From NCBI RefSeq assembly GCF_000517625.1, contig NZ_CP007055.1:744001-808000 (forward strand): a stretch of 64,000 nt of DNA. Direction: 5' to 3'. Source of the DNA: Halostagnicola larsenii XH-48. GTDB lineage: Archaea > Halobacteriota > Halobacteria > Halobacteriales > Natrialbaceae. The notes below the pieces were generated by a model. It was given only the letters and a program-made list of their open reading frames with translations. It did not search any database and had not been told where the DNA came from. How positions within the stretch are numbered: the stretch's first letter is position 1; each line of letters begins with the position of its first letter. The position numbers were made by a program, and so were the translations under genes. Shown here piece by piece: positions 1-64,000 of this stretch.

Positions 1-1
1 A

Positions 2-217
2 CTCGCCGGGCCGGACGAGGAATCGGAAAGCGTGGTTTCGGTCCTCCACAAGCTTCGAGACGCCTACGACGTCGATCCGGAGAGCGAGGATGTTCGATCC
101 GCCCTCCAGAGTCTTCGCCGGAAGGACGTCGTCGAGGTCGAGTACCGGACGGTGCCGACGTTTCGCCTCGCCGTCGACCGCGACGACTTAGAGGTCGCTA
201 TTTCGGACTCGAACTGA
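2..217 (+). CDS. C-terminal end of an unidentified protein (5' truncated)
   Basis: The frame is open from the window edge to a TGA at 215-217 and has haloarchaeal coding character, with many Asp/Glu codons and GC-rich third positions. The visible 71 residues contain LHKLRDAYDVD and ALQSLRRKDVVEVEY, which look like a helical segment followed by a short beta wing, as in a winged-helix fold. A GTG at 32 could serve as a start, but the frame continues upstream of it, so I treat the gene as cut by the edge. I do not recognise the family and assign no function. Confidence 0.55.
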   Translation, partial: LAGPDEESESVVSVLHKLRDAYDVDPESEDVRSALQSLRRKDVVEVEYRTVPTFRLAVDRDDLEVAISDSN

Positions 218-271
218 GCTGCGTTGCCTGCTGGTCTCGAGCGACGATTCGATCGTTACAGCCCGAGTACG

Positions 272-1321
272 CTATTCCTCCGCGCGTAATCCCGGTCTGT
301 GTCGTCGTCGCCGTTTCTCGAGCAGGTGTTTGAGGCGTTTCCCGGGGCCACCTTCGATCGGCCACCCGCGGGTTCGCCAGGCGGGCGGTTCCGGTTCGAA
401 AGCAGGACACGAGCCAGAACACTCCGCGGCGGTCGGCAGACAGTTTTTGGCTCGACAGTAGGGCAGCAACTGGTTCTGCGAGCGCAGTTCGAAGGCCTTG
501 CAATCGGGGCGCATCGTTTCGGCGAACGAGCGCCAGCCGCGCTCGTAGGCGCGTTCTGCGATGGCGAGGCGTCGACTCGCCTTCTCGTCGGGATCGACGT
601 ACTCGAAGCGGGCCGCCGACGCGTCTCGCCCGCTTCCGCTCGGTCGCTCGAGGATCCGCGTCCCCCGATTCTCGACCGAGAGCGTCAGCGGATGCCACGC
701 GACTTCGGCCTCGAGTTCGTCGGGATCGAGCGCGAGGATTCCCGCTTCGACCGGCAGGTCCTCGAAAAGCGCGGGCTCGACGCGTTCGCCCGTTCGGCGG
801 GTCGCGACCCAGACCTCGTCCGCGAGCGCCATCGCCACGTCGTACTCGAGTTGGGGACCGAGCATCCGGGCGGCGCTGGCGTCGAGATCCGGTTTGTTCT
901 CGATCGCGACGACGCGCTCGAGCCAGTCCGGGTAGGGCCACTTCTGCCGGATCTCGATGCGATTGCCGTCGCGGCGGGTCTCGAGGATTCCCCGATTGTC
1001 GGCCTCGTGGATCGACTCGCGGACGTACCGCCAGGGGTAGCCGGGGTGGGGAAGTCCATCCCGGTAGTATTCCCACTCCGCAGGTGCGTTTCGGACGACG
1101 TGCAGCAGGTCGCCGTTCAGCCGTTCCGGGCCGAAAAGCGCCCGCCGTCTGAGTCCCTCGGGGTCACACTCGAGGACGATGGTATCCCACCGCCGCCGCT
1201 TCGTACCGAGTTGGCGGGCGACGACGACCGACCGATCGGTCTCCTCGAGCGGCCACTGGCGTTCGGCCCAGCGACAACAGGCGAGTTCGAACCCGAATTC
1301 GGAACCGCCGTGGAGACTCAC
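272..1321 (-). CDS. DUF5787 family protein, nuclease-like motifs
   Basis: A 349-residue protein that I recognise as the haloarchaeal DUF5787 family, which has no established function. The sequence shows Cys15/Cys16 near the N terminus, a PD at 131-132 followed by E141-N-K143, then QLEY at 157-160, and a Cys cluster at 274, 289, 294, 301 and 305. PD...ExK plus a downstream QxxY-like motif and one N-terminal plus several C-terminal cysteines is the layout of iron-sulfur PD-(D/E)XK nucleases of the Cas4/AddB type. Nuclease activity is my inference. The start is a GTG at 1319-1321. No operon partner is obvious. Confidence 0.85.
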   Translation of the reverse strand: MSLHGGSEFGFELACCRWAERQWPLEETDRSVVVARQLGTKRRRWDTIVLECDPEGLRRRALFGPERLNGDLLHVVRNAPAEWEYYRDGLPHPGYPWRYVRESIHEADNRGILETRRDGNRIEIRQKWPYPDWLERVVAIENKPDLDASAARMLGPQLEYDVAMALADEVWVATRRTGERVEPALFEDLPVEAGILALDPDELEAEVAWHPLTLSVENRGTRILERPSGSGRDASAARFEYVDPDEKASRRLAIAERAYERGWRSFAETMRPDCKAFELRSQNQLLPYCRAKNCLPTAAECSGSCPAFEPEPPAWRTRGWPIEGGPGKRLKHLLEKRRRRHRPGLRAEE

Positions 1322-1406
1322 TAGCCTGTCGTACGAACGGGGTATCGAAATGTGCTGTGGTCTCGCTGAAGGACCGATCTCGTGCTCGAGTAGGGTTCAA
1401 AGGGGA

Positions 1407-1772
1407 TTACGGCTCGATCTCTCCCCGGTTGATCTTCTCGGCGACCGAGTAGGCGTCGTAGATGGCGTAGACCCAAACGATGAAGCCAGTGAAGATACCG
1501 ATGAGTGCAAAGACTAGTAGAAGGTTGACGAACTGGATCAGCATAAGCGCTAATCCTTTTCCGACCTGCCCGTTGTAGATCTGTCCGACACCGGTGAAAA
1601 ACACCGAGAGGACGGCCGCGAGTCCTGGGTTCTTCTGCTGTGGCTGCTGTTGTCTCACACCACAATGCGGGCAGATTTCGGCTTCTCGCTTTATGATCTC
1701 GCCGCAACTCGAGCAGTACTGCTCGTCGGGGCCAGCCGTCGCGGCGGGTTCGTCTCGCTCGTCGAATGGCAT
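1407..1772 (-). CDS. Zinc-ribbon TM2 domain membrane protein
   Basis: A 121-residue protein. It begins with a zinc ribbon (Cys20, Cys23, Cys34, Cys37 in CSSC and CPHC pairs), then a short Gln-rich linker, then a TM2 domain with two membrane helices (about 50-64 and 75-105). The TM2 signature is visible as GVGQIYNGQVGKG and the terminal YAIYDAYSVA. TM2 proteins are small membrane proteins of unknown biochemical role; the ribbon should face the cytoplasm. It is a single gene on the minus strand, and a weak TATA-like stretch (ATTTAGA) lies about 24 bases upstream of the ATG. Confidence 0.85.
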   Translation of the reverse strand: MPFDERDEPAATAGPDEQYCSSCGEIIKREAEICPHCGVRQQQPQQKNPGLAAVLSVFFTGVGQIYNGQVGKGLALMLIQFVNLLLVFALIGIFTGFIVWVYAIYDAYSVAEKINRGEIEP

Positions 1773-1886
1773 TACCCGAACTGGTTACCGTGTCTAAATG
1801 AATATTTCGACAACTCGTCACGAACGAACTCGACGTTCCTCGAAACAGTAGCTCTTCGTACCGCTTACAACGGGTGCGAGAACGGA

Positions 1887-2324
1887 TTAAATCTCGTCTT
1901 CGGCTTCGAGTACGTCGAGGTAGTCGTGGGCCTGTTCGAAGATCTCTCGCGGCCCGTCCTGCGTGACGGTGTTGACCGCCTGCTCGTAGTCGCGCCACTG
2001 CAGGTCTCGATGCTCGCTCGAGAGTTCCGCGCTCGCTTCGAACGATTTCGCGATGAAGAGATGAACGGTCTTGTGGATCGTCGTCCCGTTCGCCTCGAAG
2101 ACGTAACTGTAGTCCTCGCGAAAGCCGTCGAGTAGTCTAAACTGTTCTATACCTGCCTCTTCCTTTACTTCGCGGATAGCCGTCTGCTGAAGTTCTTCGT
2201 CTCCTTCGACACCGCCCTTGGGAAACTCCCAGTCGCCTGGGCGGCTCTTGAGTAGAAGATACTCGCGCCGGCCCCGCGTGTCGCGGAAGAGGATCGCGCC
2301 TGCGCTCGTAGCTTCGACTGCCAT
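1887..2324 (-). CDS. NUDIX hydrolase, bis(5'-nucleosyl)-tetraphosphatase type
   Basis: A 145-residue NUDIX protein. The box Gx5Ex7REUxEExGU is complete from G37 to I59 (GGVEGDEE...REVKEEAGI). The preceding DWEFPKGGVE and the short length fit the Ap4A hydrolase (asymmetrical diadenosine tetraphosphatase) subgroup, which cleaves Ap4A to ATP and AMP. The C terminus is acidic (VLEAEDEI), as expected for a salt-in cytoplasmic enzyme. The substrate is inferred from subgroup similarity and could be another nucleotide. It stands alone, divergent from the S10-like gene downstream. Confidence 0.85.
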   Translation of the reverse strand: MAVEATSAGAILFRDTRGRREYLLLKSRPGDWEFPKGGVEGDEELQQTAIREVKEEAGIEQFRLLDGFREDYSYVFEANGTTIHKTVHLFIAKSFEASAELSSEHRDLQWRDYEQAVNTVTQDGPREIFEQAHDYLDVLEAEDEI

Positions 2325-2505
2325 TACAGAGGATAACAGGTGCGGCGTTAAGTGAATATCGGACTGTCTTCTCGTCGTACATCACGGTGCTGTCCGTTCT
2401 CATCGTCTCACACGGTGGTATTAGTTCGACCGCCGACGGCGACGGTCCCGGCCAATCTCAGCAACCTTTTAGGCTGGCACCGAGGATGTGTCTACAACAC
2501 CAGCC

Positions 2506-2835
2506 ATGACCTTCGTAACCCGTCTCACGCTCCAGAGTGGTGATAGAGCCGCCCTCGACGGTCTCGTCGAGGATATCAAAGAAACCGCCGAACGCAAAGG
2601 GGCGGCGCTGAAGGGGCCTCACTCGCATCCGCCAGAACGGCTCACGGTCCCCCAGCACTGCCGACTCCACGCCGACGACGAACGTCGCTTTTCCTCGTGG
2701 GAGTATACGGTATTCACGCGCGAACTCGAGATCCACGGCCACGATAACCTCGCGCGGAATATCGCCTCCCAGAACTTCCCGGATTCGATCCACATCGAGG
2801 CAGAAGTCGAACAGATTCACGACATGGGAACGTAG
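2506..2835 (+). CDS. uS10-like (uS10/mL48 family) protein
   Basis: A 109-residue protein starting MTFVTRLTLQSGDR. The fold pattern is that of ribosomal protein uS10: an opening beta strand, a helix with a DGLVEDIKETAERKG segment, GPHSHPPERLTVP in the loop position, then WEYTVFTRELEIHG. Haloarchaea carry this as a paralogue beside true rpsJ, annotated in the uS10/mL48 family. Its role is unknown, so it should not be called the ribosomal uS10 itself. I chose the ATG at 2506 over an in-frame GTG at 2488 because the conserved strand begins directly after it. Confidence 0.8.
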   Translation: MTFVTRLTLQSGDRAALDGLVEDIKETAERKGAALKGPHSHPPERLTVPQHCRLHADDERRFSSWEYTVFTRELEIHGHDNLARNIASQNFPDSIHIEAEVEQIHDMGT

Positions 2836-2981
2836 AACGGATTGCCACTCGTTCGAGTCAATTCCGATTCGGCCGGGGAAAATTCACTCACGTGCGATCG
2901 CTCGGAGCAGTTTCGATGCTCCGTGCTTTTTCGTCGCTGTTTCGTATTCGGGACCGTACGCGATGCGACCGCAACAGCCGG

Positions 2982-3983
2982 TTATGTGTCGCTAATTCGG
3001 TGTTCAAAGAGTCGTTCGTCGGTATCCTCGCAGGTAACCGCGAACACCTTGTGGGAGCTACAGCACGACTCGACGACCTCCTCGCCCATCTGGATGTCGC
3101 CGCCCGTCGTCGGACACGTCTCGAGGAACATTCGAAGGCTGTTCAGAAGCTGGCCCTTCTGGGCGGGACCGAACGCGTCCCAGTCGTCAACCCAGGACTC
3201 GAAGGCGCGACTCGCGGCGATATCCGCGACGAGTGCCGGCCGTGAGGGCCACTGGCCGGTACGACTCGAGTTGGCTCTGAGCGTGTGTACGTCGTCGCGC
3301 GTAAGGAGTTCGAACTCGTCGGGGTCTTCTTCGAACCCGAACGCTTCGGCGGCGTCTGCCGGGTCGATTTCGTCCTCCGCGATCGGTTCGATTTCCGCGA
3401 ACCACGCCGTTTCGAACGCCTCGGTCAGACAGAGATCGGTCGAATCCGCACACGGCTCGAGGATATCTTCGTCTAGAAAGTACGTCTCGAGGTCCATGCT
3501 GGCTTCGGGGCCGCCAGCGGCGTCGTCAGCCGACTCCTCGTCTGATTCGGAACCGTGACCGTTGGTCTCGGCGTCAGTCTGCGTCGGCGTCGCCCCGGTG
3601 TCGGTGCTCGAGCCAGCGGCGGACGTCGATTCGGTCAGTTCATCGGCTTCGGTTTCGCTCGCTGATTCCTCGATTGTAGTGGATGCGTCGGACGAAGCGA
3701 GTCCGGACGCGACGACCGGCTCCGGGTCCTTTCCGAACCACCGAAGGATCGCTGGCGGGAGGTACCGTTTCGTCAGCGTTGGCGTGCCCGGAATCAGATA
3801 GCCGCGAAGATAGATCAATCCGATCGAACAGCCAAGCGCGAGTACTCCGCCGAGTTTCGATTTACGTGCGATAAGAGAACTCAGTAACGCGGCGATAACC
3901 AGGTTCAAAATCGTACACGGCTCGCATCGATTGTCGCCGGTGTATTCCGGCTGATGGAGCGTCTCGACGACATCAATCTTCAT
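2982..3983 (-). CDS. Conserved haloarchaeal membrane protein, function unknown
   Basis: A 333-residue protein with three parts. The first is an N-terminal CEPC pair (Cys20, Cys23) directly before two membrane helices (about 24-39 and 44-60). A Ser/Thr/Asp/Glu-rich low-complexity stretch follows at about 85-165. The last is a soluble acidic C-terminal domain that ends with a second cysteine cluster (ESCCSSHK...CEDTDE). The cysteines could bind zinc or iron-sulfur at the membrane face. I do not recognise a named family. The first ATG (3983) gives the CEPC-helix N terminus. It is a single gene, convergent with the S10-like gene. Confidence 0.7.
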   Translation of the reverse strand: MKIDVVETLHQPEYTGDNRCEPCTILNLVIAALLSSLIARKSKLGGVLALGCSIGLIYLRGYLIPGTPTLTKRYLPPAILRWFGKDPEPVVASGLASSDASTTIEESASETEADELTESTSAAGSSTDTGATPTQTDAETNGHGSESDEESADDAAGGPEASMDLETYFLDEDILEPCADSTDLCLTEAFETAWFAEIEPIAEDEIDPADAAEAFGFEEDPDEFELLTRDDVHTLRANSSRTGQWPSRPALVADIAASRAFESWVDDWDAFGPAQKGQLLNSLRMFLETCPTTGGDIQMGEEVVESCCSSHKVFAVTCEDTDERLFEHRISDT

Positions 3984-4272
3984 TTCACCCGTATCATCGT
4001 ACTCAGATATTGTTTAATTTTGGGGTCCGGAAATGCGATCGTATTTCGCCGCTTCGAGCCCTCGATACGGCTGTGTGTCGCGTTTTCCGTCGTTTTCTCG
4101 CCGCGGAGGTCCGGTTTTGCGGTCGTCTTCGATTCGTGTGTCGGGTGCGTTCGGTCCGTGTGTCGGAAGTAGGACGTGTGTCGCCAGTGGGACGTGCCGA
4201 TTGTCGTCGGCACCTGTCTCGCCCCGTTCGGGGCGGCGGCACAGTTTTGGGGACTGCCGAGTAGGTGTAGCT

Positions 4273-5544
4273 ATGACCAGCGGATCGCACGTGTCCCTTC
4301 GTCGTGACCTGCACCGAAAACCCGAACCGGCGTGGTGTGAGTTCTACACCACCGCCCGTCTCGTCGAAACCCTCTCGGAACTCGACCTGACGGCCCTTCA
4401 CGTCGGCCCAGACGCGCTCGCCGGCGACCATCGAATGGGCCTTCCCGACGAGGACGAACTATCGGCGTGGTACGAGCAGGCGTCGGCTTACGACGTCGAC
4501 GAGTCGATCCTCGAGTCCCTCGAGGGCGGCTACACGGGAGCCGTCGCCGTGCTCGAGCAGGGACCGGGACCGACCGTGGGACTTCGCGTCGACATCGACG
4601 CGCTTCCGCGGCGCGAGTCCGACGATACGGAACACGTTCCCGCCGCCGAAGGGTTTCGCTCCGAACACGAGGGGGCGATGCACGCCTGCGGCCACGACGC
4701 GCACGCGACGATCGGAATCGGCGTGCTCGAGGCGATTCGAGAGAGCGACTTCTCGGGCACGCTCAAGGTCTTCTTCCAGCCCGCAGAGGAGGTCGTCGGC
4801 GGCGGCAAGTCGATGGCAAAGAGCGAGCACATCGCCGACGTCGATTATCTGCTCGCGATGCACATCGGTCTCGACCATCCGACCAGCGAGGTGGTGGCCG
4901 GCGTCGAGGGGTTCCTCGCCGTCGTCCACCTCGAGGCGACCTTTACCGGCGAATCCGCGCACGCGGGCGGCCATCCAGAACAGGGTCGAAACGCGAACCA
5001 GGCGCTCGCGACGGCCGTCCAGAACCTCTACGGCATTCCGCGCCACGCCGGCGGCGCGACGCGGATCAACGCGGGCGTCATCGAAGGCGGTAGCGCCGCG
5101 AACGTGATCCCGGAGGAGGCCAGACTGGTCGCAGAAGTCAGAGGCGAGACCACCGAACTGATGCGGTACATGGACGAAAAGGCTCGAAACGTCCTCCGCT
5201 CCGCGGCCGAGATGCACGACTGCGAACTCGAGGTTGAGACGGGTGCCGAAGCGCCGAGCGCCCACAGCGACGACGAACTCGTTTCGATCGTCGCCGACGC
5301 CGCGGGCAGCGTCGAGGGTATCGACTCGGTTCTCGAGCGCGACGAGCTCGGCGGCAGCGAAGACGCGACCTTCCTGATGCGGGAAGTCCAACGAAACGGC
5401 GGGCTGGCCTGCTATGTCGGCGTCGGTACCGACCATCCCGGCGGCCACCACACGGCTACCTTCGACGTCGACGAGGAGAGCATCGGTCACGGTATCGACG
5501 TGTTGACCGGTGCGATCGAGCGAGTCGGACGCGATCGGCCGTAA
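4273..5544 (+). CDS. M20 family amidohydrolase (aminoacylase / IAA-amino acid hydrolase type)
   Basis: A 423-residue metallopeptidase-fold amidohydrolase. Metal and catalytic motifs are visible: MHACGHDAHATIG (Cys/His ligands), PAEEVVGGGKS (catalytic Glu pair), MHIGLDHP, and a late DHPGGHHTATFDVDEE carrying the last His. A lid or dimerisation domain sits between these (GESAHAGGHPEQGRNA). Members hydrolyse N-acyl amino acids such as N-acetyl, benzoyl or indoleacetyl conjugates; the substrate here cannot be told. The frame is open upstream to 4033, but the ATG at 4273 begins the normal family N terminus (LRRDLHRKPE). It converges on the geranylgeranyl reductase gene. Confidence 0.9.
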   Translation: MTSGSHVSLRRDLHRKPEPAWCEFYTTARLVETLSELDLTALHVGPDALAGDHRMGLPDEDELSAWYEQASAYDVDESILESLEGGYTGAVAVLEQGPGPTVGLRVDIDALPRRESDDTEHVPAAEGFRSEHEGAMHACGHDAHATIGIGVLEAIRESDFSGTLKVFFQPAEEVVGGGKSMAKSEHIADVDYLLAMHIGLDHPTSEVVAGVEGFLAVVHLEATFTGESAHAGGHPEQGRNANQALATAVQNLYGIPRHAGGATRINAGVIEGGSAANVIPEEARLVAEVRGETTELMRYMDEKARNVLRSAAEMHDCELEVETGAEAPSAHSDDELVSIVADAAGSVEGIDSVLERDELGGSEDATFLMREVQRNGGLACYVGVGTDHPGGHHTATFDVDEESIGHGIDVLTGAIERVGRDRP

Positions 5545-5609
5545 TTGACACTCGAATCCTATCCTTCCGAAGAGCTTGCCCTTCCGAACGACCGAACAAA
5601 AGCCGGGTT

Positions 5610-7016
5610 CTAGTACTTCGGATCCGCGCCGGTCGTTTCGTACACTCGTTCCATCAGTTCGTCGCGCTCGGCCTGCCATGCGTCGAACCCGTCGGGACTC
5701 GAGGGGTAGTCCTCGTAGTGTGCCAGCAGTTCGTCGGCCCGCTGTTTGGTCCGATAGAGGTTCCAGATCGTTCCCCAGTGGCCGCGGCTCTTTATCAGCG
5801 ACTCGAGTTTGAGTTTGAGGCCGATATTCGCGCTGCCGGAGTAAAGTGCCTCCGCGAGTTTGTCGCCGGGCATTGCCGCGAGTAGCCCCATCAGGTCGTC
5901 GATGTCGACCGCGGTCGAGAGGATGTTGTACACGTCGAGGGCGGCGTATCGCGCGCCGAAGTGGTCCATGACGCGTTCGTTGTACCGCCAGAAGGTCTCC
6001 TCGCTATAGTCGCCGGTCTCGAGGGCTTCGACCGCCTGCTCGGCGGCGTAGCTGCCGGCGTAGGCCGCGCCGGCGATTCCGCCGCCGGTGGTCGGATTGA
6101 CGTGGCCCGCGGCGTCGCCGACGGACATGAACCCGGGGTGGACCGCCGAATCGTACGGCCGGCGGGTCGGGAGGGCGGCCCCGAGTTTGTCCTCGACTTC
6201 GGCACCCTCGAACTCCGCTCTGTTCTCGAGGTCGCGCTTCAAGTCGTCGACGAGTTCCATCGGCTCCTCGGTCATCTGGAAGCCGAGTCCGGCGTTGATC
6301 TCCGTGTCCGTGCGCGGGAAGTACCAGAGGTAGCCCGCCGCCCGTTCGGTCGGTTTGAACACGAGCGCGTCGTCCCACTCGACGGGCTCTTCGACGTGGA
6401 CGATCTCCCGGTAGGCAGAACAGAACTGCGAGTAGTTGACGTTCGTATCGTACGTCGACTCCGAGAAGTCGACGTGATCCTGCAGGATCGAGAGCGACCC
6501 CGCGCCGTCGATGACGATGTCTGCCTCGTAGGTGCGCGGATCGCCTTTGCTCATCGCCTCGACGCCGGTCACTCGCCCGTCGCCGTTCTGCAAAACGTCC
6601 TGAACGACCGTATCGTAGTGGAAGTCGACGCCGGCGTCCTGTGCCCCATCGATGATCCGCCGGCCGTACTCCCAGCGATCGATGACCGCCAGTTCGCCCG
6701 GTACCGGAATCTCGAGGACGGTGTCTTCCTGCGGGATTTCGAAGCGGCCGTGATCGACGCCGGTGTTCGTAAACGCCGGCTCGAGCTTCGATTTCGGGAT
6801 CGCTTCCGGGAACGCGTCCGCCCCCTTCAACGCGTCTCCACACGCGATGTGGCCCGCCTCCGCCTCGGTTTTCCGCTCGAGGACGACGACCTCGTAGCCC
6901 TCCTGTGCGACCGTCGCGGCCGCGTAACACCCTGCGGTTCCTGCGCCGACGACGACCACGTCGGGCGAGCGCGTCTCGGTCGTCGCGGTAGCAGCCGACT
7001 GTTCCTGCGTACTCAT
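5610..7016 (-). CDS. Geranylgeranyl reductase family flavoprotein (archaeol lipid saturation)
   Basis: A 468-residue FAD enzyme. The Rossmann dinucleotide motif VVVVGAGTAGCYAAATVA with LERK ends by residue about 48, and the second FAD contact SVGDAAGHVNPTTGGGI is present. The YLWYFPRTD substrate-pocket motif is typical of digeranylgeranylglycerophospholipid reductases, which saturate the isoprenoid chains of archaeal ether lipids. It is divergent from a 2Fe-2S ferredoxin gene, an attractive electron donor, although this pairing is my inference. A perfect 12-bp palindrome lies just upstream of its ATG. Haloarchaea carry several paralogues, so this may not be the main lipid reductase. Confidence 0.88.
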   Translation of the reverse strand: MSTQEQSAATATTETRSPDVVVVGAGTAGCYAAATVAQEGYEVVVLERKTEAEAGHIACGDALKGADAFPEAIPKSKLEPAFTNTGVDHGRFEIPQEDTVLEIPVPGELAVIDRWEYGRRIIDGAQDAGVDFHYDTVVQDVLQNGDGRVTGVEAMSKGDPRTYEADIVIDGAGSLSILQDHVDFSESTYDTNVNYSQFCSAYREIVHVEEPVEWDDALVFKPTERAAGYLWYFPRTDTEINAGLGFQMTEEPMELVDDLKRDLENRAEFEGAEVEDKLGAALPTRRPYDSAVHPGFMSVGDAAGHVNPTTGGGIAGAAYAGSYAAEQAVEALETGDYSEETFWRYNERVMDHFGARYAALDVYNILSTAVDIDDLMGLLAAMPGDKLAEALYSGSANIGLKLKLESLIKSRGHWGTIWNLYRTKQRADELLAHYEDYPSSPDGFDAWQAERDELMERVYETTGADPKY

Positions 7017-7028
7017 ACCTAGGAGTGA

Positions 7029-7040
7029 TTACCCGGGTAA
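7029..7040. promoter_or_regulatory. 12-bp perfect palindrome upstream of geranylgeranyl reductase
   Basis: The sequence TTACCCGGGTAA reads the same on both strands and sits 13 bases upstream of the reductase ATG, in the 162-base divergent spacer shared with the ferredoxin gene. Its position over the expected transcription start makes it a candidate operator. Binding is not shown by sequence alone. Confidence 0.4.
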
Positions 7041-7113
7041 GAAAACGTTTTTCGTGTCATTCGTTGGTTCGAGCGGGTCAGAATGTGGATCGAACGGGTC
7101 GCCGGACCCTTTT

Positions 7114-7129
7114 GTGTCGCTAACGACAC
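7114..7129. promoter_or_regulatory. Inverted repeat in ferredoxin/reductase divergent promoter
   Basis: GTGTCG-CTAA-CGACAC is a perfect 6+6 inverted repeat with a 4-base spacer. It lies 50 bases upstream of the ferredoxin ATG, just before an A/T-rich CTAAATAAAGAG that may be the TATA element. This fits a dimeric regulator site, not a terminator, because it sits between two divergent genes. Confidence 0.4.
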
Positions 7130-7178
7130 GACAAATCCTAAATAAAGAGTTTTAGCGTGGTCTTTCGTATCAGTCAGT

Positions 7179-7514
7179 ATGACAGAGTACACCGTCGAGT
7201 TCGTCGGTACCGGCGAGACGATCACCTGCTCGGACAAGGAGACGATTCTCAGCCGCTGTCTCGAGGAGGGGATCGCCCAGGAGTACTCCTGCCGCGTCGG
7301 GATGTGCCTGGCCTGTTCTGCGGAAATCGTCGAAGGGGAGGTCACCCAGCCCGCGGCCCGCGGGCTCACGGAAGCGGAAGCCGAGGAGTACGCGCTCACT
7401 TGTATGGCTCGCCCGAACTCCGACCTCAAACTCGACCGCGGGAAGTACCCGCCGAGCATCGAGGCCGAAATCGACTCCGAAGGTGCGAACGGGGCCGCGA
7501 CCGCCGACGACTGA
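7179..7514 (+). CDS. 2Fe-2S ferredoxin
   Basis: A 111-residue ferredoxin of the plant type. The cluster ligands are Cys38, Cys43, Cys46 and Cys75, spaced CX4CX2CX28C (CRVGMCLAC ... LTCMA). It lacks the large N-terminal acidic insertion found in the main haloarchaeal ferredoxins of about 129 residues, so it is a shorter paralogue, with an acidic Ala/Asp tail after about residue 90. It probably shuttles single electrons to a dedicated partner. The divergent neighbour is an FAD reductase that would need such a donor. The ATG at 7179 leaves a normal beta-grasp N terminus (TEYTVEFVGTGE). Confidence 0.92.
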   Translation: MTEYTVEFVGTGETITCSDKETILSRCLEEGIAQEYSCRVGMCLACSAEIVEGEVTQPAARGLTEAEAEEYALTCMARPNSDLKLDRGKYPPSIEAEIDSEGANGAATADD

Positions 7515-7706
7515 TCGAACGGCTGCGACAGCCTGCACATCCCTCTTTTGCTGGTTCTCGTGAAACTTCCGTCTACACTTTCGATATCGTCCTTCCGGTG
7601 TCCAGTGCCGTGGCAGACGGACGACGTGGCGGCCCTTTCCGAGTCATCGACGAGCGAACGGAACCGCTCCGAAAGGCGTTACCCATTCGCCTCCTAACGA
7701 CGGCCA

Positions 7707-9035
7707 ATGACCATCGTCGGGCTCGACGACACCGACTCTCGAGAGCGCGGGATGTGTACCACGTTCGTGGCGACGAGGGTCGCGAACCGCCTGCGTGCGG
7801 AGAGCACCGTTTCGCGACTGTTGCTCGTCCGGCTCAATCCGGCAGTCGAGTACAAGACTCGCGGGAACGCCGCACTGGCCGTTCACACAGACTGCGATCC
7901 AGACCGAGCCGTTGAGATCGCTCGAGACGGACTCGAGTCGCTTTCGGAAACGGCGGACGATCGGACGAATCCGGGCCTAGTCGTCGCCGACCACGATCCG
8001 GCGTCGATCCCCCAGTCGGTCAGCTCGTTCGCCCGAGACGCGATTCGCGATCACCTCGAGATCGGCGAGGCCGAGTCCCTGATCGACGAGTGTGGGTACC
8101 GGTCGTGGCACGCGGGCAACGGCCGCGGGCGAATCGGCGCGCTGGCGGCGATCGGCAGCTGGCGAGCGCTCGAGGAGTGGACCGACGAGTACATCAGCTA
8201 TCGCGAGTCAGATCGGTGGGGGACACCGCGCGTGGTCGACCACGAAAGCGTCTTCGCCGCCGCCGAGGAGGAATACCCCGACGTCTGGGACACCGTCGAC
8301 CGCATCGAAGGCGAAACGGTCTGCGTTCCGCACACGCCGGGCCCGATTCTCCACGGAATCCGAGGCGACGACCCGGAGGCGGTCGAACGCGTTGCAGCAG
8401 CTATCGACGCCGAACCGGTCGCCTCGAGCCAACTGTTCCGCACGAATCAGGGAACCGACGCACACCTTCGAGAAGGGACGATTTCGGACGTTCACGACGG
8501 CTGGGCCTATCGACTCGACGGACGGGTCGTGTCCGTCCCCGAAACGCGCCGCGGCGGCCACGTCTTCTTCGCGCTCGGAGCGCTCGCGGTCAACGAGTAC
8601 CGCGACGGTACCGGCGGCGACGGCGCGAGCGAACGCGCCACCGACGGCGCCCCCCGACTCGAGTGTGCGGCGTTCGAACCGACCAAGCGGTTCCGCGATC
8701 GCGTCCGCGAACTCCGCGTCGGCGATCGGCTCACCGTCTGCGGTGAAGTCTCTCGAGGAACGCTCAAACTCGAGAAGCTGGCGGTTCGCGACCTCGTCGA
8801 AACCGAACTCGTCACGCCGACCTGTCTCGAGTGCGGTCGGACGATGGAAAGCGCCGGCCGCGATCAGGGGTATCGATGCCGGGACTGCGGGACGACTGCG
8901 GCGGGAAAATCCGAAGTTCCGATCGAGCGCGACCTCGAGGTCGGCTGGTATGAAGTTCCCCCCTGTGCGCGCCGACACATCGCGAAACCGCTCGTTCGCG
9001 GCGGGTTCGACGCGCCGGTCCACCCGGAACGATAA
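7707..9035 (+). CDS. tiaS: tRNA(Ile2) 2-agmatinylcytidine synthetase
   Basis: A 442-residue enzyme that attaches agmatine to C34 of the tRNA(Ile) CAU anticodon, using ATP, so that it reads AUA. The family hallmark GLDDTDSRERGMCT is at residues 4-17, within the kinase-like domain. A ferredoxin-like domain follows (HAGNGRGRIGALAAIG), then an OB-fold region, and a zinc ribbon near the end (CLECGRTM ... YRCRDCG). The length is usual for haloarchaeal TiaS. The ATG at 7707 sits two residues before the conserved GLDDTDS. It is cytoplasmic and transcribed alone. Confidence 0.93.
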   Translation: MTIVGLDDTDSRERGMCTTFVATRVANRLRAESTVSRLLLVRLNPAVEYKTRGNAALAVHTDCDPDRAVEIARDGLESLSETADDRTNPGLVVADHDPASIPQSVSSFARDAIRDHLEIGEAESLIDECGYRSWHAGNGRGRIGALAAIGSWRALEEWTDEYISYRESDRWGTPRVVDHESVFAAAEEEYPDVWDTVDRIEGETVCVPHTPGPILHGIRGDDPEAVERVAAAIDAEPVASSQLFRTNQGTDAHLREGTISDVHDGWAYRLDGRVVSVPETRRGGHVFFALGALAVNEYRDGTGGDGASERATDGAPRLECAAFEPTKRFRDRVRELRVGDRLTVCGEVSRGTLKLEKLAVRDLVETELVTPTCLECGRTMESAGRDQGYRCRDCGTTAAGKSEVPIERDLEVGWYEVPPCARRHIAKPLVRGGFDAPVHPER

Positions 9036-9063
9036 CGACGTCCGCCCGGGCGCGACCCGTTGC

Positions 9064-9267
9064 TCACGCGATGGTGACGCCGCGGCGAACGAGAAAGTCA
9101 CTCGCCGCCTTGATCTCGAGCGGGCTTCCGATGATCCGACAGTACTCCTCGCTCTCGTCGAAAATCGTGACGGTGAACTCGTCGTCTAACTGCGTCTCGA
9201 GTTCCCGGAGCACCTCCCGCTGAAGAACGATCTGGGTGCTATCACGCAGTTGCGACGGTTCTGACAT
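9064..9267 (-). CDS. Small conserved haloarchaeal protein (VNG_1110C-like)
   Basis: A 67-residue protein beginning MSEPSQLRDSTQIVLQREVL. It resembles the short uncharacterised haloarchaeal family that I know as VNG_1110C; the function is unknown. The visible pattern is a helix (REVLRELETQL), two strands (EFTVTIFDE, CRIIGSP) and a terminal helix plus strand (IKAASDFLVRRGVTIA), consistent with a small alpha/beta fold. I prefer the ATG at 9265-9267; three extra residues are possible from 9276. Convergent with tiaS. Confidence 0.75.
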   Translation of the reverse strand: MSEPSQLRDSTQIVLQREVLRELETQLDDEFTVTIFDESEEYCRIIGSPLEIKAASDFLVRRGVTIA

Positions 9268-9511
9268 CGTACACACCGATTGTGCCAGTCCCTCGTTTTA
9301 TGTGTGTCGGAATCTAGTTTGTATTGGTAATGAGTTGATTCTGCGGCCGAAGCGGGGCTAAACGCAGGATATCGCTTTCGTGTTAGTCCACGTAGCCGGC
9401 AGATAAACCCTGCTGATATCGACGGACCGCCCTCGAGGCGGCGAGAACGAACCCGGTTCGATCGGGCCGCATGGAAAGGGTTTTTCGAGACGAACGGTTG
9501 CGTGTAGGTAT

Positions 9512-10621
9512 ATGGGGCTCGAGGAGGAGATCGACGCAATCGAAGAAGAGATCGCCAGCACGCCCTACAACAAGTCGACGGAGGCCCACATCGGCCGGCT
9601 GAAATCGAAGCTCGCGGAGAAAAAAGAGAAGCTCCAGAATCAGTCTTCGGCCGGCGGCGGGACCGGCTACGACGTCGAGAAGACCGGCGACGCGACCGTC
9701 GCGCTGGTCGGATTTCCGAGCGTCGGCAAGTCCTCGCTGTTGAACTCGCTGACGAACGCCGACAGCGAGACCGGCTCCTACGAGTTCACGACGCTCGACG
9801 TAAACCCCGGCATGTGCAAACATCGCGGTGCGAACATGCAACTGCTCGACGTTCCCGGGCTGATCCAGGGCGCGGCGACCGGCAAGGGCGACGGCAAGCA
9901 GGTTCTCTCGGTCGTCCGAAACGCCGATCTCATCCTCTTTGTCCTCTCGGTGTTCGAAATCGAGCAGTACGACCGACTGCAGGAGGAACTCTACGATATC
10001 AACATTCGAGTCGATAAGACGCCGCCGCGGGTCACCGTCCGTCCGAAGATCAAAGACGGCATCAAGATCACCTCGAGCGCGGATCAGGACTTAGACGAGG
10101 AGACGATTTCGGATGTCCTCCGCGAACACGGCTACGTCAACGCCGACGTGAACATCGGCGAGAAGGTCGACATCGATCGGCTGATCGACGGTCTGATGGA
10201 AAACCGCGAGTACATTCCCTCGATCACCTGCGTGAACAAAGTCGACTTGATCGAACCCGACTACAAGGAGACCGTCGACGAACAACTCCGAGAGCGCGGA
10301 CTCGATCCCGAGGAGGTCACGTTCATCAGCGCCGAAGAGGAGAAAGGACTCGAGGCGCTCAAAGACCGCCTCTGGGAGAACTTGGATCTCATCCGGGTCT
10401 ACATGGACAAGCCGGGTCGGGGCGTCGACTACGAGGAACCGCTCATGTTAGAGCGCGGGTCGACCATCGAGGAGGCCGTCGACAAACTCGGCGGCGAAAT
10501 GAAAGAGCGGTTCCGGTTCGCCCGCGTGTCGGGACCGAGCGCGACCCACGACCAACAGCAGGTCGGCGACCAGCACGTACTCGAGGACGAAGACGTGCTC
10601 AAACTCATTCTGCGGCGATAG
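9512..10621 (+). CDS. OBG/DRG-family GTP-binding protein
   Basis: A 369-residue GTPase of the developmentally regulated GTP-binding (DRG) type. Helical N-terminal segment (EEEIDAIEEEIASTPYNK), G1 GFPSVGKSS, G3 DVPGLIQGAATGKGDG, G4 NKVD and a C-terminal TGS domain (about 295-369, LRRVYMDKPGRG-like start IRVYMDKPGRGVDYEEPLML) are all present. DRG proteins associate with ribosomes and RNA; eukaryotic DRG1 relatives assist translation. Full-length, with an ATG start at 9512 about 20 bases after an A/T-poor promoter. Confidence 0.92.
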   Translation: MGLEEEIDAIEEEIASTPYNKSTEAHIGRLKSKLAEKKEKLQNQSSAGGGTGYDVEKTGDATVALVGFPSVGKSSLLNSLTNADSETGSYEFTTLDVNPGMCKHRGANMQLLDVPGLIQGAATGKGDGKQVLSVVRNADLILFVLSVFEIEQYDRLQEELYDINIRVDKTPPRVTVRPKIKDGIKITSSADQDLDEETISDVLREHGYVNADVNIGEKVDIDRLIDGLMENREYIPSITCVNKVDLIEPDYKETVDEQLRERGLDPEEVTFISAEEEKGLEALKDRLWENLDLIRVYMDKPGRGVDYEEPLMLERGSTIEEAVDKLGGEMKERFRFARVSGPSATHDQQQVGDQHVLEDEDVLKLILRR

Positions 10622-10742
10622 AATTTCGTTTCGACGGACAGGAAGCTGCGGATCGGAATGTCACGAGCGAGCCGTCGGGACGCCGTTCTCGGCGATCGTT
10701 CTGATCCGGGAATTATTTCTGCGACTAATCCGTTTTCCGAGC

Positions 10743-12437
10743 ATGCCTGAGTTCGGTGCGCTCTCGATACTGCCGCCGCTGCTCGCTATCGTCCTCGCGA
10801 TCGTGACGCGGCGGCCGATGCTCTCGTTGTTCCTGGGTATCTGGTCCGGGGCGATCATCTACACCGAGAGTCTGGGAATCGCACAGACGTTCGATTGGAT
10901 CGTAAGCGGAATAATCGCCGACGACGGGTTCTACGTCGAGATCCTGCTCTTTACGCTCCTGCTCGGTTCGGGGGTCGCGCTCATCTGGCGACTCGGCGGC
11001 GCGACCGCCGTTCGACAGTGGGCGACGGCGAACCTCCAGACCCGGCGAAACGTGGGATTGACGACGTGGTTACTGGGTCTGTTGTTGTTTTTCGACGATT
11101 ACGCGAACACGGCGATCGTCGGCAGTACCATGCGCGAGCTCTCGGATCAGCTCCGAATCTCCCGCGAGAAGCTCTCTTACATCGTCGACTCGACGTCCGC
11201 GCCCGTGGCGACGATCGGGCTCTCGAGCTGGGTCGCGTTCCAGCTCTCGTTGATCGCCGACGCGTACGACGGTCTCGATGGCGTCTCGGAGACGCCGACC
11301 GCGTTCGAGACGTTCATCGGTTCGATCCCGTTCAACACCTACGCGCTGCTCGCCATCGTGATGGTCGGGGTCATCGTCTACACGGGGCGGGACTACGGCG
11401 AGATGCTGACCGCGGAACACCGCGCGTGGTCTTCCGGAAAGGTAAACCGCGACGACGCACAGCCCTTGCAGGAAGTCGAGAAGGACCTCGGCGAGCCGAT
11501 CGAGGACAAACCGATGCTTCGGACGTTCTTCGGACCGGTCGTCGTCCTCCTCGCAGTCACGTTGTCCGGCGCGGTCTGGACCGGACACCAGTCGTGGCTC
11601 TCCGCCCAGGAGGAGGCAGGCGCTCCGACGGCGTTCGGCGCGGCGGCCGACGAGAGCGGAACGGTGCAGGTGCTCGTCGATATCGTCGGTGCGGGGAATT
11701 TCACCAGTTCGCTGATCTGGGGTTCGTTCGCGATGGTCACCACCGCGATCGCGATCGGCATCGCCTACGATCTCTTCGATCTTAGCGACGGCGTGGAGAC
11801 GGTTCTCGACGGTTTCCGACTCATGTTGACCGCAGTGACGATCCTCGTTCTCGCGTGGGGGATCAGTTCGACCACGGACGCGCTGGGGACCGGCGATTTC
11901 GTCGCCGGCGTCGTCGGGGCATCTATCCCCGCGGCACTTCTCCCGCTCGTCATCCTGTTCGTCTCCGCGTTCGTCGCGTTCACCATGGGATCGTCGTGGG
12001 CGACCATGACGATCGTGACCCCCATTGCGATCACCGTCGCCTTCGAGATGACGGGGACGTTCGAACCCATGCCCGTCGTCGTCGGTGCCGTCTTCTCTGG
12101 CGCGATCTTCGGCGATCACACCTCGCCGATCTCCGATACGTCGGTGCTCTCCTCGACGTTCACCGGCGCCGATCTGATCGACCACGTTCGAACGCAGTTT
12201 TACTACGCTGGGACCGTGATGGCCGTTGTCATCGTCTGTTACCTGCTGTACGGCTTCCTCGAGGTGCCACCGCTTATCTTCCTTCCGCTCGGATTCGTCC
12301 TGCTCGTCGGTCTCGTCTACGCGCTCTCGGAACTAGACGCTCGGCGACGCGGCGTCGAGCCCGTCGTTTCGAACGTCCCACAGGAAGATCCGGAATCCGT
12401 CTCCGCTCGAGAACCCACGACCGATTCGACGGAGTAA
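10743..12437 (+). CDS. Na+/H+ antiporter, NhaC family
   Basis: A 564-residue membrane protein with about 11-12 hydrophobic helices. The family signatures are visible: LFFDDYANTAIVGSTMRELSD in the first half, and MGSSWATMTIVTPIAI plus GAIFGDHTSPISDTSVLSSTFTGAD in the second half. Such transporters expel sodium in exchange for protons or carry other ions or organic acids (NhaC-like proteins are diverse). The C-terminal tail is acidic and cytoplasmic. It is followed by an unusual AT-rich intergenic patch. The ATG at 10743 begins directly before the first helix. Confidence 0.9.
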   Translation: MPEFGALSILPPLLAIVLAIVTRRPMLSLFLGIWSGAIIYTESLGIAQTFDWIVSGIIADDGFYVEILLFTLLLGSGVALIWRLGGATAVRQWATANLQTRRNVGLTTWLLGLLLFFDDYANTAIVGSTMRELSDQLRISREKLSYIVDSTSAPVATIGLSSWVAFQLSLIADAYDGLDGVSETPTAFETFIGSIPFNTYALLAIVMVGVIVYTGRDYGEMLTAEHRAWSSGKVNRDDAQPLQEVEKDLGEPIEDKPMLRTFFGPVVVLLAVTLSGAVWTGHQSWLSAQEEAGAPTAFGAAADESGTVQVLVDIVGAGNFTSSLIWGSFAMVTTAIAIGIAYDLFDLSDGVETVLDGFRLMLTAVTILVLAWGISSTTDALGTGDFVAGVVGASIPAALLPLVILFVSAFVAFTMGSSWATMTIVTPIAITVAFEMTGTFEPMPVVVGAVFSGAIFGDHTSPISDTSVLSSTFTGADLIDHVRTQFYYAGTVMAVVIVCYLLYGFLEVPPLIFLPLGFVLLVGLVYALSELDARRRGVEPVVSNVPQEDPESVSAREPTTDSTE

Positions 12438-12713
12438 GTCGGATTCGATCGCTTCCCTGCTCGAGATTCGCTTCGAACGCCTCTGGTGAATCGCCAGATA
12501 GCGCCGACCTGATCCGTCACAACTAGGGAGTTGAAACTGGAAACTGCGGCTGCTTTCTGTCCAAAATTTCCCGCTCCACAGGGAAGGTGGCGATTCACCA
12601 CGGCCGCTCAAATCGGATTCTTCTTCGGATATCACCAGAAAGATACAACGTGACGAGTAATTCTAGTATATTGAAATATTTCCGCTGAATTAGAACTACT
12701 GTTCACGAAGGAA

Positions 12714-12887
12714 TTATGACTGTAGTATGCTTCCAAAGGTTAGGCCCGTACCGATTAGGACACACGCTATCCCGACGAGGAACAAGGAGAAAAAACCGTT
12801 TTCGAGGGTAACGATTTGTATGAGTACAATTCCTATTAACGTCGTCTGCAGCCCAACTGCCAACCTGGACACATCATTGAGGACCAT
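12714..12887 (-). CDS. Small two-helix membrane protein in AT-rich patch
   Basis: A 57-residue ORF starting at the ATG 12885-12887, with two hydrophobic helices (about residues 9-28 and 33-53) separated by a short polar turn containing LENG. Its base use is AT-rich and unlike haloarchaeal genes around it, with few acidic residues. It lies inside the inverted-repeat patch. It could be a real horizontally acquired membrane peptide or chance. I recognise no family. Confidence 0.4.
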   Translation of the reverse strand: MVLNDVSRLAVGLQTTLIGIVLIQIVTLENGFFSLFLVGIACVLIGTGLTFGSILQS

Positions 12888-12986
12888 GGTTATCAAAACC
12901 TTCTTTTCGAAATGACATTAGTGCTGGCAATCAGTAGAAGGCTTTGAGCGAGAACCATCAATTTAATTAGGTGGTTAGGCGGGGCT

Positions 12987-13016
12987 CTGGTGAATCGCTA
13001 CCCAGCGATTCACCAG
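12987..13016. repeat. 13-bp perfect stem, 4-base loop hairpin
   Basis: CTGGTGAATCGCT (12987-12999) pairs with AGCGATTCACCAG (13004-13016) across ACCC. It is the right-hand copy of the repeat bounding the AT-rich patch, arranged as two abutting inverted copies. A second stem, GTCCTGC/GCAGGAC, follows at 13034-13052 upstream of the VOC gene. Confidence 0.75.
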
Positions 13017-13098
13017 GACCCTTCGAACGAGACGTCCTGCAGACCGCAGGACTACCGGCTTCGCCACGCTTTTAGAATTACCGACCGTAACCCCGCAC

Positions 13099-13890
13099 AT
13101 GGACGGAACGCTCGATCACGTGATGCTGCGAGTCGCGGACTTAGACGACTCCCTCGAGTGGTACCAGACCCACTTAGACTACGAGGAGAAAGACCGCCAC
13201 GAGGGCGACGGCTTCACCATCGTCTACCTTGGACCCGAAGAGATGCACGAGGAGGGAGCGATGCTCGAGTTGACTCACAACGAGGACGAAGACGACCTCG
13301 AAGTCGGCGACGCGTGGGGCCACATTGCGGTTCGCGTTCCCGAGGACGAACTCGAGTCGTCCTACCAGCAACTCATGGACGAGGGCGTCGAGGACTACCG
13401 CGATCCTGAATCCTGCGGCGGCCGATACGCGTTCGTCAAGGACCCCGACGGCCACGAAATCGAGATCGTCAAGCGCGACTACGGCGCGAAGTGGTCGCTC
13501 GATCACACCATGATTCGCGTCGAGGACGCCGACGAGGCGATCGGTTTCTGGACCCGGAAGTTCGAGTACGAACACGCCGGCCGCTGGGAGTCCGATACCT
13601 TCGCGAACTACTTCATGAAACCGGAAGGCGCCGCCGAGGAGGCGATGACGGTCGAACTCACCTACAACTACGACGGCCGAAGCTACGAACTGGGCGACGC
13701 CTGGGGACACCTCTGTGTCGAAGTCGACGACCTCGCCGGGGACTGGGAGCAATTACAGACTCGAGAGGCGGCCGACTACCGCGATCCGGAGAGCAACGAC
13801 AACATGTACGCGTTCACCAAAGATCAGGACGGCCACGAGATCGAACTGCTCGAGCGCGATCCGAACGCCGATTCGCTGTTCCCCTTCTAG
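13099..13890 (+). CDS. Two-domain VOC (glyoxalase-like) protein
   Basis: A 263-residue protein made of two tandem vicinal-oxygen-chelate domains (about 1-125 and 131-255). Each has the beta-alpha-beta pattern: LDHVMLRVADLDDSLEWY and LDHTMIRVEDADEAIGFW at the starts, GDAWGHIAV and GDAWGHLCVEV in the middle, and KDPDGHEIEIVKRD and KDQDGHEIELLERD at the ends. The His and Glu of these motifs are usual metal ligands. Lactoylglutathione-lyase-like or dioxygenase activity is possible; the substrate is unknown, and haloarchaea use no glutathione. The two domains probably arose by duplication. Confidence 0.9.
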   Translation: MDGTLDHVMLRVADLDDSLEWYQTHLDYEEKDRHEGDGFTIVYLGPEEMHEEGAMLELTHNEDEDDLEVGDAWGHIAVRVPEDELESSYQQLMDEGVEDYRDPESCGGRYAFVKDPDGHEIEIVKRDYGAKWSLDHTMIRVEDADEAIGFWTRKFEYEHAGRWESDTFANYFMKPEGAAEEAMTVELTYNYDGRSYELGDAWGHLCVEVDDLAGDWEQLQTREAADYRDPESNDNMYAFTKDQDGHEIELLERDPNADSLFPF

Positions 13891-13944
13891 AACTGCTCAA
13901 AGTCGCTTTTCCGCTTTCATCGGTGTCCGGTATCGGCCGAATCC

Positions 13945-15126
13945 CTACCGATCCCGTTCGACGACTTCTCCGGGGTTCGTCGTCGTATTTGGCGACAGTT
14001 TGACGCCGGGATAGAGGCTGGTGTTGATCCCGGTCTTGACGCCGTCGGCGAGGACGACCCCGAACTTTCGGCGACCCGTCGAGACGCGTTTCCCTTTGAC
14101 CGTGAACTCGACTGACTCGTCGTCGTGGCGGAGGTTCGCGACGGTCGTGCCGGCCCCGAAGTTGACGTTTCGTCCGAGGACGCTGTCGCCGACGTACGAG
14201 AGGTGTCCGACCGTCGCTCCCGCCATGAGGACGCTGTTTTTGACCTCGACGGCGTGGCCGACGGACGCCCCCTCGTCGATCAGCGTCGCGCCGCGAACGT
14301 AGGCGTTGGGTCCGACGGACGCCCCGGAGCGAATCGTCGCCGGCCCCTCGATCACGACACCCGATTCGACTGTTGCGCCCTCCTCGACGACGACGTCGCC
14401 GGTAATCTTCGCGTCGTCGCTCACCTCGCCCTCGAGCCGTCGTTCCTGCTCGCCGAGTCTCCACTCGTTGGCCTCGAGCAGCTCCCACGGACGGCCGACG
14501 TCCATCCAGCGATCCATGACGACGGGCGTCACGTCGTGCTCGTCGACGGTCTTTGCGAGCACGTCCGTGATCTCGTGTTCGCCACGTTCGCTCTCGGGAA
14601 CCTCGAGCCACCCCGCGGCTTCCGCGGGGAAGACGTACGCGCCGGCGTTCGCGAGGTTCGTCGGCGGCTTTGCGGGCTTTTCGACGATGCTCTCGACGCT
14701 CCCGCCTGCGGTCTCGAGGACGCCGTAGTTCGACGGATTCGCTACTTCGATCGCCCCGATCGCCGGACCAGAGTCGAGGAGTCGGTCGATCGCCGCCGCG
14801 TCGTAAAGGTTGTCCCCGTTGAGAACGGCGAACGGGCCGTCGAGGAACTCTCGAGCGGTCGAGACGGCGTGTGCCGTGCCCGCGCGCTCGGTTTGGGTCG
14901 CGTAGTTGATTGGAACTCCGCGACGACTATCGCCGAAGTACTCGACGACCGCCTCGGACTCGTAGCCGACGACGAGCACGAATTCGTCGACCCCGGCGTC
15001 GATAGCGGCGTCGACGGTGTGTGCAACCAGCGGTCGATCGGCGACGGGAAGCATCGGTTTGGGGACCGTCGCAGTGAGCGGGCGCATTCTCGTTCCCTCT
15101 CCGGCGGCGAGAACCACAGCTTTCAT
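13945..15126 (-). CDS. Bifunctional sugar-1-phosphate nucleotidylyltransferase/acetyltransferase-like
   Basis: A 393-residue protein. The N-terminal half is a nucleotidyltransferase fold with the signature LAAGEGTRMRPLTATVPKPM (residues 6-25), VLNGDNLY with the metal Asp, and VEKP. The C-terminal part, from about 235, is a left-handed beta-helix of hexapeptide repeats (VVEEGATVESGVVIEGPA, TLIDEGASVG, GAGTTVANLRHDD). This is the GlmU-like archaeal arrangement that makes UDP- or dTDP-sugars, for example UDP-GlcNAc; the exact sugar and any acetyl transfer are inferred. The ATG at 15124-15126 begins directly with the motif. Confidence 0.9.
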   Translation of the reverse strand: MKAVVLAAGEGTRMRPLTATVPKPMLPVADRPLVAHTVDAAIDAGVDEFVLVVGYESEAVVEYFGDSRRGVPINYATQTERAGTAHAVSTAREFLDGPFAVLNGDNLYDAAAIDRLLDSGPAIGAIEVANPSNYGVLETAGGSVESIVEKPAKPPTNLANAGAYVFPAEAAGWLEVPESERGEHEITDVLAKTVDEHDVTPVVMDRWMDVGRPWELLEANEWRLGEQERRLEGEVSDDAKITGDVVVEEGATVESGVVIEGPATIRSGASVGPNAYVRGATLIDEGASVGHAVEVKNSVLMAGATVGHLSYVGDSVLGRNVNFGAGTTVANLRHDDESVEFTVKGKRVSTGRRKFGVVLADGVKTGINTSLYPGVKLSPNTTTNPGEVVERDR

Positions 15127-15231
15127 CGGAACGTGCTACTATCGGCCGCGAGTTAATGGTGTGGTTCGATCCTCACAGCCTGCACCGACGAAGTCACTCG
15201 CTGTGAGGCGAGGCGGTCGTTGCCGATTCGG

Positions 15232-15870
15232 TCAGGAGTCGTTCGCGTCCTCGAGTGACTGGTCAGATTCGTCGGCGGTCGACGAGCGGGCGTCGTCGTT
15301 CGTCGAGCGAGCATCGGCTCGTTCGTTCGCGGTCGCCGGCGGTTCTGGCGGCTCGAACGCGGCGGCCAACGCGCTTGCGACACGTGTCTCGAGAACCTCC
15401 TCGAGCGTGTGCGTCGACCGCAGTCCAAGAGCTGCCAGTGTGGCGACGAGCAATTGCACCGCTACCACTCCGACCGAGAGCGACCCGGAAACTACCGCGG
15501 CGACCATCGAGACGATCACGAATCCAAGCCCGGCGATGCCCGCTAGCCGAAGTGGTCGAGCGTGCACCGTTTCACCCACGCTCGCGACGGCTGCTTCCGT
15601 CCTCGAGTTCTCGTAGCTGCGCTCGAGCGTGTCCAGCACCCGGTCGACCGCGCGGATGATCGGGCCGACGGTGTAGGTCTCGCGAAGATCGATCACGATA
15701 ACGTCCGGCTCAGGTTCCGCCGTCAGCCACCGATAGATGGCAGATTCTTTCGTGTAGCGGGCAAGCCAGTTGCCGGTACGGCGAAACGGTTCGAGGAGGA
15801 TGCGTCCCGCGGCTCGACACCGCCGAAGAAACTGCACGACGCGCGAGTTCTCGAGCGCTTCGTTCGTCAT
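15232..15870 (-). CDS. Conserved haloarchaeal membrane protein, function unknown
   Basis: A 212-residue protein. An N-terminal amphipathic, basic segment (about 1-40, with FLRRCRAAGRILLEPFRR) precedes a hydrophilic region with a VIVIDLRETYTVGPI segment, then two membrane helices (about 112-134 and 136-155), and a Ser/Asp/Glu-rich cytoplasmic tail. I do not recognise the family beyond conserved haloarchaeal hypotheticals. The ATG at 15868-15870 is preferred over one five codons upstream. The 266 bases upstream, between this gene and the next minus-strand gene, show no other ORF. Confidence 0.65.
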   Translation of the reverse strand: MTNEALENSRVVQFLRRCRAAGRILLEPFRRTGNWLARYTKESAIYRWLTAEPEPDVIVIDLRETYTVGPIIRAVDRVLDTLERSYENSRTEAAVASVGETVHARPLRLAGIAGLGFVIVSMVAAVVSGSLSVGVVAVQLLVATLAALGLRSTHTLEEVLETRVASALAAAFEPPEPPATANERADARSTNDDARSSTADESDQSLEDANDS

Positions 15871-16151
15871 GGATGGGTGATACACTCGGGCGCGATTCGG
15901 CGGGTGGACGTGTCGTTCGTCGCGGCTCGCCTGTCACCTCCGTTTCGTCGGCTGTCGACCACCGACCTGCCACCCCCCGCGTTCATATCGGATCAAACCA
16001 GACACGCTCACAAAGAGTTTCCCCTCTCCCGATTCGACTGGACTGACAACGCGTCGTGACCTCCGATCCGACGAGCGACGACGCCGAACGCGACCGAAAT
16101 GGTGTCGTGTGCCGCGAGAGTCTCCCAACATCTTGGGCGAACAATGGCTCG

Positions 16152-16652
16152 TCAGGCCGGTTCGTGGTCGTCGGCCCACCGTCGATCGACCGCCCAGACG
16201 GCGAACGCGACCGAAGCGGCGACGAGCAGGACCGCCGGATCCGAGGAGACGTAGAGGTTCGGCGTCGGATGGCGATACCACGTCACGGGAAAGAGCCACG
16301 TGCCCGCGTGGCCGTCGGCGTAGCGTTTGACCGCGTCGAGGAGCAGATGCGAGAGGCCGCCGGCCAGGAGCAGCCCGTACGCCCGCATCCATCTGCGATC
16401 GAACGCGAGCGCACCGAGTCCGGCGAGAACGATGATTCCGCCGAGCGTCTGGAGCGCGTCGATAGCGAACGGCGCGCCGAGGATGCCTTCGACGGCCGGA
16501 TCGGCGACGAACAGCCCGATTCGGTTCAGATCGGGGAGCACTGCGCCCACCATCGCCACTGCGATCCAGCGTTTGGAGAGCCACTCGAGTCGCCAGCTCG
16601 CGACCGTTCCCAGCGCGTAGGCGACCAGTACGTGTGTGAGCAAATCAGCCAC
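16152..16652 (-). CDS. YdjM-like membrane-bound metal-dependent hydrolase family protein
   Basis: A 166-residue protein with four to five membrane helices. The family pattern is clear: MADLLTHVLVAY at the start, VLPDLNRIG with the acidic Asp-Leu, and GGLSHLLLDAVKRYADG in the middle. His, Asp and His in these motifs are the presumed metal ligands of the putative inner-membrane hydrolases. The substrate is unknown. It starts at a GTG (16650-16652) overlapping the end of the upstream gene by 8 bases, so the two are probably translated together. Confidence 0.83.
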   Translation of the reverse strand: MADLLTHVLVAYALGTVASWRLEWLSKRWIAVAMVGAVLPDLNRIGLFVADPAVEGILGAPFAIDALQTLGGIIVLAGLGALAFDRRWMRAYGLLLAGGLSHLLLDAVKRYADGHAGTWLFPVTWYRHPTPNLYVSSDPAVLLVAASVAFAVWAVDRRWADDHEPA

Positions 16653-17265
16653 GTCCGTTCACCTCCGAATCGTTGTCTCGAGGCTCGTTCGGCTTCTCGT
16701 TTCCCGCCGCGGTGTCGTCAGTCACCGCTCCGCTAGCCGGGTGCGTGTCGGTCCCGTAAGATCCTGATCCGGCTCTGGGCTCGAATCGAAGCCGTCGGAG
16801 ATCGATCCGCCAATGCCGGAGGAAGAATCCAGCGGCGAACAGCCCACCGAGCGCCGAGACGACGTGTTTGTACGTGGCTGCGTTTGGGCTCGAGTTGACG
16901 ACGACGATCTCGTCGGCGCGCATCGTTCCGTCATGGGCATCCGTCTCCTCGGACTCGAAGACGCCGTAGACCTGCACGAAGCCGCCCGGCTCTATGTCGT
17001 CAGTGTCGACGTTTCGAACCTCGAGTGCAGCGGCGACGTCACCGTGATCGTCCGTGACGTGGATCGTGATGCTGTCCTCGTGCACTGACTGGACATCGCC
17101 GAAGAGGAGCACGCGCTCGCCGACGTACTTGTCTTGGCTCTCGGCGAGCTGGTCACCGGTCGGGTGCGGCCAGGCGTCGTCGTACGTCGCCCCGTAGTGA
17201 ACACAGAGGCCGAGTACCACGAGCGAGAGAGCGATTCCGAGCGCGAGTCTCCGTCGCCGGTCCAT
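16645..17265 (-). CDS. Membrane-anchored OB-fold-like protein
   Basis: A 206-residue protein. An N-terminal membrane helix (about 6-24) is followed by an extracytoplasmic beta-rich domain with GERVLLFGDVQSV and FVQVYGVFESEE strands, which resemble OB-fold (tRNA-anticodon/nucleic acid-binding type) domains. A second membrane helix follows at about 131-152, then a hydrophilic tail. The gene overlaps the YdjM-like gene by 8 bases, which suggests a shared function. I have no specific role to offer. Confidence 0.65.
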   Translation of the reverse strand: MDRRRRLALGIALSLVVLGLCVHYGATYDDAWPHPTGDQLAESQDKYVGERVLLFGDVQSVHEDSITIHVTDDHGDVAAALEVRNVDTDDIEPGGFVQVYGVFESEETDAHDGTMRADEIVVVNSSPNAATYKHVVSALGGLFAAGFFLRHWRIDLRRLRFEPRAGSGSYGTDTHPASGAVTDDTAAGNEKPNEPRDNDSEVNGRG

Positions 17266-17414
17266 TCGTCCTCGAGATTACGGGGTCGGTACTTGGGAAT
17301 GTCGGTCGCAATCACTATCGGGACGTCGCCGGGGCTGCAAGCGAGTTGGCCACTCGCGTCGTCTGTCGGGTCCAAGCCGGTAGTGGTTTTACGAACCGTT
17401 CCGATTGTAGACGT

Positions 17415-17969
17415 ATGGATACGGGCGACGATCGCCACGAAAACGCCGGGCAGGACGTAATCGCCGTCGACGCCGCAGACACCGAACAGGGACTCGTCAA
17501 CCGCCTCGAGGCCCACACGGGCGAGGGGATCCGCCATCGGGCGTTCACCTCGCTCGTCTTCGATCGAGACGACAACATCCTGCTCGCCCAGCGTGCGCCG
17601 GGGAAACGACTGTGGGGAACGTACTGGGACGGCACCGTCGCTTCCCACCCCGTCGAGGGCCAGACCCAGGAGGAAGCGACCAGAGAGCGACTCGAGGAGG
17701 AACTCGGAATCGGTCCGGATCAGTACGACGATCTCCGGGTTACCGATCGGTTCGAGTACAAGCGATACTTCGAAAACGAGGGCGTCGAACACGAAGTCTG
17801 CGCGGTCTTGAAACTGACCGTCTCGGATAGGACGCTCGAGCCGGATCCCGACGAGGTTGCGGGGCTGATGTGGGTCCCCTACGAGCGCTTGCAGGACAAT
17901 CCGGAGTGGTACCGCCAGCTCCGGCTCTGTCCGTGGTTCGAGATCGCGATGCGTCGCGATATGCAGTAG
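17415..17969 (+). CDS. idi: Isopentenyl-diphosphate delta-isomerase, type I
   Basis: A 184-residue NUDIX-fold enzyme that interconverts IPP and DMAPP, the branching substrates of archaeal isoprenoid lipid and carotenoid synthesis. The type I pattern is visible: RHRAFTSLVFDRDDNILLAQRA, then WDGTVASHPVEGQTQEEATRERLEEELGI as the modified NUDIX box, then RYFENEGVEHEVCAVL with acidic metal ligands. Ser-His here occupies the position of the usual Cys-containing motif (S/C-H-P), so the first catalytic Cys may be replaced; C267-like roles are taken by ECAVL-type residues. I chose the ATG at 17415 over upstream in-frame starts. Confidence 0.87.
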   Translation: MDTGDDRHENAGQDVIAVDAADTEQGLVNRLEAHTGEGIRHRAFTSLVFDRDDNILLAQRAPGKRLWGTYWDGTVASHPVEGQTQEEATRERLEEELGIGPDQYDDLRVTDRFEYKRYFENEGVEHEVCAVLKLTVSDRTLEPDPDEVAGLMWVPYERLQDNPEWYRQLRLCPWFEIAMRRDMQ

Positions 17970-18052
17970 ACGAACGAGCGAACGGATGTTCTGAAAACGG
18001 CCGAACTTGTAGAGGGACGTTCTCGTCTCGATTCTGGTATCACGCTCCTGAA

Positions 18053-18079
18053 TATGACATACTACTTCTATGTGTCATA
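18053..18079. promoter_or_regulatory. Inverted repeat TATGACA-13-TGTCATA
   Basis: A 7+7 inverted repeat in an AT-rich segment lies 72 bases upstream of the next ATG (18151). The A/T content suggests the promoter region of that gene, and the symmetry suggests a dimer-binding site. No regulator is identified. Confidence 0.35.
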
Positions 18080-18150
18080 CGCTAACAAGGTTTATAACAC
18101 CCCCGTCCGTACCGTCGTCTGTGGGCCGACGAAATCGGTCCGATATCGAA

Positions 18151-18468
18151 ATGAGTTCCTCGCCACCAACAACCGAGACGTACGAAGTTGATCTCTCCCG
18201 AGGCGAACAGTGGGTCGTTCACGACGTGGTGGCACGCCGTGTCGACGACGCCATCGACGACGAGGATGTCCCGCCCGCCTGGGCGCTCGAGGTCGTCGAA
18301 ACTATCGAGTCCGACGGGAAGACGTTCACCCGCGAGCAAGTCAACCGAACCTACGAGATCGTAACGGCGTATATCGAAACGCCGGAGACACCAGCGTCGG
18401 AGGTCGATACCGGCGAATCCGTGCTCGAGCAGTTCGAAGGTGCCCTCCCCCAGCTCGCGAACGAGTAA
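18151..18468 (+). CDS. Small conserved haloarchaeal protein, function unknown
   Basis: A 105-residue acidic soluble protein beginning MSSSPPTTETYEVDLSRGEQ. It contains DVVARRVDDAIDDEDVPP and VVETIESDGKTFTREQVNRTYEIVTAYIE, which look like a mostly helical fold. I do not recognise a characterised family. The ATG at 18151 is chosen because upstream in-frame residues lack haloarchaeal composition. An inverted repeat lies upstream. Confidence 0.7.
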   Translation: MSSSPPTTETYEVDLSRGEQWVVHDVVARRVDDAIDDEDVPPAWALEVVETIESDGKTFTREQVNRTYEIVTAYIETPETPASEVDTGESVLEQFEGALPQLANE

Positions 18469-18505
18469 CGCCGCTGCAGCCGCCCGTTTTTGCGGGCTGG
18501 TCGTC

Positions 18506-18847
18506 TTATGCTCGCGTCGTCGCCCAGACGGCCGTCGTTGCAAGGATGACCGCCGGAAACAGCGGCAAAATTAACAGCGCGAACCGGTACCCGACGTCGA
18601 GCGGCCAGAAAACGATCGCGAGCGGCGAGATGATGAACGCGTAGACGATAACGCCGACGAGTATCCACCCGCGCAGGCCGAACTCCCGGTCTGCGGTCCC
18701 GGGATGGTCGGGATCCTCGAGCCACTCTTCGTCCGCCGGTTCGTCTGCCGTGGATCCGTCGTCGAACTCGGACGGATCGTGTACGTATTCGCTGTCGTCG
18801 CTCGAGGTCACACGTTGGTCTTTCGAGCGGGTGATAAAAGTGCTCAC
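18506..18847 (-). CDS. Small haloarchaeal membrane protein
   Basis: A 113-residue protein. The first 55 residues are hydrophilic and very acidic (DPSEFDDGSTADEPADEEWLEDPDHPG), then two membrane helices follow (about 60-80 and 86-108, with GWILVGVIVYAFIISPL and FALLILPLFPAVILA). The only in-frame start I see is a GTG at 18845-18847. No functional motif is visible. Confidence 0.65.
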   Translation of the reverse strand: MSTFITRSKDQRVTSSDDSEYVHDPSEFDDGSTADEPADEEWLEDPDHPGTADREFGLRGWILVGVIVYAFIISPLAIVFWPLDVGYRFALLILPLFPAVILATTAVWATTRA

Positions 18848-18996
18848 GGTTCCGGGTTCGATTCGCCTGCAAACGTCCCGGCCGCGGATCGACTCCCGAG
18901 CGGACGGATTTCGACGGGCGAACCCGTCCAGTTGTCTATTGTACCTCGTCGGGTTGGAGGCCAGCGTTTTACCCGCCTGCGGGCGAACGTGATGGT

Positions 18997-19533
18997 ATGA
19001 CTACAGCGGGCGAGGCGGAATCCTCGAGCGATGGATCGGATTCGAACGGCGGCATCGGCGCTGCCGTCGTCACGATATCTGCGAACGGAACCCTCGAAGA
19101 AGACGAGGCTGGCGAAGCGATCGTCGAGGCGTTCGAAGCTGCGGGTCACGAAATTGTCACTCGCGAGTTAATCACGAGCGGCCACGACAACGTCCAGTCG
19201 AAGGTGTCTCGGCTCCTCGATCGCGACGATGTCGACATCATCGTGACCGCGGGCGGCACCGGCATCGGCCCCGACGACGCGACCGTCGAAGCCGTCAGAC
19301 CATTGCTCGAGAAGGACCTCCCGGCCTTTGCCGACCTGTTTCACTTGCTCGCTTACGACGAGGTCGGGACGGCCGCCGTCACCAGCCGAACGCTCGCCGG
19401 CGTCGGCGATCAGATCCCCGTCTTTTGCTTGCCGAACGATCCCACCGCGACGCACATCGCGGCCGAATCGATCATCGTCCCGGAGGCGAGTCGATTGACC
19501 GCGCTGGCGACCGGAAACGGTCGCGAAAAATGA
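18997..19533 (+). CDS. moaB: MoaB/MogA-type molybdenum cofactor biosynthesis protein
   Basis: A 178-residue protein. It has the molybdopterin-binding fold: AAVVTISANGTLEEDEAGEA, then DIIVTAGGTGIGPDDATVEA (the conserved GGTG loop with Asp), and a late FCLPNDPTATHIAAE that lines the pterin site. MogA/MoaB proteins adenylylate molybdopterin before metal insertion. An N-terminal acidic Ser/Gly tail of about 20 residues precedes the domain. The gene is single, and a pyridoxamine-oxidase-like gene follows after 90 bases. Confidence 0.88.
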   Translation: MTTAGEAESSSDGSDSNGGIGAAVVTISANGTLEEDEAGEAIVEAFEAAGHEIVTRELITSGHDNVQSKVSRLLDRDDVDIIVTAGGTGIGPDDATVEAVRPLLEKDLPAFADLFHLLAYDEVGTAAVTSRTLAGVGDQIPVFCLPNDPTATHIAAESIIVPEASRLTALATGNGREK

Positions 19534-19623
19534 GTCCTCCGCCGTTTTGCAGGCTTCCTGACACACGATCTCGAGCGGACAGGCGGCTGGTAGGTTCAAG
19601 TCGCTTCGCGTCGAGACGAGCGT

Positions 19624-20223
19624 ATGGTACCGGATCCCTCCAACCACGACGCCAACCGCACTACGAGTGCCGGGAACGGCTCCGAACGCCATGGTTCGAG
19701 TACCGGAAACGACCTCGAACGCCGCGTTTCGAGACCCGAAACCGAATCCAGTTACGGAATTCCTGAGGACGAAGCGGGCACCCTCCCGTGGTCGTTCGTG
19801 ACCGATCGACTGGCTTTGGACGAACTCTTCTGGGTGGCTACGACCGGCCCGGACGGCCGGCCGCACGCCCGTCCGGTCTGGGGCGTCTGGCTCGATGGAA
19901 CCTTCCACTGCGGCGGCGGGGACGGTGCTCGTTGGGTCCGAAACCTCGAGCGAAACCGCTCGCTCGCGGTCCACACGGAAGACGCGGAATCAGTGGTCAT
20001 CATAGAGGGCAAAGCGGAGAAACTCACCGCGGCGGAGACGGCGCAATCGCGACTCCAGCGGATCGACGACGCTTACGAGAGCAAGTACGGCGTCCGACAC
20101 GGAACGCCTGTCTTCGCAGTCCGTCCGACGACCGTGCTGGCGTGGAGCGACTACCCGACGGACGCCACGAGGTGGCGTTTTTCCGAGCGGCCCGCAGACG
20201 AGAACTCGGCTGGCAACGAGTGA
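19624..20223 (+). CDS. Pyridoxamine 5'-phosphate oxidase-like flavin-binding protein
   Basis: A 199-residue protein with a split-barrel FMN-binding fold from about residue 45. WVATTGPDGRPHARPVWGVWLDGTFHCGG and RNLERNRSLAVHTEDAESVVIIEGKAE are typical PNPOx-family strands. Many archaeal members bind F420 or FMN and reduce unknown substrates; this one is not a true pyridoxamine oxidase by length alone. The N-terminal 40 residues are Ser/Asn-rich and look disordered, so the true start could lie further downstream. Confidence 0.82.
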   Translation: MVPDPSNHDANRTTSAGNGSERHGSSTGNDLERRVSRPETESSYGIPEDEAGTLPWSFVTDRLALDELFWVATTGPDGRPHARPVWGVWLDGTFHCGGGDGARWVRNLERNRSLAVHTEDAESVVIIEGKAEKLTAAETAQSRLQRIDDAYESKYGVRHGTPVFAVRPTTVLAWSDYPTDATRWRFSERPADENSAGNE

Positions 20224-20280
20224 CCGCCCGCACGCCGAGAAATACCAATCCTGAACTCGCTCGACGTACGAACCGGTATC

Positions 20281-21018
20281 ATGACCACCCCGTCCAAACA
20301 GGCGATTCGCGAACGCGTCTGGGACGATCTCGAGGAAAGCGGCGAAGCCAGGTTTCCGTTTCCGCCCCACGGTCGCATTCCGAACTTCGCCGGCGCGAGC
20401 GAGGCGGCCGATCGGCTGGCAGACCAACCGGAGTGGCAACAGGCTGAGACGATTAAGGCAAATCCCGACGCGCCACAGTTGCCGGTGCGCCGACGCGCCT
20501 TGCGCGAGGGAAAGACCGTTTACATGGCCGTTCCCAGACTCCGTTCCGAACGGTGTTTCTTGCGACTTGACCCCGACGAACTCGAGGATTACGACGAGGC
20601 GACTACCGTCTCGGGATCGTCGAAACACGGCGTCCAAGTCGGGCCCGAGGACGTTCCGGAGATTGACTTGATCGTCTCCGGCAGCGTTGCCGTGGGAACC
20701 GACGAACAGGGCGCAAGTTCGGGCGCGCGAATCGGAAAAGGCGAAGGATACAGCGACCTCGAGTACGCGATTCTTTTCGAACTGGATCTCGTCGACGATG
20801 AAACTCCGGTGGCGACGACCGTCCACGAACGACAGTGTGTCGACGACGAGATTCCCATCACCGACCACGACGTTCCGATGGACCTGATCGTCACGCCCGA
20901 CCGAGTGTTCAAACCGGGCGGTTCCTCCGGGAGGACAGTGCCGTCCGGTATCGACTGGACGCTTCTTTCTGCCGAGCGACTCGAGGAGATACCCGTCTTG
21001 CGTCGACTCCGCGACTAA
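20281..21018 (+). CDS. 5-formyltetrahydrofolate cyclo-ligase family protein
   Basis: A 245-residue protein. It converts 5-formyl-THF to methenyl-THF using ATP in the canonical family. Conserved elements visible here include [48 protein letters not shown], and the glycine-rich [21 protein letters not shown] near residue 145. The form is close to the methenyltetrahydrofolate synthase domain proteins (MTHFSD-like), in which the activity is less certain. It sits 57 bases after the flavin-binding gene on the same strand, so the two may be cotranscribed. Confidence 0.85.
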
Positions 21019-21104
21019 TGCCGATCTGGAAGCGTTCGAAAACTGGTGTCCGGAGACCTGCGGTCACGCGGCCGCAGTGACCGTCCGGCCCGGACACCCG
21101 TAAA

Positions 21105-21400
21105 CACAGACAACTCTCAGGATCCAATGGGTGATCCGTTGTGAGGATCCACGTCGGGACTCGTCGTCCCGACAGCCATCCGAAGCGCGATACGGGTGGT
21201 GCAGAGTGCCCGCATCGTCACGACGGCGTGGCAAGGTGGGGGAAGGGTGCTGTGGTGGGGTTGCTGGAAGTCACGGGTGCAAGGCGGTGGGTGCCTTTGT
21301 GTGGGTGTGCCCGTCGACCTCCACGTGCAACTATCGCCGTATCCCACTTCAACGATGGCGATGGTAGTCCCATCTTATCCTGAATTACCGCACAATTAAC
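21105..21400. other. Gene-free G/T-rich intergenic stretch, possible structured RNA
   Basis: The 488-base gap between two convergent genes (21019-21506) has no convincing ORF. All six frames give proteins without haloarchaeal acidic bias. The plus strand is unusually G/T-rich from about 21225 to 21315. A perfect 8-bp stem, GTCGGGAC/GTCCCGAC with a TCGTC loop, lies at 21153-21173, and GGATCC occurs twice just before it. It does not show the conserved helices of SRP RNA or RNase P RNA that I can recall. A small RNA gene, or foreign remnant, is possible. Confidence 0.35.
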
Positions 21401-21506
21401 CACAGTTCAAACTGCCGATATCGGGTGATAGACTGTTTATATCGGTCGTATGTGCGTCGTATGCACGAATCTCGCTCGAGGATGATGACCGAGTGCTGCG
21501 ATCGAC

Positions 21507-21827
21507 TCAGGCGACCAGTTCTTCTGCGACCATCGCAGGTTCCATCAACGCGGGATCCAGCGCGAGATCGAGCTGTCCGCGGACGAACTCCGGTACCGAA
21601 TCTCGCGCGTAGACGACGGTCCGGAGGTCGTCGTTCAAATCGAGCGCGATCGGGATCGTCGTCGACTGACCGACGTCGGTCAGCACGTACAGATCCGTCC
21701 CGACGATCCCCGCCTCTTCGAGTTTCGGACGGGAGAGGGTCCCCTCGAGCCGGGTGACGGAGACGCCTTCGGCCTCGAGCGCGTCGCCGAGGCCGTCCTC
21801 GTCCGGTCCGGCAATGATTGCGTCCAT
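21507..21827 (-). CDS. Small conserved protein in pyrG-guaA operon (DUF7126-like)
   Basis: A 106-residue protein starting MDAIIAGPDEDGLGDALEAEG, with a Rossmann-like opening and a DLYVLTDVGQSTTIPIALDLN segment that recalls NAD-binding or regulatory domains. Function is unknown; I believe it matches DUF7126. It is the last gene of a run pyrG-guaA-this gene on the minus strand. An in-frame GTG at 21831-21833 would overlap the guaA stop and also gives a plausible start. Confidence 0.7.
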   Translation of the reverse strand: MDAIIAGPDEDGLGDALEAEGVSVTRLEGTLSRPKLEEAGIVGTDLYVLTDVGQSTTIPIALDLNDDLRTVVYARDSVPEFVRGQLDLALDPALMEPAMVAEELVA

Positions 21828-21829
21828 GC

Positions 21830-22746
21830 TCACTCGTACTCGATCGTCGCGGGTGGCTTGTGCGTGACGTCGTAGACGACGCGTGAAACGTTGTCGTTTT
21901 CACCGGTAATCCGGGATTGGATCCGCTGGAGCGTCTCCCAGTCGATCTCCTGGGCGCGAGCGGTCATCCCGTCGCGGGACTCGACCGACCGAACGGCGAC
22001 GACCCAGCCGTGGACTCGGTTGTCTCCCTTGACGCCCGTCGCTTTGCCGATCACCGCTGCGAGGGCCTGCCACGGCTCGTACTCCTCGAGTTCTTCCTCG
22101 ACGACGTGACAGGATTCGCGGGCGACCTCGAGCTTTTCGTCGGTAACCTCGCCGATGACCCGAACGGCGAGTCCGGGACCGGGAAACGGCATCCGCTCGG
22201 CGACGAGTTCGTCGAGGTCGAGTTCGCGGGCGACCTCCCGAACTTCGTCCTTGTAGAGGTCCCGGACCGGCTCGACGATGCCGTCGAAATCGACCACGTC
22301 GGGAAGCCCGCCGACGTTGTGATGGGATTTGATCCCGCCCTCGGATTCGATCCGGTCGGGGTAGATGGTTCCCTGTACGAGGAAATCGGCGTCGGCGTCT
22401 TTGGCCTCGCGTTCGAACTCCCGGATGAACTGCTCGCCGATCACCGACCGCTTCTCCTCGGGGTCGGTGACGCCCGAGAGCGCCTCGAGAAACCGGTCTT
22501 TAGCGTCGACGACCCGGAGACTGTCCATGTAGGAGAACGTCTCCCGAATCTGATCCGTTTCGCCTTTGCGCATCAGTCCGGTGTCGACGTACACCGGCGT
22601 CAGCCGGTCGCCGATGGCCTCGTAGGCTAACGCGGCGGCGACGGACGAATCGACGCCGCCCGAAAGCGCGATGACGGCGTTTTCGTCGCCGACTTCGGTT
22701 TCGATCTCTTCGATTGCTTCGGGGACGAACGTGTCTGTGTTTACCA

Positions 22747-22747
<1 letters not shown>
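21830..22747 (-). CDS. guaA: GMP synthase, ATP pyrophosphatase subunit
   Basis: A 305-residue archaeal GMP synthase subunit B, which adenylylates XMP and uses ammonia to make GMP. The ATP-PPase P-loop [12 protein letters not shown] is at residues 27-38, and the dimerisation and GMP-binding region with [16 protein letters not shown] and the terminal [16 protein letters not shown] is intact. It lacks the glutaminase domain, so a separate GATase subunit gene must exist elsewhere, as in other archaea. The ATG at 22745-22747 overlaps the last base of the pyrG stop (TGATG), so both are probably coupled in translation. Confidence 0.94.
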
Positions 22748-24483
<1,736 letters not shown>

Positions 24484-24683
24484 TCATTCTGGGACGTGAT
24501 ACGTTTCCCGGCCGACCTCGTACGGTCGCTCCGACGCGGTCCCGTCTCGACGACTTCGCGCGACTCGAGGGGAGCCGATCGCGGAACCCGTGTAACCGCT
24601 CCCGACGGCGACGCAGTCGGTCCGGGGGCGGTCGATCGCCGTCGTCCGCGATCGTCGTCAGCGCCGACTCGAGGTGAGGTCGG

Positions 24684-25106
24684 CTACGGTTCTTCGTCCA
24701 TCGTCGCCTTACCCTGCGGGTCGTCCTCCTTTGAGACCTTCCCTTCCGCCTCGTCCTGGGGGTTCAGGTCCTGCACCTCGACGATCTCGGCCTGTGCCAT
24801 GTACTCGATGCCACCACCCATTCGGAGCTGAAGCGTCTGCCCCGGTAGATCCGGATCGTCCGCGTCCGTGTCCTCCTTCGGGACGGAGACGGCCGTCACC
24901 CCTTCGATCGTCACCTCGCGCTTCTGGATCGGATCGTCCTCGTACTCGACGGTTTCCCACGTCTCGAGGTCGAAATCGTCGATGTTCTCGCCGAAGTACT
25001 CCTCGGATCCCTTGTCGACCGTATCCGCGGTCTGGGACTCGCCGGTCGTCCGGTTGTCGTCGAACTGGACCTCCTCGTGTTTGTACTGCCGGAGATGCAC
25101 GAGCAT
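24684..25106 (-). CDS. Hypothetical acidic protein
   Basis: A 140-residue highly acidic protein without membrane segments, rich in Asp, Glu and Gln. A beta-rich central part is visible (REVTIEGVTAVSVPKEDTD and LRMGGGIEYMAQAEIVEVQDL), so a small barrel is possible. I do not recognise a family. It lies 263 bases upstream of pyrG on the same strand with no strong promoter that I can name between them. Confidence 0.55.
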   Translation of the reverse strand: MLVHLRQYKHEEVQFDDNRTTGESQTADTVDKGSEEYFGENIDDFDLETWETVEYEDDPIQKREVTIEGVTAVSVPKEDTDADDPDLPGQTLQLRMGGGIEYMAQAEIVEVQDLNPQDEAEGKVSKEDDPQGKATMDEEP

Positions 25107-25163
25107 AACGCGACCCCACCAGAACGACCTAGTTAATTGTTACAGTGGAAGTGGCAACCACTT

Positions 25164-25478
25164 CATGAGCGGCCGTCCTCAAGGGGATCGAACGCGCTCG
25201 AGCGGGTGCCGACGCGCCCAAGCGCGACCGGCCGGACCTGCGCGAGCGAGACGCCGCCGACCGCGAGGACGAGGACACGGATAGAGTCCTCGAGCCCGAG
25301 AGCGAAGCCGACACCGAGTCCGAGAGCGAGACCGAACCGGAGACAGAATCGACGGACCCGAAACCGAAACCGAGACCGCGTAACCCCTTCGTGGTCGCCG
25401 TCGGGACAGCCGCCGCGGCGGCCGTCACCGTCGGCGGCAGTCAGTGCTGCAAAGTATCCGGTGGTCGTCGAACCCCGT
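25164..25478 (+). pseudogene. Broken ORF of haloarchaeal coding character, frameshifted near its start
   Basis: From 25171 the plus-strand frame reads AVLKGIERARAGADAPKRD..., then a Ser/Glu/Thr/Asp-rich stretch, then PFVVAVGTAAAAAVTVGG. Composition is typically halophilic, yet the frame begins after a TGA with no ATG or GTG. Just upstream is ATGAGCGGCC at 25164; removing one G gives ATG-AGC-GCC-GTC, which would read MSAVLKGIERA. The Ala-rich hydrophobic end suggests a C-terminal helix. This is either a pseudogene with a one-base insertion or a sequencing error. Confidence 0.45.
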
Positions 25479-25853
25479 ATGAGCGATCTCTCCGTCACCG
25501 TCGACGACATCACGCTCGAGGCCACGTGGATCGACGACGCCCCCGAAACACGCCGGGCGCTCGAGCGCGAACTGCCGCTCGAGGGCGAGGCCGTCCGCTG
25601 GGGCGACGAACTGTACTTCGATGTGCCTCTCGAGGTGCCGCCCGAAAACCAGTCCGAGGAGGTCCCGGTCGGCGCGATCGCCTACTGGCCGACGGGAAGC
25701 AAGCTCTGTCTGTTCTGGGGGCCGACGCCGGCGAGTCGCGGCGAGGAACCGCGAGCGACGGCTCCGGTCAACGTAGTCGGCAGGCTCGAAGACGTTTCGG
25801 CGCTGTCGGATCTCGAGGGCGGCGCTCGAGTGCGGTTCGACGCCGGCAAGTGA
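25479..25853 (+). CDS. Cyclophilin-like family protein
   Basis: A 124-residue protein matching the archaeal cyclophilin-like (DUF369-type) beta-barrel family. Landmarks are MSDLSVTVDDITLEATWID, LPLEGEAVRWGDELYFDVP, VPVGAIAYWPTGSKLCLFWGPTP and NVVGRLEDVSALSDLEGGARVRF. Peptidyl-prolyl isomerase activity is not established for this group. I chose the ATG at 25479, after which the conserved barrel begins. The preceding sequence holds a broken ORF. Confidence 0.8.
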   Translation: MSDLSVTVDDITLEATWIDDAPETRRALERELPLEGEAVRWGDELYFDVPLEVPPENQSEEVPVGAIAYWPTGSKLCLFWGPTPASRGEEPRATAPVNVVGRLEDVSALSDLEGGARVRFDAGK

Positions 25854-25935
25854 GTTCCTACTGCCGAACGGCGGTAACTTCCCCCAGAAGCGAACGCTAG
25901 CGTACGAACAAAAGCGCGCACAGCGATTCGCTCGG

Positions 25936-26115
25936 TCAGGCGGATTCTCGGGAATCGAGACGATTGTTCACGATCATCGGCGCGATGACGCCGGCGAAAA
26001 TCAGCACTCCCAGCAGCAGTTCGGACGGGAAATCGGTCAGCCAAAATCCGCCGTACGTGAGAGCGAGCGCGACTACGGCGAATCCACCGATCACTTTGTT
26101 TTCACGGGAGACCAT
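25936..26115 (-). CDS. Small two-helix membrane protein
   Basis: A 59-residue ORF on the minus strand from the ATG at 26113-26115 to a TGA at 25936-25938. It starts MVSRENKVIGGFAVVALALT and has two membrane helices (about 8-25 and 33-50) separated by TDFPSE, with a basic/polar tail. It has good haloarchaeal codon use, so I consider it real. It is just 50 bases downstream of infB's end on the same strand. No family known to me. Confidence 0.6.
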   Translation of the reverse strand: MVSRENKVIGGFAVVALALTYGGFWLTDFPSELLLGVLIFAGVIAPMIVNNRLDSRESA

Positions 26116-26164
26116 ACCCCAAATTCTCTCTCGACGTCACAAAATGATGTCGGGTCGTCGAGTT

Positions 26165-27964
26165 CTATTTCCCCCAGAACGGGTCCCGTTTGCGTTGTTT
26201 CTCGAGGTACATGTTCAGTGCCTCGAGTTCGTCGCCGGGAATCTCGTCGGTGAGTTCCTGCTCCAGAATCTTGGCGTGTTTCTCGGGGACTTCCATCCAG
26301 AGTTCGTCGCCTTCCTCGATCTGTCGACCGACGGTCGGGCCGTCGATGGCGACGGAGACGCGATTGCCGGCGCGAGCCTCGTCGACGTCCTCGCCTTGCT
26401 CTTGGATCCCTTTGACCTGGCCGACGCGTTCGGTCTCGTTGCCGTCCCAAGTGACGACGAAGTTGTTGTTCTGAATCGTTCCGGCGTTGACTTCGACGCC
26501 GACGACCGCCGGATCGTTCTGCCGGAAGGTGTGGTCCGGGAGGATCCGGAATCGCGCAGGCCGGGAGATGTTCTCGAGGATCGTATCCTGCTGGGCGCGC
26601 TCGAGTTCTTCGACGTGTTCGTCGTACTCCTCGACGAGCTGGTAGATGACCTCGTCGGTGAACAGTTTCACGTCGTCCTGTTCGGCCCGCGTCTTGGCGT
26701 CCGCGAGGACGTCGACGTTGAATCCGAGGATCGCCTGCTGTTTCGGGTCCTCGGCCGTCGACGCGACGGAGACGTCCCGCGGCGCGACGTCGCCGACTTC
26801 CGCGCTCACGATTGGAATCTCGGCCTCACCGAGCGCGTCGGCCATCGCTTCGAGACTCCCGAGGGTGTCGGCCTTGACGACGACCCCCTGCTCGTCGGTG
26901 TCGACCGCGATGTCGGCAAGTTCGGCCTGCACCTCTTCGATAACGTCCTCGATATCCCGGTCTCGGACGACCCGAACCGGCGCACCGGCCATCGCGTGCT
27001 CGAGTTCGGGCGCGGCGATCTTGATCCCCGAGGCGGCTTTGACCGCCTCGACCTTTTCGAATCGGCTTTCGGTGCGGATCTCGGCGAGCGGTCGAGGCTG
27101 CAGTAACGCACGTACGTCGGTGACGATCGGTTCGTTCGTTCCGCCGACGACGACGGTATCGTCGCTGCGAATCGTTCCGTCGTAGAGGACCGTATCGATG
27201 GTCGTTCCGAACCCTTTCTCCTCTTTGACCTCGAGGACGGTGCCGACGCCGGGGCCGGCGACGTCGATTTCCATCTCCGCTTTCATGTAGCGCTGGGAGA
27301 GCCCCATCATCACGGCGAGCAGGTCGGGGACGCCCTCGCCGGTCATCGCCGAGACGGGGACGACGCCGACGTTGCGCTGGAAATTCTGTACCCGCCAGTA
27401 GAGGTCGGCCGAGAACCCCTCGTCGCTCAACTCGCCGATGATCTCGTAGAGGCTCTCGTCGAGTCTCGAGGCGGCCCGATCCGACTGGGCGTCGTAAGTG
27501 TCGTTGATCGGCGTGTCCTCGTTCGGATTCCAGCCCGGGACGGTGTCGATCTTGTTCGCGGCGACGATGAAGGGCGTCTCCGAGCGCTTGAGGATATCGA
27601 GCGCCTCGATCGTTTGCGGCTGGAAGCCGTCGTTGACGTCGACGACGAGGATTGCGATGTCCGCGAGGGCACCACCGCGCGAGCGAAGCGTCGTAAAGGA
27701 GTGGTGTCCCGGCGTATCGATAAAGAGCAATCCGGGCAGATCGAAGTCGTCGGGGTCGACGAGTTCGCCCGCGATCGTCGAAATGACGTCTAGGGGAACG
27801 GCAGTGGCACCGATGTGCTGTGTGATCGCGCCGGCCTCGCCCTCGATAACGGCCGAGCCACGTATCTTATCGAGGAGGCTCGTCTTGCCGTGATCGACGT
27901 GCCCGAGGACGGCCACGATCGGCGTTCTGAGAGATGTGGGGTCGTGTGTGTCCGTGTCCGTCAT
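26165..27964 (-). CDS. infB: Translation initiation factor IF-2 (aIF5B)
   Basis: A 599-residue archaeal initiation factor. It promotes subunit joining and initiator tRNA placement as a GTPase. The G motifs are intact: GHVDHGKTSLLD at about 21, IDTPGHHSFTTLRSRGG, and AANKID. A large domain II/III and a C-terminal barrel with KVKGIQEQGE-like sequence (GQVKGIQEQGEDVDEARAG) complete it. Length is normal. The start is the ATG at 27962-27964 before a short acidic leader. A 322-base gene-poor spacer separates it from the PRC-barrel gene. Confidence 0.95.
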   Translation of the reverse strand: MTDTDTHDPTSLRTPIVAVLGHVDHGKTSLLDKIRGSAVIEGEAGAITQHIGATAVPLDVISTIAGELVDPDDFDLPGLLFIDTPGHHSFTTLRSRGGALADIAILVVDVNDGFQPQTIEALDILKRSETPFIVAANKIDTVPGWNPNEDTPINDTYDAQSDRAASRLDESLYEIIGELSDEGFSADLYWRVQNFQRNVGVVPVSAMTGEGVPDLLAVMMGLSQRYMKAEMEIDVAGPGVGTVLEVKEEKGFGTTIDTVLYDGTIRSDDTVVVGGTNEPIVTDVRALLQPRPLAEIRTESRFEKVEAVKAASGIKIAAPELEHAMAGAPVRVVRDRDIEDVIEEVQAELADIAVDTDEQGVVVKADTLGSLEAMADALGEAEIPIVSAEVGDVAPRDVSVASTAEDPKQQAILGFNVDVLADAKTRAEQDDVKLFTDEVIYQLVEEYDEHVEELERAQQDTILENISRPARFRILPDHTFRQNDPAVVGVEVNAGTIQNNNFVVTWDGNETERVGQVKGIQEQGEDVDEARAGNRVSVAIDGPTVGRQIEEGDELWMEVPEKHAKILEQELTDEIPGDELEALNMYLEKQRKRDPFWGK

Positions 27965-28058
27965 GGTGAACCACCAGAGAAGGTCTTGGGTAAACGGTCC
28001 GTAGGACGGTAGTTAAACCCATCGTCACGACTCCGGTGTGGGGCCAACGGCCCCCAAG

Positions 28059-28157
28059 CAGTGTGGTATCAAGTACCCTAGCAGGTGCGGGATCAAACAC
28101 CTCGATCAGTACGGGGCCGAGCAGCTCCATGCAGATGGGTATCCGAGCCCGGATACT
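28059..28157. repeat. Four degenerate ~24-base tandem repeats with a terminal hairpin
   Basis: Four CAG-led units (at 28059, 28082, 28106 and 28132) share a loose pattern CAG-N3-GGGATC-AA-NACC with spacing 23, 24 and 26 bases. The last unit forms a perfect 7-bp hairpin, GTATCCG/CGGATAC, at 28139-28156 with an AGCC loop. They lie in the spacer between infB and the PRC-barrel gene, far from any ORF of convincing composition. The similarity is weak, so chance is possible. Confidence 0.35.
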
Positions 28158-28254
28158 CACCGACGATATGACGGACTGTAGCGATGAACCAGCACTGACG
28201 TGGGGATACCGTTACACGAGCGATTGTACCGGCATCCATGCACGGCCTCCATGG

Positions 28255-28263
28255 TATTTATTA
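28255..28263 (+). promoter_or_regulatory. TATA box of the PRC-barrel gene
   Basis: TATTTATTA sits 24-32 bases upstream of the ATG at 28287, so the transcript would start at or next to the start codon, as in many haloarchaeal leaderless mRNAs. No ribosome binding site is visible upstream of the ATG. Confidence 0.55.
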
Positions 28264-28286
28264 GCGACTAGTCTGAACGGTACGGT

Positions 28287-28532
28287 ATGAGCGACATACT
28301 CGCCGAAAACCTCTCGGGGAAGTCCGTCATGGGATCCGACGGAGTCGAACTGGGAATGCTCTACAACGTCACGATGGACATCAAATCAGGAAAGCTGCAC
28401 GACCTCGTCATCGACCCCGACGAGGAGCTACCCGGCCACGCAGTCGATTTCGACCGCGACGACACTGGCCGGTTCCTCGTGCCCGTCAGCCGCGTCCAGG
28501 CCGTCAAAGACTACATCGTCGTCAAGCGCTAA
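28287..28532 (+). CDS. PRC-barrel domain protein
   Basis: An 81-residue single PRC-barrel domain (ENLSGKSVMGSDGVELGMLYNVTMDIKSGK, then LHDLVIDPDEELP and a terminal DYIVVKR). PRC barrels are found in photosynthetic reaction centre H subunit and in RNA-processing and ribosome maturation factors such as RimM; in archaea such small proteins often neighbour NOB1 or ribosome genes. This one precedes the NOB1 gene by 4 bases, which supports a role in RNA maturation. That is an inference. Confidence 0.85.
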   Translation: MSDILAENLSGKSVMGSDGVELGMLYNVTMDIKSGKLHDLVIDPDEELPGHAVDFDRDDTGRFLVPVSRVQAVKDYIVVKR

Positions 28533-28536
28533 CGGT

Positions 28537-28995
28537 ATGTACATTCTCGATTCCTCGGCTTTTATCCACGATTTTCACACGACAGAACAGTCTGCGACCA
28601 TCCCGCTCGTCCGCGAAGAACTCGAGGACGAGAGCGCCTATCGCTACGACGCGATGGAGGGCTCCGGAATGCACATTCACATTCCGAACGAGGACACCAC
28701 CGAGAAGGTCGAACGGGCCGCTCGAGAGTCGGGCGACTTCGAGACGCTTTCGGAAACGGATATCCGACTCGTCGCGGCGAGTTTCGAACTCGACGGCGTG
28801 CTCGTCACCGACGACTACGCGATGCAAAACGTCGCGGAGAAACTCAACGTCGACGTCGAAGTGATCGCTCGAGACGGCATCGAAGAACAGCGAGATTGGC
28901 TGTTCCAGTGTCAGGGCTGCGGTCGGGAGTTCGACGACGAGAAGGACCGCTGTCCCATCTGCGGGTCCGGACTCGCTCGTAAAAACCCGAGCTAA
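28537..28995 (+). CDS. nob1: NOB1-like rRNA endonuclease
   Basis: A 152-residue protein with an N-terminal PIN domain and a C-terminal zinc ribbon, the archaeal NOB1 layout. NOB1 cleaves the 3' end of 16S pre-rRNA. The PIN acidic residues are visible at MYILDSSAFIHDF, LSETDIRLVAAS and LVTDDYAMQN. The ribbon is CQGCGREFDDEKDRCPICG. It follows the PRC-barrel gene by 4 bases and is probably cotranscribed from the TATA box at 28255. Confidence 0.9.
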   Translation: MYILDSSAFIHDFHTTEQSATIPLVREELEDESAYRYDAMEGSGMHIHIPNEDTTEKVERAARESGDFETLSETDIRLVAASFELDGVLVTDDYAMQNVAEKLNVDVEVIARDGIEEQRDWLFQCQGCGREFDDEKDRCPICGSGLARKNPS

Positions 28996-29074
28996 TTCTC
29001 GAGCAGCGGCTGGATCCGGATCGACCGGTGACTGGCCGTCGGAGCCACACGGCCACCGCTGGAATCGGCGGTCT

Positions 29075-29111
29075 GACTCGAGCGGGCCGACTCGAGCGGG
29101 ATTGACTCGAG
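29075..29111. repeat. Short tandem repeat of GACTCGAGC units
   Basis: GACTCGAGCGGG occurs at 29075-29086 and 29089-29100, and GACTCGAGCCAG begins at 29104, in the 172-base gap between NOB1 and the CPBP gene. The unit includes CTCGAG, which is very frequent in this genome, so I give it little weight. Confidence 0.4.
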
Positions 29112-29167
29112 CCAGTGTTGAAGAGCGCAAGCGATCGATCGTTGGCTGCTCTCGAGACGTCGAGGGC

Positions 29168-30286
29168 TCAAGAAAGGAGGTACGGGACGAACAACAGGGC
29201 GTTGTAGCAGCCGTGGACGAGTGCTGGGACGACCAGGTTGTCCGTCCGCTCGTAGATCGTCCCGAGGACCAGCGAGAGCGCGAAGACGCTCGCTAAACTG
29301 GCGAGTACTTCCCCAGCGCCCGCAGTCGCGTAGGCACCGACGTGAACGACCGCGAAGACGGTGCTCGCGACGACGATGGCACTGGGTCGAGAGAACGTTC
29401 CATAGAGAGACTTCTGGACGACGTTTCGGTACAGGAGTTCTTCGAACGGACCGACGATCAGTATCATCGCCGGGATGATGATGACGACGAGTCCGATGTT
29501 CTGTTCGACTGTTTCGGACAGACTGTGTTCTGCGGATTCGACGCCAGCGCCGGTCATGAGGACCGATACTGCGATGTTCGCGCCGAAGATCAGAAAGAGG
29601 CCGACGACCATCCACACCACCGTCTGGAGCGTCGGTGCCTTGATATCGATGTACGACAGGCTGTAGTCTCGAACCGCGAGATAGCCGAACGCAACCGTTC
29701 CGAGGCCGAGGCCGGTCGCGAGGTAGCTTACGAATTGCCACTGGAACTCGGTCAGTTCTCCGACCGCAACCATCATCGGTATCGAAACAACGACCGATGC
29801 GACCTGCATCGCGACTAGTCCGGCGAGTCCCAGGATTACCATCTCGAGGAAGTGTCCGGTTCGGCGGCTCAGTCCCGCACCCGAGACGCTGGCGTAGTCT
29901 GCGATCGCGACGCCCGCGGCGGCAAAACTCGTCACAAAGGCCCCGAAGAGCAGCGATATCGACCATCCGACCTCTGGTAAGATAATCGATCCGGACGTAC
30001 CGAGCATGATCGCCGTCGCCGAGAGGATCACGACGAGGGCGCTCGAGGCGGCGGCGACGAGACCGCTTTGCTGGCGCTCGAGCACGCCGTGGCGTCTCGC
30101 AAGAAAGGCTACGACGGCGATGATAGCGAAGGCGCTCGCCCCCAGGACGGTCGGCTCGTCGACGCCCTGCCGAACGGGGACCAGGAGACATCCCATGGCG
30201 AGTGCGGTGACGATCGTTCCGACGGCCGGAACGACGTCGATACCACCCGGATCACCGTCTGCATCCGACTGTGCTGTCGTGCCCAT
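29168..30286 (-). CDS. CPBP-family intramembrane metalloprotease
   Basis: A 372-residue membrane protein with about eight helices. The CPBP (Abi) signature is intact in the last third: EELLYRNVVQKSLYG (EExxxR), FAVVHVG (FxxxH) and HGCYNALLF (HxxxN). CPBP proteases cleave within membranes; roles range from bacteriocin immunity to regulated proteolysis, and no substrate is evident here. The ATG at 30284-30286 gives a short acidic leader before the first helix. Convergent with nob1. Confidence 0.85.
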   Translation of the reverse strand: MGTTAQSDADGDPGGIDVVPAVGTIVTALAMGCLLVPVRQGVDEPTVLGASAFAIIAVVAFLARRHGVLERQQSGLVAAASSALVVILSATAIMLGTSGSIILPEVGWSISLLFGAFVTSFAAAGVAIADYASVSGAGLSRRTGHFLEMVILGLAGLVAMQVASVVVSIPMMVAVGELTEFQWQFVSYLATGLGLGTVAFGYLAVRDYSLSYIDIKAPTLQTVVWMVVGLFLIFGANIAVSVLMTGAGVESAEHSLSETVEQNIGLVVIIIPAMILIVGPFEELLYRNVVQKSLYGTFSRPSAIVVASTVFAVVHVGAYATAGAGEVLASLASVFALSLVLGTIYERTDNLVVPALVHGCYNALLFVPYLLS

Positions 30287-30389
30287 ACGTATTCTGTCCG
30301 GCGGATACACATAGGGCCACCGCATTCGGATATTTCTCGGTGAGCGGCGAACGTTTCACCCGCTTCAAAACACGTCTCACGCCCCGGAA

Positions 30390-31685
30390 CTACCGCTCTA
30401 CGCGCAGCGTCGTCTTCTCCGCGACGGCGTCTGCTTCCGCGAACTCGCCGCCGCCGAGCAGGCCGCGAGTCGCCTTCTTCGCCCACTCGACGGCCGGCTG
30501 GTTGAACGCGTTCACGCTGTAGAGTTCGCCCGCCAGCACGCACGAGGCCTCCATCCCGTACAACAATCCGCCGAGTTCGTACTCGTCGACGGTCTCGAGT
30601 TCGATGCGAACGTTCGGCCGGCCGGCGGCCGCGAGGCTCGCCTCGGTCGCCTCGAATTCGGCCTCGAGCAGTTCGCCGAGCGTGGAATCGCCGAGATAGG
30701 CGAGTTCCTCGACTTCGGTCGCGGGGATTTCCCGATCGGCCCGCTCTCGCGGCGCGACGAACGTGACGAGTTTGTCGCGCGGGCCCGCACGATACAGCTG
30801 CAGTTGGGAGTGCTGGTCTGTGACCCCGAGCGCCCGTACGGGCGTCTGTCCGAGGTCGTCTTTGCCCAGACTTTCTGCCCACAACTGGGCGAACCACTCC
30901 GCGTAGGTCTCGAGCGATTCGGCGTACGGAATCATCGCGTTGATTCCGGCCCCGCGACCGTCGAGCGCGTAGGCGGTCGCCCCGTAGGCGTAAGCGGGAC
31001 ACTCGAACAGCGATCCCGACAGCGACTCGGATTCGGCCCGCGCACCCTCGAGGAGCGCCTCGAGGTCGTGCCCGGCGATCGCAGCGGCGACCATCCCGAC
31101 CGGCGAGAGCGCCGAGAACCGACCCGGGACGCCGTCGGGAACCCGAAGCTTCGGCAGGTTGTGGCGCTCGGCGAGATCCGAAAGGGGTCCGGCCTCGCCC
31201 GTCGTCACGATCGTGCGTTCGGTCCAGTCGACGCCCGCGTCTTCGAATGCCTCTCGAACGACGAGGAAGTTGGCTAGGGTCTCCGCCGTCGTGCCGGACT
31301 TTGAGACGACGTTTATCGCCGTCTCGGCGAGCGGCAGTGACTCGAGTCGGCTCGTCACCCATTCCGGGTCGACGTTGTCGAGAAAGACCATCTCTGTGTC
31401 TCCCTCGAGCGCGTCGACGATCGTCGCCGCGCCCAGCGCGCTCCCGCCGATGCCGACGGTGATGAGCGCCTCGGCGTCGCCGACGGGGTCGACGGCCCGT
31501 CGAATCTCGCCTGGATCGGTTCGCTCGGGGAGGTTCAACGCGGCGTAGCCGTGCTCGTGATTCGCCCTGCCGGTTTCGATGCGTTCGTGGGCCTGCCCGA
31601 CTCGCTCGTCGAGGCGCTCTAACGCCCCTCGAGAGATGCCCGGAGAGGCGACCGATGCGAGCGCGTTGCCGATGTCGACGTCCAT
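30390..31685 (-). CDS. pgi: Glucose-6-phosphate isomerase
   Basis: A 431-residue enzyme interconverting glucose 6-phosphate and fructose 6-phosphate. Landmarks are TVGIGGSALGAATIVDAL, VVSKSGTTAETLANFLV (sugar-phosphate loop), and the C-terminal GELYSVNAFNQPAVEWAK with the catalytic Lys/Glu region. This is the shorter archaeal PGI superfamily form (about 430 residues). With the aldolase and FBPase at 52.5-54.3 kb it belongs to gluconeogenesis. I chose the ATG at 31683-31685. Confidence 0.92.
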   Translation of the reverse strand: MDVDIGNALASVASPGISRGALERLDERVGQAHERIETGRANHEHGYAALNLPERTDPGEIRRAVDPVGDAEALITVGIGGSALGAATIVDALEGDTEMVFLDNVDPEWVTSRLESLPLAETAINVVSKSGTTAETLANFLVVREAFEDAGVDWTERTIVTTGEAGPLSDLAERHNLPKLRVPDGVPGRFSALSPVGMVAAAIAGHDLEALLEGARAESESLSGSLFECPAYAYGATAYALDGRGAGINAMIPYAESLETYAEWFAQLWAESLGKDDLGQTPVRALGVTDQHSQLQLYRAGPRDKLVTFVAPRERADREIPATEVEELAYLGDSTLGELLEAEFEATEASLAAAGRPNVRIELETVDEYELGGLLYGMEASCVLAGELYSVNAFNQPAVEWAKKATRGLLGGGEFAEADAVAEKTTLRVER

Positions 31686-31809
31686 GCGCGAGAGCGCGAC
31701 GGCCGGACCTAAAGGCGTTCCGTCATCCGATCGATCGGGGTTCGGCGCGTCGCACACCCCGTCACCCTACCCGAATCGCCGACCCACCAATCCACCGCCG
31801 GGCGGGACT

Positions 31810-31925
31810 GAAAGGGGCTTTCGCGGGTCGACGAACCCGGACGACGCAAGCACTGCAGGGAGCGAGCGTCGCGAGCGACCGAAGCGCGCAGCGAGACCCG
31901 GGAGTCGAGCGCGAAAGGGGCTTTC
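31810..31925. repeat. Two copies of the hairpin GAAAGGGGCTTTC in a pgi upstream spacer
   Basis: GAAAGGGGCTTTC occurs at 31810-31822 and again at 31913-31925, 103 bases apart, each a 5-bp stem with a 3-base loop. Between them, GGGTCGACGAACCC and GCGAGCGTCGCGAGCG-type palindromes add further stems. The 356-base gap (31686-32041) holds no convincing ORF. Such palindromic noncoding stretches recur in some haloarchaeal genomes; a terminator or repeated element is possible. Confidence 0.4.
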
Positions 31926-32041
31926 ATCGTATTCTTCCTGCAAAGACTCGCCGCCTTCTCGTCTCCCCAGTTGTCCATACCTCACACGGAACGGGAACTG
32001 AGGAACGAAACCGGGAAACGCCTCGCCCTCGAGCGTCGAGT

Positions 32042-32515
32042 ATGAGCGAGAAGACGGCGACGTTCGTCGTCACCCACGCGGAGGCAGAATCGGCGGTCGT
32101 CAGAGACGTCGAGACGGCGCAGGTCCACACCCTCGCGTCGAACCCCGGCCTCGAGGTCGACGACGTGCTCGAGGCGACGGTGGCCCCCAAACCGCCGCTC
32201 GAGGTCGCCTGGGAGATCATCGACGTCGAGGACCGGCGGACGGTAGAACTCGTCGATAGCGATCTCAGTCCCACTACCCACGAACGAGAGCTGGCGGCCG
32301 ACGCCCAACCGGGCGAGGTCGTCCGCGAGGAGCGGGCGGGAACCGGCGAGATTCACGTCCTCGCGCTTCCCGACGACGATGTCGAGGACGCGGCAACCGA
32401 CGTGCTCTCCGACGACGAGACGGTCGCTCGAGCGGCCCGGCTGGAAGCCGTTCGCGTCGAGGTTCGCTCGGACCCCGAGGGGGGCGTCTTGAGCGTGAGA
32501 TACCTCCCCGATTGA
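32042..32515 (+). CDS. DUF5812 family protein
   Basis: A 157-residue acidic soluble protein that I recognise as the haloarchaeal DUF5812 type. It opens MSEKTATFVVTHAEAESAVV and carries VDDVLEATVAPKPPLEVAWEI, a beta-rich region, and a terminal SVRYLPD. The function is unknown. The frame is open far upstream, but the ATG at 32042 fits the family start. It converges with the next minus-strand gene. Confidence 0.75.
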   Translation: MSEKTATFVVTHAEAESAVVRDVETAQVHTLASNPGLEVDDVLEATVAPKPPLEVAWEIIDVEDRRTVELVDSDLSPTTHERELAADAQPGEVVREERAGTGEIHVLALPDDDVEDAATDVLSDDETVARAARLEAVRVEVRSDPEGGVLSVRYLPD

Positions 32516-32548
32516 GGGAGTTCGACGGTTCTCGAGTAACGGAGCAGG

Positions 32549-32890
32549 TCAGGCCCGTTTCGGGCCGCCTTCGCTCTGGACGCGCCAACTGCCGTCGACG
32601 CCGCAGGCTTCGCGGACTTCGTACTCGATCTCGGTTTCGTCGCCGATCCGGTCGCCGCCTTCGATTCGTTCGACGCGCAACGGAACGTCAAGCGTGTTGC
32701 CACAGCAGCCGACGCCGACGAACTCCTCCCAGGTGTCGCCGGCTCGAGCCGCGTCTCGCGTCTTTCGGAGAAACGCTCGGAACGAGGGTTTCTCGAGTTG
32801 GAATCGTCCCCAGTCCGAGAGATCTTGGGGATAAGAGACGACGACGCGGGTAGCCGCCTCCTGTGTCTCCGAGTGAGCTCGGTTCGTCAT
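32549..32890 (-). CDS. Small conserved haloarchaeal protein
   Basis: A 113-residue protein beginning MTNRAHSETQEAATRVVVSYPQDL. It has GVGCCGNTLDVPLRVERI with a vicinal Cys pair and ends with a VREACGVDGSWRVQ segment. No function is known to me. The vicinal cysteines may be redox-active or bind a metal, but nothing shows this directly. The ATG at 32888-32890 is preferred to one nine codons upstream. Confidence 0.7.
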   Translation of the reverse strand: MTNRAHSETQEAATRVVVSYPQDLSDWGRFQLEKPSFRAFLRKTRDAARAGDTWEEFVGVGCCGNTLDVPLRVERIEGGDRIGDETEIEYEVREACGVDGSWRVQSEGGPKRA

Positions 32891-33109
32891 GTCATGACGT
32901 ACGCCCTCCGGTCGCAAAACGTTGCCGTCGGGGATAACCCGTGTTGACCCGGTGTGTTCGGACTAAGCGTTTCTTAACCGGTCTCTCGCCCGTGTAGAGA
33001 GCGAGCGCTCTTGAGTTTACGCCGGCCGATTACGGACGATTTCACCACAAGAAACTGGACTTCAGGAATTGCGAAGGCTTACTTTCGGTGACGCCCACGT
33101 GGCTGGTAT

Positions 33110-33988
33110 ATGGGGTATTTCGACGTACCGGAGCTAGAGTATACCCGGTACAGTAACCGTCAACTCGCGGCGGTTCCGCTGGCCTTCCTCGCAGTCGCGT
33201 TGGCAATTCTACTGGTCGCGTATACTGTGTACGGGACACCCGTCGCCCTCGGAATGGATTTCTCCGGAGGCACGGAACTAACCGTCGAGACGACGGATTC
33301 GGAATCGACAATACAGACAGCGTTCGACGAGGAACCGGAATCGATCCAGTCGACGGGAGCCTCGGACCAGTATATCGTCCAGTTCGTATCCGAGGACCAA
33401 CAGGCACTCACTGACCAGGCCGAAGAGCATCTTACGCCCGTCGATGGAAACGACGAGGTCGTACAGCAAACCTCCTCGACCTCCGCGAGTTTCGGCGCAC
33501 AGGCACAGGAAACAGCGTTTCTCGGCCTTGCGGTCGCGTTCGTCGGAATGAGCGTCATCACGTTCTTGCTCTTTCGAACCTTCGTCCCCTCGATCGCGAT
33601 CGTTCTCTCGGCGTTTTCGGATCTCGTGATCCCGCTCGCGTTCATGAACCTGGCGAACATTCCGCTCACGCTCGGAACCGTTGCCGGTTTGTTGATGTTG
33701 ATCGGGTATTCGGTCGACTCGGATATCCTCTTGAACAATCACATCCTCCGTCGTGGCGGTGACTTCTATGAGAGTACTCACGAGGCGATCAAAACGGGCG
33801 TGACGATGACGATTACCTCGATGGTAGCCATGCTCGTGATGGCCATCGCAGCGACGATCATGGGCGTCGAACTGCTCGCCTCGATCGGCATCATCCTGTT
33901 CGTTGGCCTGGCGGCCGATTTGATGAACACGTACATGTTGAACCTCAGCCTGCTGCGCTGGTACAAATTCAAGGGGGTTAATCGATGA
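33110..33988 (+). CDS. secF: Protein translocase subunit SecF
   Basis: A 292-residue SecF with six predicted membrane helices and one large extracytoplasmic loop after helix 1. Landmarks are the DFSGGTELTV motif after helix 1 and GYSVDSDILLNNHILRRG followed by MTITSMVAMLVMAIAAT in the second half. SecDF uses the ion gradient to pull secreted proteins across the membrane. It comes first and overlaps secD by four bases (ATGA, 33985-33988), the archaeal order. A weak TATA-like element lies about 28 bases upstream. Confidence 0.93.
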   Translation: MGYFDVPELEYTRYSNRQLAAVPLAFLAVALAILLVAYTVYGTPVALGMDFSGGTELTVETTDSESTIQTAFDEEPESIQSTGASDQYIVQFVSEDQQALTDQAEEHLTPVDGNDEVVQQTSSTSASFGAQAQETAFLGLAVAFVGMSVITFLLFRTFVPSIAIVLSAFSDLVIPLAFMNLANIPLTLGTVAGLLMLIGYSVDSDILLNNHILRRGGDFYESTHEAIKTGVTMTITSMVAMLVMAIAATIMGVELLASIGIILFVGLAADLMNTYMLNLSLLRWYKFKGVNR

Positions 33989-35628
33989 AGCCCGTCGCTT
34001 ACTTCAAGGAAAACTGGCGGGTGATCATGCTCGTCGTCTTCGTCCTCGGAGCAGTAGTCGCGCTGTTTCTCCCCGGCGGTGTCATGGGCGACGATGGCTA
34101 CGGTCCGCAGGCAGAGAACAGCCAGTCGTGGACCGAGGACCCGCTCAATCTCGAGTACGGACTCGGTCTCGAGGGCGGGACGCGAATCAGCGCGCCGGTC
34201 GTCGGGATGACCGCGGAGAACATCGATGCCGGCGTCGTCGACGACGGCGAGGCCGATCAAGACCGAATTACCGAAATCGAAGAGTCGCTGTACGCAGACG
34301 AGACCTTGGACATCGACGTCGGCGACGCGAATATCGTCGTTCACGACGACGGCACCGTCAGCGCTGAACTGTTCGTCGACGACGTGAGCCAAGCGGAGTT
34401 CGTCGCCGCGCTTCAGGACGCCGACGTCGAGGTATCCGAAGACGACGTCCGGGAGGGCGTCACACAGGAAACTCGCGACGACGTGATCACGACGATTAGC
34501 CTGCGAATCAACGAGGCGGGTCTCTCCGGCGGGCAGGTGACCGACGCGGAGATGAGCGACCAGAACTACGTCGTCACCGAGGTTCCCGAGATGGGCGAAG
34601 ACGAACTGCGAGAGATACTCGAGGATCGGGGCATCGTCGAAGTCGTCGCGTATCATCCGGGAGGCGAAAACGGAACGCAGGTCAACGAGACCGTTCTCAC
34701 AGGCGACGACATCGCCGATGTGGATCCGCCAACCCAACCTGAACAGGGGTCCTCGGGATACGAGGTTCCCGTCCTCGTCGAAGACAGCAGCGCCGAGGAG
34801 TTCCAGTCCGACATGCAGGAGATGGGCTACGCTGAACAGCAGGGATGGAGTAACTGTCGCGTCCAGGACCCACAGACCGGCGAGATGAACTTCGACGACG
34901 ATCAGGAACAACACTGCCTGCTCACGGTCGTCGACGGTGAACCGGTCGCCGCACACTCGATGAGCCAGCAACTGGGATCGGGAATGGGAACCGGGGAGTG
35001 GGTAGAGAGTCCGACGTTCCAGATGGGCGCAACGGAGTACTCGGAGGCACAGGCGCTCTCGGTCAACTTGCAGGCCGGCGAACTGCGTGCCCCGCTCGAT
35101 CTGACCGAGGGCGATGTCTACTCGCTCCAGCCGGCGCTTGCCGACCAGTTCAAGACCTACTCCCTGTTGATCGGGATCCTCTCGGTGGTCAGCGTGAGCG
35201 GTATCGTCTACGTTCGGTATCAGGATCCCCGCGTCGCAGCGCCGATGATCCTCACGGCGCTGGCGGAGGTGTTCATCCTGCTCGGCTTCGCGGCGCTGAT
35301 ACGAATGCCGCTCGATCTCTCACACATCGCCGGCTTTATCGCCGTCGTCGGAACGGGGGTGGACGACCTGATCATCATCGCCGACGAGGTGATGTCCGAA
35401 GGCGACGTCAATTCCCAGCGCGTCTTCGAGTCGCGGTTCCGCAAAGCGTTCTGGGTCATCGGCGCTGCGGCCGCGACGACGATCATCGCGATGTCGCCGC
35501 TCGCCGTGCTCAGCCTGGGTGATCTGCGCGGGTTCGCCATCATCACCATCCTCGGCGTACTGATCGGCGTGCTCATCACCCGTCCCGCCTACGGGGACAT
35601 CCTGCGGCGGCTCCTCACCGACAAGTAA
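33985..35628 (+). CDS. secD: Protein translocase subunit SecD
   Basis: A 547-residue SecD with six helices. The long extracytoplasmic domain (about residues 36-390) contains GLEGGTRI near its start and a Cys pair, and the helix-3/4 motif GFIAVVGTGVDDLIIIADEVM holds the conserved Asp residues. The domain is very acidic, as expected for the cell exterior in brine. Together with SecF it completes the translocation motor. The stop is at 35628 and converges on rnhB. Confidence 0.93.
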   Translation: MKPVAYFKENWRVIMLVVFVLGAVVALFLPGGVMGDDGYGPQAENSQSWTEDPLNLEYGLGLEGGTRISAPVVGMTAENIDAGVVDDGEADQDRITEIEESLYADETLDIDVGDANIVVHDDGTVSAELFVDDVSQAEFVAALQDADVEVSEDDVREGVTQETRDDVITTISLRINEAGLSGGQVTDAEMSDQNYVVTEVPEMGEDELREILEDRGIVEVVAYHPGGENGTQVNETVLTGDDIADVDPPTQPEQGSSGYEVPVLVEDSSAEEFQSDMQEMGYAEQQGWSNCRVQDPQTGEMNFDDDQEQHCLLTVVDGEPVAAHSMSQQLGSGMGTGEWVESPTFQMGATEYSEAQALSVNLQAGELRAPLDLTEGDVYSLQPALADQFKTYSLLIGILSVVSVSGIVYVRYQDPRVAAPMILTALAEVFILLGFAALIRMPLDLSHIAGFIAVVGTGVDDLIIIADEVMSEGDVNSQRVFESRFRKAFWVIGAAAATTIIAMSPLAVLSLGDLRGFAIITILGVLIGVLITRPAYGDILRRLLTDK

Positions 35629-35665
35629 CGGCGGAAAACCGATTTCGTTAGATTTTCGAGTGGAC

Positions 35666-36346
35666 TTAGAACCCCTCGAGCGTCGTCTGACTCGCGGCCG
35701 CGAGCACGTCGGCACACGTCGACCACGACTCGCGAGCGAACGGCGGCAACTCGCCCGTTTTCTCGACGTAGGACTCGAGGAACGCTCGAGTCGTCGGGTC
35801 GCCGGGATAACCGCTTCCGATTTCGCCGTACTCCGCGGCGAGGTCCGCGACGTGGGCGTCGCGTTCGACCTTCGCGATGATGCTCGCCGCGCCGACGAGG
35901 TCGGAGTCGTCGTCCGCACCGTGGCGGGCGTCGATGCTCGCCTCGAGCGAGCAGGCCGCACTCACTCGACGGGCGAACCGATCCGCGTCGGTGTCGCAGG
36001 CGTCACAGAGACCGGAAATAGCAGTGTTCTCGTTCTGGTCCTGATTCTCGTCTACAAGACTCGCCGTCGCATCCTCGATGGCGGACGCGTGCGCGTCCAC
36101 GGCGAGCGCGTTCATGTTCGTGTCGGGATCGTCGATCCGTGCCGTCGAAATCTCGGCGACGCCGACGTGGACGCCGTCGGTCTCGCGAAGCGTTTGGGCC
36201 AGTTCCTCACGACGCCCGGCCGTGAGCCGCTTGGAGTCGGCTATCCCCTCGGGTAATCGCTCGAGATCGTCGACGCAGACGGTCGCGGCGAACATCGAGC
36301 CGAACACCGGCCCCTTGCCGGCTTCGTCGACCCCGAACTGGTGCAT
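35666..36346 (-). CDS. rnhB: Ribonuclease HII
   Basis: A 226-residue enzyme that removes RNA from RNA:DNA hybrids and single ribonucleotides. Catalytic acidic residues are visible in FGVDEAGKGPVFGSM (Asp, Glu) and at ASIDARHGADDDSDLVGAASIIAKV (Asp plus the ISK-like motif). Length is normal for archaeal type 2 RNase H. I chose the ATG at 36344-36346 because the conserved N terminus begins right after it; nine upstream residues are possible. Convergent with secD. Confidence 0.93.
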   Translation of the reverse strand: MHQFGVDEAGKGPVFGSMFAATVCVDDLERLPEGIADSKRLTAGRREELAQTLRETDGVHVGVAEISTARIDDPDTNMNALAVDAHASAIEDATASLVDENQDQNENTAISGLCDACDTDADRFARRVSAACSLEASIDARHGADDDSDLVGAASIIAKVERDAHVADLAAEYGEIGSGYPGDPTTRAFLESYVEKTGELPPFARESWSTCADVLAAASQTTLEGF

Positions 36347-36427
36347 GGCAGCCAGTGGTTTCGCGACGCTCAAAGTCGTTGCTTTCCGTCTCGGTCGCTG
36401 TCCGCGAAAACGGTTGCTCGAGACCGG

Positions 36428-37816
36428 TTATGCTGTGCGGTCGTCGCGGAAGTACTCCTCGAGTTCGAAGGGGTCGTCCTCGCCCTCGACGCCGGTGACG
36501 TCGAGCGCGGTGACTTCGGCGTCGACGCCGAGTACGCCCGCCAGACTCGGCTCGGTTCGGCCGTCGTCGCTGCTGATCAGTTCCTTGACGTAGAGCCCGC
36601 CTTCGCCGTGGAGCCGGATCTCGGCTCGCGTCGGCTCGTGGAGTTCGCCGTCGATTTCGTAGACGGTCCGCGTGCGGGTGATGTTCGCTCGCCGGTGGTC
36701 GACCCGTTGTGGGGTGTACTGCTCGAGGGTCGTTCCATCGAGTTCCTCGAGCGCGGCCTCGAACGCCGCTTCGTCGACGGGCTCGCCGAACTCGACGTCC
36801 GCCCGGTAGCGTTTGCTGGCGTCGTGTTCCTTGACGCGCTCGACCATCTCGTAGCTCGCGAGACGGAGCCCCTCGACTTCGACCGAACCGTCTGCCGCGT
36901 CGTTGATCTCGCGCTCGAGTGTCTCGGGATCCGGATCGCGGATTCGCGGCTCTTTGACCTCGAGGACGAACGGGCGGCCGCCCTCGAGCATGCGGGCGTC
37001 GACGTCCTCGCGGCCCGCGCCGTGGAAGGTCCCCTCGTCGCCGTCCATCGCCTCGACGACGTGGGGGCGAACCACCTGCTCGACGCTCGTGTCGTACATG
37101 TAGCCCGAGCCGCCGCAGTAGTCGCAGGGTTCCTCGCCGTCGTCGCCAAGCTGAATGCCGCTGCCGCCACACTCCCGGCAGGGCCACTCGGTCTGCGGAA
37201 TGTCCCGCTCGAGCTTGCGATAGCGCCCGTAGACGAACGCGGGATTGACCTGCAGGTCGACGGCGTGGCTCGTCACCGATCGCGGTTCCGCCGTCTCCTC
37301 CCCGCCGTCTTCGTCGCTCCCGGCCTCGAGCAGGTCGAACGGATCAAAGCCGCTGAGGTCGACGATGGCGAGGACATCGGGGCGCTCGAAACCGACCTCA
37401 GCGCCGGTTTCTGCGCCCACGCGGCGACCGACTTCGCGATTGATTTCGCGTTTGAGCGACTCGCCGATGTCCGGCTCGAGACCGGCGTCTTCGCGGAAGA
37501 GTTCCTCGTTTTCCTCGATCAGCGGCGGGACGCGGCTCCCGACCTGATAGGTCGCGAAGTCGATCCCCGAAAGCGAGTCGACGATCGTTTCGGCGATCGC
37601 GTCGAAGGTTCCACAGTACCCCTCACAGACCCAGCACTCGAGCGGTTCGACGGGGTCGAAGTCCTCGTCGTCGGCGAGCGCGATCGTCGTTCGAAGCGCC
37701 CGTCCCCGCTCGGCGTTCGTCAGACCGAAACTGCGTTCGGCGAACGGACGCCCGAGACAGGAGTCACAGACCGGCCCCGTCCCCAGTAGCTCCCGGGCGA
37801 CTTCCGTGGGTGTCAT
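36428..37816 (-). CDS. pus10: tRNA pseudouridine(54/55) synthase Pus10
   Basis: A 462-residue archaeal Pus10. Zinc-binding CDSC (17-20) and CWVC (61-64) pairs at the N terminus begin the THUMP-containing accessory domain. The catalytic region has GREDVDARMLEGGRPFVLE with the essential Asp. Between them is an extra Cys4 segment, CRECGGSG (213-220) and CDYCGGSG (231-238), that resembles a DnaJ-type zinc finger. It modifies U54 and U55 of tRNAs. I chose the ATG at 37814-37816. Confidence 0.92.
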   Translation of the reverse strand: MTPTEVARELLGTGPVCDSCLGRPFAERSFGLTNAERGRALRTTIALADDEDFDPVEPLECWVCEGYCGTFDAIAETIVDSLSGIDFATYQVGSRVPPLIEENEELFREDAGLEPDIGESLKREINREVGRRVGAETGAEVGFERPDVLAIVDLSGFDPFDLLEAGSDEDGGEETAEPRSVTSHAVDLQVNPAFVYGRYRKLERDIPQTEWPCRECGGSGIQLGDDGEEPCDYCGGSGYMYDTSVEQVVRPHVVEAMDGDEGTFHGAGREDVDARMLEGGRPFVLEVKEPRIRDPDPETLEREINDAADGSVEVEGLRLASYEMVERVKEHDASKRYRADVEFGEPVDEAAFEAALEELDGTTLEQYTPQRVDHRRANITRTRTVYEIDGELHEPTRAEIRLHGEGGLYVKELISSDDGRTEPSLAGVLGVDAEVTALDVTGVEGEDDPFELEEYFRDDRTA

Positions 37817-37999
37817 GTCTGTGGTGTCGGGTCGCCGTCGATAACACGCTTTCCCTTCCGTTCGGTCGAGCACTTGTCGATTCTGTTATCGGATATCCAC
37901 AGTCGATGTGACTCCCGTTCGCTCGGGTTTCATACTTGAACGTCATGATACGATGACCGTCTTCCCCGCTTTCATATCGGTCGATTCCCAAGGTGGCGT

Positions 38000-39064
38000 A
38001 TGGACAACGTTACCCGTCGTCGATATCTCGCGGCCGCCGCGACCGCCCTCACCGGTGTTGCCGCGGGGTGTGCTGCGCCACAGTCGAACCAAACCATGGA
38101 GGGCAACTCGTCGAACGAACTCGAGATCGCGGGAGATCTCGCGGACGAGTCGGCGTACACGCAGGTGTACGATGCGATTATCGATTCCATCGCACAGATT
38201 CGTGCCCACAGCGTCGAGAGTCCGGTGAGTAGTCGAGAGGGGTCGGGACAGGGGTCCGGCTTTCTCGTCGCGCTCTCCGAACGCGGCGAGTACGTCGTCA
38301 CCAACGAACACGTCGTCTCCGGCGCGGACGAGGTCGAAATCCGATATACCAACGGCGACTGGACGACTCCAACCGTCGTGGGGACGGATTCCTACAGCGA
38401 TCTGGCCGTCCTCGAGGTCAGCCACGTCCCGGAGGACGCAGTGGCCCTTTCCCTGAGCGAGCAAACGCCGGTGGTGGGCCAGGAGGTACTCGTAGTCGGC
38501 GCACCGTTCGGTCTCGAGGGGTCCGTTTCGCAGGGGATCGTCAGCGGCGTCAACCGATCGGTCGACGTCTCCTACCGCCAGTTCTCGTTCCCGAACGTGA
38601 TCCAGACGGATGCGGCCGTCAATCCCGGCAACAGCGGCGGGCCGCTCGTCGACCTCGAGGGCCGAGCCATCGGCGTCGTCAACGCCGGCGGCGGGGACAA
38701 TATCGGCTTCGCGATTTCGGCCGCGCTCGCTCGTCGGGTCGTCCCGGCGCTGGCCGAGGACGGCACGTACGAGCACTCCTATCTCGGTATTGGCCACCGA
38801 GAAGTGACCAGAACCATCGCCGAAGAGTACGGCCTCGAGGAGGTAGCGGGCGTCCTCGTCTCCGCCGTCGATTCGAACGGCCCGGCCGCCGGCGAACTCG
38901 AACGAGGGGACATAATCACCGAAATCGACGAGGAACCCATTCCCGACCGCCACGCGCTGGGAACGTACCTCGCACTCGAGACCAGCCCCGGCGACGAGGT
39001 CGGTATCGAGTGTTGGCGAGACGGGCAGGAAACGACGGTGACGGTGACGCTCGGATCCCGGTAG
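38000..39064 (+). CDS. HtrA/DegP-like S1C serine protease lipoprotein
   Basis: A 354-residue protein. The N terminus has a Tat-type RRR motif and a lipobox (VAAGC at 20-24), so it should be exported folded and anchored by lipid outside the cell. The catalytic triad is His104 (NEHVV), Asp134 (SYSDLAVLEV) and Ser212 (PGNSGGP). A single PDZ domain occupies about 265-350 (RGDIITEIDEEPIPD). This fits a cell-surface quality control protease. The ATG at 38000 begins directly before the signal. Confidence 0.92.
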   Translation: MDNVTRRRYLAAAATALTGVAAGCAAPQSNQTMEGNSSNELEIAGDLADESAYTQVYDAIIDSIAQIRAHSVESPVSSREGSGQGSGFLVALSERGEYVVTNEHVVSGADEVEIRYTNGDWTTPTVVGTDSYSDLAVLEVSHVPEDAVALSLSEQTPVVGQEVLVVGAPFGLEGSVSQGIVSGVNRSVDVSYRQFSFPNVIQTDAAVNPGNSGGPLVDLEGRAIGVVNAGGGDNIGFAISAALARRVVPALAEDGTYEHSYLGIGHREVTRTIAEEYGLEEVAGVLVSAVDSNGPAAGELERGDIITEIDEEPIPDRHALGTYLALETSPGDEVGIECWRDGQETTVTVTLGSR

Positions 39065-39121
39065 CGTTCAGCGGTAAGCGGTCGAGATCGGACGCCGACC
39101 ACCAGCGAATCACGCCGCGAG

Positions 39122-41413
39122 TCACCCCGCATCGGTACGCGCAGCCGGGAGCGTAAACGAAAACGTCGACCCGCCGTCCGAATTGGATTCGACCCAGATA
39201 TCGCCGCCGTGGCGTTCTACGATCCGTTTACACAGCGCGAGACCGATCCCCGTTCCGTCGTATTCGTCGTAGCTGTGAAGGCGATTGAATACCTCGAAAA
39301 CCCGGTCGTGATCGTCGTCGTCGAGACCGATCCCCTCGTCTCGAACCGAAATCGTCCAGTTCGATCCGGTCCGATCCGCCGTCACGTGAACGCGGGACGG
39401 TTCGTCGCCGCTGTACTTGATCGCGTTCTCGAACAAGTTCTGGAAGACTTGCCGCAACTGACTGGTATCTCCGTTCACGACCGGAAGCTCGTCGATCGTA
39501 ATCTCGGCGTCGGACTCGTCGACTTTGAACTGGATATCCGCCATCGTCTCCGCGACCACGTCTTCGAGATCGACCGGCTCGAGCGGTTCGCCGGTGGTTT
39601 CGACACGGGAGTATTCGAGGAGCCCGTCGATCATCTCTTTCATCCGCTCGGCGCCGTCGACGGCGAACTCGAGGAACGCTTTGCCGTCCTCGTCGAGCCG
39701 ATCATCGTAGCGGTTCTCGATCAGCTGTAGGTATCTCGCCACCATCCGCAACGGCTCCTGAAGGTCGTGTGACGCCGCGTAGGCGAACTGCTCTAAGCGT
39801 TCGTTCGAGGCCTCGAGTTCGGTCTCGAGGCGCTTTCGTTCCGTGATATCCGAGATGATCCCTTCGATCCAGCGTTTTCCGTCGGCTTTGTCGGCGACGA
39901 TTCGCCCGTGATCACGAACCCAGCGTCGCTCTCCCTCGGCAGTCTCGATACGGTAGGTTTCCGAGAACGTCCCCGAGCCGGCGGCGGCCGTCTGGACTGC
40001 GTCCCAGAGGTTCTCACGGTCGGCTTCGACTACCACGTCCTCGCCCCAGACGATCGTCCCCTCCTCGAGCGCGCTCGGGTCGTACCCAGAGAGCGTCCGA
40101 CAGGCGTCGCTAACGAATTTCATCGGCCAGCCGCGTTCGTTTCGGCAGCGATACACCATCCCGGGGACGTTTTCCATCAGCGCCGACAGCTGCTGTTCGC
40201 GTTCGCGGAGTTTTCGTTGGGTCTCCGTTCGTTCGGTGATATCCTGAAAGTACACCGACAACCCCGTTTCTGAGGGGTGGACGTGTTCTTCGTACCAAGA
40301 GTCGTGGGGCGGATAGTACGCCTCGAACGAGACAGATTCCTGCGTCGACAGCGCCTCGCGGTAGTGCTCCTCGAATTCGGCTCCTTTCTTCTCGGGAAAG
40401 GTTTCCCAGATATTCGTCCCGAGCAACTCGTTTTCGTCCATCCCGAGGAGTTCTTTGGCCCGTTCGTTGACGTACGTGAACTCCCACTCCTCATCGAGCG
40501 CGAGGAACCCGTCGGTGATGCGACCGTAGATCTCCGAGAGTTCCGTCGCGAGTTCGTCCGTGCGACGCTCGAGTCGCCGTTCGCGTTCTTTGAGATCCGT
40601 AACGTCTTCGCCCGTCGTGACGACGCGGTCGACACGCCCCTCGTCGGTCAGCAGCGGCGACGTACTGACGGACAACCACCGGTGGCTCCCGTCTTGCTGT
40701 TCGACGCGCAGTACGCGATCGGAGATCGCCTCTCCCGACCTGACAGTTTCGATAGGGGGGTGTTCGTCATCGGAGAGCCGTCTGCCGTCTTCGGTGTACG
40801 TCGCCCGTTCCGACGGCGAAAACGCGCCTACCTCGTCTACTTCGAGGAGATCACGTCCTCTGTCGTTTATTCTCGTGATCTCCCCACTTTCATCGAGTAC
40901 CAGAATCCCGACGGGGCTCGTCTCGAGGATCCGGTCGGTCAGATCGCGCTCGCGCTCGAGTTGTGCTTCGCGGTTACGAAGTCGCCGTTCAGTCCGTTTT
41001 CGAGCCGTGATGTCGCGGACGACCCCAACTGTCCCCGCGAACGATCCGTCGGTGAAAAGGAGATTTAGCTGAAGTTCACAGGTGAACGTCCCTCCTGTCG
41101 CCGTTCGGGCCGTACACTCGAACATCTCGGTGCGCTCTCGGCCGGTCGTCAGTCGCTCGCGAATTTCGCGTTCGATCCGTTCGATGTCATGAGAGTCGAG
41201 CAGAAGCGATGCGGGCTCCCCGAGGAGTTCCGTGCGGTCGTAGCCTGTCATCTCGCAGATGACGTCGTTGACGGCGACGAAACAGCCCGCCGTGTCAACC
41301 TGACAGATCCCGTCTTCGACCGTGTTAACGAGCGTCCGATAGCGTTCGAGAGCTTCTGTGTCCGGCATTTCTTCCCAGAAGGCAGTTTCTCGAGCGCCTC
41401 CCTGTCGATTCAT
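39122..41413 (-). CDS. Four-PAS-domain sensor histidine kinase
   Basis: A 763-residue cytoplasmic sensor with no membrane helices. There are four PAS/PAC repeats, roughly 24-140, 155-275, 285-400 and 410-525 (each ending in a DITxRK-like PAC segment). A HisKA domain follows, with phosphoacceptor SHDLQEPLR at about 537, and then a HATPase domain with LFENAIKYS (N box) and RDEGIGLDDDDHDRVFE (G1). No receiver domain is fused and no response regulator gene is adjacent, so it is an orphan here. A TATA-like ACTTATACA lies about 25 bases upstream of the ATG. Confidence 0.9.
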   Translation of the reverse strand: MNRQGGARETAFWEEMPDTEALERYRTLVNTVEDGICQVDTAGCFVAVNDVICEMTGYDRTELLGEPASLLLDSHDIERIEREIRERLTTGRERTEMFECTARTATGGTFTCELQLNLLFTDGSFAGTVGVVRDITARKRTERRLRNREAQLERERDLTDRILETSPVGILVLDESGEITRINDRGRDLLEVDEVGAFSPSERATYTEDGRRLSDDEHPPIETVRSGEAISDRVLRVEQQDGSHRWLSVSTSPLLTDEGRVDRVVTTGEDVTDLKERERRLERRTDELATELSEIYGRITDGFLALDEEWEFTYVNERAKELLGMDENELLGTNIWETFPEKKGAEFEEHYREALSTQESVSFEAYYPPHDSWYEEHVHPSETGLSVYFQDITERTETQRKLREREQQLSALMENVPGMVYRCRNERGWPMKFVSDACRTLSGYDPSALEEGTIVWGEDVVVEADRENLWDAVQTAAAGSGTFSETYRIETAEGERRWVRDHGRIVADKADGKRWIEGIISDITERKRLETELEASNERLEQFAYAASHDLQEPLRMVARYLQLIENRYDDRLDEDGKAFLEFAVDGAERMKEMIDGLLEYSRVETTGEPLEPVDLEDVVAETMADIQFKVDESDAEITIDELPVVNGDTSQLRQVFQNLFENAIKYSGDEPSRVHVTADRTGSNWTISVRDEGIGLDDDDHDRVFEVFNRLHSYDEYDGTGIGLALCKRIVERHGGDIWVESNSDGGSTFSFTLPAARTDAG

Positions 41414-41504
41414 AGGCCTAAAGAGGCTATCGAGTTGTATAAGTCGTCTCCCGACTGTCGGTTTTGTGGACAGTTGGCCGTTCCTATCGGTACGTCCGCT
41501 TTCG

Positions 41505-42650
41505 TCAGGAATCGAGCACCTGATCGCCGATCGTGTTCCGAAGCACTTCGCTCGTTCCTTCGTAGATTTCGTTTAACTTCGCGTCCCGGTAGAACCGCTC
41601 TGCGGGGAAGTCCTTCGTGTAGCCGTAGCCGCCGTGGATCTGGATCCCCTCGTTTGCAACCTCTCGAGAGACCTCCGAGGCGTAGAGTTTGGCCTGCGCC
41701 GCGTGCTTGATGAAGTCCTCGCCCCGGATTTTTCGATCGGCCGCGCGGTGCATGAGCAACTTCGCGGCCTGTACCTTCGTGTCCATATCGGCGAGTTTGT
41801 GTTTGATCGCCTGGAACTCGCCGATAGGCTGGTCGAACTGTTCACGTTCGTTCGCGTAGTCGGCCGCTTCCTCGAGGGCCGCTCGAGCGATTCCGACGCC
41901 TCGAGCCGCGATCGTAATTCGCCCGCCGTTGAGCGTCTTTAACGCCTGAACGAAGCCCTCGCCCTCCTCGCCGAGCAGGCGGTCCGCCGGGACCCGAAGC
42001 TCGTCGAATCGGAGCTCTGCGGTCGGACAACCCTTGTCGCCGAGTTTTTCTTCCGTTCCTTCGACGATGAACCCCTCGTCCTCGTTCGGTCGAACGATGA
42101 ACGACGAGATACCCTTGTTGCCGGCTTCGGGGTCGGTTTTCGCGAACAGCGTTATCGTGTCTGCGACCGAGCCGTTCGATATCCAGAGTTTCCCACCGTC
42201 GATGACGTACTCGTCGCCGTCTTTGCGCGCGGTCGTCGTCATCGAAGGAACGTCGCTTCCTGCGCCGGCTTCCGACAGCGCGAACGCGCCGATATCGCTT
42301 CCTTCGGCCAGCGGCGTCAGATACTCGGTTTTCTGGTCCTCGGATCCGAATTCGTAGAGCATGTTGCCCGCCAACGAGGTGTGGGCGGCGACGATCGTTC
42401 CCAGGCCGCCGGAGCCCCGAGAAATCTCCTCGAGACCGATAGCGTAGGAGTGATAGTCGAGTCCGGCGCCGCCGTACTCCTCGGAAAAGGGCATCCCCAG
42501 CAATCCGAGCTCGGCCATCTCGTCGACGAGCGTCGCCGGAAATTCGTCGTCGTGGTCGATCTCGCTCGCGACGGGAACGACCTCTTCGTCGACGAACTCC
42601 GAAACCATCTCGCGGATCTGTCGTTGTTCGGCCGAGAGCGCAAAGTCCAT
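41505..42650 (-). CDS. Acyl-CoA dehydrogenase
   Basis: A 381-residue flavoenzyme that oxidises acyl-CoA to enoyl-CoA, passing electrons to ETF. Family motifs are intact: GAFALSEAGAGSDVPSM (flavin-binding), and QIHGGYGYTKDFPAERFYRD and NEIYEGTSEVLRNTIG, which contain the region of the catalytic Glu. Start is the ATG at 42648-42650 (MDFALSAEQRQIREM). It probably works with the 3-hydroxyacyl-CoA dehydrogenase 3 kb away in acyl-chain or branched amino acid degradation. Divergent from the prenyl synthase gene. Confidence 0.93.
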   Translation of the reverse strand: MDFALSAEQRQIREMVSEFVDEEVVPVASEIDHDDEFPATLVDEMAELGLLGMPFSEEYGGAGLDYHSYAIGLEEISRGSGGLGTIVAAHTSLAGNMLYEFGSEDQKTEYLTPLAEGSDIGAFALSEAGAGSDVPSMTTTARKDGDEYVIDGGKLWISNGSVADTITLFAKTDPEAGNKGISSFIVRPNEDEGFIVEGTEEKLGDKGCPTAELRFDELRVPADRLLGEEGEGFVQALKTLNGGRITIAARGVGIARAALEEAADYANEREQFDQPIGEFQAIKHKLADMDTKVQAAKLLMHRAADRKIRGEDFIKHAAQAKLYASEVSREVANEGIQIHGGYGYTKDFPAERFYRDAKLNEIYEGTSEVLRNTIGDQVLDS

Positions 42651-42856
42651 ACGCGAGCTAACGACGGGTCGATCCTTTACAGTTTTTGTAACTGGACTCG
42701 AGTTCATTCGCGTGGTCGGGGGTGGCCGGTCGGTCACCCAGATACCGCAACTCCGCGGGACTGCCACGCCGAAAACGGAGTATCTGTCCCCCTCTGAAGG
42801 TCATAACTGCGACCGCGGTGTTTTTCCGGAAAGCGCCCGAATGGGTTGATACGTAG

Positions 42857-43903
42857 ATGACTTCGGGCCAGCACGAACTGACGACGGACGCCGATTTCGA
42901 GTGGTGTTTCGAGGCCGTACACGGGGTCTCACGGACGTTCTCGATAACTATCGACCGACTCGAGGAACCGATGGCGGGACACATCTGTGTCGGCTACCTA
43001 CTCTGTCGAATAGCTGATACGATCGAGGACGCGGGCCACATTCCCGCCGAGACCCAGACGGAACTCCTCGATTCGTACGACCGACTCCTCGACCCGGCGG
43101 ACGACCTCGCAGTCGAGCAGTTCATGGACGACGTCGAGCCGTGGATTCCCGAGGAAACCACCGACGACTGGGAGGTCGTCGCCCAGACGCCGCGAGTCCT
43201 CGAAACCTTCGACGCGCTCGAGGACGAACCGCGCGAGATCATGCGAGAACCGGTTCGGGAACTCGTCGGCGGGATGGCCATGTTCACGAGCCGGTACGCC
43301 GACGAGGGTGGACTCCGCCTGCAAACCGTCGAGGAACTCGAGGAGTACTGCTGGTACGCGGCCGGAACGGTCGGGACGCTCATCACCGGTCTCGTCGCCC
43401 GCGGTGTCTCCACGGAACGAGCCGAGGAGATGCGCAACAACGCTCGGTCGTTCGCGCTTCTCTTGCAACTGGTCAACATCGCGAAAGACGTCGAGACCGA
43501 TTACCGCGAGGAGAACAACGTCTACCTCCCCGCCGAGTGGTTAGAAGAAGAAAACGTGCCCGTCGAGGACGTCACTCACGAGGACAACCAAAGCGGCGTC
43601 ACGAACGTCATCAAACGCGTCACCAGGCGCGCTGAAAATTACCTCGACGACGCCCACCGCTACCTCGAGATCATCCCCGAACACCGCGGCAACAAGCTCT
43701 CGGCGTGGGCGATCCCGTATCTGCTGGCAGTTGGAACCATGCGCGAACTCCGCGAACGGCCCGAAGACGTCGTCCGTAACGGCGACGTCAAGGTTTCTCG
43801 CGCTGAAGTGTACGAACTCATCCAGACGTTCGAGGACGACGTCTCGAGAGCCGGTGTCGGAGCGCTTCGAAGCGAGATGGCAGAGAAACCGCTCCACCAG
43901 TAA
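42857..43903 (+). CDS. Phytoene/squalene synthase family protein
   Basis: A 348-residue all-alpha prenyltransferase that couples two prenyl diphosphates head-to-head. The two aspartate-rich sites are present: LLCRIADTIEDAG and LVNIAKDVETDYREENNVYLP. The family also includes phytoene synthase. I favour squalene synthase because the length and the KDVETDYREENN spacing resemble that group, and no carotenoid gene is adjacent; phytoene synthase remains possible. It sits alone, between acyl-CoA dehydrogenase and a membrane protein. Confidence 0.85.
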   Translation: MTSGQHELTTDADFEWCFEAVHGVSRTFSITIDRLEEPMAGHICVGYLLCRIADTIEDAGHIPAETQTELLDSYDRLLDPADDLAVEQFMDDVEPWIPEETTDDWEVVAQTPRVLETFDALEDEPREIMREPVRELVGGMAMFTSRYADEGGLRLQTVEELEEYCWYAAGTVGTLITGLVARGVSTERAEEMRNNARSFALLLQLVNIAKDVETDYREENNVYLPAEWLEEENVPVEDVTHEDNQSGVTNVIKRVTRRAENYLDDAHRYLEIIPEHRGNKLSAWAIPYLLAVGTMRELRERPEDVVRNGDVKVSRAEVYELIQTFEDDVSRAGVGALRSEMAEKPLHQ

Positions 43904-43916
43904 CACCACCCCGAAG

Positions 43917-45218
43917 TTAACGCGTCACTGTTCGTCGGTCAGTTGCCAGTCGTCGTCCCAGAAGCCCGAGCGGGTAGCCGAACACGACGACGATACCGGC
44001 CCAGACGGCAACGATGATCCAGTAGAAAAACACGCCGAATCCCGATGGCGTGAAAAACAACGCCAGGAGAATAGCCGTAGCCATCGGCGCGAGTCCCGCA
44101 AGGACGAGCGGAACAACCGGCCACGAGGAGGTCTCGGATGCGTACCCGATCGGCAAGAAGAGGGCAGCGGCGAGTCCGAACGGGACCACAGCCAGCGTAA
44201 ACAGCCCGCCCAGCAGCCACAGCAACGTCCCAGTAGCGAGGGTGACGAGCACCGCAAGGCGGGTCAGCCCGTGAGCATCCCGTCCGAGTCCGGTCCGGCG
44301 AGCTGCGACCCCGAGCGCCGCGTAGCCGACGCCGAGGGCACCGAGCGCACCGAGGCCGGGGAAGAACGGTCGACCGGTCGTTGCCACACTAACGAGCGGC
44401 AAGGAGACGGCCCCAATCGCGCCGACCGTGACGAACAACCGCTCTAGCCCCGCGGCATCGAACGCGCGGACCCCCAAGTCGACGCGTCCGACTGCGAGGC
44501 CCACGAACGTGAGAAACAGCCCGGGAACAAGTCCGCCGATAACGCCCTGTTCGATCGCGTCCGGGCCGATCTCGAGGGCGACCGTCGCGTACCCGCTCGC
44601 GCTTGCGAGAACGCCGCTCGAGCCGTAGGTGACGTAGGTCCGACGGTCGAACGCGGGTGGGTGCTCGTCGCGATCGTCGTCAGGGGCCCAGGTCGCCGTG
44701 TCGCCCTCGACGCTCGCGTGTGCGGGGTTGTTCGTGACTGTGGTCCCCTCGGGCGTGTGGATCGTCACCCGCCCGGCCGCCAGCTCGTACCTGTGGTTCG
44801 AATACTCGAGCGCGAAGTAGTCGACGATCCAGCCGTCCCGGATATCCGGTCGGGCGATATCGTCGACTTCGTAGGTCACCGTCACTGTCTCGTCCTCGAG
44901 GGTGGCCGTGCGATCGAGGTCGCCGTCAACGACGTGCCAGCGGGCCCAGGCGTCGTCGACCGATCCCTCGAGCGCGTCTGGATCGTCCCGATACCGAGCT
45001 GCGGCGTCGTCGGTTACGGGGACCCGTTCGATCCACTGCGAGTCACCCTCGTCGTCGATGTGGATGTCGAGGGTTCCCGGTTCGCTTGCGCCCTCGAGGT
45101 CGGATCCGCAACTCCCACAGAGCTGTGTCGGCGGCGGCGCAGCAGAGACGACAGCGATGGTAGCGAGTCCGGCCAGGACCAAGAGGAGGGCGACCACAGC
45201 GGCGCGGGATCGGTTCAT
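43917..45218 (-). CDS. Secreted-domain multi-helix membrane protein, function unknown
   Basis: A 433-residue protein. An N-terminal signal-like helix (about 7-26) is followed by a Cys pair CGSCG at 34-38, then an extracytoplasmic beta-rich domain to about residue 200, and about eight closely spaced membrane helices in the last half. No functional motif is visible to me. The Cys pair could bind a metal or be a redox site. It converges on the squalene/phytoene synthase gene. Confidence 0.65.
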   Translation of the reverse strand: MNRSRAAVVALLLVLAGLATIAVVSAAPPPTQLCGSCGSDLEGASEPGTLDIHIDDEGDSQWIERVPVTDDAAARYRDDPDALEGSVDDAWARWHVVDGDLDRTATLEDETVTVTYEVDDIARPDIRDGWIVDYFALEYSNHRYELAAGRVTIHTPEGTTVTNNPAHASVEGDTATWAPDDDRDEHPPAFDRRTYVTYGSSGVLASASGYATVALEIGPDAIEQGVIGGLVPGLFLTFVGLAVGRVDLGVRAFDAAGLERLFVTVGAIGAVSLPLVSVATTGRPFFPGLGALGALGVGYAALGVAARRTGLGRDAHGLTRLAVLVTLATGTLLWLLGGLFTLAVVPFGLAAALFLPIGYASETSSWPVVPLVLAGLAPMATAILLALFFTPSGFGVFFYWIIVAVWAGIVVVFGYPLGLLGRRLATDRRTVTR

Positions 45219-45321
45219 CAGCTCGGTATTCGGATGTCAGATACAAAAACTTTGGCTGCAACTAACACGATACGTCGTCCACGGTAGACAGCTGGATAGC
45301 GGACGAAGGCGTCGACGCCAG

Positions 45322-46176
45322 TTACTCGTACTCGTAAAACCCGGTTCCGGTCTTCTTGCCGAGGTCGCCGGCTTCGACCTTGCGCTTGAGGAGGTAGGCC
45401 GGGCGATACCGCTCCCCGAGTTCCTCGTGGAGCGTCTCGGTCGCGTGCAGACAGACGTCGAGTCCGATGTGATCGGCGAGCGTCAGCGGCCCCATCGGGA
45501 CGTTTGTCCCGAGTTCCATCCCCGCGTCGATGTCCGTTTTCGTGGCCACACCCTCGTCGAACGCGCGGATCCCCTCGTTGATCCAGGGCATCAGGATTCG
45601 ATTCGTGACGAATCCCGGTTTGTCGTCGGACTCCCAGGTCGTCTTCCCCAGGTCCTCGGCGATGCGGTGGGCCAGCTCGCGGGCTGACTCGCTCGTCTTC
45701 TCCCCGACGACGACCTCGACGCCCTCCATGATCGGAACCGGATTCATGAAGTGCAGCCCGATCACCCGTTCGGGAGACTCGAGATCCGACGCGATCGCCG
45801 TTATCGAGAGCGTGCTCGTGTTCGTCGCGAGGAGGACGTCCGACTCACAGACGTCCTCGAGATCGCCGAAGATATCCCGTTTGACGGACAGATCCTCGAG
45901 CGCGGCTTCGACGACGAGATCGCAGTCGGCGAGCGCCTCGAGGGCCGTCGTCCCCTCGATTCGGTCGCGGATCGTCTCCGGGGATTCGGAGAGGTCGTCT
46001 CGACCGGCCAGTCGCTCGAGGCTGTCGTCGATCGATTCGAAGCCGTTCTCGACGAATTCGGTCTCGATATCGCGCATTACGACGTCGTAGCCCGCGGTTG
46101 CGCTGACCTGTGCGATGCCGTTTCCCATGGTTCCCGCGCCGACGACGCCGATTCGATCGATGGTCTCACGAACCAT
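45322..46176 (-). CDS. 3-hydroxyacyl-CoA dehydrogenase
   Basis: A 284-residue NAD-dependent enzyme that oxidises 3-hydroxyacyl-CoA to 3-ketoacyl-CoA. The Rossmann motif IGVVGAGTMGNGIAQVSATAGY is at residues 8-29. Catalytic region motifs NTSTLSITAIA, GLHFMNPVPIMEGVEVV (catalytic His) and KPGFVTNRILMPWINE are in place. It is the single-domain form without the hydratase. It can feed butanoyl/acetoacetyl-CoA metabolism. The gene stands alone; transcription diverges from a small helix-hairpin-helix protein. Confidence 0.93.
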   Translation of the reverse strand: MVRETIDRIGVVGAGTMGNGIAQVSATAGYDVVMRDIETEFVENGFESIDDSLERLAGRDDLSESPETIRDRIEGTTALEALADCDLVVEAALEDLSVKRDIFGDLEDVCESDVLLATNTSTLSITAIASDLESPERVIGLHFMNPVPIMEGVEVVVGEKTSESARELAHRIAEDLGKTTWESDDKPGFVTNRILMPWINEGIRAFDEGVATKTDIDAGMELGTNVPMGPLTLADHIGLDVCLHATETLHEELGERYRPAYLLKRKVEAGDLGKKTGTGFYEYE

Positions 46177-46354
46177 ACCGGAACGTCACGAGAAACGGGG
46201 GTAAGCCTACCGGTGGCACTGGCTCCGACAGCGGGCGGGACGACCCGCTACCGCGAAGGACGACCCACTAACGCGAGTTCGGACACGTCGCTCGCGCGTT
46301 CGATCCGACGGGGATAACTTTCAAGATGGAACGCTGAGAGATACGGATAGACTG

Positions 46355-46915
46355 GTGTCCCGCGTGAGCAACGACTCCGCCGTCGAGAAAACGGACGATT
46401 CACGGATCGAGGAGCGAACCCGTGAATCGCTCGAGCGAGCCGACATCGATCCGCGGAGGGTCTCCGAGAAGGCGTACTCCTTTCGCATGTTGCTCGAGGC
46501 CGGCCTCGAGGAGTCGGTTGCCGCCCACCTCAGGCGTCGGTTTTCGTTGCCGTGGTCGTTCGAAACCGACGGGGACCTCGACAAGCGGTCGACGGAGGTT
46601 CGCGGGCTCGGCGAGGCCGAACGCGAGTGGGTCGTCGCCAGCGCCGACGAGAACTGGCAGGCGTTCGAAAACGTCTCGCCGCCGGATCGGGAGGCCGAAT
46701 CGACCGAGGCGACCGAACGATCCTGGCCGCGACCGACGCCGGTTGAACGCGTCACCGGCGTCGGTCCTGACGATGCGGATCGGCTGGCGACCGCCGGTAT
46801 CACCTCCGCGGAGCGACTGGCGACGATTCACGCCGCCGAGGTGGCTGACGCCCTCGAGCTTAACGTCTTGCACGTCAGAATCTGGCGACACAACGCTCGA
46901 GAACTCCTCGAGTAG
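46355..46915 (+). CDS. Helix-hairpin-helix domain protein (DUF7409-like)
   Basis: A 186-residue acidic soluble protein. The C-terminal 50 residues contain a helix-hairpin-helix-like motif (VTGVGPDDADRLATAGITSAERLATIHAAEVADAL), as in DNA-binding fingers of polymerases and ligases. The N terminus is helical and charged. I believe this is the DUF7409 family, function unknown. There are two in-frame GTG starts, 46355 and 46364; the longer is given. It might bind DNA; nothing more can be said. Confidence 0.7.
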   Translation: MSRVSNDSAVEKTDDSRIEERTRESLERADIDPRRVSEKAYSFRMLLEAGLEESVAAHLRRRFSLPWSFETDGDLDKRSTEVRGLGEAEREWVVASADENWQAFENVSPPDREAESTEATERSWPRPTPVERVTGVGPDDADRLATAGITSAERLATIHAAEVADALELNVLHVRIWRHNARELLE

Positions 46916-47071
46916 TATTGCGAGCGCTTCTCGAACTGTCTCTCGCCGCTCGAGCGGTCCTGTCTGGAACTCGACCCGAACCCCTAGGTCCTTTTGCGTC
47001 CGGCCCGTACGATCGTGTATGTTCAGTCCCGCGAAAACACTCGTTCGGGTGACCGTCCCGGAGGGATCGCG

Positions 47072-47647
47072 ATGAAACGCCGGGAAGCGATCGCCGGCAT
47101 CGCCAGCGTCGGGACGTTGGGAAGCGGTATCGCGCTGTTGCAAAACGGCTTTCCGTCGATCGGCGGCGATGGCGACTCCGAAGACGTCTATCTCGAGGGC
47201 GAAGACACGGGCCCATCCGAAATCCAGACGATCGACGCCGGTGCAAGCGAGGTCGGGACGCAGGTGCTTCCCCCAGAGGGGAAGATCTCAGTACTCAACT
47301 TCTTCGTCACCTACTGTGGCTACTGTAAACGACAGATGGAACCGCTCGGCGCGGCCAGAGAACGCATCGACGACGACGTTCGGTTTCTGTCGGTTACGAC
47401 CCAGTCGATCGGAAAAACGCTCGAGGAGGAGGAACTCCGCCAGTGGTGGGACGACTACGACGGGGCGTGGGATGTCGGCCACGGGTCGTCGAGGTCGTTT
47501 CGTCAGGACTACAACATCGTTGGCACGCCGACGACGATCGTACTCGATGCAGACGGCAAAGCGACGCTGAACGAGGGCGCGGGAATCATCGGCGATGGCG
47601 AGATCATCGACGCGGTGAAATCGGCGAGAGACGGCGACAGCGCGTAA
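47072..47647 (+). CDS. TlpA-type membrane-anchored thioredoxin
   Basis: A 191-residue thioredoxin-fold protein. An N-terminal RR-containing hydrophobic signal (KRREAIAGIASVGTLGSGIALL) tethers or exports it. The active site is CGYC inside FFVTYCGYCKRQMEPLG, and a cis-Pro motif VGTPTTIVLD is present. TlpA-like proteins reduce disulfides on the extracytoplasmic side, often for cytochrome maturation. I chose the ATG at 47072; the frame is open 26 codons further upstream. Confidence 0.87.
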   Translation: MKRREAIAGIASVGTLGSGIALLQNGFPSIGGDGDSEDVYLEGEDTGPSEIQTIDAGASEVGTQVLPPEGKISVLNFFVTYCGYCKRQMEPLGAARERIDDDVRFLSVTTQSIGKTLEEEELRQWWDDYDGAWDVGHGSSRSFRQDYNIVGTPTTIVLDADGKATLNEGAGIIGDGEIIDAVKSARDGDSA

Positions 47648-47725
47648 ACTGCATCGTTCTTGGAACTGTTCCGTACTGAGAACCGCCCTCTCGAGGAGTA
47701 TCGACCGGTACGGGACAGAGAGGAC

Positions 47726-48073
47726 TCACACGACGGTCGAGATCATGTACAGATTGATGCCAACCGCGATCAGCCAGGGAAGGGCAAGTCCCGCGGGAAC
47801 GATCGGCCGGTACTCGTCCGGGAGGAGCCACCGACACGCGATGCCGATACCGATCGCAACTAGCTTCAATCCGAGCATACCGACCAGTCCGTAGCCGTCG
47901 ATCATGCTGTGAGCGACCGGGTTCGATTCGGCGAGCCCGAGATGGAGTCCCACGAACGTCGTGACGACGTCGCCCACCAGCGCCGCGCCGACGGCGATCC
48001 ACAGTATTCTCTCGAGCGCGACCGGCGACCCGTTCGTGTGGCTCGCTCGCGAGAACCCGGCGTCGAAACTCAT
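47726..48073 (-). CDS. DUF5658-like membrane protein
   Basis: A 115-residue protein with three to four membrane helices (about 22-40, 58-76, 87-112), resembling the DUF5658 family. Landmarks are GDVVTTFVGLHLGLAESNPVA and KLVAIGIGIACRWLLPDEYRP. The ATG at 48071-48073 lies one or two bases from a tRNA 3'-end-like sequence on the same strand. No function is known. Confidence 0.75.
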   Translation of the reverse strand: MSFDAGFSRASHTNGSPVALERILWIAVGAALVGDVVTTFVGLHLGLAESNPVAHSMIDGYGLVGMLGLKLVAIGIGIACRWLLPDEYRPIVPAGLALPWLIAVGINLYMISTVV

Positions 48074-48074
48074 A

Positions 48075-48099
48075 GGCCCCCGACCGGATTCGAACCGGT
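48075..48099 (-). other. tRNA 3'-end remnant (T arm and acceptor tail)
   Basis: On the minus strand, ACCGG-TTCGAAT-CCGGT is a perfect 5-bp T stem with a classic seven-base T loop (48083-48099), followed by CGGGGGC, the normal length of an acceptor 3' strand. The matching 5' acceptor GCCCCCG is not found upstream on this strand, so the tRNA is not complete. It ends right against the DUF5658-like start codon. Such scars are attachment-site remains from integrative elements that used a tRNA gene. Confidence 0.45.
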
Positions 48100-48237
48100 T
48101 GGCGTGTGACTGTCTCACGGTTCCGGACAGCCTCGAGCCATCCCACGGAGTGAAAGGAGCGCTGTCGAACGTCACCTCTACCAACCGGCGTATTGTTATG
48201 TGACCCATAGAACGCACTAACTCAGCGGGAGAGCGCG

Positions 48238-48312
48238 TCCGTTCACCCGTTGGAACGGAAAGCGGTGCTTACCGAGGGGTTCGGCACCGGTACTCGAGTC
48301 GATCCCGACTCG
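48238..48312. other. Three consecutive perfect hairpins, candidate noncoding RNA
   Basis: TCCGTTC/GAACGGA (48238-48259), CGGTGC/GCACCG (48263-48289) and CGAGTCG/CGACTCG (48295-48312, 4-base loop ATCC) occur back to back in a gap with no gene (48074-48446). Just before them, ACTCAGCGGGAGAGC (48219-48234) resembles a tRNA D arm. The whole is not a foldable tRNA. A structured RNA or decayed tRNA cluster is possible. Confidence 0.35.
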
Positions 48313-48446
48313 TGTGCCGTTCGAACGCCGAATGACCGTGGTGCGTGTTCGTCTGTGACCTGTGACTGAGACCCAGTAAACGGCGAATTGTCAGGGTAAT
48401 TCATCGCGGACAGCGTTTTTACCGTCGGGCTCTCAGTACACTCACT

Positions 48447-48641
48447 ATGAGTCATCGCTCTCCAACACCGGACGCGGATCCGCCGAAGAAAGGCGTGCTT
48501 TTCTGCCCCGAATGCGAACACGAAAGCCCCATAACGGGCGATTGGATCGTTCACGAACAACCCACTCGAGATGTCTACGAGTGTCCAGTCTGTTCGACGA
48601 CCATTCTGCGTCGTCGCCGCTTCGCTCCGATGTACTGCTGA
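48447..48641 (+). CDS. Small zinc-ribbon protein
   Basis: A 64-residue protein. Two CxxC pairs are present, FCPECE (19-24 region) and ECPVCST, forming a zinc ribbon, and a further Cys ends the chain (FAPMYC). Haloarchaea carry many such small zinc proteins (I think this is DUF8106). Role unknown; nucleic acid or protein contact is usual. ATG at 48447, about 30 bases after a T run (CGTTTTTACC). Confidence 0.75.
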   Translation: MSHRSPTPDADPPKKGVLFCPECEHESPITGDWIVHEQPTRDVYECPVCSTTILRRRRFAPMYC

Positions 48642-48687
48642 CCGTCGCTTGCGTCAGTGTACTGCTACTGGGGCCGTTTCCATCCGG

Positions 48688-50523
48688 TCACAGAATCGTC
48701 CCGTGTTTCTTGCTCGGGAGTGACTTCTCGACGTCGGCGTAGAACTCGAACCTGTTCTCGAGTTCCGTCCGGAGCGTACTCGGCGGGACGATCTCGTCGA
48801 TGACGACGTCGCTCGCCATCCGGTGGATATCGATGTCCTCGCGGTAGGTTTCTCGTAGTTCCCGCTCGAGTTCCGCGCGCTCGTCGGGGTCGTCGACCGC
48901 GGACAGTTTCCGGGCGTAGACTGCGTTGATCGCCGCCTCGGGCCCCATGATCCCGATCTCTCCGGAAGGAAGGCCGATAACGCTCTCCGGGTCGTAGGCG
49001 GGGCCGCCCATCGCGTATATCCCCGCGCCGTAGGCTTTGCGGACGACCACCGTCTGCTGTGGGACCGTCGCCGAGGCGGTCGCGTAGATCATCTTCTTTC
49101 CCTTCTCGAGAATCCCTTCCTTCTCGACCTGTGAACCGGCCATGAATCCCGGCGTATCGCAGAGATACAACAGCGGCACGTTGAACGCGTCCGCCTTCCA
49201 AATGAACTCCGCCGCCTTCTCGGCCGCGTCCGGGAAGATCGCACCCGCGCGGCGGGACGGCTGATTGGCGACGATGCCGATCGGCCGGCCGTCGATTCGC
49301 GCGAACACCGTGAGGATCTCCGCGCCGTAGTCGGGGCGTACCTCGAGCGCGGAGTCTGCGTCCACGAGTCGCTCGATAACCTCGTTCATGTCGTAGCTCG
49401 TGTTCGGCTGCTGTGGAACCACGGCATCGATGCCCGCAGGAGCGGATGCGGGCGATCGCCCCGCCGCTCGAGGCGGTTTCTGGTCGGCGTTGTCCGGTAG
49501 ATACGTGATCAACTGCGCGACGAGCTCGCGGGCGTGTTCTTCGTCTCGAGCGACGAGATCGGCCGAGCCCGATTCCCGCGTGTGTACGGCGGGACCACCC
49601 AGTTCCTGCATGTCGATCTCCTCGCCGGTGACCATCTGCACCATTCGCGGCGAGGCGATGGCCATCGCGGACATCCCCTCGACCATCACGGTGAAATCGG
49701 CGAAGACGGGCGTGTAGGCTGCACCGGCGATACAGGGGCCATAGAGCACGCAAATCTGTGGCACGCGCCCCGAGAGCATCGAGTGGTTGTAGTAGTACTT
49801 GCCGATCCCTTCCCGGTTGGCGAAAAAGCCCGTCTGTTGGTCGATTCGACCGCCGGAGGAGTCCATCAGGTACAACACGGGTTGGCCGGTCTTCAGCGCC
49901 CGCTGTTGCATGCGGAGGAACTTCTCGACGCCCTTCGCGGCCATGCTCCCGCGTTTGACGGTGTAGTCGTTGGCCATGAAGTGGACGTCTCGGTTCTCGA
50001 ACGTCGCCGCGCCGGTGATGAGTCCGTCGGCCGGCAGTCTATCGTCTTCCGAACCGTCCGTGTCGGCCCCGTCGGGGTGCCACTCGTCGAACGCCGCGAA
50101 CTTGCCGTCTTCGAACAGGAACTCGTCGTTCGCGCCCGAAAACCAGAGCTCGAGCCGGTCCCTGACGAAGAGTTTCCCCTCGTCGGACAGCTGATCCCTG
50201 TACTTCGACGGGCCGCCCTCGAGTATATCCTCGATTTCCTCCCGGAGGCGGTCTTCGCGTTCGGTCGGCCCGCTCGAATCCGACGCTCGATCGTCCGTCC
50301 CGCCGTTTGTCGCGGAAACCGTCGCGTGTGCGTTCTGCCCAGTGCTCGCGTCGCCCGCTTGATCGGGTGCAGTGGCCGACTCCGAATCGACCTCCCGAAC
50401 CGCGGTCGGTTCGTCGTCGGCGCCGATATACACCGCGATATCGACGCCGACGTGTTCGGCCAGTGCCGCGGCGATGACCGACGCTTCCTCCTCGCTCGCG
50501 CCGTCGGCGATACGAACGTTCAT
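48688..50523 (-). CDS. Acyl-CoA carboxylase beta (carboxyltransferase) subunit with N-terminal extension
   Basis: A 611-residue protein. Residues about 95-611 are a full carboxyltransferase, with GSMAAKGVEKFLRMQQ, LMDSSGGRIDQQTGFF, GPCIAGAAYTPVFADF and NAVYARKLSAVDDPDE. The first 25 residues (MNVRIADGASEEEASVIAAALAEH) resemble the small epsilon subunit of acyl-CoA carboxylases, joined by an acidic, Ser/Thr-rich linker (about 40-90). In haloarchaea a separate small PccX is known; here it looks fused. Biotin carboxylase is not in the window. The ATG at 50521-50523 is the start. Confidence 0.9.
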   Translation of the reverse strand: MNVRIADGASEEEASVIAAALAEHVGVDIAVYIGADDEPTAVREVDSESATAPDQAGDASTGQNAHATVSATNGGTDDRASDSSGPTEREDRLREEIEDILEGGPSKYRDQLSDEGKLFVRDRLELWFSGANDEFLFEDGKFAAFDEWHPDGADTDGSEDDRLPADGLITGAATFENRDVHFMANDYTVKRGSMAAKGVEKFLRMQQRALKTGQPVLYLMDSSGGRIDQQTGFFANREGIGKYYYNHSMLSGRVPQICVLYGPCIAGAAYTPVFADFTVMVEGMSAMAIASPRMVQMVTGEEIDMQELGGPAVHTRESGSADLVARDEEHARELVAQLITYLPDNADQKPPRAAGRSPASAPAGIDAVVPQQPNTSYDMNEVIERLVDADSALEVRPDYGAEILTVFARIDGRPIGIVANQPSRRAGAIFPDAAEKAAEFIWKADAFNVPLLYLCDTPGFMAGSQVEKEGILEKGKKMIYATASATVPQQTVVVRKAYGAGIYAMGGPAYDPESVIGLPSGEIGIMGPEAAINAVYARKLSAVDDPDERAELERELRETYREDIDIHRMASDVVIDEIVPPSTLRTELENRFEFYADVEKSLPSKKHGTIL

Positions 50524-51061
50524 GACAAATTCTGCGGGAGATATCGTCAAACAGTTTTCCCTTTTAACGCAAACGATCCAAGCGAAATAATACTGCGAAT
50601 CCGTTGGCGGACCGAGCGCTTGAATCCCTGTATTCCCAACTCGCGTTTGGGCTCGTTCACACTACCGGGCACACCACGAGCGGGGAGCAGGGCCGCTCTC
50701 GAGTCAGTCGCCGTTTCTGCCCGGTCGGGACACACAGCCGAATTCGTGCGGTCGCGAATACTCCCGAACTGAGGGGGGAAGTCGGTTGGCGGGAGCGTCG
50801 GGAGGGCAGTCCCCACGGTCACCAACGCAGGGACGGACGATACTGGAAGCTGTACCAGCACTATCCTTCGCGTTCAACTGTCCATGGTTTATGTGTGTCT
50901 CGCTCGGTATTCGAGCGCTCTGCCGACAGGTGGTATCCATGAAGCGGCAATTGCAGGCAGAAAGTGTATGCTCGCTTTCGTGGTGACTTCGTGTACGTAC
51001 CGTCGCCGTCGTCATCCATATTCACCGAGCGAGCGGCAGAAATTGCATCCCGTTAGGCCAT
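50524..51061. other. 538-base intergenic region with no recognised gene
   Basis: I see no ORF with haloarchaeal composition on either strand. Upstream of the carboxylase ATG, the minus strand reads CGTTAAAAGGG (about 40 bases upstream), a plausible promoter element. The composition is somewhat less GC-rich than the neighbouring genes. No repeat or hairpin stands out. Confidence 0.6.
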
Positions 51062-52264
51062 ATGTCGGACAAAAACACCGAGAACGTCGTTCGTCGTCTT
51101 TCGAGGGTTCGTGAGCGGTTACACGCCGGAATGGACCGACGGGAGTTCGTTCGCACGCTAGCCAGCGCCGGCTATGCGGTTGGAATGGCACACTTTCTCG
51201 GCGTGGACGACTTTCTCGAGACCGACGACGGCGACGTTCCGGTCGTCACCGCACTGGTTCGAGAACGCGACGACGACCCGTTTTCGCTCGAGAAGCGCAC
51301 GAGGACGGTTCCGGCCGAGTGGTACGCCGCCGTCGAAAAAGCCTTCGAGGTCAACGACCTCCTCGCGAAGTCGAAAGTGATGGGCTATCTCGGAAGCGCG
51401 GTCGTTCCTGGCGACTACCGGAGCGGGACGGCGTCAGTGACCATCGGTCTCACGGGTGATGCCAGTTTCGTCGGGGACGTTCTCGGAACGGTCGCGGACG
51501 ATATCGGTCTCGACATCGAACGGTTCGACGACGGTGACGACGATGGTTTCGAAACCATCGAGGAGTTCAGGAACGGACGCGACGGCGTAACGCGACAACC
51601 TCGCCTCGCTCGAGACGGTCGGACCGGGACCGCGCCGGGCGGGGTCACCTGCGAAACGGACTCGAGCATGGCGACGCTCGGCCCTGCGATGTACGACCCC
51701 GAATCGAAGTCAGAGTACTTTGTCACCGCCGAACACGCCTTCGACGCCGAGGACGCCGTCGTCGGCGAAGCGCTCACGCTCCCGACGGAATCGGAGGAGT
51801 CGTTCGACCTGGGAACCGTGAGCGTCGACCACCCGGTCGCAGACCTCGTCGCCGTCGAACCGTCGGGGGAACTCGAACCGATCAATCAAATCGATACGTC
51901 ACCGCCGTCGTCCGTCCGCGGCCAGTTCACCCGCTGGGGACTGGCCGACCTGCTCGCTCGCGGCGAACCGCTCGAGAAAGTCGGCGCGATGACAGGACAC
52001 ACGACCGGCGAGATTCAAGGAATCGACGCGGTGACGTGTTTTACCGACGATTTCTGTCGCCACGGCCAAATTCGATGGGGCGGCGAAATGGACCTGATCG
52101 ACGGCGATAGCGGCTCCGTCAGCTACCATCCGGACCCGGAGAATCCGGAGGAAGGGATTCTCATCGCGGGGTTCAATAACGCTCGAACCTGGTGGCCCGG
52201 CCAGAGCTACGTCTGGGGTATCTCGGCGTATCAGGTGACGAACTCGCTCGGCTATCACTTCTGA
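51062..52264 (+). CDS. Tat-signal chymotrypsin-like (S1 fold) serine protease-like protein
   Basis: A 400-residue protein with a twin-arginine export signal (MDRREFVRTLASAGYAVGMA at residues 24-43). The core carries a chymotrypsin-type arrangement: His225 in TAEHAFDAE, Asp261 in HPVADLVAVE, and Ser350 in DGDSGSVSYHP. Three cysteines (197, 326, 332) may form a disulfide. Proteolysis is inferred from these motifs; I do not recognise a named family. It precedes a small membrane protein by 25 bases. The ATG at 51062 gives a hydrophilic leader before the signal. Confidence 0.75.
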   Translation: MSDKNTENVVRRLSRVRERLHAGMDRREFVRTLASAGYAVGMAHFLGVDDFLETDDGDVPVVTALVRERDDDPFSLEKRTRTVPAEWYAAVEKAFEVNDLLAKSKVMGYLGSAVVPGDYRSGTASVTIGLTGDASFVGDVLGTVADDIGLDIERFDDGDDDGFETIEEFRNGRDGVTRQPRLARDGRTGTAPGGVTCETDSSMATLGPAMYDPESKSEYFVTAEHAFDAEDAVVGEALTLPTESEESFDLGTVSVDHPVADLVAVEPSGELEPINQIDTSPPSSVRGQFTRWGLADLLARGEPLEKVGAMTGHTTGEIQGIDAVTCFTDDFCRHGQIRWGGEMDLIDGDSGSVSYHPDPENPEEGILIAGFNNARTWWPGQSYVWGISAYQVTNSLGYHF

Positions 52265-52289
52265 CCGCAACCACACATCATACGCCACA

Positions 52290-52514
52290 ATGACCGAAAC
52301 CAAATCCGATTCTCGACGCGGTGTTCGAGCGCTCATAACCGCCGTTATCCGCTTTTTCGGTGACGTGGTTATACTGGGGCTCTGGGTCCTCTTTTTGACA
52401 CTGTTGTTTCTCTCGACTGGCTGGCCGATATGGGCGTTTTACGGCCTCCTCTTGCTCGGCGTCGCCGTCTACGTGAGCATCACCGCATCGTGGTTCGGTT
52501 CGTCCAGTTCGTAG
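52290..52514 (+). CDS. Small membrane protein next to the S1-like protein
   Basis: A 74-residue protein with two strong membrane helices (about 24-43 and 46-66) after a basic start (MTETKSDSRRGVRALITAVIR). It follows the Tat-exported protease-like gene by 25 bases and may be cotranscribed with it. Possible roles include anchoring or immunity; nothing in the sequence decides this. Function unknown. Confidence 0.6.
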   Translation: MTETKSDSRRGVRALITAVIRFFGDVVILGLWVLFLTLLFLSTGWPIWAFYGLLLLGVAVYVSITASWFGSSSS

Positions 52515-52554
52515 TCAAAACGCGTTAGAGAAGCAGATTCACCTGCTGATGGGT

Positions 52555-53529
52555 TCACTTGAGCGTCGATTCGAGGCGGTCGATCAGATCGTCGTTGCCG
52601 ACGTGGACCGGCGTTCGGTCGTGAAGCGACGACGGTTCGACCTCGAGCAGGGATCGGTCGCCGTTCGACGAGCGCCCGCCCGCCTGCTCGATGACGTAGC
52701 CGATCGGGTTCCCTTCGAACTGGAGCCTGAGCTTTCCCGCCGAACGCGACTCGAGTGCGGGGTAGGCGAACACGCCACCGTAGGTCAGCACCTGATTGAC
52801 GTCGGCGATCATTGCGCCGCCGTAGCGGAGTTTCAGTTCGTCTTCGATCGCTCGCGCGTATTCGAGAAAGTCCGCCGGCCAGTCGGGGACGCGCCCCCCG
52901 AAGCCGTAGACGACGGGCTCGTCGGGCAAGGCGATGTCGTCGCGAACGACCGTCCGTTCGCCGCCGGTGAGTTCGTACTCGGTGACGGCGGTTTCGTCGG
53001 CGACGACCATCGTCGTGATCGGGCCGTAGAGCACGTACCCCGCAGCGATGAGGTCTCGGCCGGCGGCGGGAAGCGGCGCGTCGTAGATCCCGAAGATGGT
53101 CCCCATGGCGTTGTTCGATGCCAGGTTCGACGAGCCGTCGAGCGGGTCGACGGCCACCGAAACGGTCCGGTCGGCGCGGCCGGCATCGGACTCGTCGACG
53201 CGACTAGCATCGGTTCCCGGCGTCGGTCCGCAGTCGATACGTTCGGCCCGTTCCTCGCTCGCGTACTGGCCGACGACCGCGAGCGATCCGAGCCGATCGG
53301 CCAGTAGTTCGTCCGCGTAGACGTCGGCTTCGGCCTGGCTCTCACCGCTTGGATTCTCACCCGCCGTTTTGCCGCGACGGCCCACGAGCCCCTGTCGAAC
53401 GTCGGCCGCCGTTCGAGCGACCGTCGAGACGACGGCGTCGACTGCCGGCTCGAGTTCGGCCTCGCCCGACTCGCGCCGGGAGGCGGACGGACCGGAGCCA
53501 GTACGCGCGTCGGGATTCGTGTCGGTCAT
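52555..53529 (-). CDS. fbp: Class 1-type fructose-1,6-bisphosphatase
   Basis: A 324-residue phosphatase making fructose 6-phosphate in gluconeogenesis. The metal and substrate motif VAVDPLDGSSNLASNNAMGT is complete, and the C-terminal GNPIGYVIEQAGG fits class 1 enzymes. The first 50 residues are acidic and variable. Its ATG (53527-53529) overlaps the aldolase stop by four bases (ATGA), so the two are translationally coupled. It works with the aldolase to make fructose 6-phosphate, which Pgi (30.4 kb) converts onward. Confidence 0.93.
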   Translation of the reverse strand: MTDTNPDARTGSGPSASRRESGEAELEPAVDAVVSTVARTAADVRQGLVGRRGKTAGENPSGESQAEADVYADELLADRLGSLAVVGQYASEERAERIDCGPTPGTDASRVDESDAGRADRTVSVAVDPLDGSSNLASNNAMGTIFGIYDAPLPAAGRDLIAAGYVLYGPITTMVVADETAVTEYELTGGERTVVRDDIALPDEPVVYGFGGRVPDWPADFLEYARAIEDELKLRYGGAMIADVNQVLTYGGVFAYPALESRSAGKLRLQFEGNPIGYVIEQAGGRSSNGDRSLLEVEPSSLHDRTPVHVGNDDLIDRLESTLK

Positions 53530-54314
53530 TCCTCGAGTGCGGCTTCTGCGGTCTCCTCGTCGTAGATCACTTTCTCGAGGGCGTCGAGCAGTTTCGTCGG
53601 ATCCTCGCGCTGCCAGACGTTTCGCCCGACCGCCAGTCCGGTACACCCGGCGTCGACGGCGGCTTCGACCGTCGAGAGGAACTCGTAGTCGGACGTCTTC
53701 GAACCCCCACTCATGACGACGTTCATGTCGCCTGCGGCCCGACAGGCGTGTCGCATGGCCTCGGGACTGCCCGGATACTTCACCTTCGCGATGTCCGCGC
53801 CGACCTCGAGGGCGATGCGGGTCGCGTAGGAGATGGTACCGGGTTTGGTGTCGTTTTTCAGCCCCTGGCCGCGCGGGTACGACCACATGACGACGGGAAG
53901 GTCGTGTTCGCGGGCGCTTTCCTGTGCGTCTCGGAACTCTTCGAACATCTCGACTTCGTGGTTCGAACCGCTGTAGACGGTGAATCCGACCGCGTCGGCA
54001 CCGAGTTCGGCGGCGTACTCGACCGAGCAGTTGACCGGCGAATCTGGTTCGCCCATCCAGAGGTTCGAGGTACCGTTTAGCTTCAACAGGAGATTAACGT
54101 CGTCCTCGTAGCTCGGATAGTAGCCCTCCGCGATACCCTTCTGGACGGCCATCGCGGTGACGGCGTCGTGTGTCGCCGTCTCGAAGACGGTCGCCGGGTC
54201 GAGTTTTTCGGGGACATCCTCGAAGTCGACCGGCCCGTGTTCTAAGCCGTGGTCCATCGCCAGAATAAGTGATTTGCCGTCGCGGACGATCGGGGAATCG
54301 TCGATCGGTATCAT
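53526..54314 (-). CDS. fba: Class I fructose-bisphosphate aldolase, archaeal type
   Basis: A 262-residue DhnA/LsrF-family aldolase that cleaves or forms fructose 1,6-bisphosphate through a Schiff-base Lys. The Lys is in the IAKVKYPGSPEAMRHACR stretch (about residue 175-190). Further landmarks are LAMDHGLEHGP near the N terminus, AVGFTVYSGSN, and VVMSGGSKTSDYEF with VGRNVWQREDP near the end, all of which line the phosphate site. This archaeal type differs from animal class I aldolase. It is the first gene of an overlapping pair with fbp. Confidence 0.94.
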   Translation of the reverse strand: MIPIDDSPIVRDGKSLILAMDHGLEHGPVDFEDVPEKLDPATVFETATHDAVTAMAVQKGIAEGYYPSYEDDVNLLLKLNGTSNLWMGEPDSPVNCSVEYAAELGADAVGFTVYSGSNHEVEMFEEFRDAQESAREHDLPVVMWSYPRGQGLKNDTKPGTISYATRIALEVGADIAKVKYPGSPEAMRHACRAAGDMNVVMSGGSKTSDYEFLSTVEAAVDAGCTGLAVGRNVWQREDPTKLLDALEKVIYDEETAEAALEE

Positions 54315-54338
54315 CTACGTGGTGGTCCAACAGGCCGC

Positions 54339-54344
54339 TATAAA
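54339..54344 (-). promoter_or_regulatory. TATA box of aldolase-fbp pair
   Basis: TTTATA (minus strand) lies about 27 bases upstream of the aldolase ATG (54314), so the message would be nearly leaderless. The surrounding A/T-rich stretch continues to about 54500. This would drive both gluconeogenic genes. Confidence 0.5.
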
Positions 54345-54570
54345 TCTCTGATGGTCCGCCCGGTCGAAATTACTCAATTCTGTAGTAAATATGCGCTCAA
54401 ACGGGCGAATACCGCGTTTGGTCCTGACACACGAACGACCACTAATGCGGCAAAAATTGACGTAAATAACACCTTTGAATCAGAGACTGTCTCGGTAGCG
54501 TGACAATAACAAACCCCGTTCTATCGGTGTGCTCGAGTATGCACGGACCAGACCAATCCGGTGAGACGGC

Positions 54571-54720
54571 GTGAGAGATGTTCTAAAAACGGTGCTCTTT
54601 CAGCGATCGAACTCGACGGTCGTCGACGAGTGCCGACGCTGTGGGACCACGGTCGGTTCGACCGCGTCAGACTGCCCGGAGTGTGACTGCGAGGAGATCG
54701 TAAGCTACACGATTCAATAA
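54571..54720 (+). CDS. Very small zinc-ribbon protein
   Basis: A 49-residue ORF. GTG at 54571 opens MRDVLKTVLFQRSNSTVVDE, an in-frame TGA lies just upstream at 54562, and TAA closes it at 54718-54720. The C-terminal half has CRRCGTTVGST and DCPECDCEE, two CxxC pairs forming a zinc ribbon, then IVSYTIQ. The composition and motif argue for a real gene despite its size. Haloarchaea encode many such peptides, some with stress or biofilm phenotypes. Confidence 0.65.
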   Translation: MRDVLKTVLFQRSNSTVVDECRRCGTTVGSTASDCPECDCEEIVSYTIQ

Positions 54721-54791
54721 CAGCCACTTCGCCACGGCTTCGAGTCCGCTGGCGGTGCTGTGCCGTGTCGTACTCTAGTGACAGCCCCGTC

Positions 54792-55067
54792 TCACTCGAG
54801 ACACGTCTGGGCCCACTGATAGTGTTCCTCGAGTCGGTTCTCGCCGGCTTCGGTCAGCGCGTAGACGTCGTAGAGCCCCTCCGTTCGGGTCTCGAGCAGT
54901 CCCGCCTCGACCAGCGCCGACAGCGTCCCGTAGAACGACGACGGCTCGAGTCGCTCGTCGTAGTGTGACTCGAGGTCGGATTTGAGTTGCTGGCCGCGTC
55001 GCTCGCCCTCACCTGCGAGCAGGTAACAGATATCCCGCCGCCGCCCGCTTTGCAGCCACTTCGTCAT
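54792..55067 (-). CDS. PadR-family winged-helix transcriptional regulator
   Basis: A 91-residue regulator with a winged-helix fold: helices in GRRRDICYLLAGEGERRGQQLKSDLESH, the recognition region ERLEPSSFYGTLSALVEAGLLET, and the wing TEGLYDVYALTEAGENRLEEH. PadR-type proteins repress neighbouring membrane or stress genes. No target is evident, but it faces a minus-strand membrane protease gene upstream. The ATG at 55065-55067 is the start. Confidence 0.85.
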   Translation of the reverse strand: MTKWLQSGRRRDICYLLAGEGERRGQQLKSDLESHYDERLEPSSFYGTLSALVEAGLLETRTEGLYDVYALTEAGENRLEEHYQWAQTCLE

Positions 55068-55164
55068 GGGTACGATCCGTAGCGAAGGTGCTCGAACGTT
55101 ACGGTTCGTGAGAACGAACGGCGGTTTCGGTCGACCACTTCCGACAAATGGCGAACAATACGTC

Positions 55165-56076
55165 TCACGCTCGCGCCAGCCGTCGACCGATACCCGCTGT
55201 CGTCCAGAGGATCCCTCCGAGCACCGTCAACGCGGTTATCAGTTGCGTTCCGACGCGAACTCTCACCTGTCGGGTGGCCCGGCTGATCTCGTGTGCGAAC
55301 AGGAACCAGCGACTCCCCGGATCCCCGACGATCACGGTTCCTTTGCCAAGCGCCATCGAGAGCAAAATTGCGCTCACGATCGCGATCGCGATCGCGACGA
55401 ACGTCCCGACCGCCCCGACGAGGAACGTCGACGCGAGTCTCGAGCGCGCCGTTCGCCGACCCCGTGCCGTCCTCGAGCCGTAGATTCCCATCCCCCGCCC
55501 GTCCGGGGATCGGTCCGGAAGCGGGCCGACGCGAACGGTCTCTGGAAACCGTGCGAGAATCGAGGCCATCCAGAGGTCGCCGATCGAACCCGCGGCGTTG
55601 ACGGCGAGGACCGCGACGAGCACCGGCGAGGGGTAGACGGCCATCGCCAGCATGCCGAGCGCAGAGATGCCGACGAACGGGGCGAGCAAGACGGCGAGCA
55701 TCCGGTTGCGCGTGTAGCCGCCGCCGGAATTGACGTAGGCGTAGGGAACGATGACGTGAGAGAGGCCGACACCGTAGGTGGGCTCACCGCCGAAAACGGC
55801 CATCGCGAGCCCGTGAATCGTCTCGTGGAGGACGATGACGACCGCGACCAGGAGTCCGAAAACGGCGAGCCACCCGAGCGTCGCGGGTTGGGACGAAATC
55901 GGAAGGACGATCGGCTCGAGCGGACGCCCCTGAAGCCGCGCGAGAACGCCCGCGAACAGGTAGCCGAACGCGAAGAAACCGACGGTCGAGACGACGATCC
56001 ACTGAGCCGCGACTGTTCGCGTCACTCGGAACGTCTCGAGGGTGTGGAAGGAACCGGTAGACTCCTCGGCGCTCAC
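55165..56076 (-). CDS. DUF3267-like membrane metalloprotease
   Basis: A 303-residue membrane protein with about six helices. The zinc-metalloprotease motif HETIH (HExxH) lies in VLHETIHGLAMAVFGG at about residue 84, matching DUF3267 of the site-2-protease-like clan. A helix near the end carries GGILWTTAGIGRR. Substrate unknown. It lies upstream of the PadR gene on the same strand, so the two could be linked. Confidence 0.8.
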   Translation of the reverse strand: MSAEESTGSFHTLETFRVTRTVAAQWIVVSTVGFFAFGYLFAGVLARLQGRPLEPIVLPISSQPATLGWLAVFGLLVAVVIVLHETIHGLAMAVFGGEPTYGVGLSHVIVPYAYVNSGGGYTRNRMLAVLLAPFVGISALGMLAMAVYPSPVLVAVLAVNAAGSIGDLWMASILARFPETVRVGPLPDRSPDGRGMGIYGSRTARGRRTARSRLASTFLVGAVGTFVAIAIAIVSAILLSMALGKGTVIVGDPGSRWFLFAHEISRATRQVRVRVGTQLITALTVLGGILWTTAGIGRRLARA

Positions 56077-56223
56077 TGCGAACTCACGAGGGGTAATCTC
56101 CAGTGAAGTGACAAAGCGATGTCGGTCTCGGAGCAGATCCGTCTCCCTCCTCCGATTAGGCGGTCACGAAACGAACCCCGTCGAAACCGACACCCTTCCG
56201 TTGGTCGACGCTCGAGACAGCGT

Positions 56224-56520
56224 ATGACCGACGACGAGCGAACGGCGACGAACGACGCGATCACGGCGACCTACCGCGAAACCGAAACCGAACGACTCCT
56301 CGAGTTCAGTACAGACGACGCCACGGGCGGACAGCCCACGGCGGCAGTGGCACAGAACCGCGAGGGATACGCCATGTTGAAAGTCCGACCCACTGCCGAC
56401 GGCGACGAACTCGAGCGTTACTACGGCTTCGAGATGGCGCTGGATCACGTCGGGGAACTGCTCGGCGTCTCGCCCCGCGCGTTGCCGGTTCCGGACGCGG
56501 CCGCCGATATGGGAATGTAG
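56224..56520 (+). CDS. Small conserved haloarchaeal protein
   Basis: A 98-residue acidic protein starting MTDDERTATNDAITATYRETETER. It contains LLEFSTDDATGGQPTAAVAQNREGYAMLKVRP and a terminal helical region (YGFEMALDHVGELLGVSPRAL). It may match DUF7111, but I am not sure. No catalytic motif is visible. The ATG at 56224 is chosen since the upstream extension has no conserved residues. Confidence 0.65.
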   Translation: MTDDERTATNDAITATYRETETERLLEFSTDDATGGQPTAAVAQNREGYAMLKVRPTADGDELERYYGFEMALDHVGELLGVSPRALPVPDAAADMGM

Positions 56521-56651
56521 GAAAAACCACATGTGTGCGGATCTCCACCGACCGGCTGAACATGTTCGCTCGACTCGAGGTGACGGTACTCCCGAATGGC
56601 AGAAAGCGGGACGCATAAGTACACAGGGGCGAAGTTCGAGATAACGATATC

Positions 56652-58073
56652 GTGGCATCCGATTCCTATCCCCGGCCGATCGGGACCCAGCGGCGATTCT
56701 CAGCACTGCTAGCCGGGACTGCGCTCGGGATCTACCTGCTTTTGATCATCGGTGCCACGACCTCGATTACGAACGCGGCGACGACCTGCTCGACCTGGCC
56801 GCTCTGTAGCGCTCCCGTCGATCCGGTGAGTCAGACGGAACTGGCCATCGTCTGGGGCCACCGACTCACGGCGGCCGTCGTCGGCGTGTTGGCCGCGATC
56901 ACCGTCGCCGCCGCAGTAGTCGGTGATGCCTCGCGTCGCGTCACCGCGGCGCTGGTGGTTTCGTTCGTGCTCTATCTGATCCAGATCGGCGTCGGCGCCG
57001 TTACGGCGACGGTCGGTTCCGCGGCGATCCTCCCCGGGCTTCACCTCGGACTCGGGATCGGCATCTTCTCGATCGTCGTCCTCGCGCTCGCCTGGGACTT
57101 AGAGCGGACGACGGGCAGCGACGACGACGCGATCGAGTCGCCGCCGGAGCCGGCCCCGATCGATCCGGATACGGTTCCGGAGCGAACGCTTCCGACGGGC
57201 CGACTCGAGCGGGCGCGTCTCACCGCCTTCGCGTACTTCAAGATGATGAAGCCGCGGCTCATGTGGCTGCTCTGTCTCGTCGCTGCGGCGGGGATGGCAC
57301 TCGCGGCGGGCCAGGATCTCGAGATCGGAACCATCGTCGCGACGCTCAGTGGCGGCGTGCTCGCGATCGGCGCGTCAGGGACGTTCAACCACGTTTTAGA
57401 ACGCGATATCGACCAAAAGATGTCCCGGACGGCCGACCGTCCGCTCGCGACCGATCTGATTCCGGTGCGGCGGGCGCTGGCGTTCGGTGCGTTCTTGACC
57501 GCGGCGTCACTTTCCGTCTTTCTGACGATCAACGCCCTCGCCGCGGCGCTCGGACTGGCTGCGATCCTCTTTTACAGCGTGGTCTACACGCTGCTGTTGA
57601 AACCAAACACGGTCCAGAACACCGTCTTGGGCGGATTAGCCGGCGCGTTGCCCGCACTTATCGGCTGGGCTGCGGTGACCGACACGATCGAAATGCCGGC
57701 GCTCGCGCTGGCCGGTGTCATCTTCCTCTGGACGCCCGCGCACTTCTACAACCTCGCGCTCGCCTACCGCGACGACTACGCTCGAGGTGGATTCCCGATG
57801 ATGCCGGTCGTCCGCGGGGAGACCGAAACCCGCAAACACATCATCTACTACATCGCGGCGACGCTGCTGGGAACCATCGGACTGGCCTGGATCACCGACC
57901 TCGGCGCGCTGTACGCGGCGACGGTTGCCATCTTCGGCGGGATCTTCCTCTGGACCGCGGTCAGGCTCCACTTCGAACGGAGCGAGGCCGCCGCATTTCG
58001 CTCGTTCCACGCGTCGAACGCCTTCCTCGGGGCCGTCCTCGTCGCCGTGCTCGTCGACGCGCTCGCGCTGTAA
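56652..58073 (+). CDS. ctaB: Heme O synthase with CtaA-like N-terminal domain
   Basis: A 473-residue membrane protein. From about residue 195 it is a protoheme IX farnesyltransferase, with KMMKPRLMW, NHVLERDIDQKMSRTADRPL (the Asp-rich site), and PAHFYNLALAYRDDYARGGFPMMP. The first 150 residues are four helices with a conserved His in VWGHRLTAAVVG, resembling the CtaA/COX15 heme A synthase half-domain. The fused protein probably makes heme O, and the front half may assist with heme A; this is inferred. Start is GTG at 56652. Confidence 0.9.
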   Translation: MASDSYPRPIGTQRRFSALLAGTALGIYLLLIIGATTSITNAATTCSTWPLCSAPVDPVSQTELAIVWGHRLTAAVVGVLAAITVAAAVVGDASRRVTAALVVSFVLYLIQIGVGAVTATVGSAAILPGLHLGLGIGIFSIVVLALAWDLERTTGSDDDAIESPPEPAPIDPDTVPERTLPTGRLERARLTAFAYFKMMKPRLMWLLCLVAAAGMALAAGQDLEIGTIVATLSGGVLAIGASGTFNHVLERDIDQKMSRTADRPLATDLIPVRRALAFGAFLTAASLSVFLTINALAAALGLAAILFYSVVYTLLLKPNTVQNTVLGGLAGALPALIGWAAVTDTIEMPALALAGVIFLWTPAHFYNLALAYRDDYARGGFPMMPVVRGETETRKHIIYYIAATLLGTIGLAWITDLGALYAATVAIFGGIFLWTAVRLHFERSEAAAFRSFHASNAFLGAVLVAVLVDALAL

Positions 58074-58209
58074 GTCGGCCTGATGGTTGTCAGTCGAATA
58101 CGTCTGCCGAATTTTTCAGTCGAAGAAGTTGGAACGTTCTTTGGTCGCTCGAAACGATTCGCGTCGACAGACGGCAGTACCCGATCGGAACGCAAGAAAC
58201 AGTGTCCGC

Positions 58210-59211
58210 TTACGATTCCGCCTCGCCGCGAGCGCCGTCGATCCGATCGAACTGTTCGTCGGAGAGTTCGACATCGACCGCGCCGACGTTCTCCTCGAGT
58301 TGCTCGGGCGTTCTCGCGCCGACGATCGGAATGCAGGTAAACTCGGTCTGGTTCATGAGCCAGCGCAGGGATACCTGCGCCGGCGAGGCGTCGACTTCGT
58401 CCGCAACGTCCTCGACGGTCTCGAGCACGTCCCACGCCTGTTCGGTCGCGTAGTACTCGTCGAACATGTCGTCGAGGCTCCCTCGCGAGCCGTCGGGAGC
58501 GATGACCGAACCGTCGTCAGCGCGGTCGTACTTGCCGGTGAGGAAGCCGCCGCCCAGCGGCGAGTACGGACAGACCGCGAGGTCCTGATCCGCACAGACC
58601 TCGAGGTAATCCGCGACGGTGTCGTACTGGGCCGCATTGACCATCGGCTGGGTGACGTCGAACCGCTGTAGCCCCTCGATGTCGCTGGTCCAGAGGGCTT
58701 TCGTGAGCTGCCAGGCGGCCATGCTCGAGGCTCCGAGATAGTTGACCTTCCCCTCGTCGACGAGGGCTGTCAGCGTCTCCAGAGTCTCCTGAATCGGCGT
58801 GTCCTCGTCCCAGCGGTGGATGTAGTACAGATCGAGGTAATCCGTTCCCAGTCGGTCGAGCGTGCCTTCGATCTGGGCGCGGATGTGCTTGCGCCCGAGG
58901 CCGGAGTCGTTCGGTCCGGGTTCGCCCCAGCCGTCGAACGGGAAGTAGACCTTCGAGGCGATGACGTAGTCCTCGCGCGAGCGGTCCTCGAGCCACTCGC
59001 CGATCCACTTCTCACTCGTCCCGTTCGGATCGCCGTAGACGTTCGCCGTGTCGATGAAATTGATGCCGTGATCGCTGGCGGCGTCGAGCAAGTCGTGTGC
59101 CTCGTCCCGGTCGGTTTCGACGACGCCGCCGGTTTCTCTCCCGAATCGCCAGGTCCCAAAGCAGAGTCTCGAGACCGTCGTTCCCGTGTTGCCGAGCGTC
59201 GTATACTCCAT
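58210..59211 (-). CDS. Aldo/keto reductase
   Basis: A 333-residue (alpha/beta)8 barrel enzyme. The catalytic tetrad of aldo/keto reductases is visible: Asp and Tyr in NFIDTANVYGDPNGTS, Lys in YVIASKVYFP, His in DLYYIHRWDEDTP. It probably uses NADPH to reduce aldehydes or ketones, or acts on sugars. The ATG at 59209-59211 begins MEYTTLGNTGTTVSRLCFG, the typical family start. A longer upstream ORF extension is not conserved. Confidence 0.92.
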   Translation of the reverse strand: MEYTTLGNTGTTVSRLCFGTWRFGRETGGVVETDRDEAHDLLDAASDHGINFIDTANVYGDPNGTSEKWIGEWLEDRSREDYVIASKVYFPFDGWGEPGPNDSGLGRKHIRAQIEGTLDRLGTDYLDLYYIHRWDEDTPIQETLETLTALVDEGKVNYLGASSMAAWQLTKALWTSDIEGLQRFDVTQPMVNAAQYDTVADYLEVCADQDLAVCPYSPLGGGFLTGKYDRADDGSVIAPDGSRGSLDDMFDEYYATEQAWDVLETVEDVADEVDASPAQVSLRWLMNQTEFTCIPIVGARTPEQLEENVGAVDVELSDEQFDRIDGARGEAES

Positions 59212-59356
59212 GGGACCGATTCGATATCGAGCGACAAAACGCATTGGGAAGCGGCGAGGGCGCGTTCGGTCGAGTGGATATTTCTGCCCAACGTTCGCAC
59301 GCATCCTCCGCTCGAATTCGCACGCGGCGTCCGCTGAATTCGCACGGGACGCAGAT

Positions 59357-60313
59357 TCAGGAAAACGAGGGGAGGACTTCTTCCTCGTAGAACTCGAGTG
59401 CCTGTTCCTGATCCGGTCCGATCTGATGGACGTAGACGTGATCGTAGCCCGCGTCGATCGCCTGCTCGATGCTGTCGATGTGTGCCTGCGGATCCGGGTC
59501 GGTAACGGTCGAGCCCTCGGCGACGTCTTCGCGCTCGACCATCGACGCCGCCTGCTGGAAGTGTGCGGGCGTCGGCAGTACCTGGCCGAGTTCGCCGGGA
59601 ATGAATCCGTTCGGCCAGTTTTCGTAGACGGTATCGATCGCTTCGTCTTCGGTTGGGGCGTAACAGCAGTGAAGCTGTGCGTATTTCGCCCCCTCGCCGC
59701 CGGCGTCCTCGTAAGTATCAACGACGCCAGATTTCGGGCCGGAACACCAGAGGCCGTCGCCCTCTTGCCCGGCAAACTGCGCCGTTTTCGGGCCGAACGC
59801 CGATACGACGATCTCGGGGATCTCCTCCGGAACGGTGTACAGCCGAGCGTTCTCCGCGGTGAAGTACTCGCCGTGGTGGCTCGTGTTTTCGCCCTCCCAG
59901 AGGTCTCGCATGAGCGTCATGGCCTCGGAGAGCATCTCGAGGCGAACGCCGTGTTCCGGCCACTTCTCGCCGGTGACGTGTTCGTTTAAGTTCTCGCCCG
60001 TCCCGACGCCGAAGGTGAACCGGCCCTCGGCCATAACGTCCGTCGTCGCGACCGCATGGGCGACATTGACCGGGTGGATTCGGATGATCGGACACGTGAC
60101 GCCGACGCCGAACTCGATCTCGTTCGTTTGCTGGGCGAGGGCGGCCAACACGGACCAGACGAACGGCGACTCGCCCTGCGCGGAGACCCACGGGTGGAAG
60201 TGATCCGAGACGGAAAGAAAGTCGAATCCGACTTCCTCCGCGTGGACGCCGTACTCGACCAGTTCGTTCGGTCCGTGTTCCTCGCTCGAGAGGGTAAATC
60301 CAACTTCGACCAT
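59357..60313 (-). CDS. F420-dependent LLM-class oxidoreductase (TIGR03557 type)
   Basis: A 318-residue luciferase-like monooxygenase family protein. It has the barrel with VGFTLSSEEHGPNELVEYG at the start, SDHFHPWVSAQGESPFVW, and TCPIIRIHPVNVAHAVATTD, motifs shared with F420-dependent glucose-6-phosphate dehydrogenase-like enzymes (TIGR03557). The substrate is unknown. The open frame runs far upstream, but the ATG at 60311-60313 gives the conserved family start. It lies 75 bases from the P-type ATPase gene end. Confidence 0.9.
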   Translation of the reverse strand: MVEVGFTLSSEEHGPNELVEYGVHAEEVGFDFLSVSDHFHPWVSAQGESPFVWSVLAALAQQTNEIEFGVGVTCPIIRIHPVNVAHAVATTDVMAEGRFTFGVGTGENLNEHVTGEKWPEHGVRLEMLSEAMTLMRDLWEGENTSHHGEYFTAENARLYTVPEEIPEIVVSAFGPKTAQFAGQEGDGLWCSGPKSGVVDTYEDAGGEGAKYAQLHCCYAPTEDEAIDTVYENWPNGFIPGELGQVLPTPAHFQQAASMVEREDVAEGSTVTDPDPQAHIDSIEQAIDAGYDHVYVHQIGPDQEQALEFYEEEVLPSFS

Positions 60314-60387
60314 GAAAACACGATACCACGAGCGCACTGCTGATGGTTGGGCCTGCGACGGAAAGGTCGATCCGGGTCGGGGCTGGC

Positions 60388-63057
60388 TCAGTCCGAGTCG
60401 ACCGCCGTGTCCGCTCCGTCGGTATCGGCGTCGAACGCAGGCGTCTCGGGTTCCTCTCGAGCGAGTCGCATCGCGTTGCCCGTGACGCCGAGGCTCATTC
60501 CCATATCGCCGACGACGACGGCATGGATGATGGTGACGATGCCCGGGACCGCACCGAGCGCAAGGACCGCTTTGACGCCGAGACTCGCCCAGATGTTCTG
60601 TTTGATGACCTCGTTCGCCTTCCTCGACAGGCGATAGAGGTATGGCAGCCGCGTCAGGTCGTCGCCCATCAGCGCGATATCGGCCGTCTCGAGGGCCGTA
60701 TCCGTTCCCGCGGCGCCCATCGCGACGCCGGTCGTCGCGGTCGCGAGCGCGGGGCCGTCGTTGATGCCGTCGCCGACCATCGTGACGCTCCTGTCGCCGG
60801 CCGAATTCGCAAATTTCTCGTCGGAGGCCGATTGTGCATCCGATCTGCGCTCTACAGGCACTCGGTCGCCGGCTTTGAGGCGACGAATCCACTCGAGTTT
60901 CTGCTCGGGCAGCAGCTCGGCGTGGTACTCGTCGATGCCGACCTCCTCGGCGATGGCCCGCGCGGTTCCTTCGTTGTCTCCGGTGAGCATCACCACCCTC
61001 ACGCCCTGTTCTTGCAACTGCGAGACGGCCCATGGCGCCTCCGGTCTGACCTGGTCTGCGACGGCGACGACGCCGAGCGGTCCGTCCGCCGTTCCGACGA
61101 CGACGACCGTTTTTCCGTCCGCCTCGAGTTTCGGGACGATCTCGGAGAGCACGTCGAGACAGCCCGCTCGGTCGCAGTCGGGGTTCGATTCGCGGTCCCA
61201 GTCCGCCTCGTCGGACTCGGAGCCGGCGACCACGCCGCCGTCCGTGGCGTGGACGTGCTCGAGATCGGCCAGCCCCTCGAAGAGGTCCGGCTTGCCGACG
61301 TAATGCGTGACGCCGTCGAGCTCCGCGCGCACGCCGCGTCCGGTGAGGGCCTCGAAGTTCGACACCGCGAACGGGTCGGACTCCTCGGCGTCGGTCGCGG
61401 GTTTCGCGTCCGCCCCGGACCCGTCGAGACCGCGCTCGCCTGCGGCCTCGACGATCGCATCGCCGACGGGGTGTTCGCTCCGGCGTTCGATCGCGCTCGC
61501 GCGGGCGAGCACGTCCGATTCGTCCGCGCCCTCGAGCGGGATCACGTCGGTTACCTCGAGTTCGCCGGACGTGAGCGTCCCCGTCTTGTCGACCGCGAGG
61601 ACGTCGCTCTCGCCGACTGCCTCGAGGTAGCGCCCGCCCTTGATCAACACGCCGTTTCGGGCCGCGCTGGTTATCCCCGAGACGACGCTGACGGGGGTGC
61701 TGATGACGAACGCGCAGGGACAGGCGATGACCAGCAGCGTGAGTCCGCGCAGGAACCACACGTTCCATGAGGCGTCGAACACCAGCGGCGGTACCACGGC
61801 GATTCCAACGGCGAGCGCGACGACGATCGGCGTGTAGACGCTGGCGAACCGATCGACGAACTGCTCGCGTTTGGTCGTCTCGCGTTCGGCGTCCTCGACC
61901 ATCCGAACGATGCGGGCGATGGTCGAATCGTCCGCCTCGCTCTCGACGCCGATCTCGAGGTAGCCCGATTCGACGATCGTCCCCGCGTAAACCTCCTCGC
62001 CCGTCTCCTTGTCGACGGGGACGCTTTCGCCCGTGATCGGCGATTGGTCGACCGCGCTCTGACCCTCCGTGACCGTCCCGTCGGCCGGGATCTTTTCGCC
62101 GGGCTTGACGATGACGGTGTCGCCGATATCCAGGGTGTCGGCCGCGACGACCGCCTCGCTCCCGTCGTCTCGGCGGACGGTCGCCGTCTCGGGCGAGAGG
62201 CTCATCAACTCGCGTAACGAATCGCGCGCCCGGTCCATCGAGTACCGCTCTAGCAACTCCGCGACGGAGAACAGTACCGCGAGCATTCCGCCTTCGAACG
62301 GGTGGTGGGCCGCGACGCTGGCGACGATCCCGGCGCTCATCAGGAAGTCGATGTCGAGGCTGCGATTTCGCAGCGAGTAGTAGCCGTTTCGCAGAACCGG
62401 CAGGCCGGCGACGGCCACCGCACCGATGAACAGGAGCTGTGAGAGCGCGTAGGTTCGTCCGAACACGGTCGCGACTGCCGGATCGAGCCCGGGAACCGCG
62501 AACTGGAGCACCATCCCGACGGCGACTAGCGCACCGCCGATGGCCGTTCCGATCGCTCGGCGACTCCGCCACACCGCTCGAGATTCGCCGAGTCCGTCCG
62601 CTCCCTCCTCGATCGGTTCCCCCTCGTACCCCGCGTCGTCGATGGCCTCGACGACCGTCGCCGTCTCGAGGTCGGAGCCCCCGCTCACCGTCACCCGTCC
62701 GGACGCCGGTCGGGTTTCGATCTCTCGAACGGCGTCGACGCGCTCGAGGGCGTTTTCGACTTTGGTTGCACACGACGCACAGTCCATGTCGGGAACCGAG
62801 ACCGTGAGTTCGCTCTCGTCTCCCGCGATGGCGTAGCCCGCGGTCCGCACGCGAGTCCGTATCTCGTCCTCGCTCGTGAGCGTCGGATCGTAGGTCACGA
62901 CGAGGCGACCGCTCGTTACCTGCGATTCGATCCCCTCGATTCCCTCGAGACGTTCGATGCTGTTCGTCACCTTCCCGGCGCAGGACGGACAGTCCATCTC
63001 GGGAACCCGAAGCTCGAGGGTCGACCTCGAGTCGGGCGACGAAGCGGCGTCTGTCAT
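60388..63057 (-). CDS. Heavy-metal P1B-type ATPase, Zn/Cd-like
   Basis: An 889-residue metal pump. There are two N-terminal heavy-metal-binding domains (MDCPSCAG at 21-28 and MDCASCAT at 91-98), then eight membrane helices, with the ion motif CPC at 446-448 in IACPCAFVISTPVSVVSG, the phosphorylation site Asp490 (DKTGTLT), TGES at 342-345, and the HP motif (RSEHPVGDA). Because SerThrPro follows CPC, it resembles ZntA (Zn2+/Cd2+/Pb2+) and not CopA. It likely exports toxic divalent metal ions. A regulator gene lies 105 bases upstream. Confidence 0.93.
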   Translation of the reverse strand: MTDAASSPDSRSTLELRVPEMDCPSCAGKVTNSIERLEGIEGIESQVTSGRLVVTYDPTLTSEDEIRTRVRTAGYAIAGDESELTVSVPDMDCASCATKVENALERVDAVREIETRPASGRVTVSGGSDLETATVVEAIDDAGYEGEPIEEGADGLGESRAVWRSRRAIGTAIGGALVAVGMVLQFAVPGLDPAVATVFGRTYALSQLLFIGAVAVAGLPVLRNGYYSLRNRSLDIDFLMSAGIVASVAAHHPFEGGMLAVLFSVAELLERYSMDRARDSLRELMSLSPETATVRRDDGSEAVVAADTLDIGDTVIVKPGEKIPADGTVTEGQSAVDQSPITGESVPVDKETGEEVYAGTIVESGYLEIGVESEADDSTIARIVRMVEDAERETTKREQFVDRFASVYTPIVVALAVGIAVVPPLVFDASWNVWFLRGLTLLVIACPCAFVISTPVSVVSGITSAARNGVLIKGGRYLEAVGESDVLAVDKTGTLTSGELEVTDVIPLEGADESDVLARASAIERRSEHPVGDAIVEAAGERGLDGSGADAKPATDAEESDPFAVSNFEALTGRGVRAELDGVTHYVGKPDLFEGLADLEHVHATDGGVVAGSESDEADWDRESNPDCDRAGCLDVLSEIVPKLEADGKTVVVVGTADGPLGVVAVADQVRPEAPWAVSQLQEQGVRVVMLTGDNEGTARAIAEEVGIDEYHAELLPEQKLEWIRRLKAGDRVPVERRSDAQSASDEKFANSAGDRSVTMVGDGINDGPALATATTGVAMGAAGTDTALETADIALMGDDLTRLPYLYRLSRKANEVIKQNIWASLGVKAVLALGAVPGIVTIIHAVVVGDMGMSLGVTGNAMRLAREEPETPAFDADTDGADTAVDSD

Positions 63058-63162
63058 TAGCTGATGCTACGCGCCGAGTGAGGATAGCAATTATTTGGCG
63101 CACGCCAAATAGCGGTTGGTTCCGGCTATGGAAGACGACGCGGTCCGAACGCGGTCGGTCAC

Positions 63163-63909
63163 TCAGATTTCCGGTGCGAGCGCCTCGATGGAGGCATCGG
63201 CGTCGACGAACGTCGTCGCGAGCGCCGCCTCGGCGCGCCGGAGTCGGTACGACAGCGTCGAGCGCGGCACGTCGAGTTCCGTTGCGAGATCCGAGAGTTC
63301 GATCTCTCTCGGCGTCTCGTAGTAGCCGTGCTCGACGGCCGCCCGGAGCGCAGCCTGCTGGGACTCCGGAAGCGCCCCATCGGGATCGGGCCGCGCGCGC
63401 TCGGGGTCGACTTCCGTCAGCCGGATCATCTCCATTCCCGTACACTCGCCCACTTCGTCGCCGAGAGCGTCGAAGAAAGTGTGAACCGACGCGTCGCTCG
63501 AGAGGACGATCCGCCAGCGGTAGCGCTGGCCCTCGCGGTAGGTCTCGAACAGCAGCCCCTCACCGAGGTACTCGAGCGCGAGGTGGGGAATCGACGTACA
63601 GACCGGCGTCCGATCCCAGTAGGTGTAGACGACGAGCGTGTCGTTCGATCGATCGAGGACCTGGACCTCACACTCTGCACCGCAATCATCCTTGACCAGA
63701 CAGTCCGCGAAGTAGGTCGCGTCCCGATAGGCTTCCTCGAGATCCTCGAGGACCGCCGGCGAACCCGTCGCGTGGTCGACCCGCCAGAGGCTCTCGGGGG
63801 TGACGTGACACGACAGCGAGCGGACCGAGGCGTCGGGATTGTCCGCGAGTACGTCTGCAACCGGGTTCGTTCCCGGTTCGTACTCCAGCGCGAAGACGAA
63901 TTCTCTCAT
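63163..63909 (-). CDS. HTH-10 (bacterio-opsin activator-type) regulator next to the metal ATPase
   Basis: A 248-residue regulator. An N-terminal sensor-like region of about 190 residues contains CLVKDDCGAECEV, a cysteine cluster that could bind a metal, and the C terminus has the HTH-10 motif (LSDLATELDVPRSTLSYRLRRAE). It lies head-to-tail with the metal P-type ATPase, which suggests that it controls that gene in response to metal. The ATG at 63907-63909 is preferred to a GTG two codons upstream. Confidence 0.87.
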   Translation of the reverse strand: MREFVFALEYEPGTNPVADVLADNPDASVRSLSCHVTPESLWRVDHATGSPAVLEDLEEAYRDATYFADCLVKDDCGAECEVQVLDRSNDTLVVYTYWDRTPVCTSIPHLALEYLGEGLLFETYREGQRYRWRIVLSSDASVHTFFDALGDEVGECTGMEMIRLTEVDPERARPDPDGALPESQQAALRAAVEHGYYETPREIELSDLATELDVPRSTLSYRLRRAEAALATTFVDADASIEALAPEI

Positions 63910-64000
63910 ATCCACCCGTACGAGTCGACGGGAAAAAGGGTTCCCGGTGGTCGTCGTGGCACCGGTCGTGGTGTCGAGCGCACTCGAGTTGCTTCGAGAT

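What the first reader, a model, noticed from the sequence alone, without database searches (positions are those of the whole stretch)
12483..13016. AT-rich patch flanked by inverted repeats: non-autonomous mobile element candidate
CTGGTGAATCGC at 12483 and its inverse at 13005-13016, an internal inverted copy at 12588-12600, a long hairpin at 12987-13016, and an AT-rich core are not explained by the neighbouring genes. CTTCGAACG lies on both sides. It looks like a MITE or an IS end series that has lost its transposase.
Basis: partly seen in the sequence, partly recalled or inferred. Interest (0 to 1): 0.55.

Follow-up and report, generated by a model that had tools for sequence, protein, structure and literature searches.

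The report
Transposase-less compound transposon with passenger gene
A 542-base piece of DNA jumped as one unit into a salt-loving archaeon's chromosome, using the worn-down ends of a common insertion sequence and carrying a tiny, probably membrane-bound protein's gene; it is a well-supported example of a known kind of hitchhiking mobile element.

Summary
The repeats are real and mark a true insertion. Two congeneric genomes have the empty site, with a single copy of the target. The ends belong to an IS5-family insertion sequence, typically 938 bp, found across this archaeal family (end GGCTCTGGTGAATCGC, 8-bp duplication). Inside are (a) a 127-bp internal-deletion derivative of the IS, 12479-12605; (b) a passenger segment with a small conserved ORF on the minus strand (57 aa, 12714-12887), 91% identical to one on a Natrinema versiforme plasmid that also abuts a left end of this IS group; (c) a 38-bp stub, 12983-13020, little more than the IS's two ends, which makes the hairpin. 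Only the outermost ends share a target duplication, so the unit moved as one. Neither stub was found elsewhere in the searches made, so it does not look like an amplified MITE. Three other duplication-bounded units with passenger genes were found, one in the same genome. Known kind; moderate interest.

The parts
12471..12478 (.). left target duplication CTTCGAAC
   Evidence: 8/8 identical to 13021-13028; the next base (G) is also shared, so the edge is ambiguous by 1 base. Single copy at the empty site: CTTCGAACG in G001, ATTCGAACG in G002
12479..13020 (.). whole inserted unit, 542 bp: transposase-less compound transposon
   Evidence: absent from two congeners whose sequence is continuous across the site; exact 8-bp duplication
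12479..12494 (+). outer left terminal inverted repeat (GCCTCTGGTGAATCGC)
   Evidence: one difference from the usual IS end GGCTCTGGTGAATCGC
12479..12605 (+). stub A: internal-deletion derivative of the IS5-family element (about 110 bp of its left end fused to its 16-bp right end)
   Evidence: best matches 83-89% identical to left ends of this IS in relatives; junction read against the copy in L029
12590..12605 (-). inner right IR of stub A (GCGATTCACCACGGCC)
   Evidence: identical to the right end of the IS in L029
12606..12982 (.). passenger segment, AT-rich, between the two stubs
   Evidence: 12695-13007 is 87% identical to pNVE414 of Natrinema versiforme, running across the junction with an IS left end; no other match in its own genome or four congeners at E <= 1e-4
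12714..12887 (-). passenger gene: 57-aa small hydrophobic protein, probably two membrane helices by eye (60 aa if the TTG at 12896 is the start)
   Evidence: in-frame 3-nt indel, excess of silent changes, p = 0.00075
12983..13020 (.). stub B: IS reduced to 38 bp (left IR plus about 10 bp, fused to a right IR), forming the hairpin
   Evidence: first 26 bp match the IS left end 24/26 in L020; fold; only match of its exact pattern in 125 genomes
13005..13020 (-). outer right terminal inverted repeat (GCGATTCACCAGGACC)
13021..13028 (.). right target duplication CTTCGAAC
10743..12437 (+). left neighbour: Na+/H+ antiporter family gene (host)
   Evidence: PF03553
13099..13890 (+). right neighbour: glyoxalase/VOC gene (host)
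   Evidence: PF00903; a match in 125 of 125 genomes of the family

Best explanation
A passenger segment with a small gene lay between two copies of one IS5-family insertion sequence. A transposase recognised the outermost inverted repeats and inserted the whole unit between the antiporter and glyoxalase genes, duplicating 8 bp of target. Each flanking IS lost its inside by deletion (to 127 bp and 38 bp), keeping only the ends that a transposase needs. Without its own transposase the unit can move only if a related IS5-family transposase acts in trans. Shown: the insertion, its boundaries, the target duplication, the IS family of the ends, and the passenger's homologue beside a left end of the same IS group in another species. 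Inferred: the transposase acting in trans, the order of deletion and insertion, translation and membrane location of the small protein.
For: Empty site in two congeners with one copy of the target. The outermost ends have an 8/8 target duplication; stub A alone scores 4/8 and stub B alone 2/8. Of 2,471 outward-facing end pairs, 24 have an 8/8 and 4 a 7/8 duplication; the offset control gives 0 at 8/8 and 9 at 7/8 in 24,627 comparisons. Of the 24, 17 are IS copies of 895-994 bp with transposase sequence, 11 of them exactly 938 bp. The core and its junction with an IS left end are shared with pNVE414 at 87%, with no indel at the junction; the IS there still holds degraded transposase sequence over aa 1-265 (47% identity). 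Small gene: 16 nt differences, only 5 amino-acid changes, one 3-nt indel, p = 0.00075. Three other units of the same IS group with 8/8 duplications and passenger genes: L020 in the same genome, L198, L184.
Against: No second copy of the whole unit is known, so repeated movement is not shown. In its genome no intact transposase of this IS was found: the best copy (C4) is frame-disrupted, and the only match without a stop over nearly the whole length is 48% identical, with no matching ends seen beside it. The left 89 bp of the passenger (12606-12694) have no homologue here. In N. versiforme only a right-hand IS partner is present, and it is a diverged relative (about 70% DNA identity to L029). 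The more distant relatives of the small protein (L046, L206, L207) do not sit beside clear ends of this IS in the loci fetched.
Confidence: 0.88

Rival explanations
1. Two independent insertions of short elements (a 127-bp and a 38-bp MITE) around sequence that was already in the spacer.
For: Both stubs have both of their own ends, so each could in principle be an element.
Against: The core is absent from the spacer of two congeners, which is continuous without it. Neither stub has its own target duplication while the outer pair has 8/8. Neither stub turned up as a repeated element in 125 genomes.
Confidence: 0.04
2. A single simple element: an IS whose transposase gene was replaced by a passenger gene (mobile insertion cassette), the inner repeats being accidental internal copies.
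For: Outer ends and target duplication alone fit this. L145 may be such a case, with half an IS, a passenger gene and one right end, though with a 7/8 duplication only.
Against: The inner copies have the positions and orientation of a right end and a left end of the same IS. Stub A's inner end is identical to the right end of the L029 copy, and in N. versiforme a degraded IS with transposase remains occupies the place of stub B.
Confidence: 0.07
3. The hairpin is a host regulatory structure (terminator or attenuator) and not part of an insertion.
For: Stable fold, z = -4.6.
Against: Absent with the rest from both congeners; no terminator-like site and no Rfam match up to E = 1; its arms are IS ends.
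Confidence: 0.01

Closest known systems
TIME-COMP (composite transposon-like units bounded by two Tn3-derived miniature elements; abstracts of PMC4133298 and PMC13367494 read)
   Same: two transposase-less miniature elements of one transposon family flank and mobilise intervening DNA
   Different: here the ends are of an IS5-family element with 8-bp duplications, in an archaeon, and the two stubs differ in length and were found nowhere else, rather than being two copies of one amplified miniature element
ISH2 and the ISH2+ISH8A cassette of Halobacterium salinarum (passages of PMC10264941 read; ISH2-type element with an ORF: passages of PMC3119063 read)
   Same: haloarchaeal transposase-less element of about 530 bp with a small ORF, mobilised in trans; a two-element cassette bounded by one common 10-bp duplication is described
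   Different: ISH2 has ISH8-related ends, mostly 10-bp duplications and many listed copies; this one has ends of an IS5-family element, an 8-bp duplication, one copy and a compound anatomy
Mobile insertion cassette (passages of PMC5444012 read)
   Same: passenger gene between IS ends without a transposase, derived by internal deletion
   Different: the published one is bracketed by one pair of inverted repeats; here there are four ends, two of them internal
IS5-family insertion sequence of Natrialbaceae (typically 938 bp; transposase matches NF033579 transpos_IS5_2)
   Same: ends, duplication length, left 110 bp
   Different: no transposase gene left

Membership tests
Compound (composite) transposon | two copies of one IS (or its remnants) flank non-IS DNA | tested here: met
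   stub A and stub B each carry left- and right-end sequence of the IS
Compound (composite) transposon | one target duplication flanks the outermost ends and none the inner elements | tested here: met
   8/8 outer, 4/8 and 2/8 for the stubs alone; empty sites
Compound (composite) transposon | passenger gene | tested here: met
   57-aa ORF under purifying constraint; expression not tested
Compound (composite) transposon | movement observed or multiple locations | tested here: inconclusive
   one location only for the whole unit; the core plus an IS left end is also on a N. versiforme plasmid
MITE | short, terminal inverted repeats, target duplication, no transposase | tested here: met
   542 bp, (no transposase match inside the unit)
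MITE | multicopy, essentially non-coding | tested here: not met
   one copy in its genome, none of the core in four congeners, and it carries a conserved ORF
IS5 family (origin of the ends) | DDE transposase of the IS5 family in full copies with the same ends | tested here: met
   NF033579, E = 5.8e-77, for the L029 transposase; copies with the same ends and transposase sequence inside
ISH2-type element | homologous ORF and ISH8-like ends with 10-bp duplication | tested here: inconclusive
   duplication is 8 bp and the ends belong to another IS; no homologue of the small protein outside this family in 391 genomes of the class, but no ISH2 sequence was compared directly

The most novel reading that the evidence does not exclude
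This IS5-family group may act as a general gene-capture system in haloarchaea: single genes or small operons (a small membrane protein, a GIDE-domain membrane protein, a 291-aa protein, hydantoinase genes) are packed between one IS and a miniature derivative, or between two stubs as here, and shuttled between plasmids and chromosomes. The 57-aa protein would then be a selected cargo with a function of its own.
Probability: 0.25. Interest if true: 0.5.

Novelty: new member of a known kind. Interest (0 to 1): 0.36.

Why it matters
It shows how little of an insertion sequence can be left on a passenger-carrying unit (38 bp on one side) while the outer ends and target duplication stay intact. It suggests how small accessory genes can hop between haloarchaeal plasmids and chromosomes without a recognisable transposase. 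Such units are easy to overlook: the homologous ORF on pNVE414 is not in the PLSDB gene table, a table that is itself incomplete.

Tried and rejected
An amplified MITE family: not supported, since no second stub A or stub B turned up (exact pattern only, at most 7 candidates per genome scored, five genomes of the genus with every candidate scored). RNA family: no Rfam match up to E = 1. Terminator: none found. Named protein family for the small product: only sub-threshold Pfam matches for the window protein (DUF2232, 12.4 bits against a cut-off of 27.8; DUF7470, 10.9 against 27), none in NCBIfam. Of its two homologues, one had two other sub-threshold matches and one had none. Wider search for the small protein: none in genome contigs (single-sequence patterns; the N. 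versiforme homologue did not appear either, so this search is weak), none in viral contigs, one plasmid record, 3 of 125 genomes of the family including its own, 4 of 391 of the class including its own, two of these weak at about E = 4.5e-4.

Empty sites: of 29 orthologous loci fetched besides the window's own, ten were compared. None of the ten has a match to the element at E <= 0.1, but only two congeners (L048, L050) align across the junction. In the other eight the spacer has diverged, and in one of them (L057) no antiporter side was matched at all. The fifth congener, G003, was not fetched.

Units with a 7/8 duplication: L145 and L156 are weak compound candidates and not counted as shown; L131 1247-2151 is an IS copy; L170 (poor ends) is taken as chance, about 0.9 being expected at 7/8. 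L197 (2,442 bp, 8/8) is an IS interrupted by an IS110-family element, not a compound unit. The 80 regions scanned cover 83 of the 112 matches that one search listed in relatives; 6 at contig ends and the 23 others, all among the weakest, were left out.

Full report
Observation. GGTGAATCGC occurs exactly four times in the window, all inside 12485-13014, where 0.2-0.3 would be expected. The stretch is AT-rich against its surroundings, and 12983-13020 forms a strong hairpin. The neighbours are a Na+/H+ antiporter gene (10743-12437, PF03553) and a glyoxalase-superfamily gene (13099-13890, PF00903).

It is an insertion. The glyoxalase gene has a match in 125 of 125 genomes of the family. Ten of 29 fetched orthologous loci were compared. 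In two congeners (G001 = L050, G002 = L048; about 91% identical on the left, 92-94% on the right) the alignment runs to 12479 and resumes at 13021 or 13022 with the same TTCGAACG. Read base by base, G001 has one CTTCGAACG and G002 one ATTCGAACG where the window has CTTCGAAC, 542 bp, CTTCGAAC. The other eight loci also have no match to the element, but their spacers are too diverged to read the junction.

Whose ends. 12481-12588 is, in its best matches, 83-89% identical to the left end of IS5-family elements in relatives (52 of 125 genomes of the family have a match to 12479-12605 at E <= 1e-6, from 72% identity up). The typical element is 938 bp with ends GGCTCTGGTGAATCGC and GGCCGTGGTGAATCGC and 8-bp target duplications; the transposase of the L029 copy matches NF033579, IS5 family, at E = 5.8e-77. 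I tested outward-facing end pairs (up to 3 mismatches in the 11-base core, up to 9 kb apart) in 89 sources: the window, L020-L027 and 80 fetched regions. Of 2,471 pairs, 24 have an 8/8 and 4 a 7/8 duplication, against 0 and 9 of 24,627 in an offset control. The 24 are 17 IS copies of 895-994 bp, one IS with an internal deletion (645 bp), one solo miniature element (L023), one IS interrupted by an IS110-family element (L197) and four compound units, the window's among them.

Anatomy. Stub A (12479-12605) is about 110 bp of the IS left end fused to its right end; the position of the transposase start codon reads CTG here. Stub B (12983-13020) is the IS left end for about 26 bp (24/26 identical to L020) fused to a right end; a shared AGCGA at the junction suggests a microhomology deletion (read by eye). 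Neither A nor B alone has a target duplication (4/8 and 2/8), the outer pair has 8/8. Hence the two stubs and the DNA between them most likely arrived together. Neither stub was found elsewhere: the exact end-to-end hairpin pattern with 0-30 bases between has no other match in 125 genomes, and no other listed match covers all 127 bases of A (at most 7 candidates per genome scored, genus, every candidate scored).

Passenger. 12695-13007 is 87% identical to plasmid pNVE414 of Natrinema versiforme. There the segment abuts an IS left end at the same distance as in the window, and that IS still holds degraded transposase sequence (transposase aa 1-265 matched at 47%, DNA pieces at about 70-74%). 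It is a diverged relative of the L029 IS, not the same copy. This supports an ancestral unit in which stub B was a longer IS. The segment encodes 57 aa on the minus strand (12714-12887). The two versions differ at 16 nucleotides in the aligned codons but only 5 residues, with 9 differences at third positions, plus one 3-nt indel (dN 0.041, dS 0.294). Random substitution gives as few residue changes without a stop in 0.075% of trials. A third homologue (40% identical) is in G098. Its hydrophobicity suggests two membrane helices (read from the sequence, not computed). No family assignment reached a cut-off.

Relatives of the arrangement. Three further units with 8/8 duplications hold passenger genes between ends of this IS group. 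In the same genome, contig C4 of 172,663 bp (L020, 2,025 bp): disrupted IS, a 257-aa GIDE-domain protein (PF12483), a 186-bp miniature element. In G036 (L198, 2,834 bp): a 938-bp IS, a 291-aa protein without a Pfam match up to E = 0.01, a 180-bp miniature element. In G042 (L184, 5,591 bp): a 152-bp miniature element, an Lrp/AsnC regulator, hydantoinase A and B genes, an IS end. In L198 and L020 the inner IS and the miniature element, and in L184 the left miniature element, have no duplication of their own (0-4 of 8). So compound movement looks like a recurrent habit of this IS group, and the window unit is the smallest and most eroded of the four found here. Empty sites were not sought for the other three.

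Mechanism. Established biology of DDE transposases (recalled) says that only the outer ends and a transposase are needed. In this genome no intact transposase of this IS was found (E <= 1e-20: two pieces of the disrupted C4 copy, a match without a stop at 48% identity, and one partial match at 47%; no matching ends beside the 48% one), so the unit is probably immobile at present or depends on an incoming IS. Whether the stubs formed before or after insertion is open. The insertion leaves 70 bp upstream of the glyoxalase gene, including a CTTTTAGAATTACCG block kept in both congeners, so that gene's promoter is probably spared (inference).

Known kinds. TIME-COMPs (abstracts of PMC4133298 and PMC13367494), mobile insertion cassettes (passages of PMC5444012) and, in haloarchaea, the 531-bp ISH2 and a cassette of ISH2 plus partial ISH8A bounded by one common duplication (passages of PMC10264941; PMC3119063 for an ISH2-type element with an ORF) are the same kind of thing. 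The titles and abstract starts listed by searches show no description of this IS5-family compound unit; each list was cut or limited to open-licence papers, and ISfinder was not available. The family name Natrialbaceae rests on the taxonomy lines of matching plasmids and on contig lengths shared with genomes of the window's own family; the window's genus is not identified. I file it as a new member of a known kind.

Noticed in passing
L020 581-2605 (own genome, contig C4:42380-44404): A second compound unit of the same IS group in the same genome: disrupted IS5-family element, a 257-aa GIDE-domain membrane protein gene, a 186-bp miniature element, one 8-bp duplication CTCTTTTT around all.
   Followed up: partly
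L198 6049-8882 and L184 5993-11583: Duplication-bounded compound units in relatives carrying a 291-aa protein with a signal-like N-terminus (by eye), and an Lrp/AsnC regulator with hydantoinase A/B genes.
   Followed up: partly
L145 3737-6104 and L156 3825-6124: Possible further units with 7/8 duplications, carrying a 479-aa gene without a Pfam match above cut-off and a 363-aa protein with a TAT-like signal (by eye).
   Followed up: partly
L023 743-928 (own genome, contig C3): A solo 186-bp miniature element of the same IS group with an exact 8-bp duplication AAGGAGAT; by eye its interior resembles the miniature element of L020.
   Followed up: no
L197 6065-8506: A copy of this IS interrupted by an IS110-family element; its own 8-bp duplication is still intact.
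   Followed up: partly
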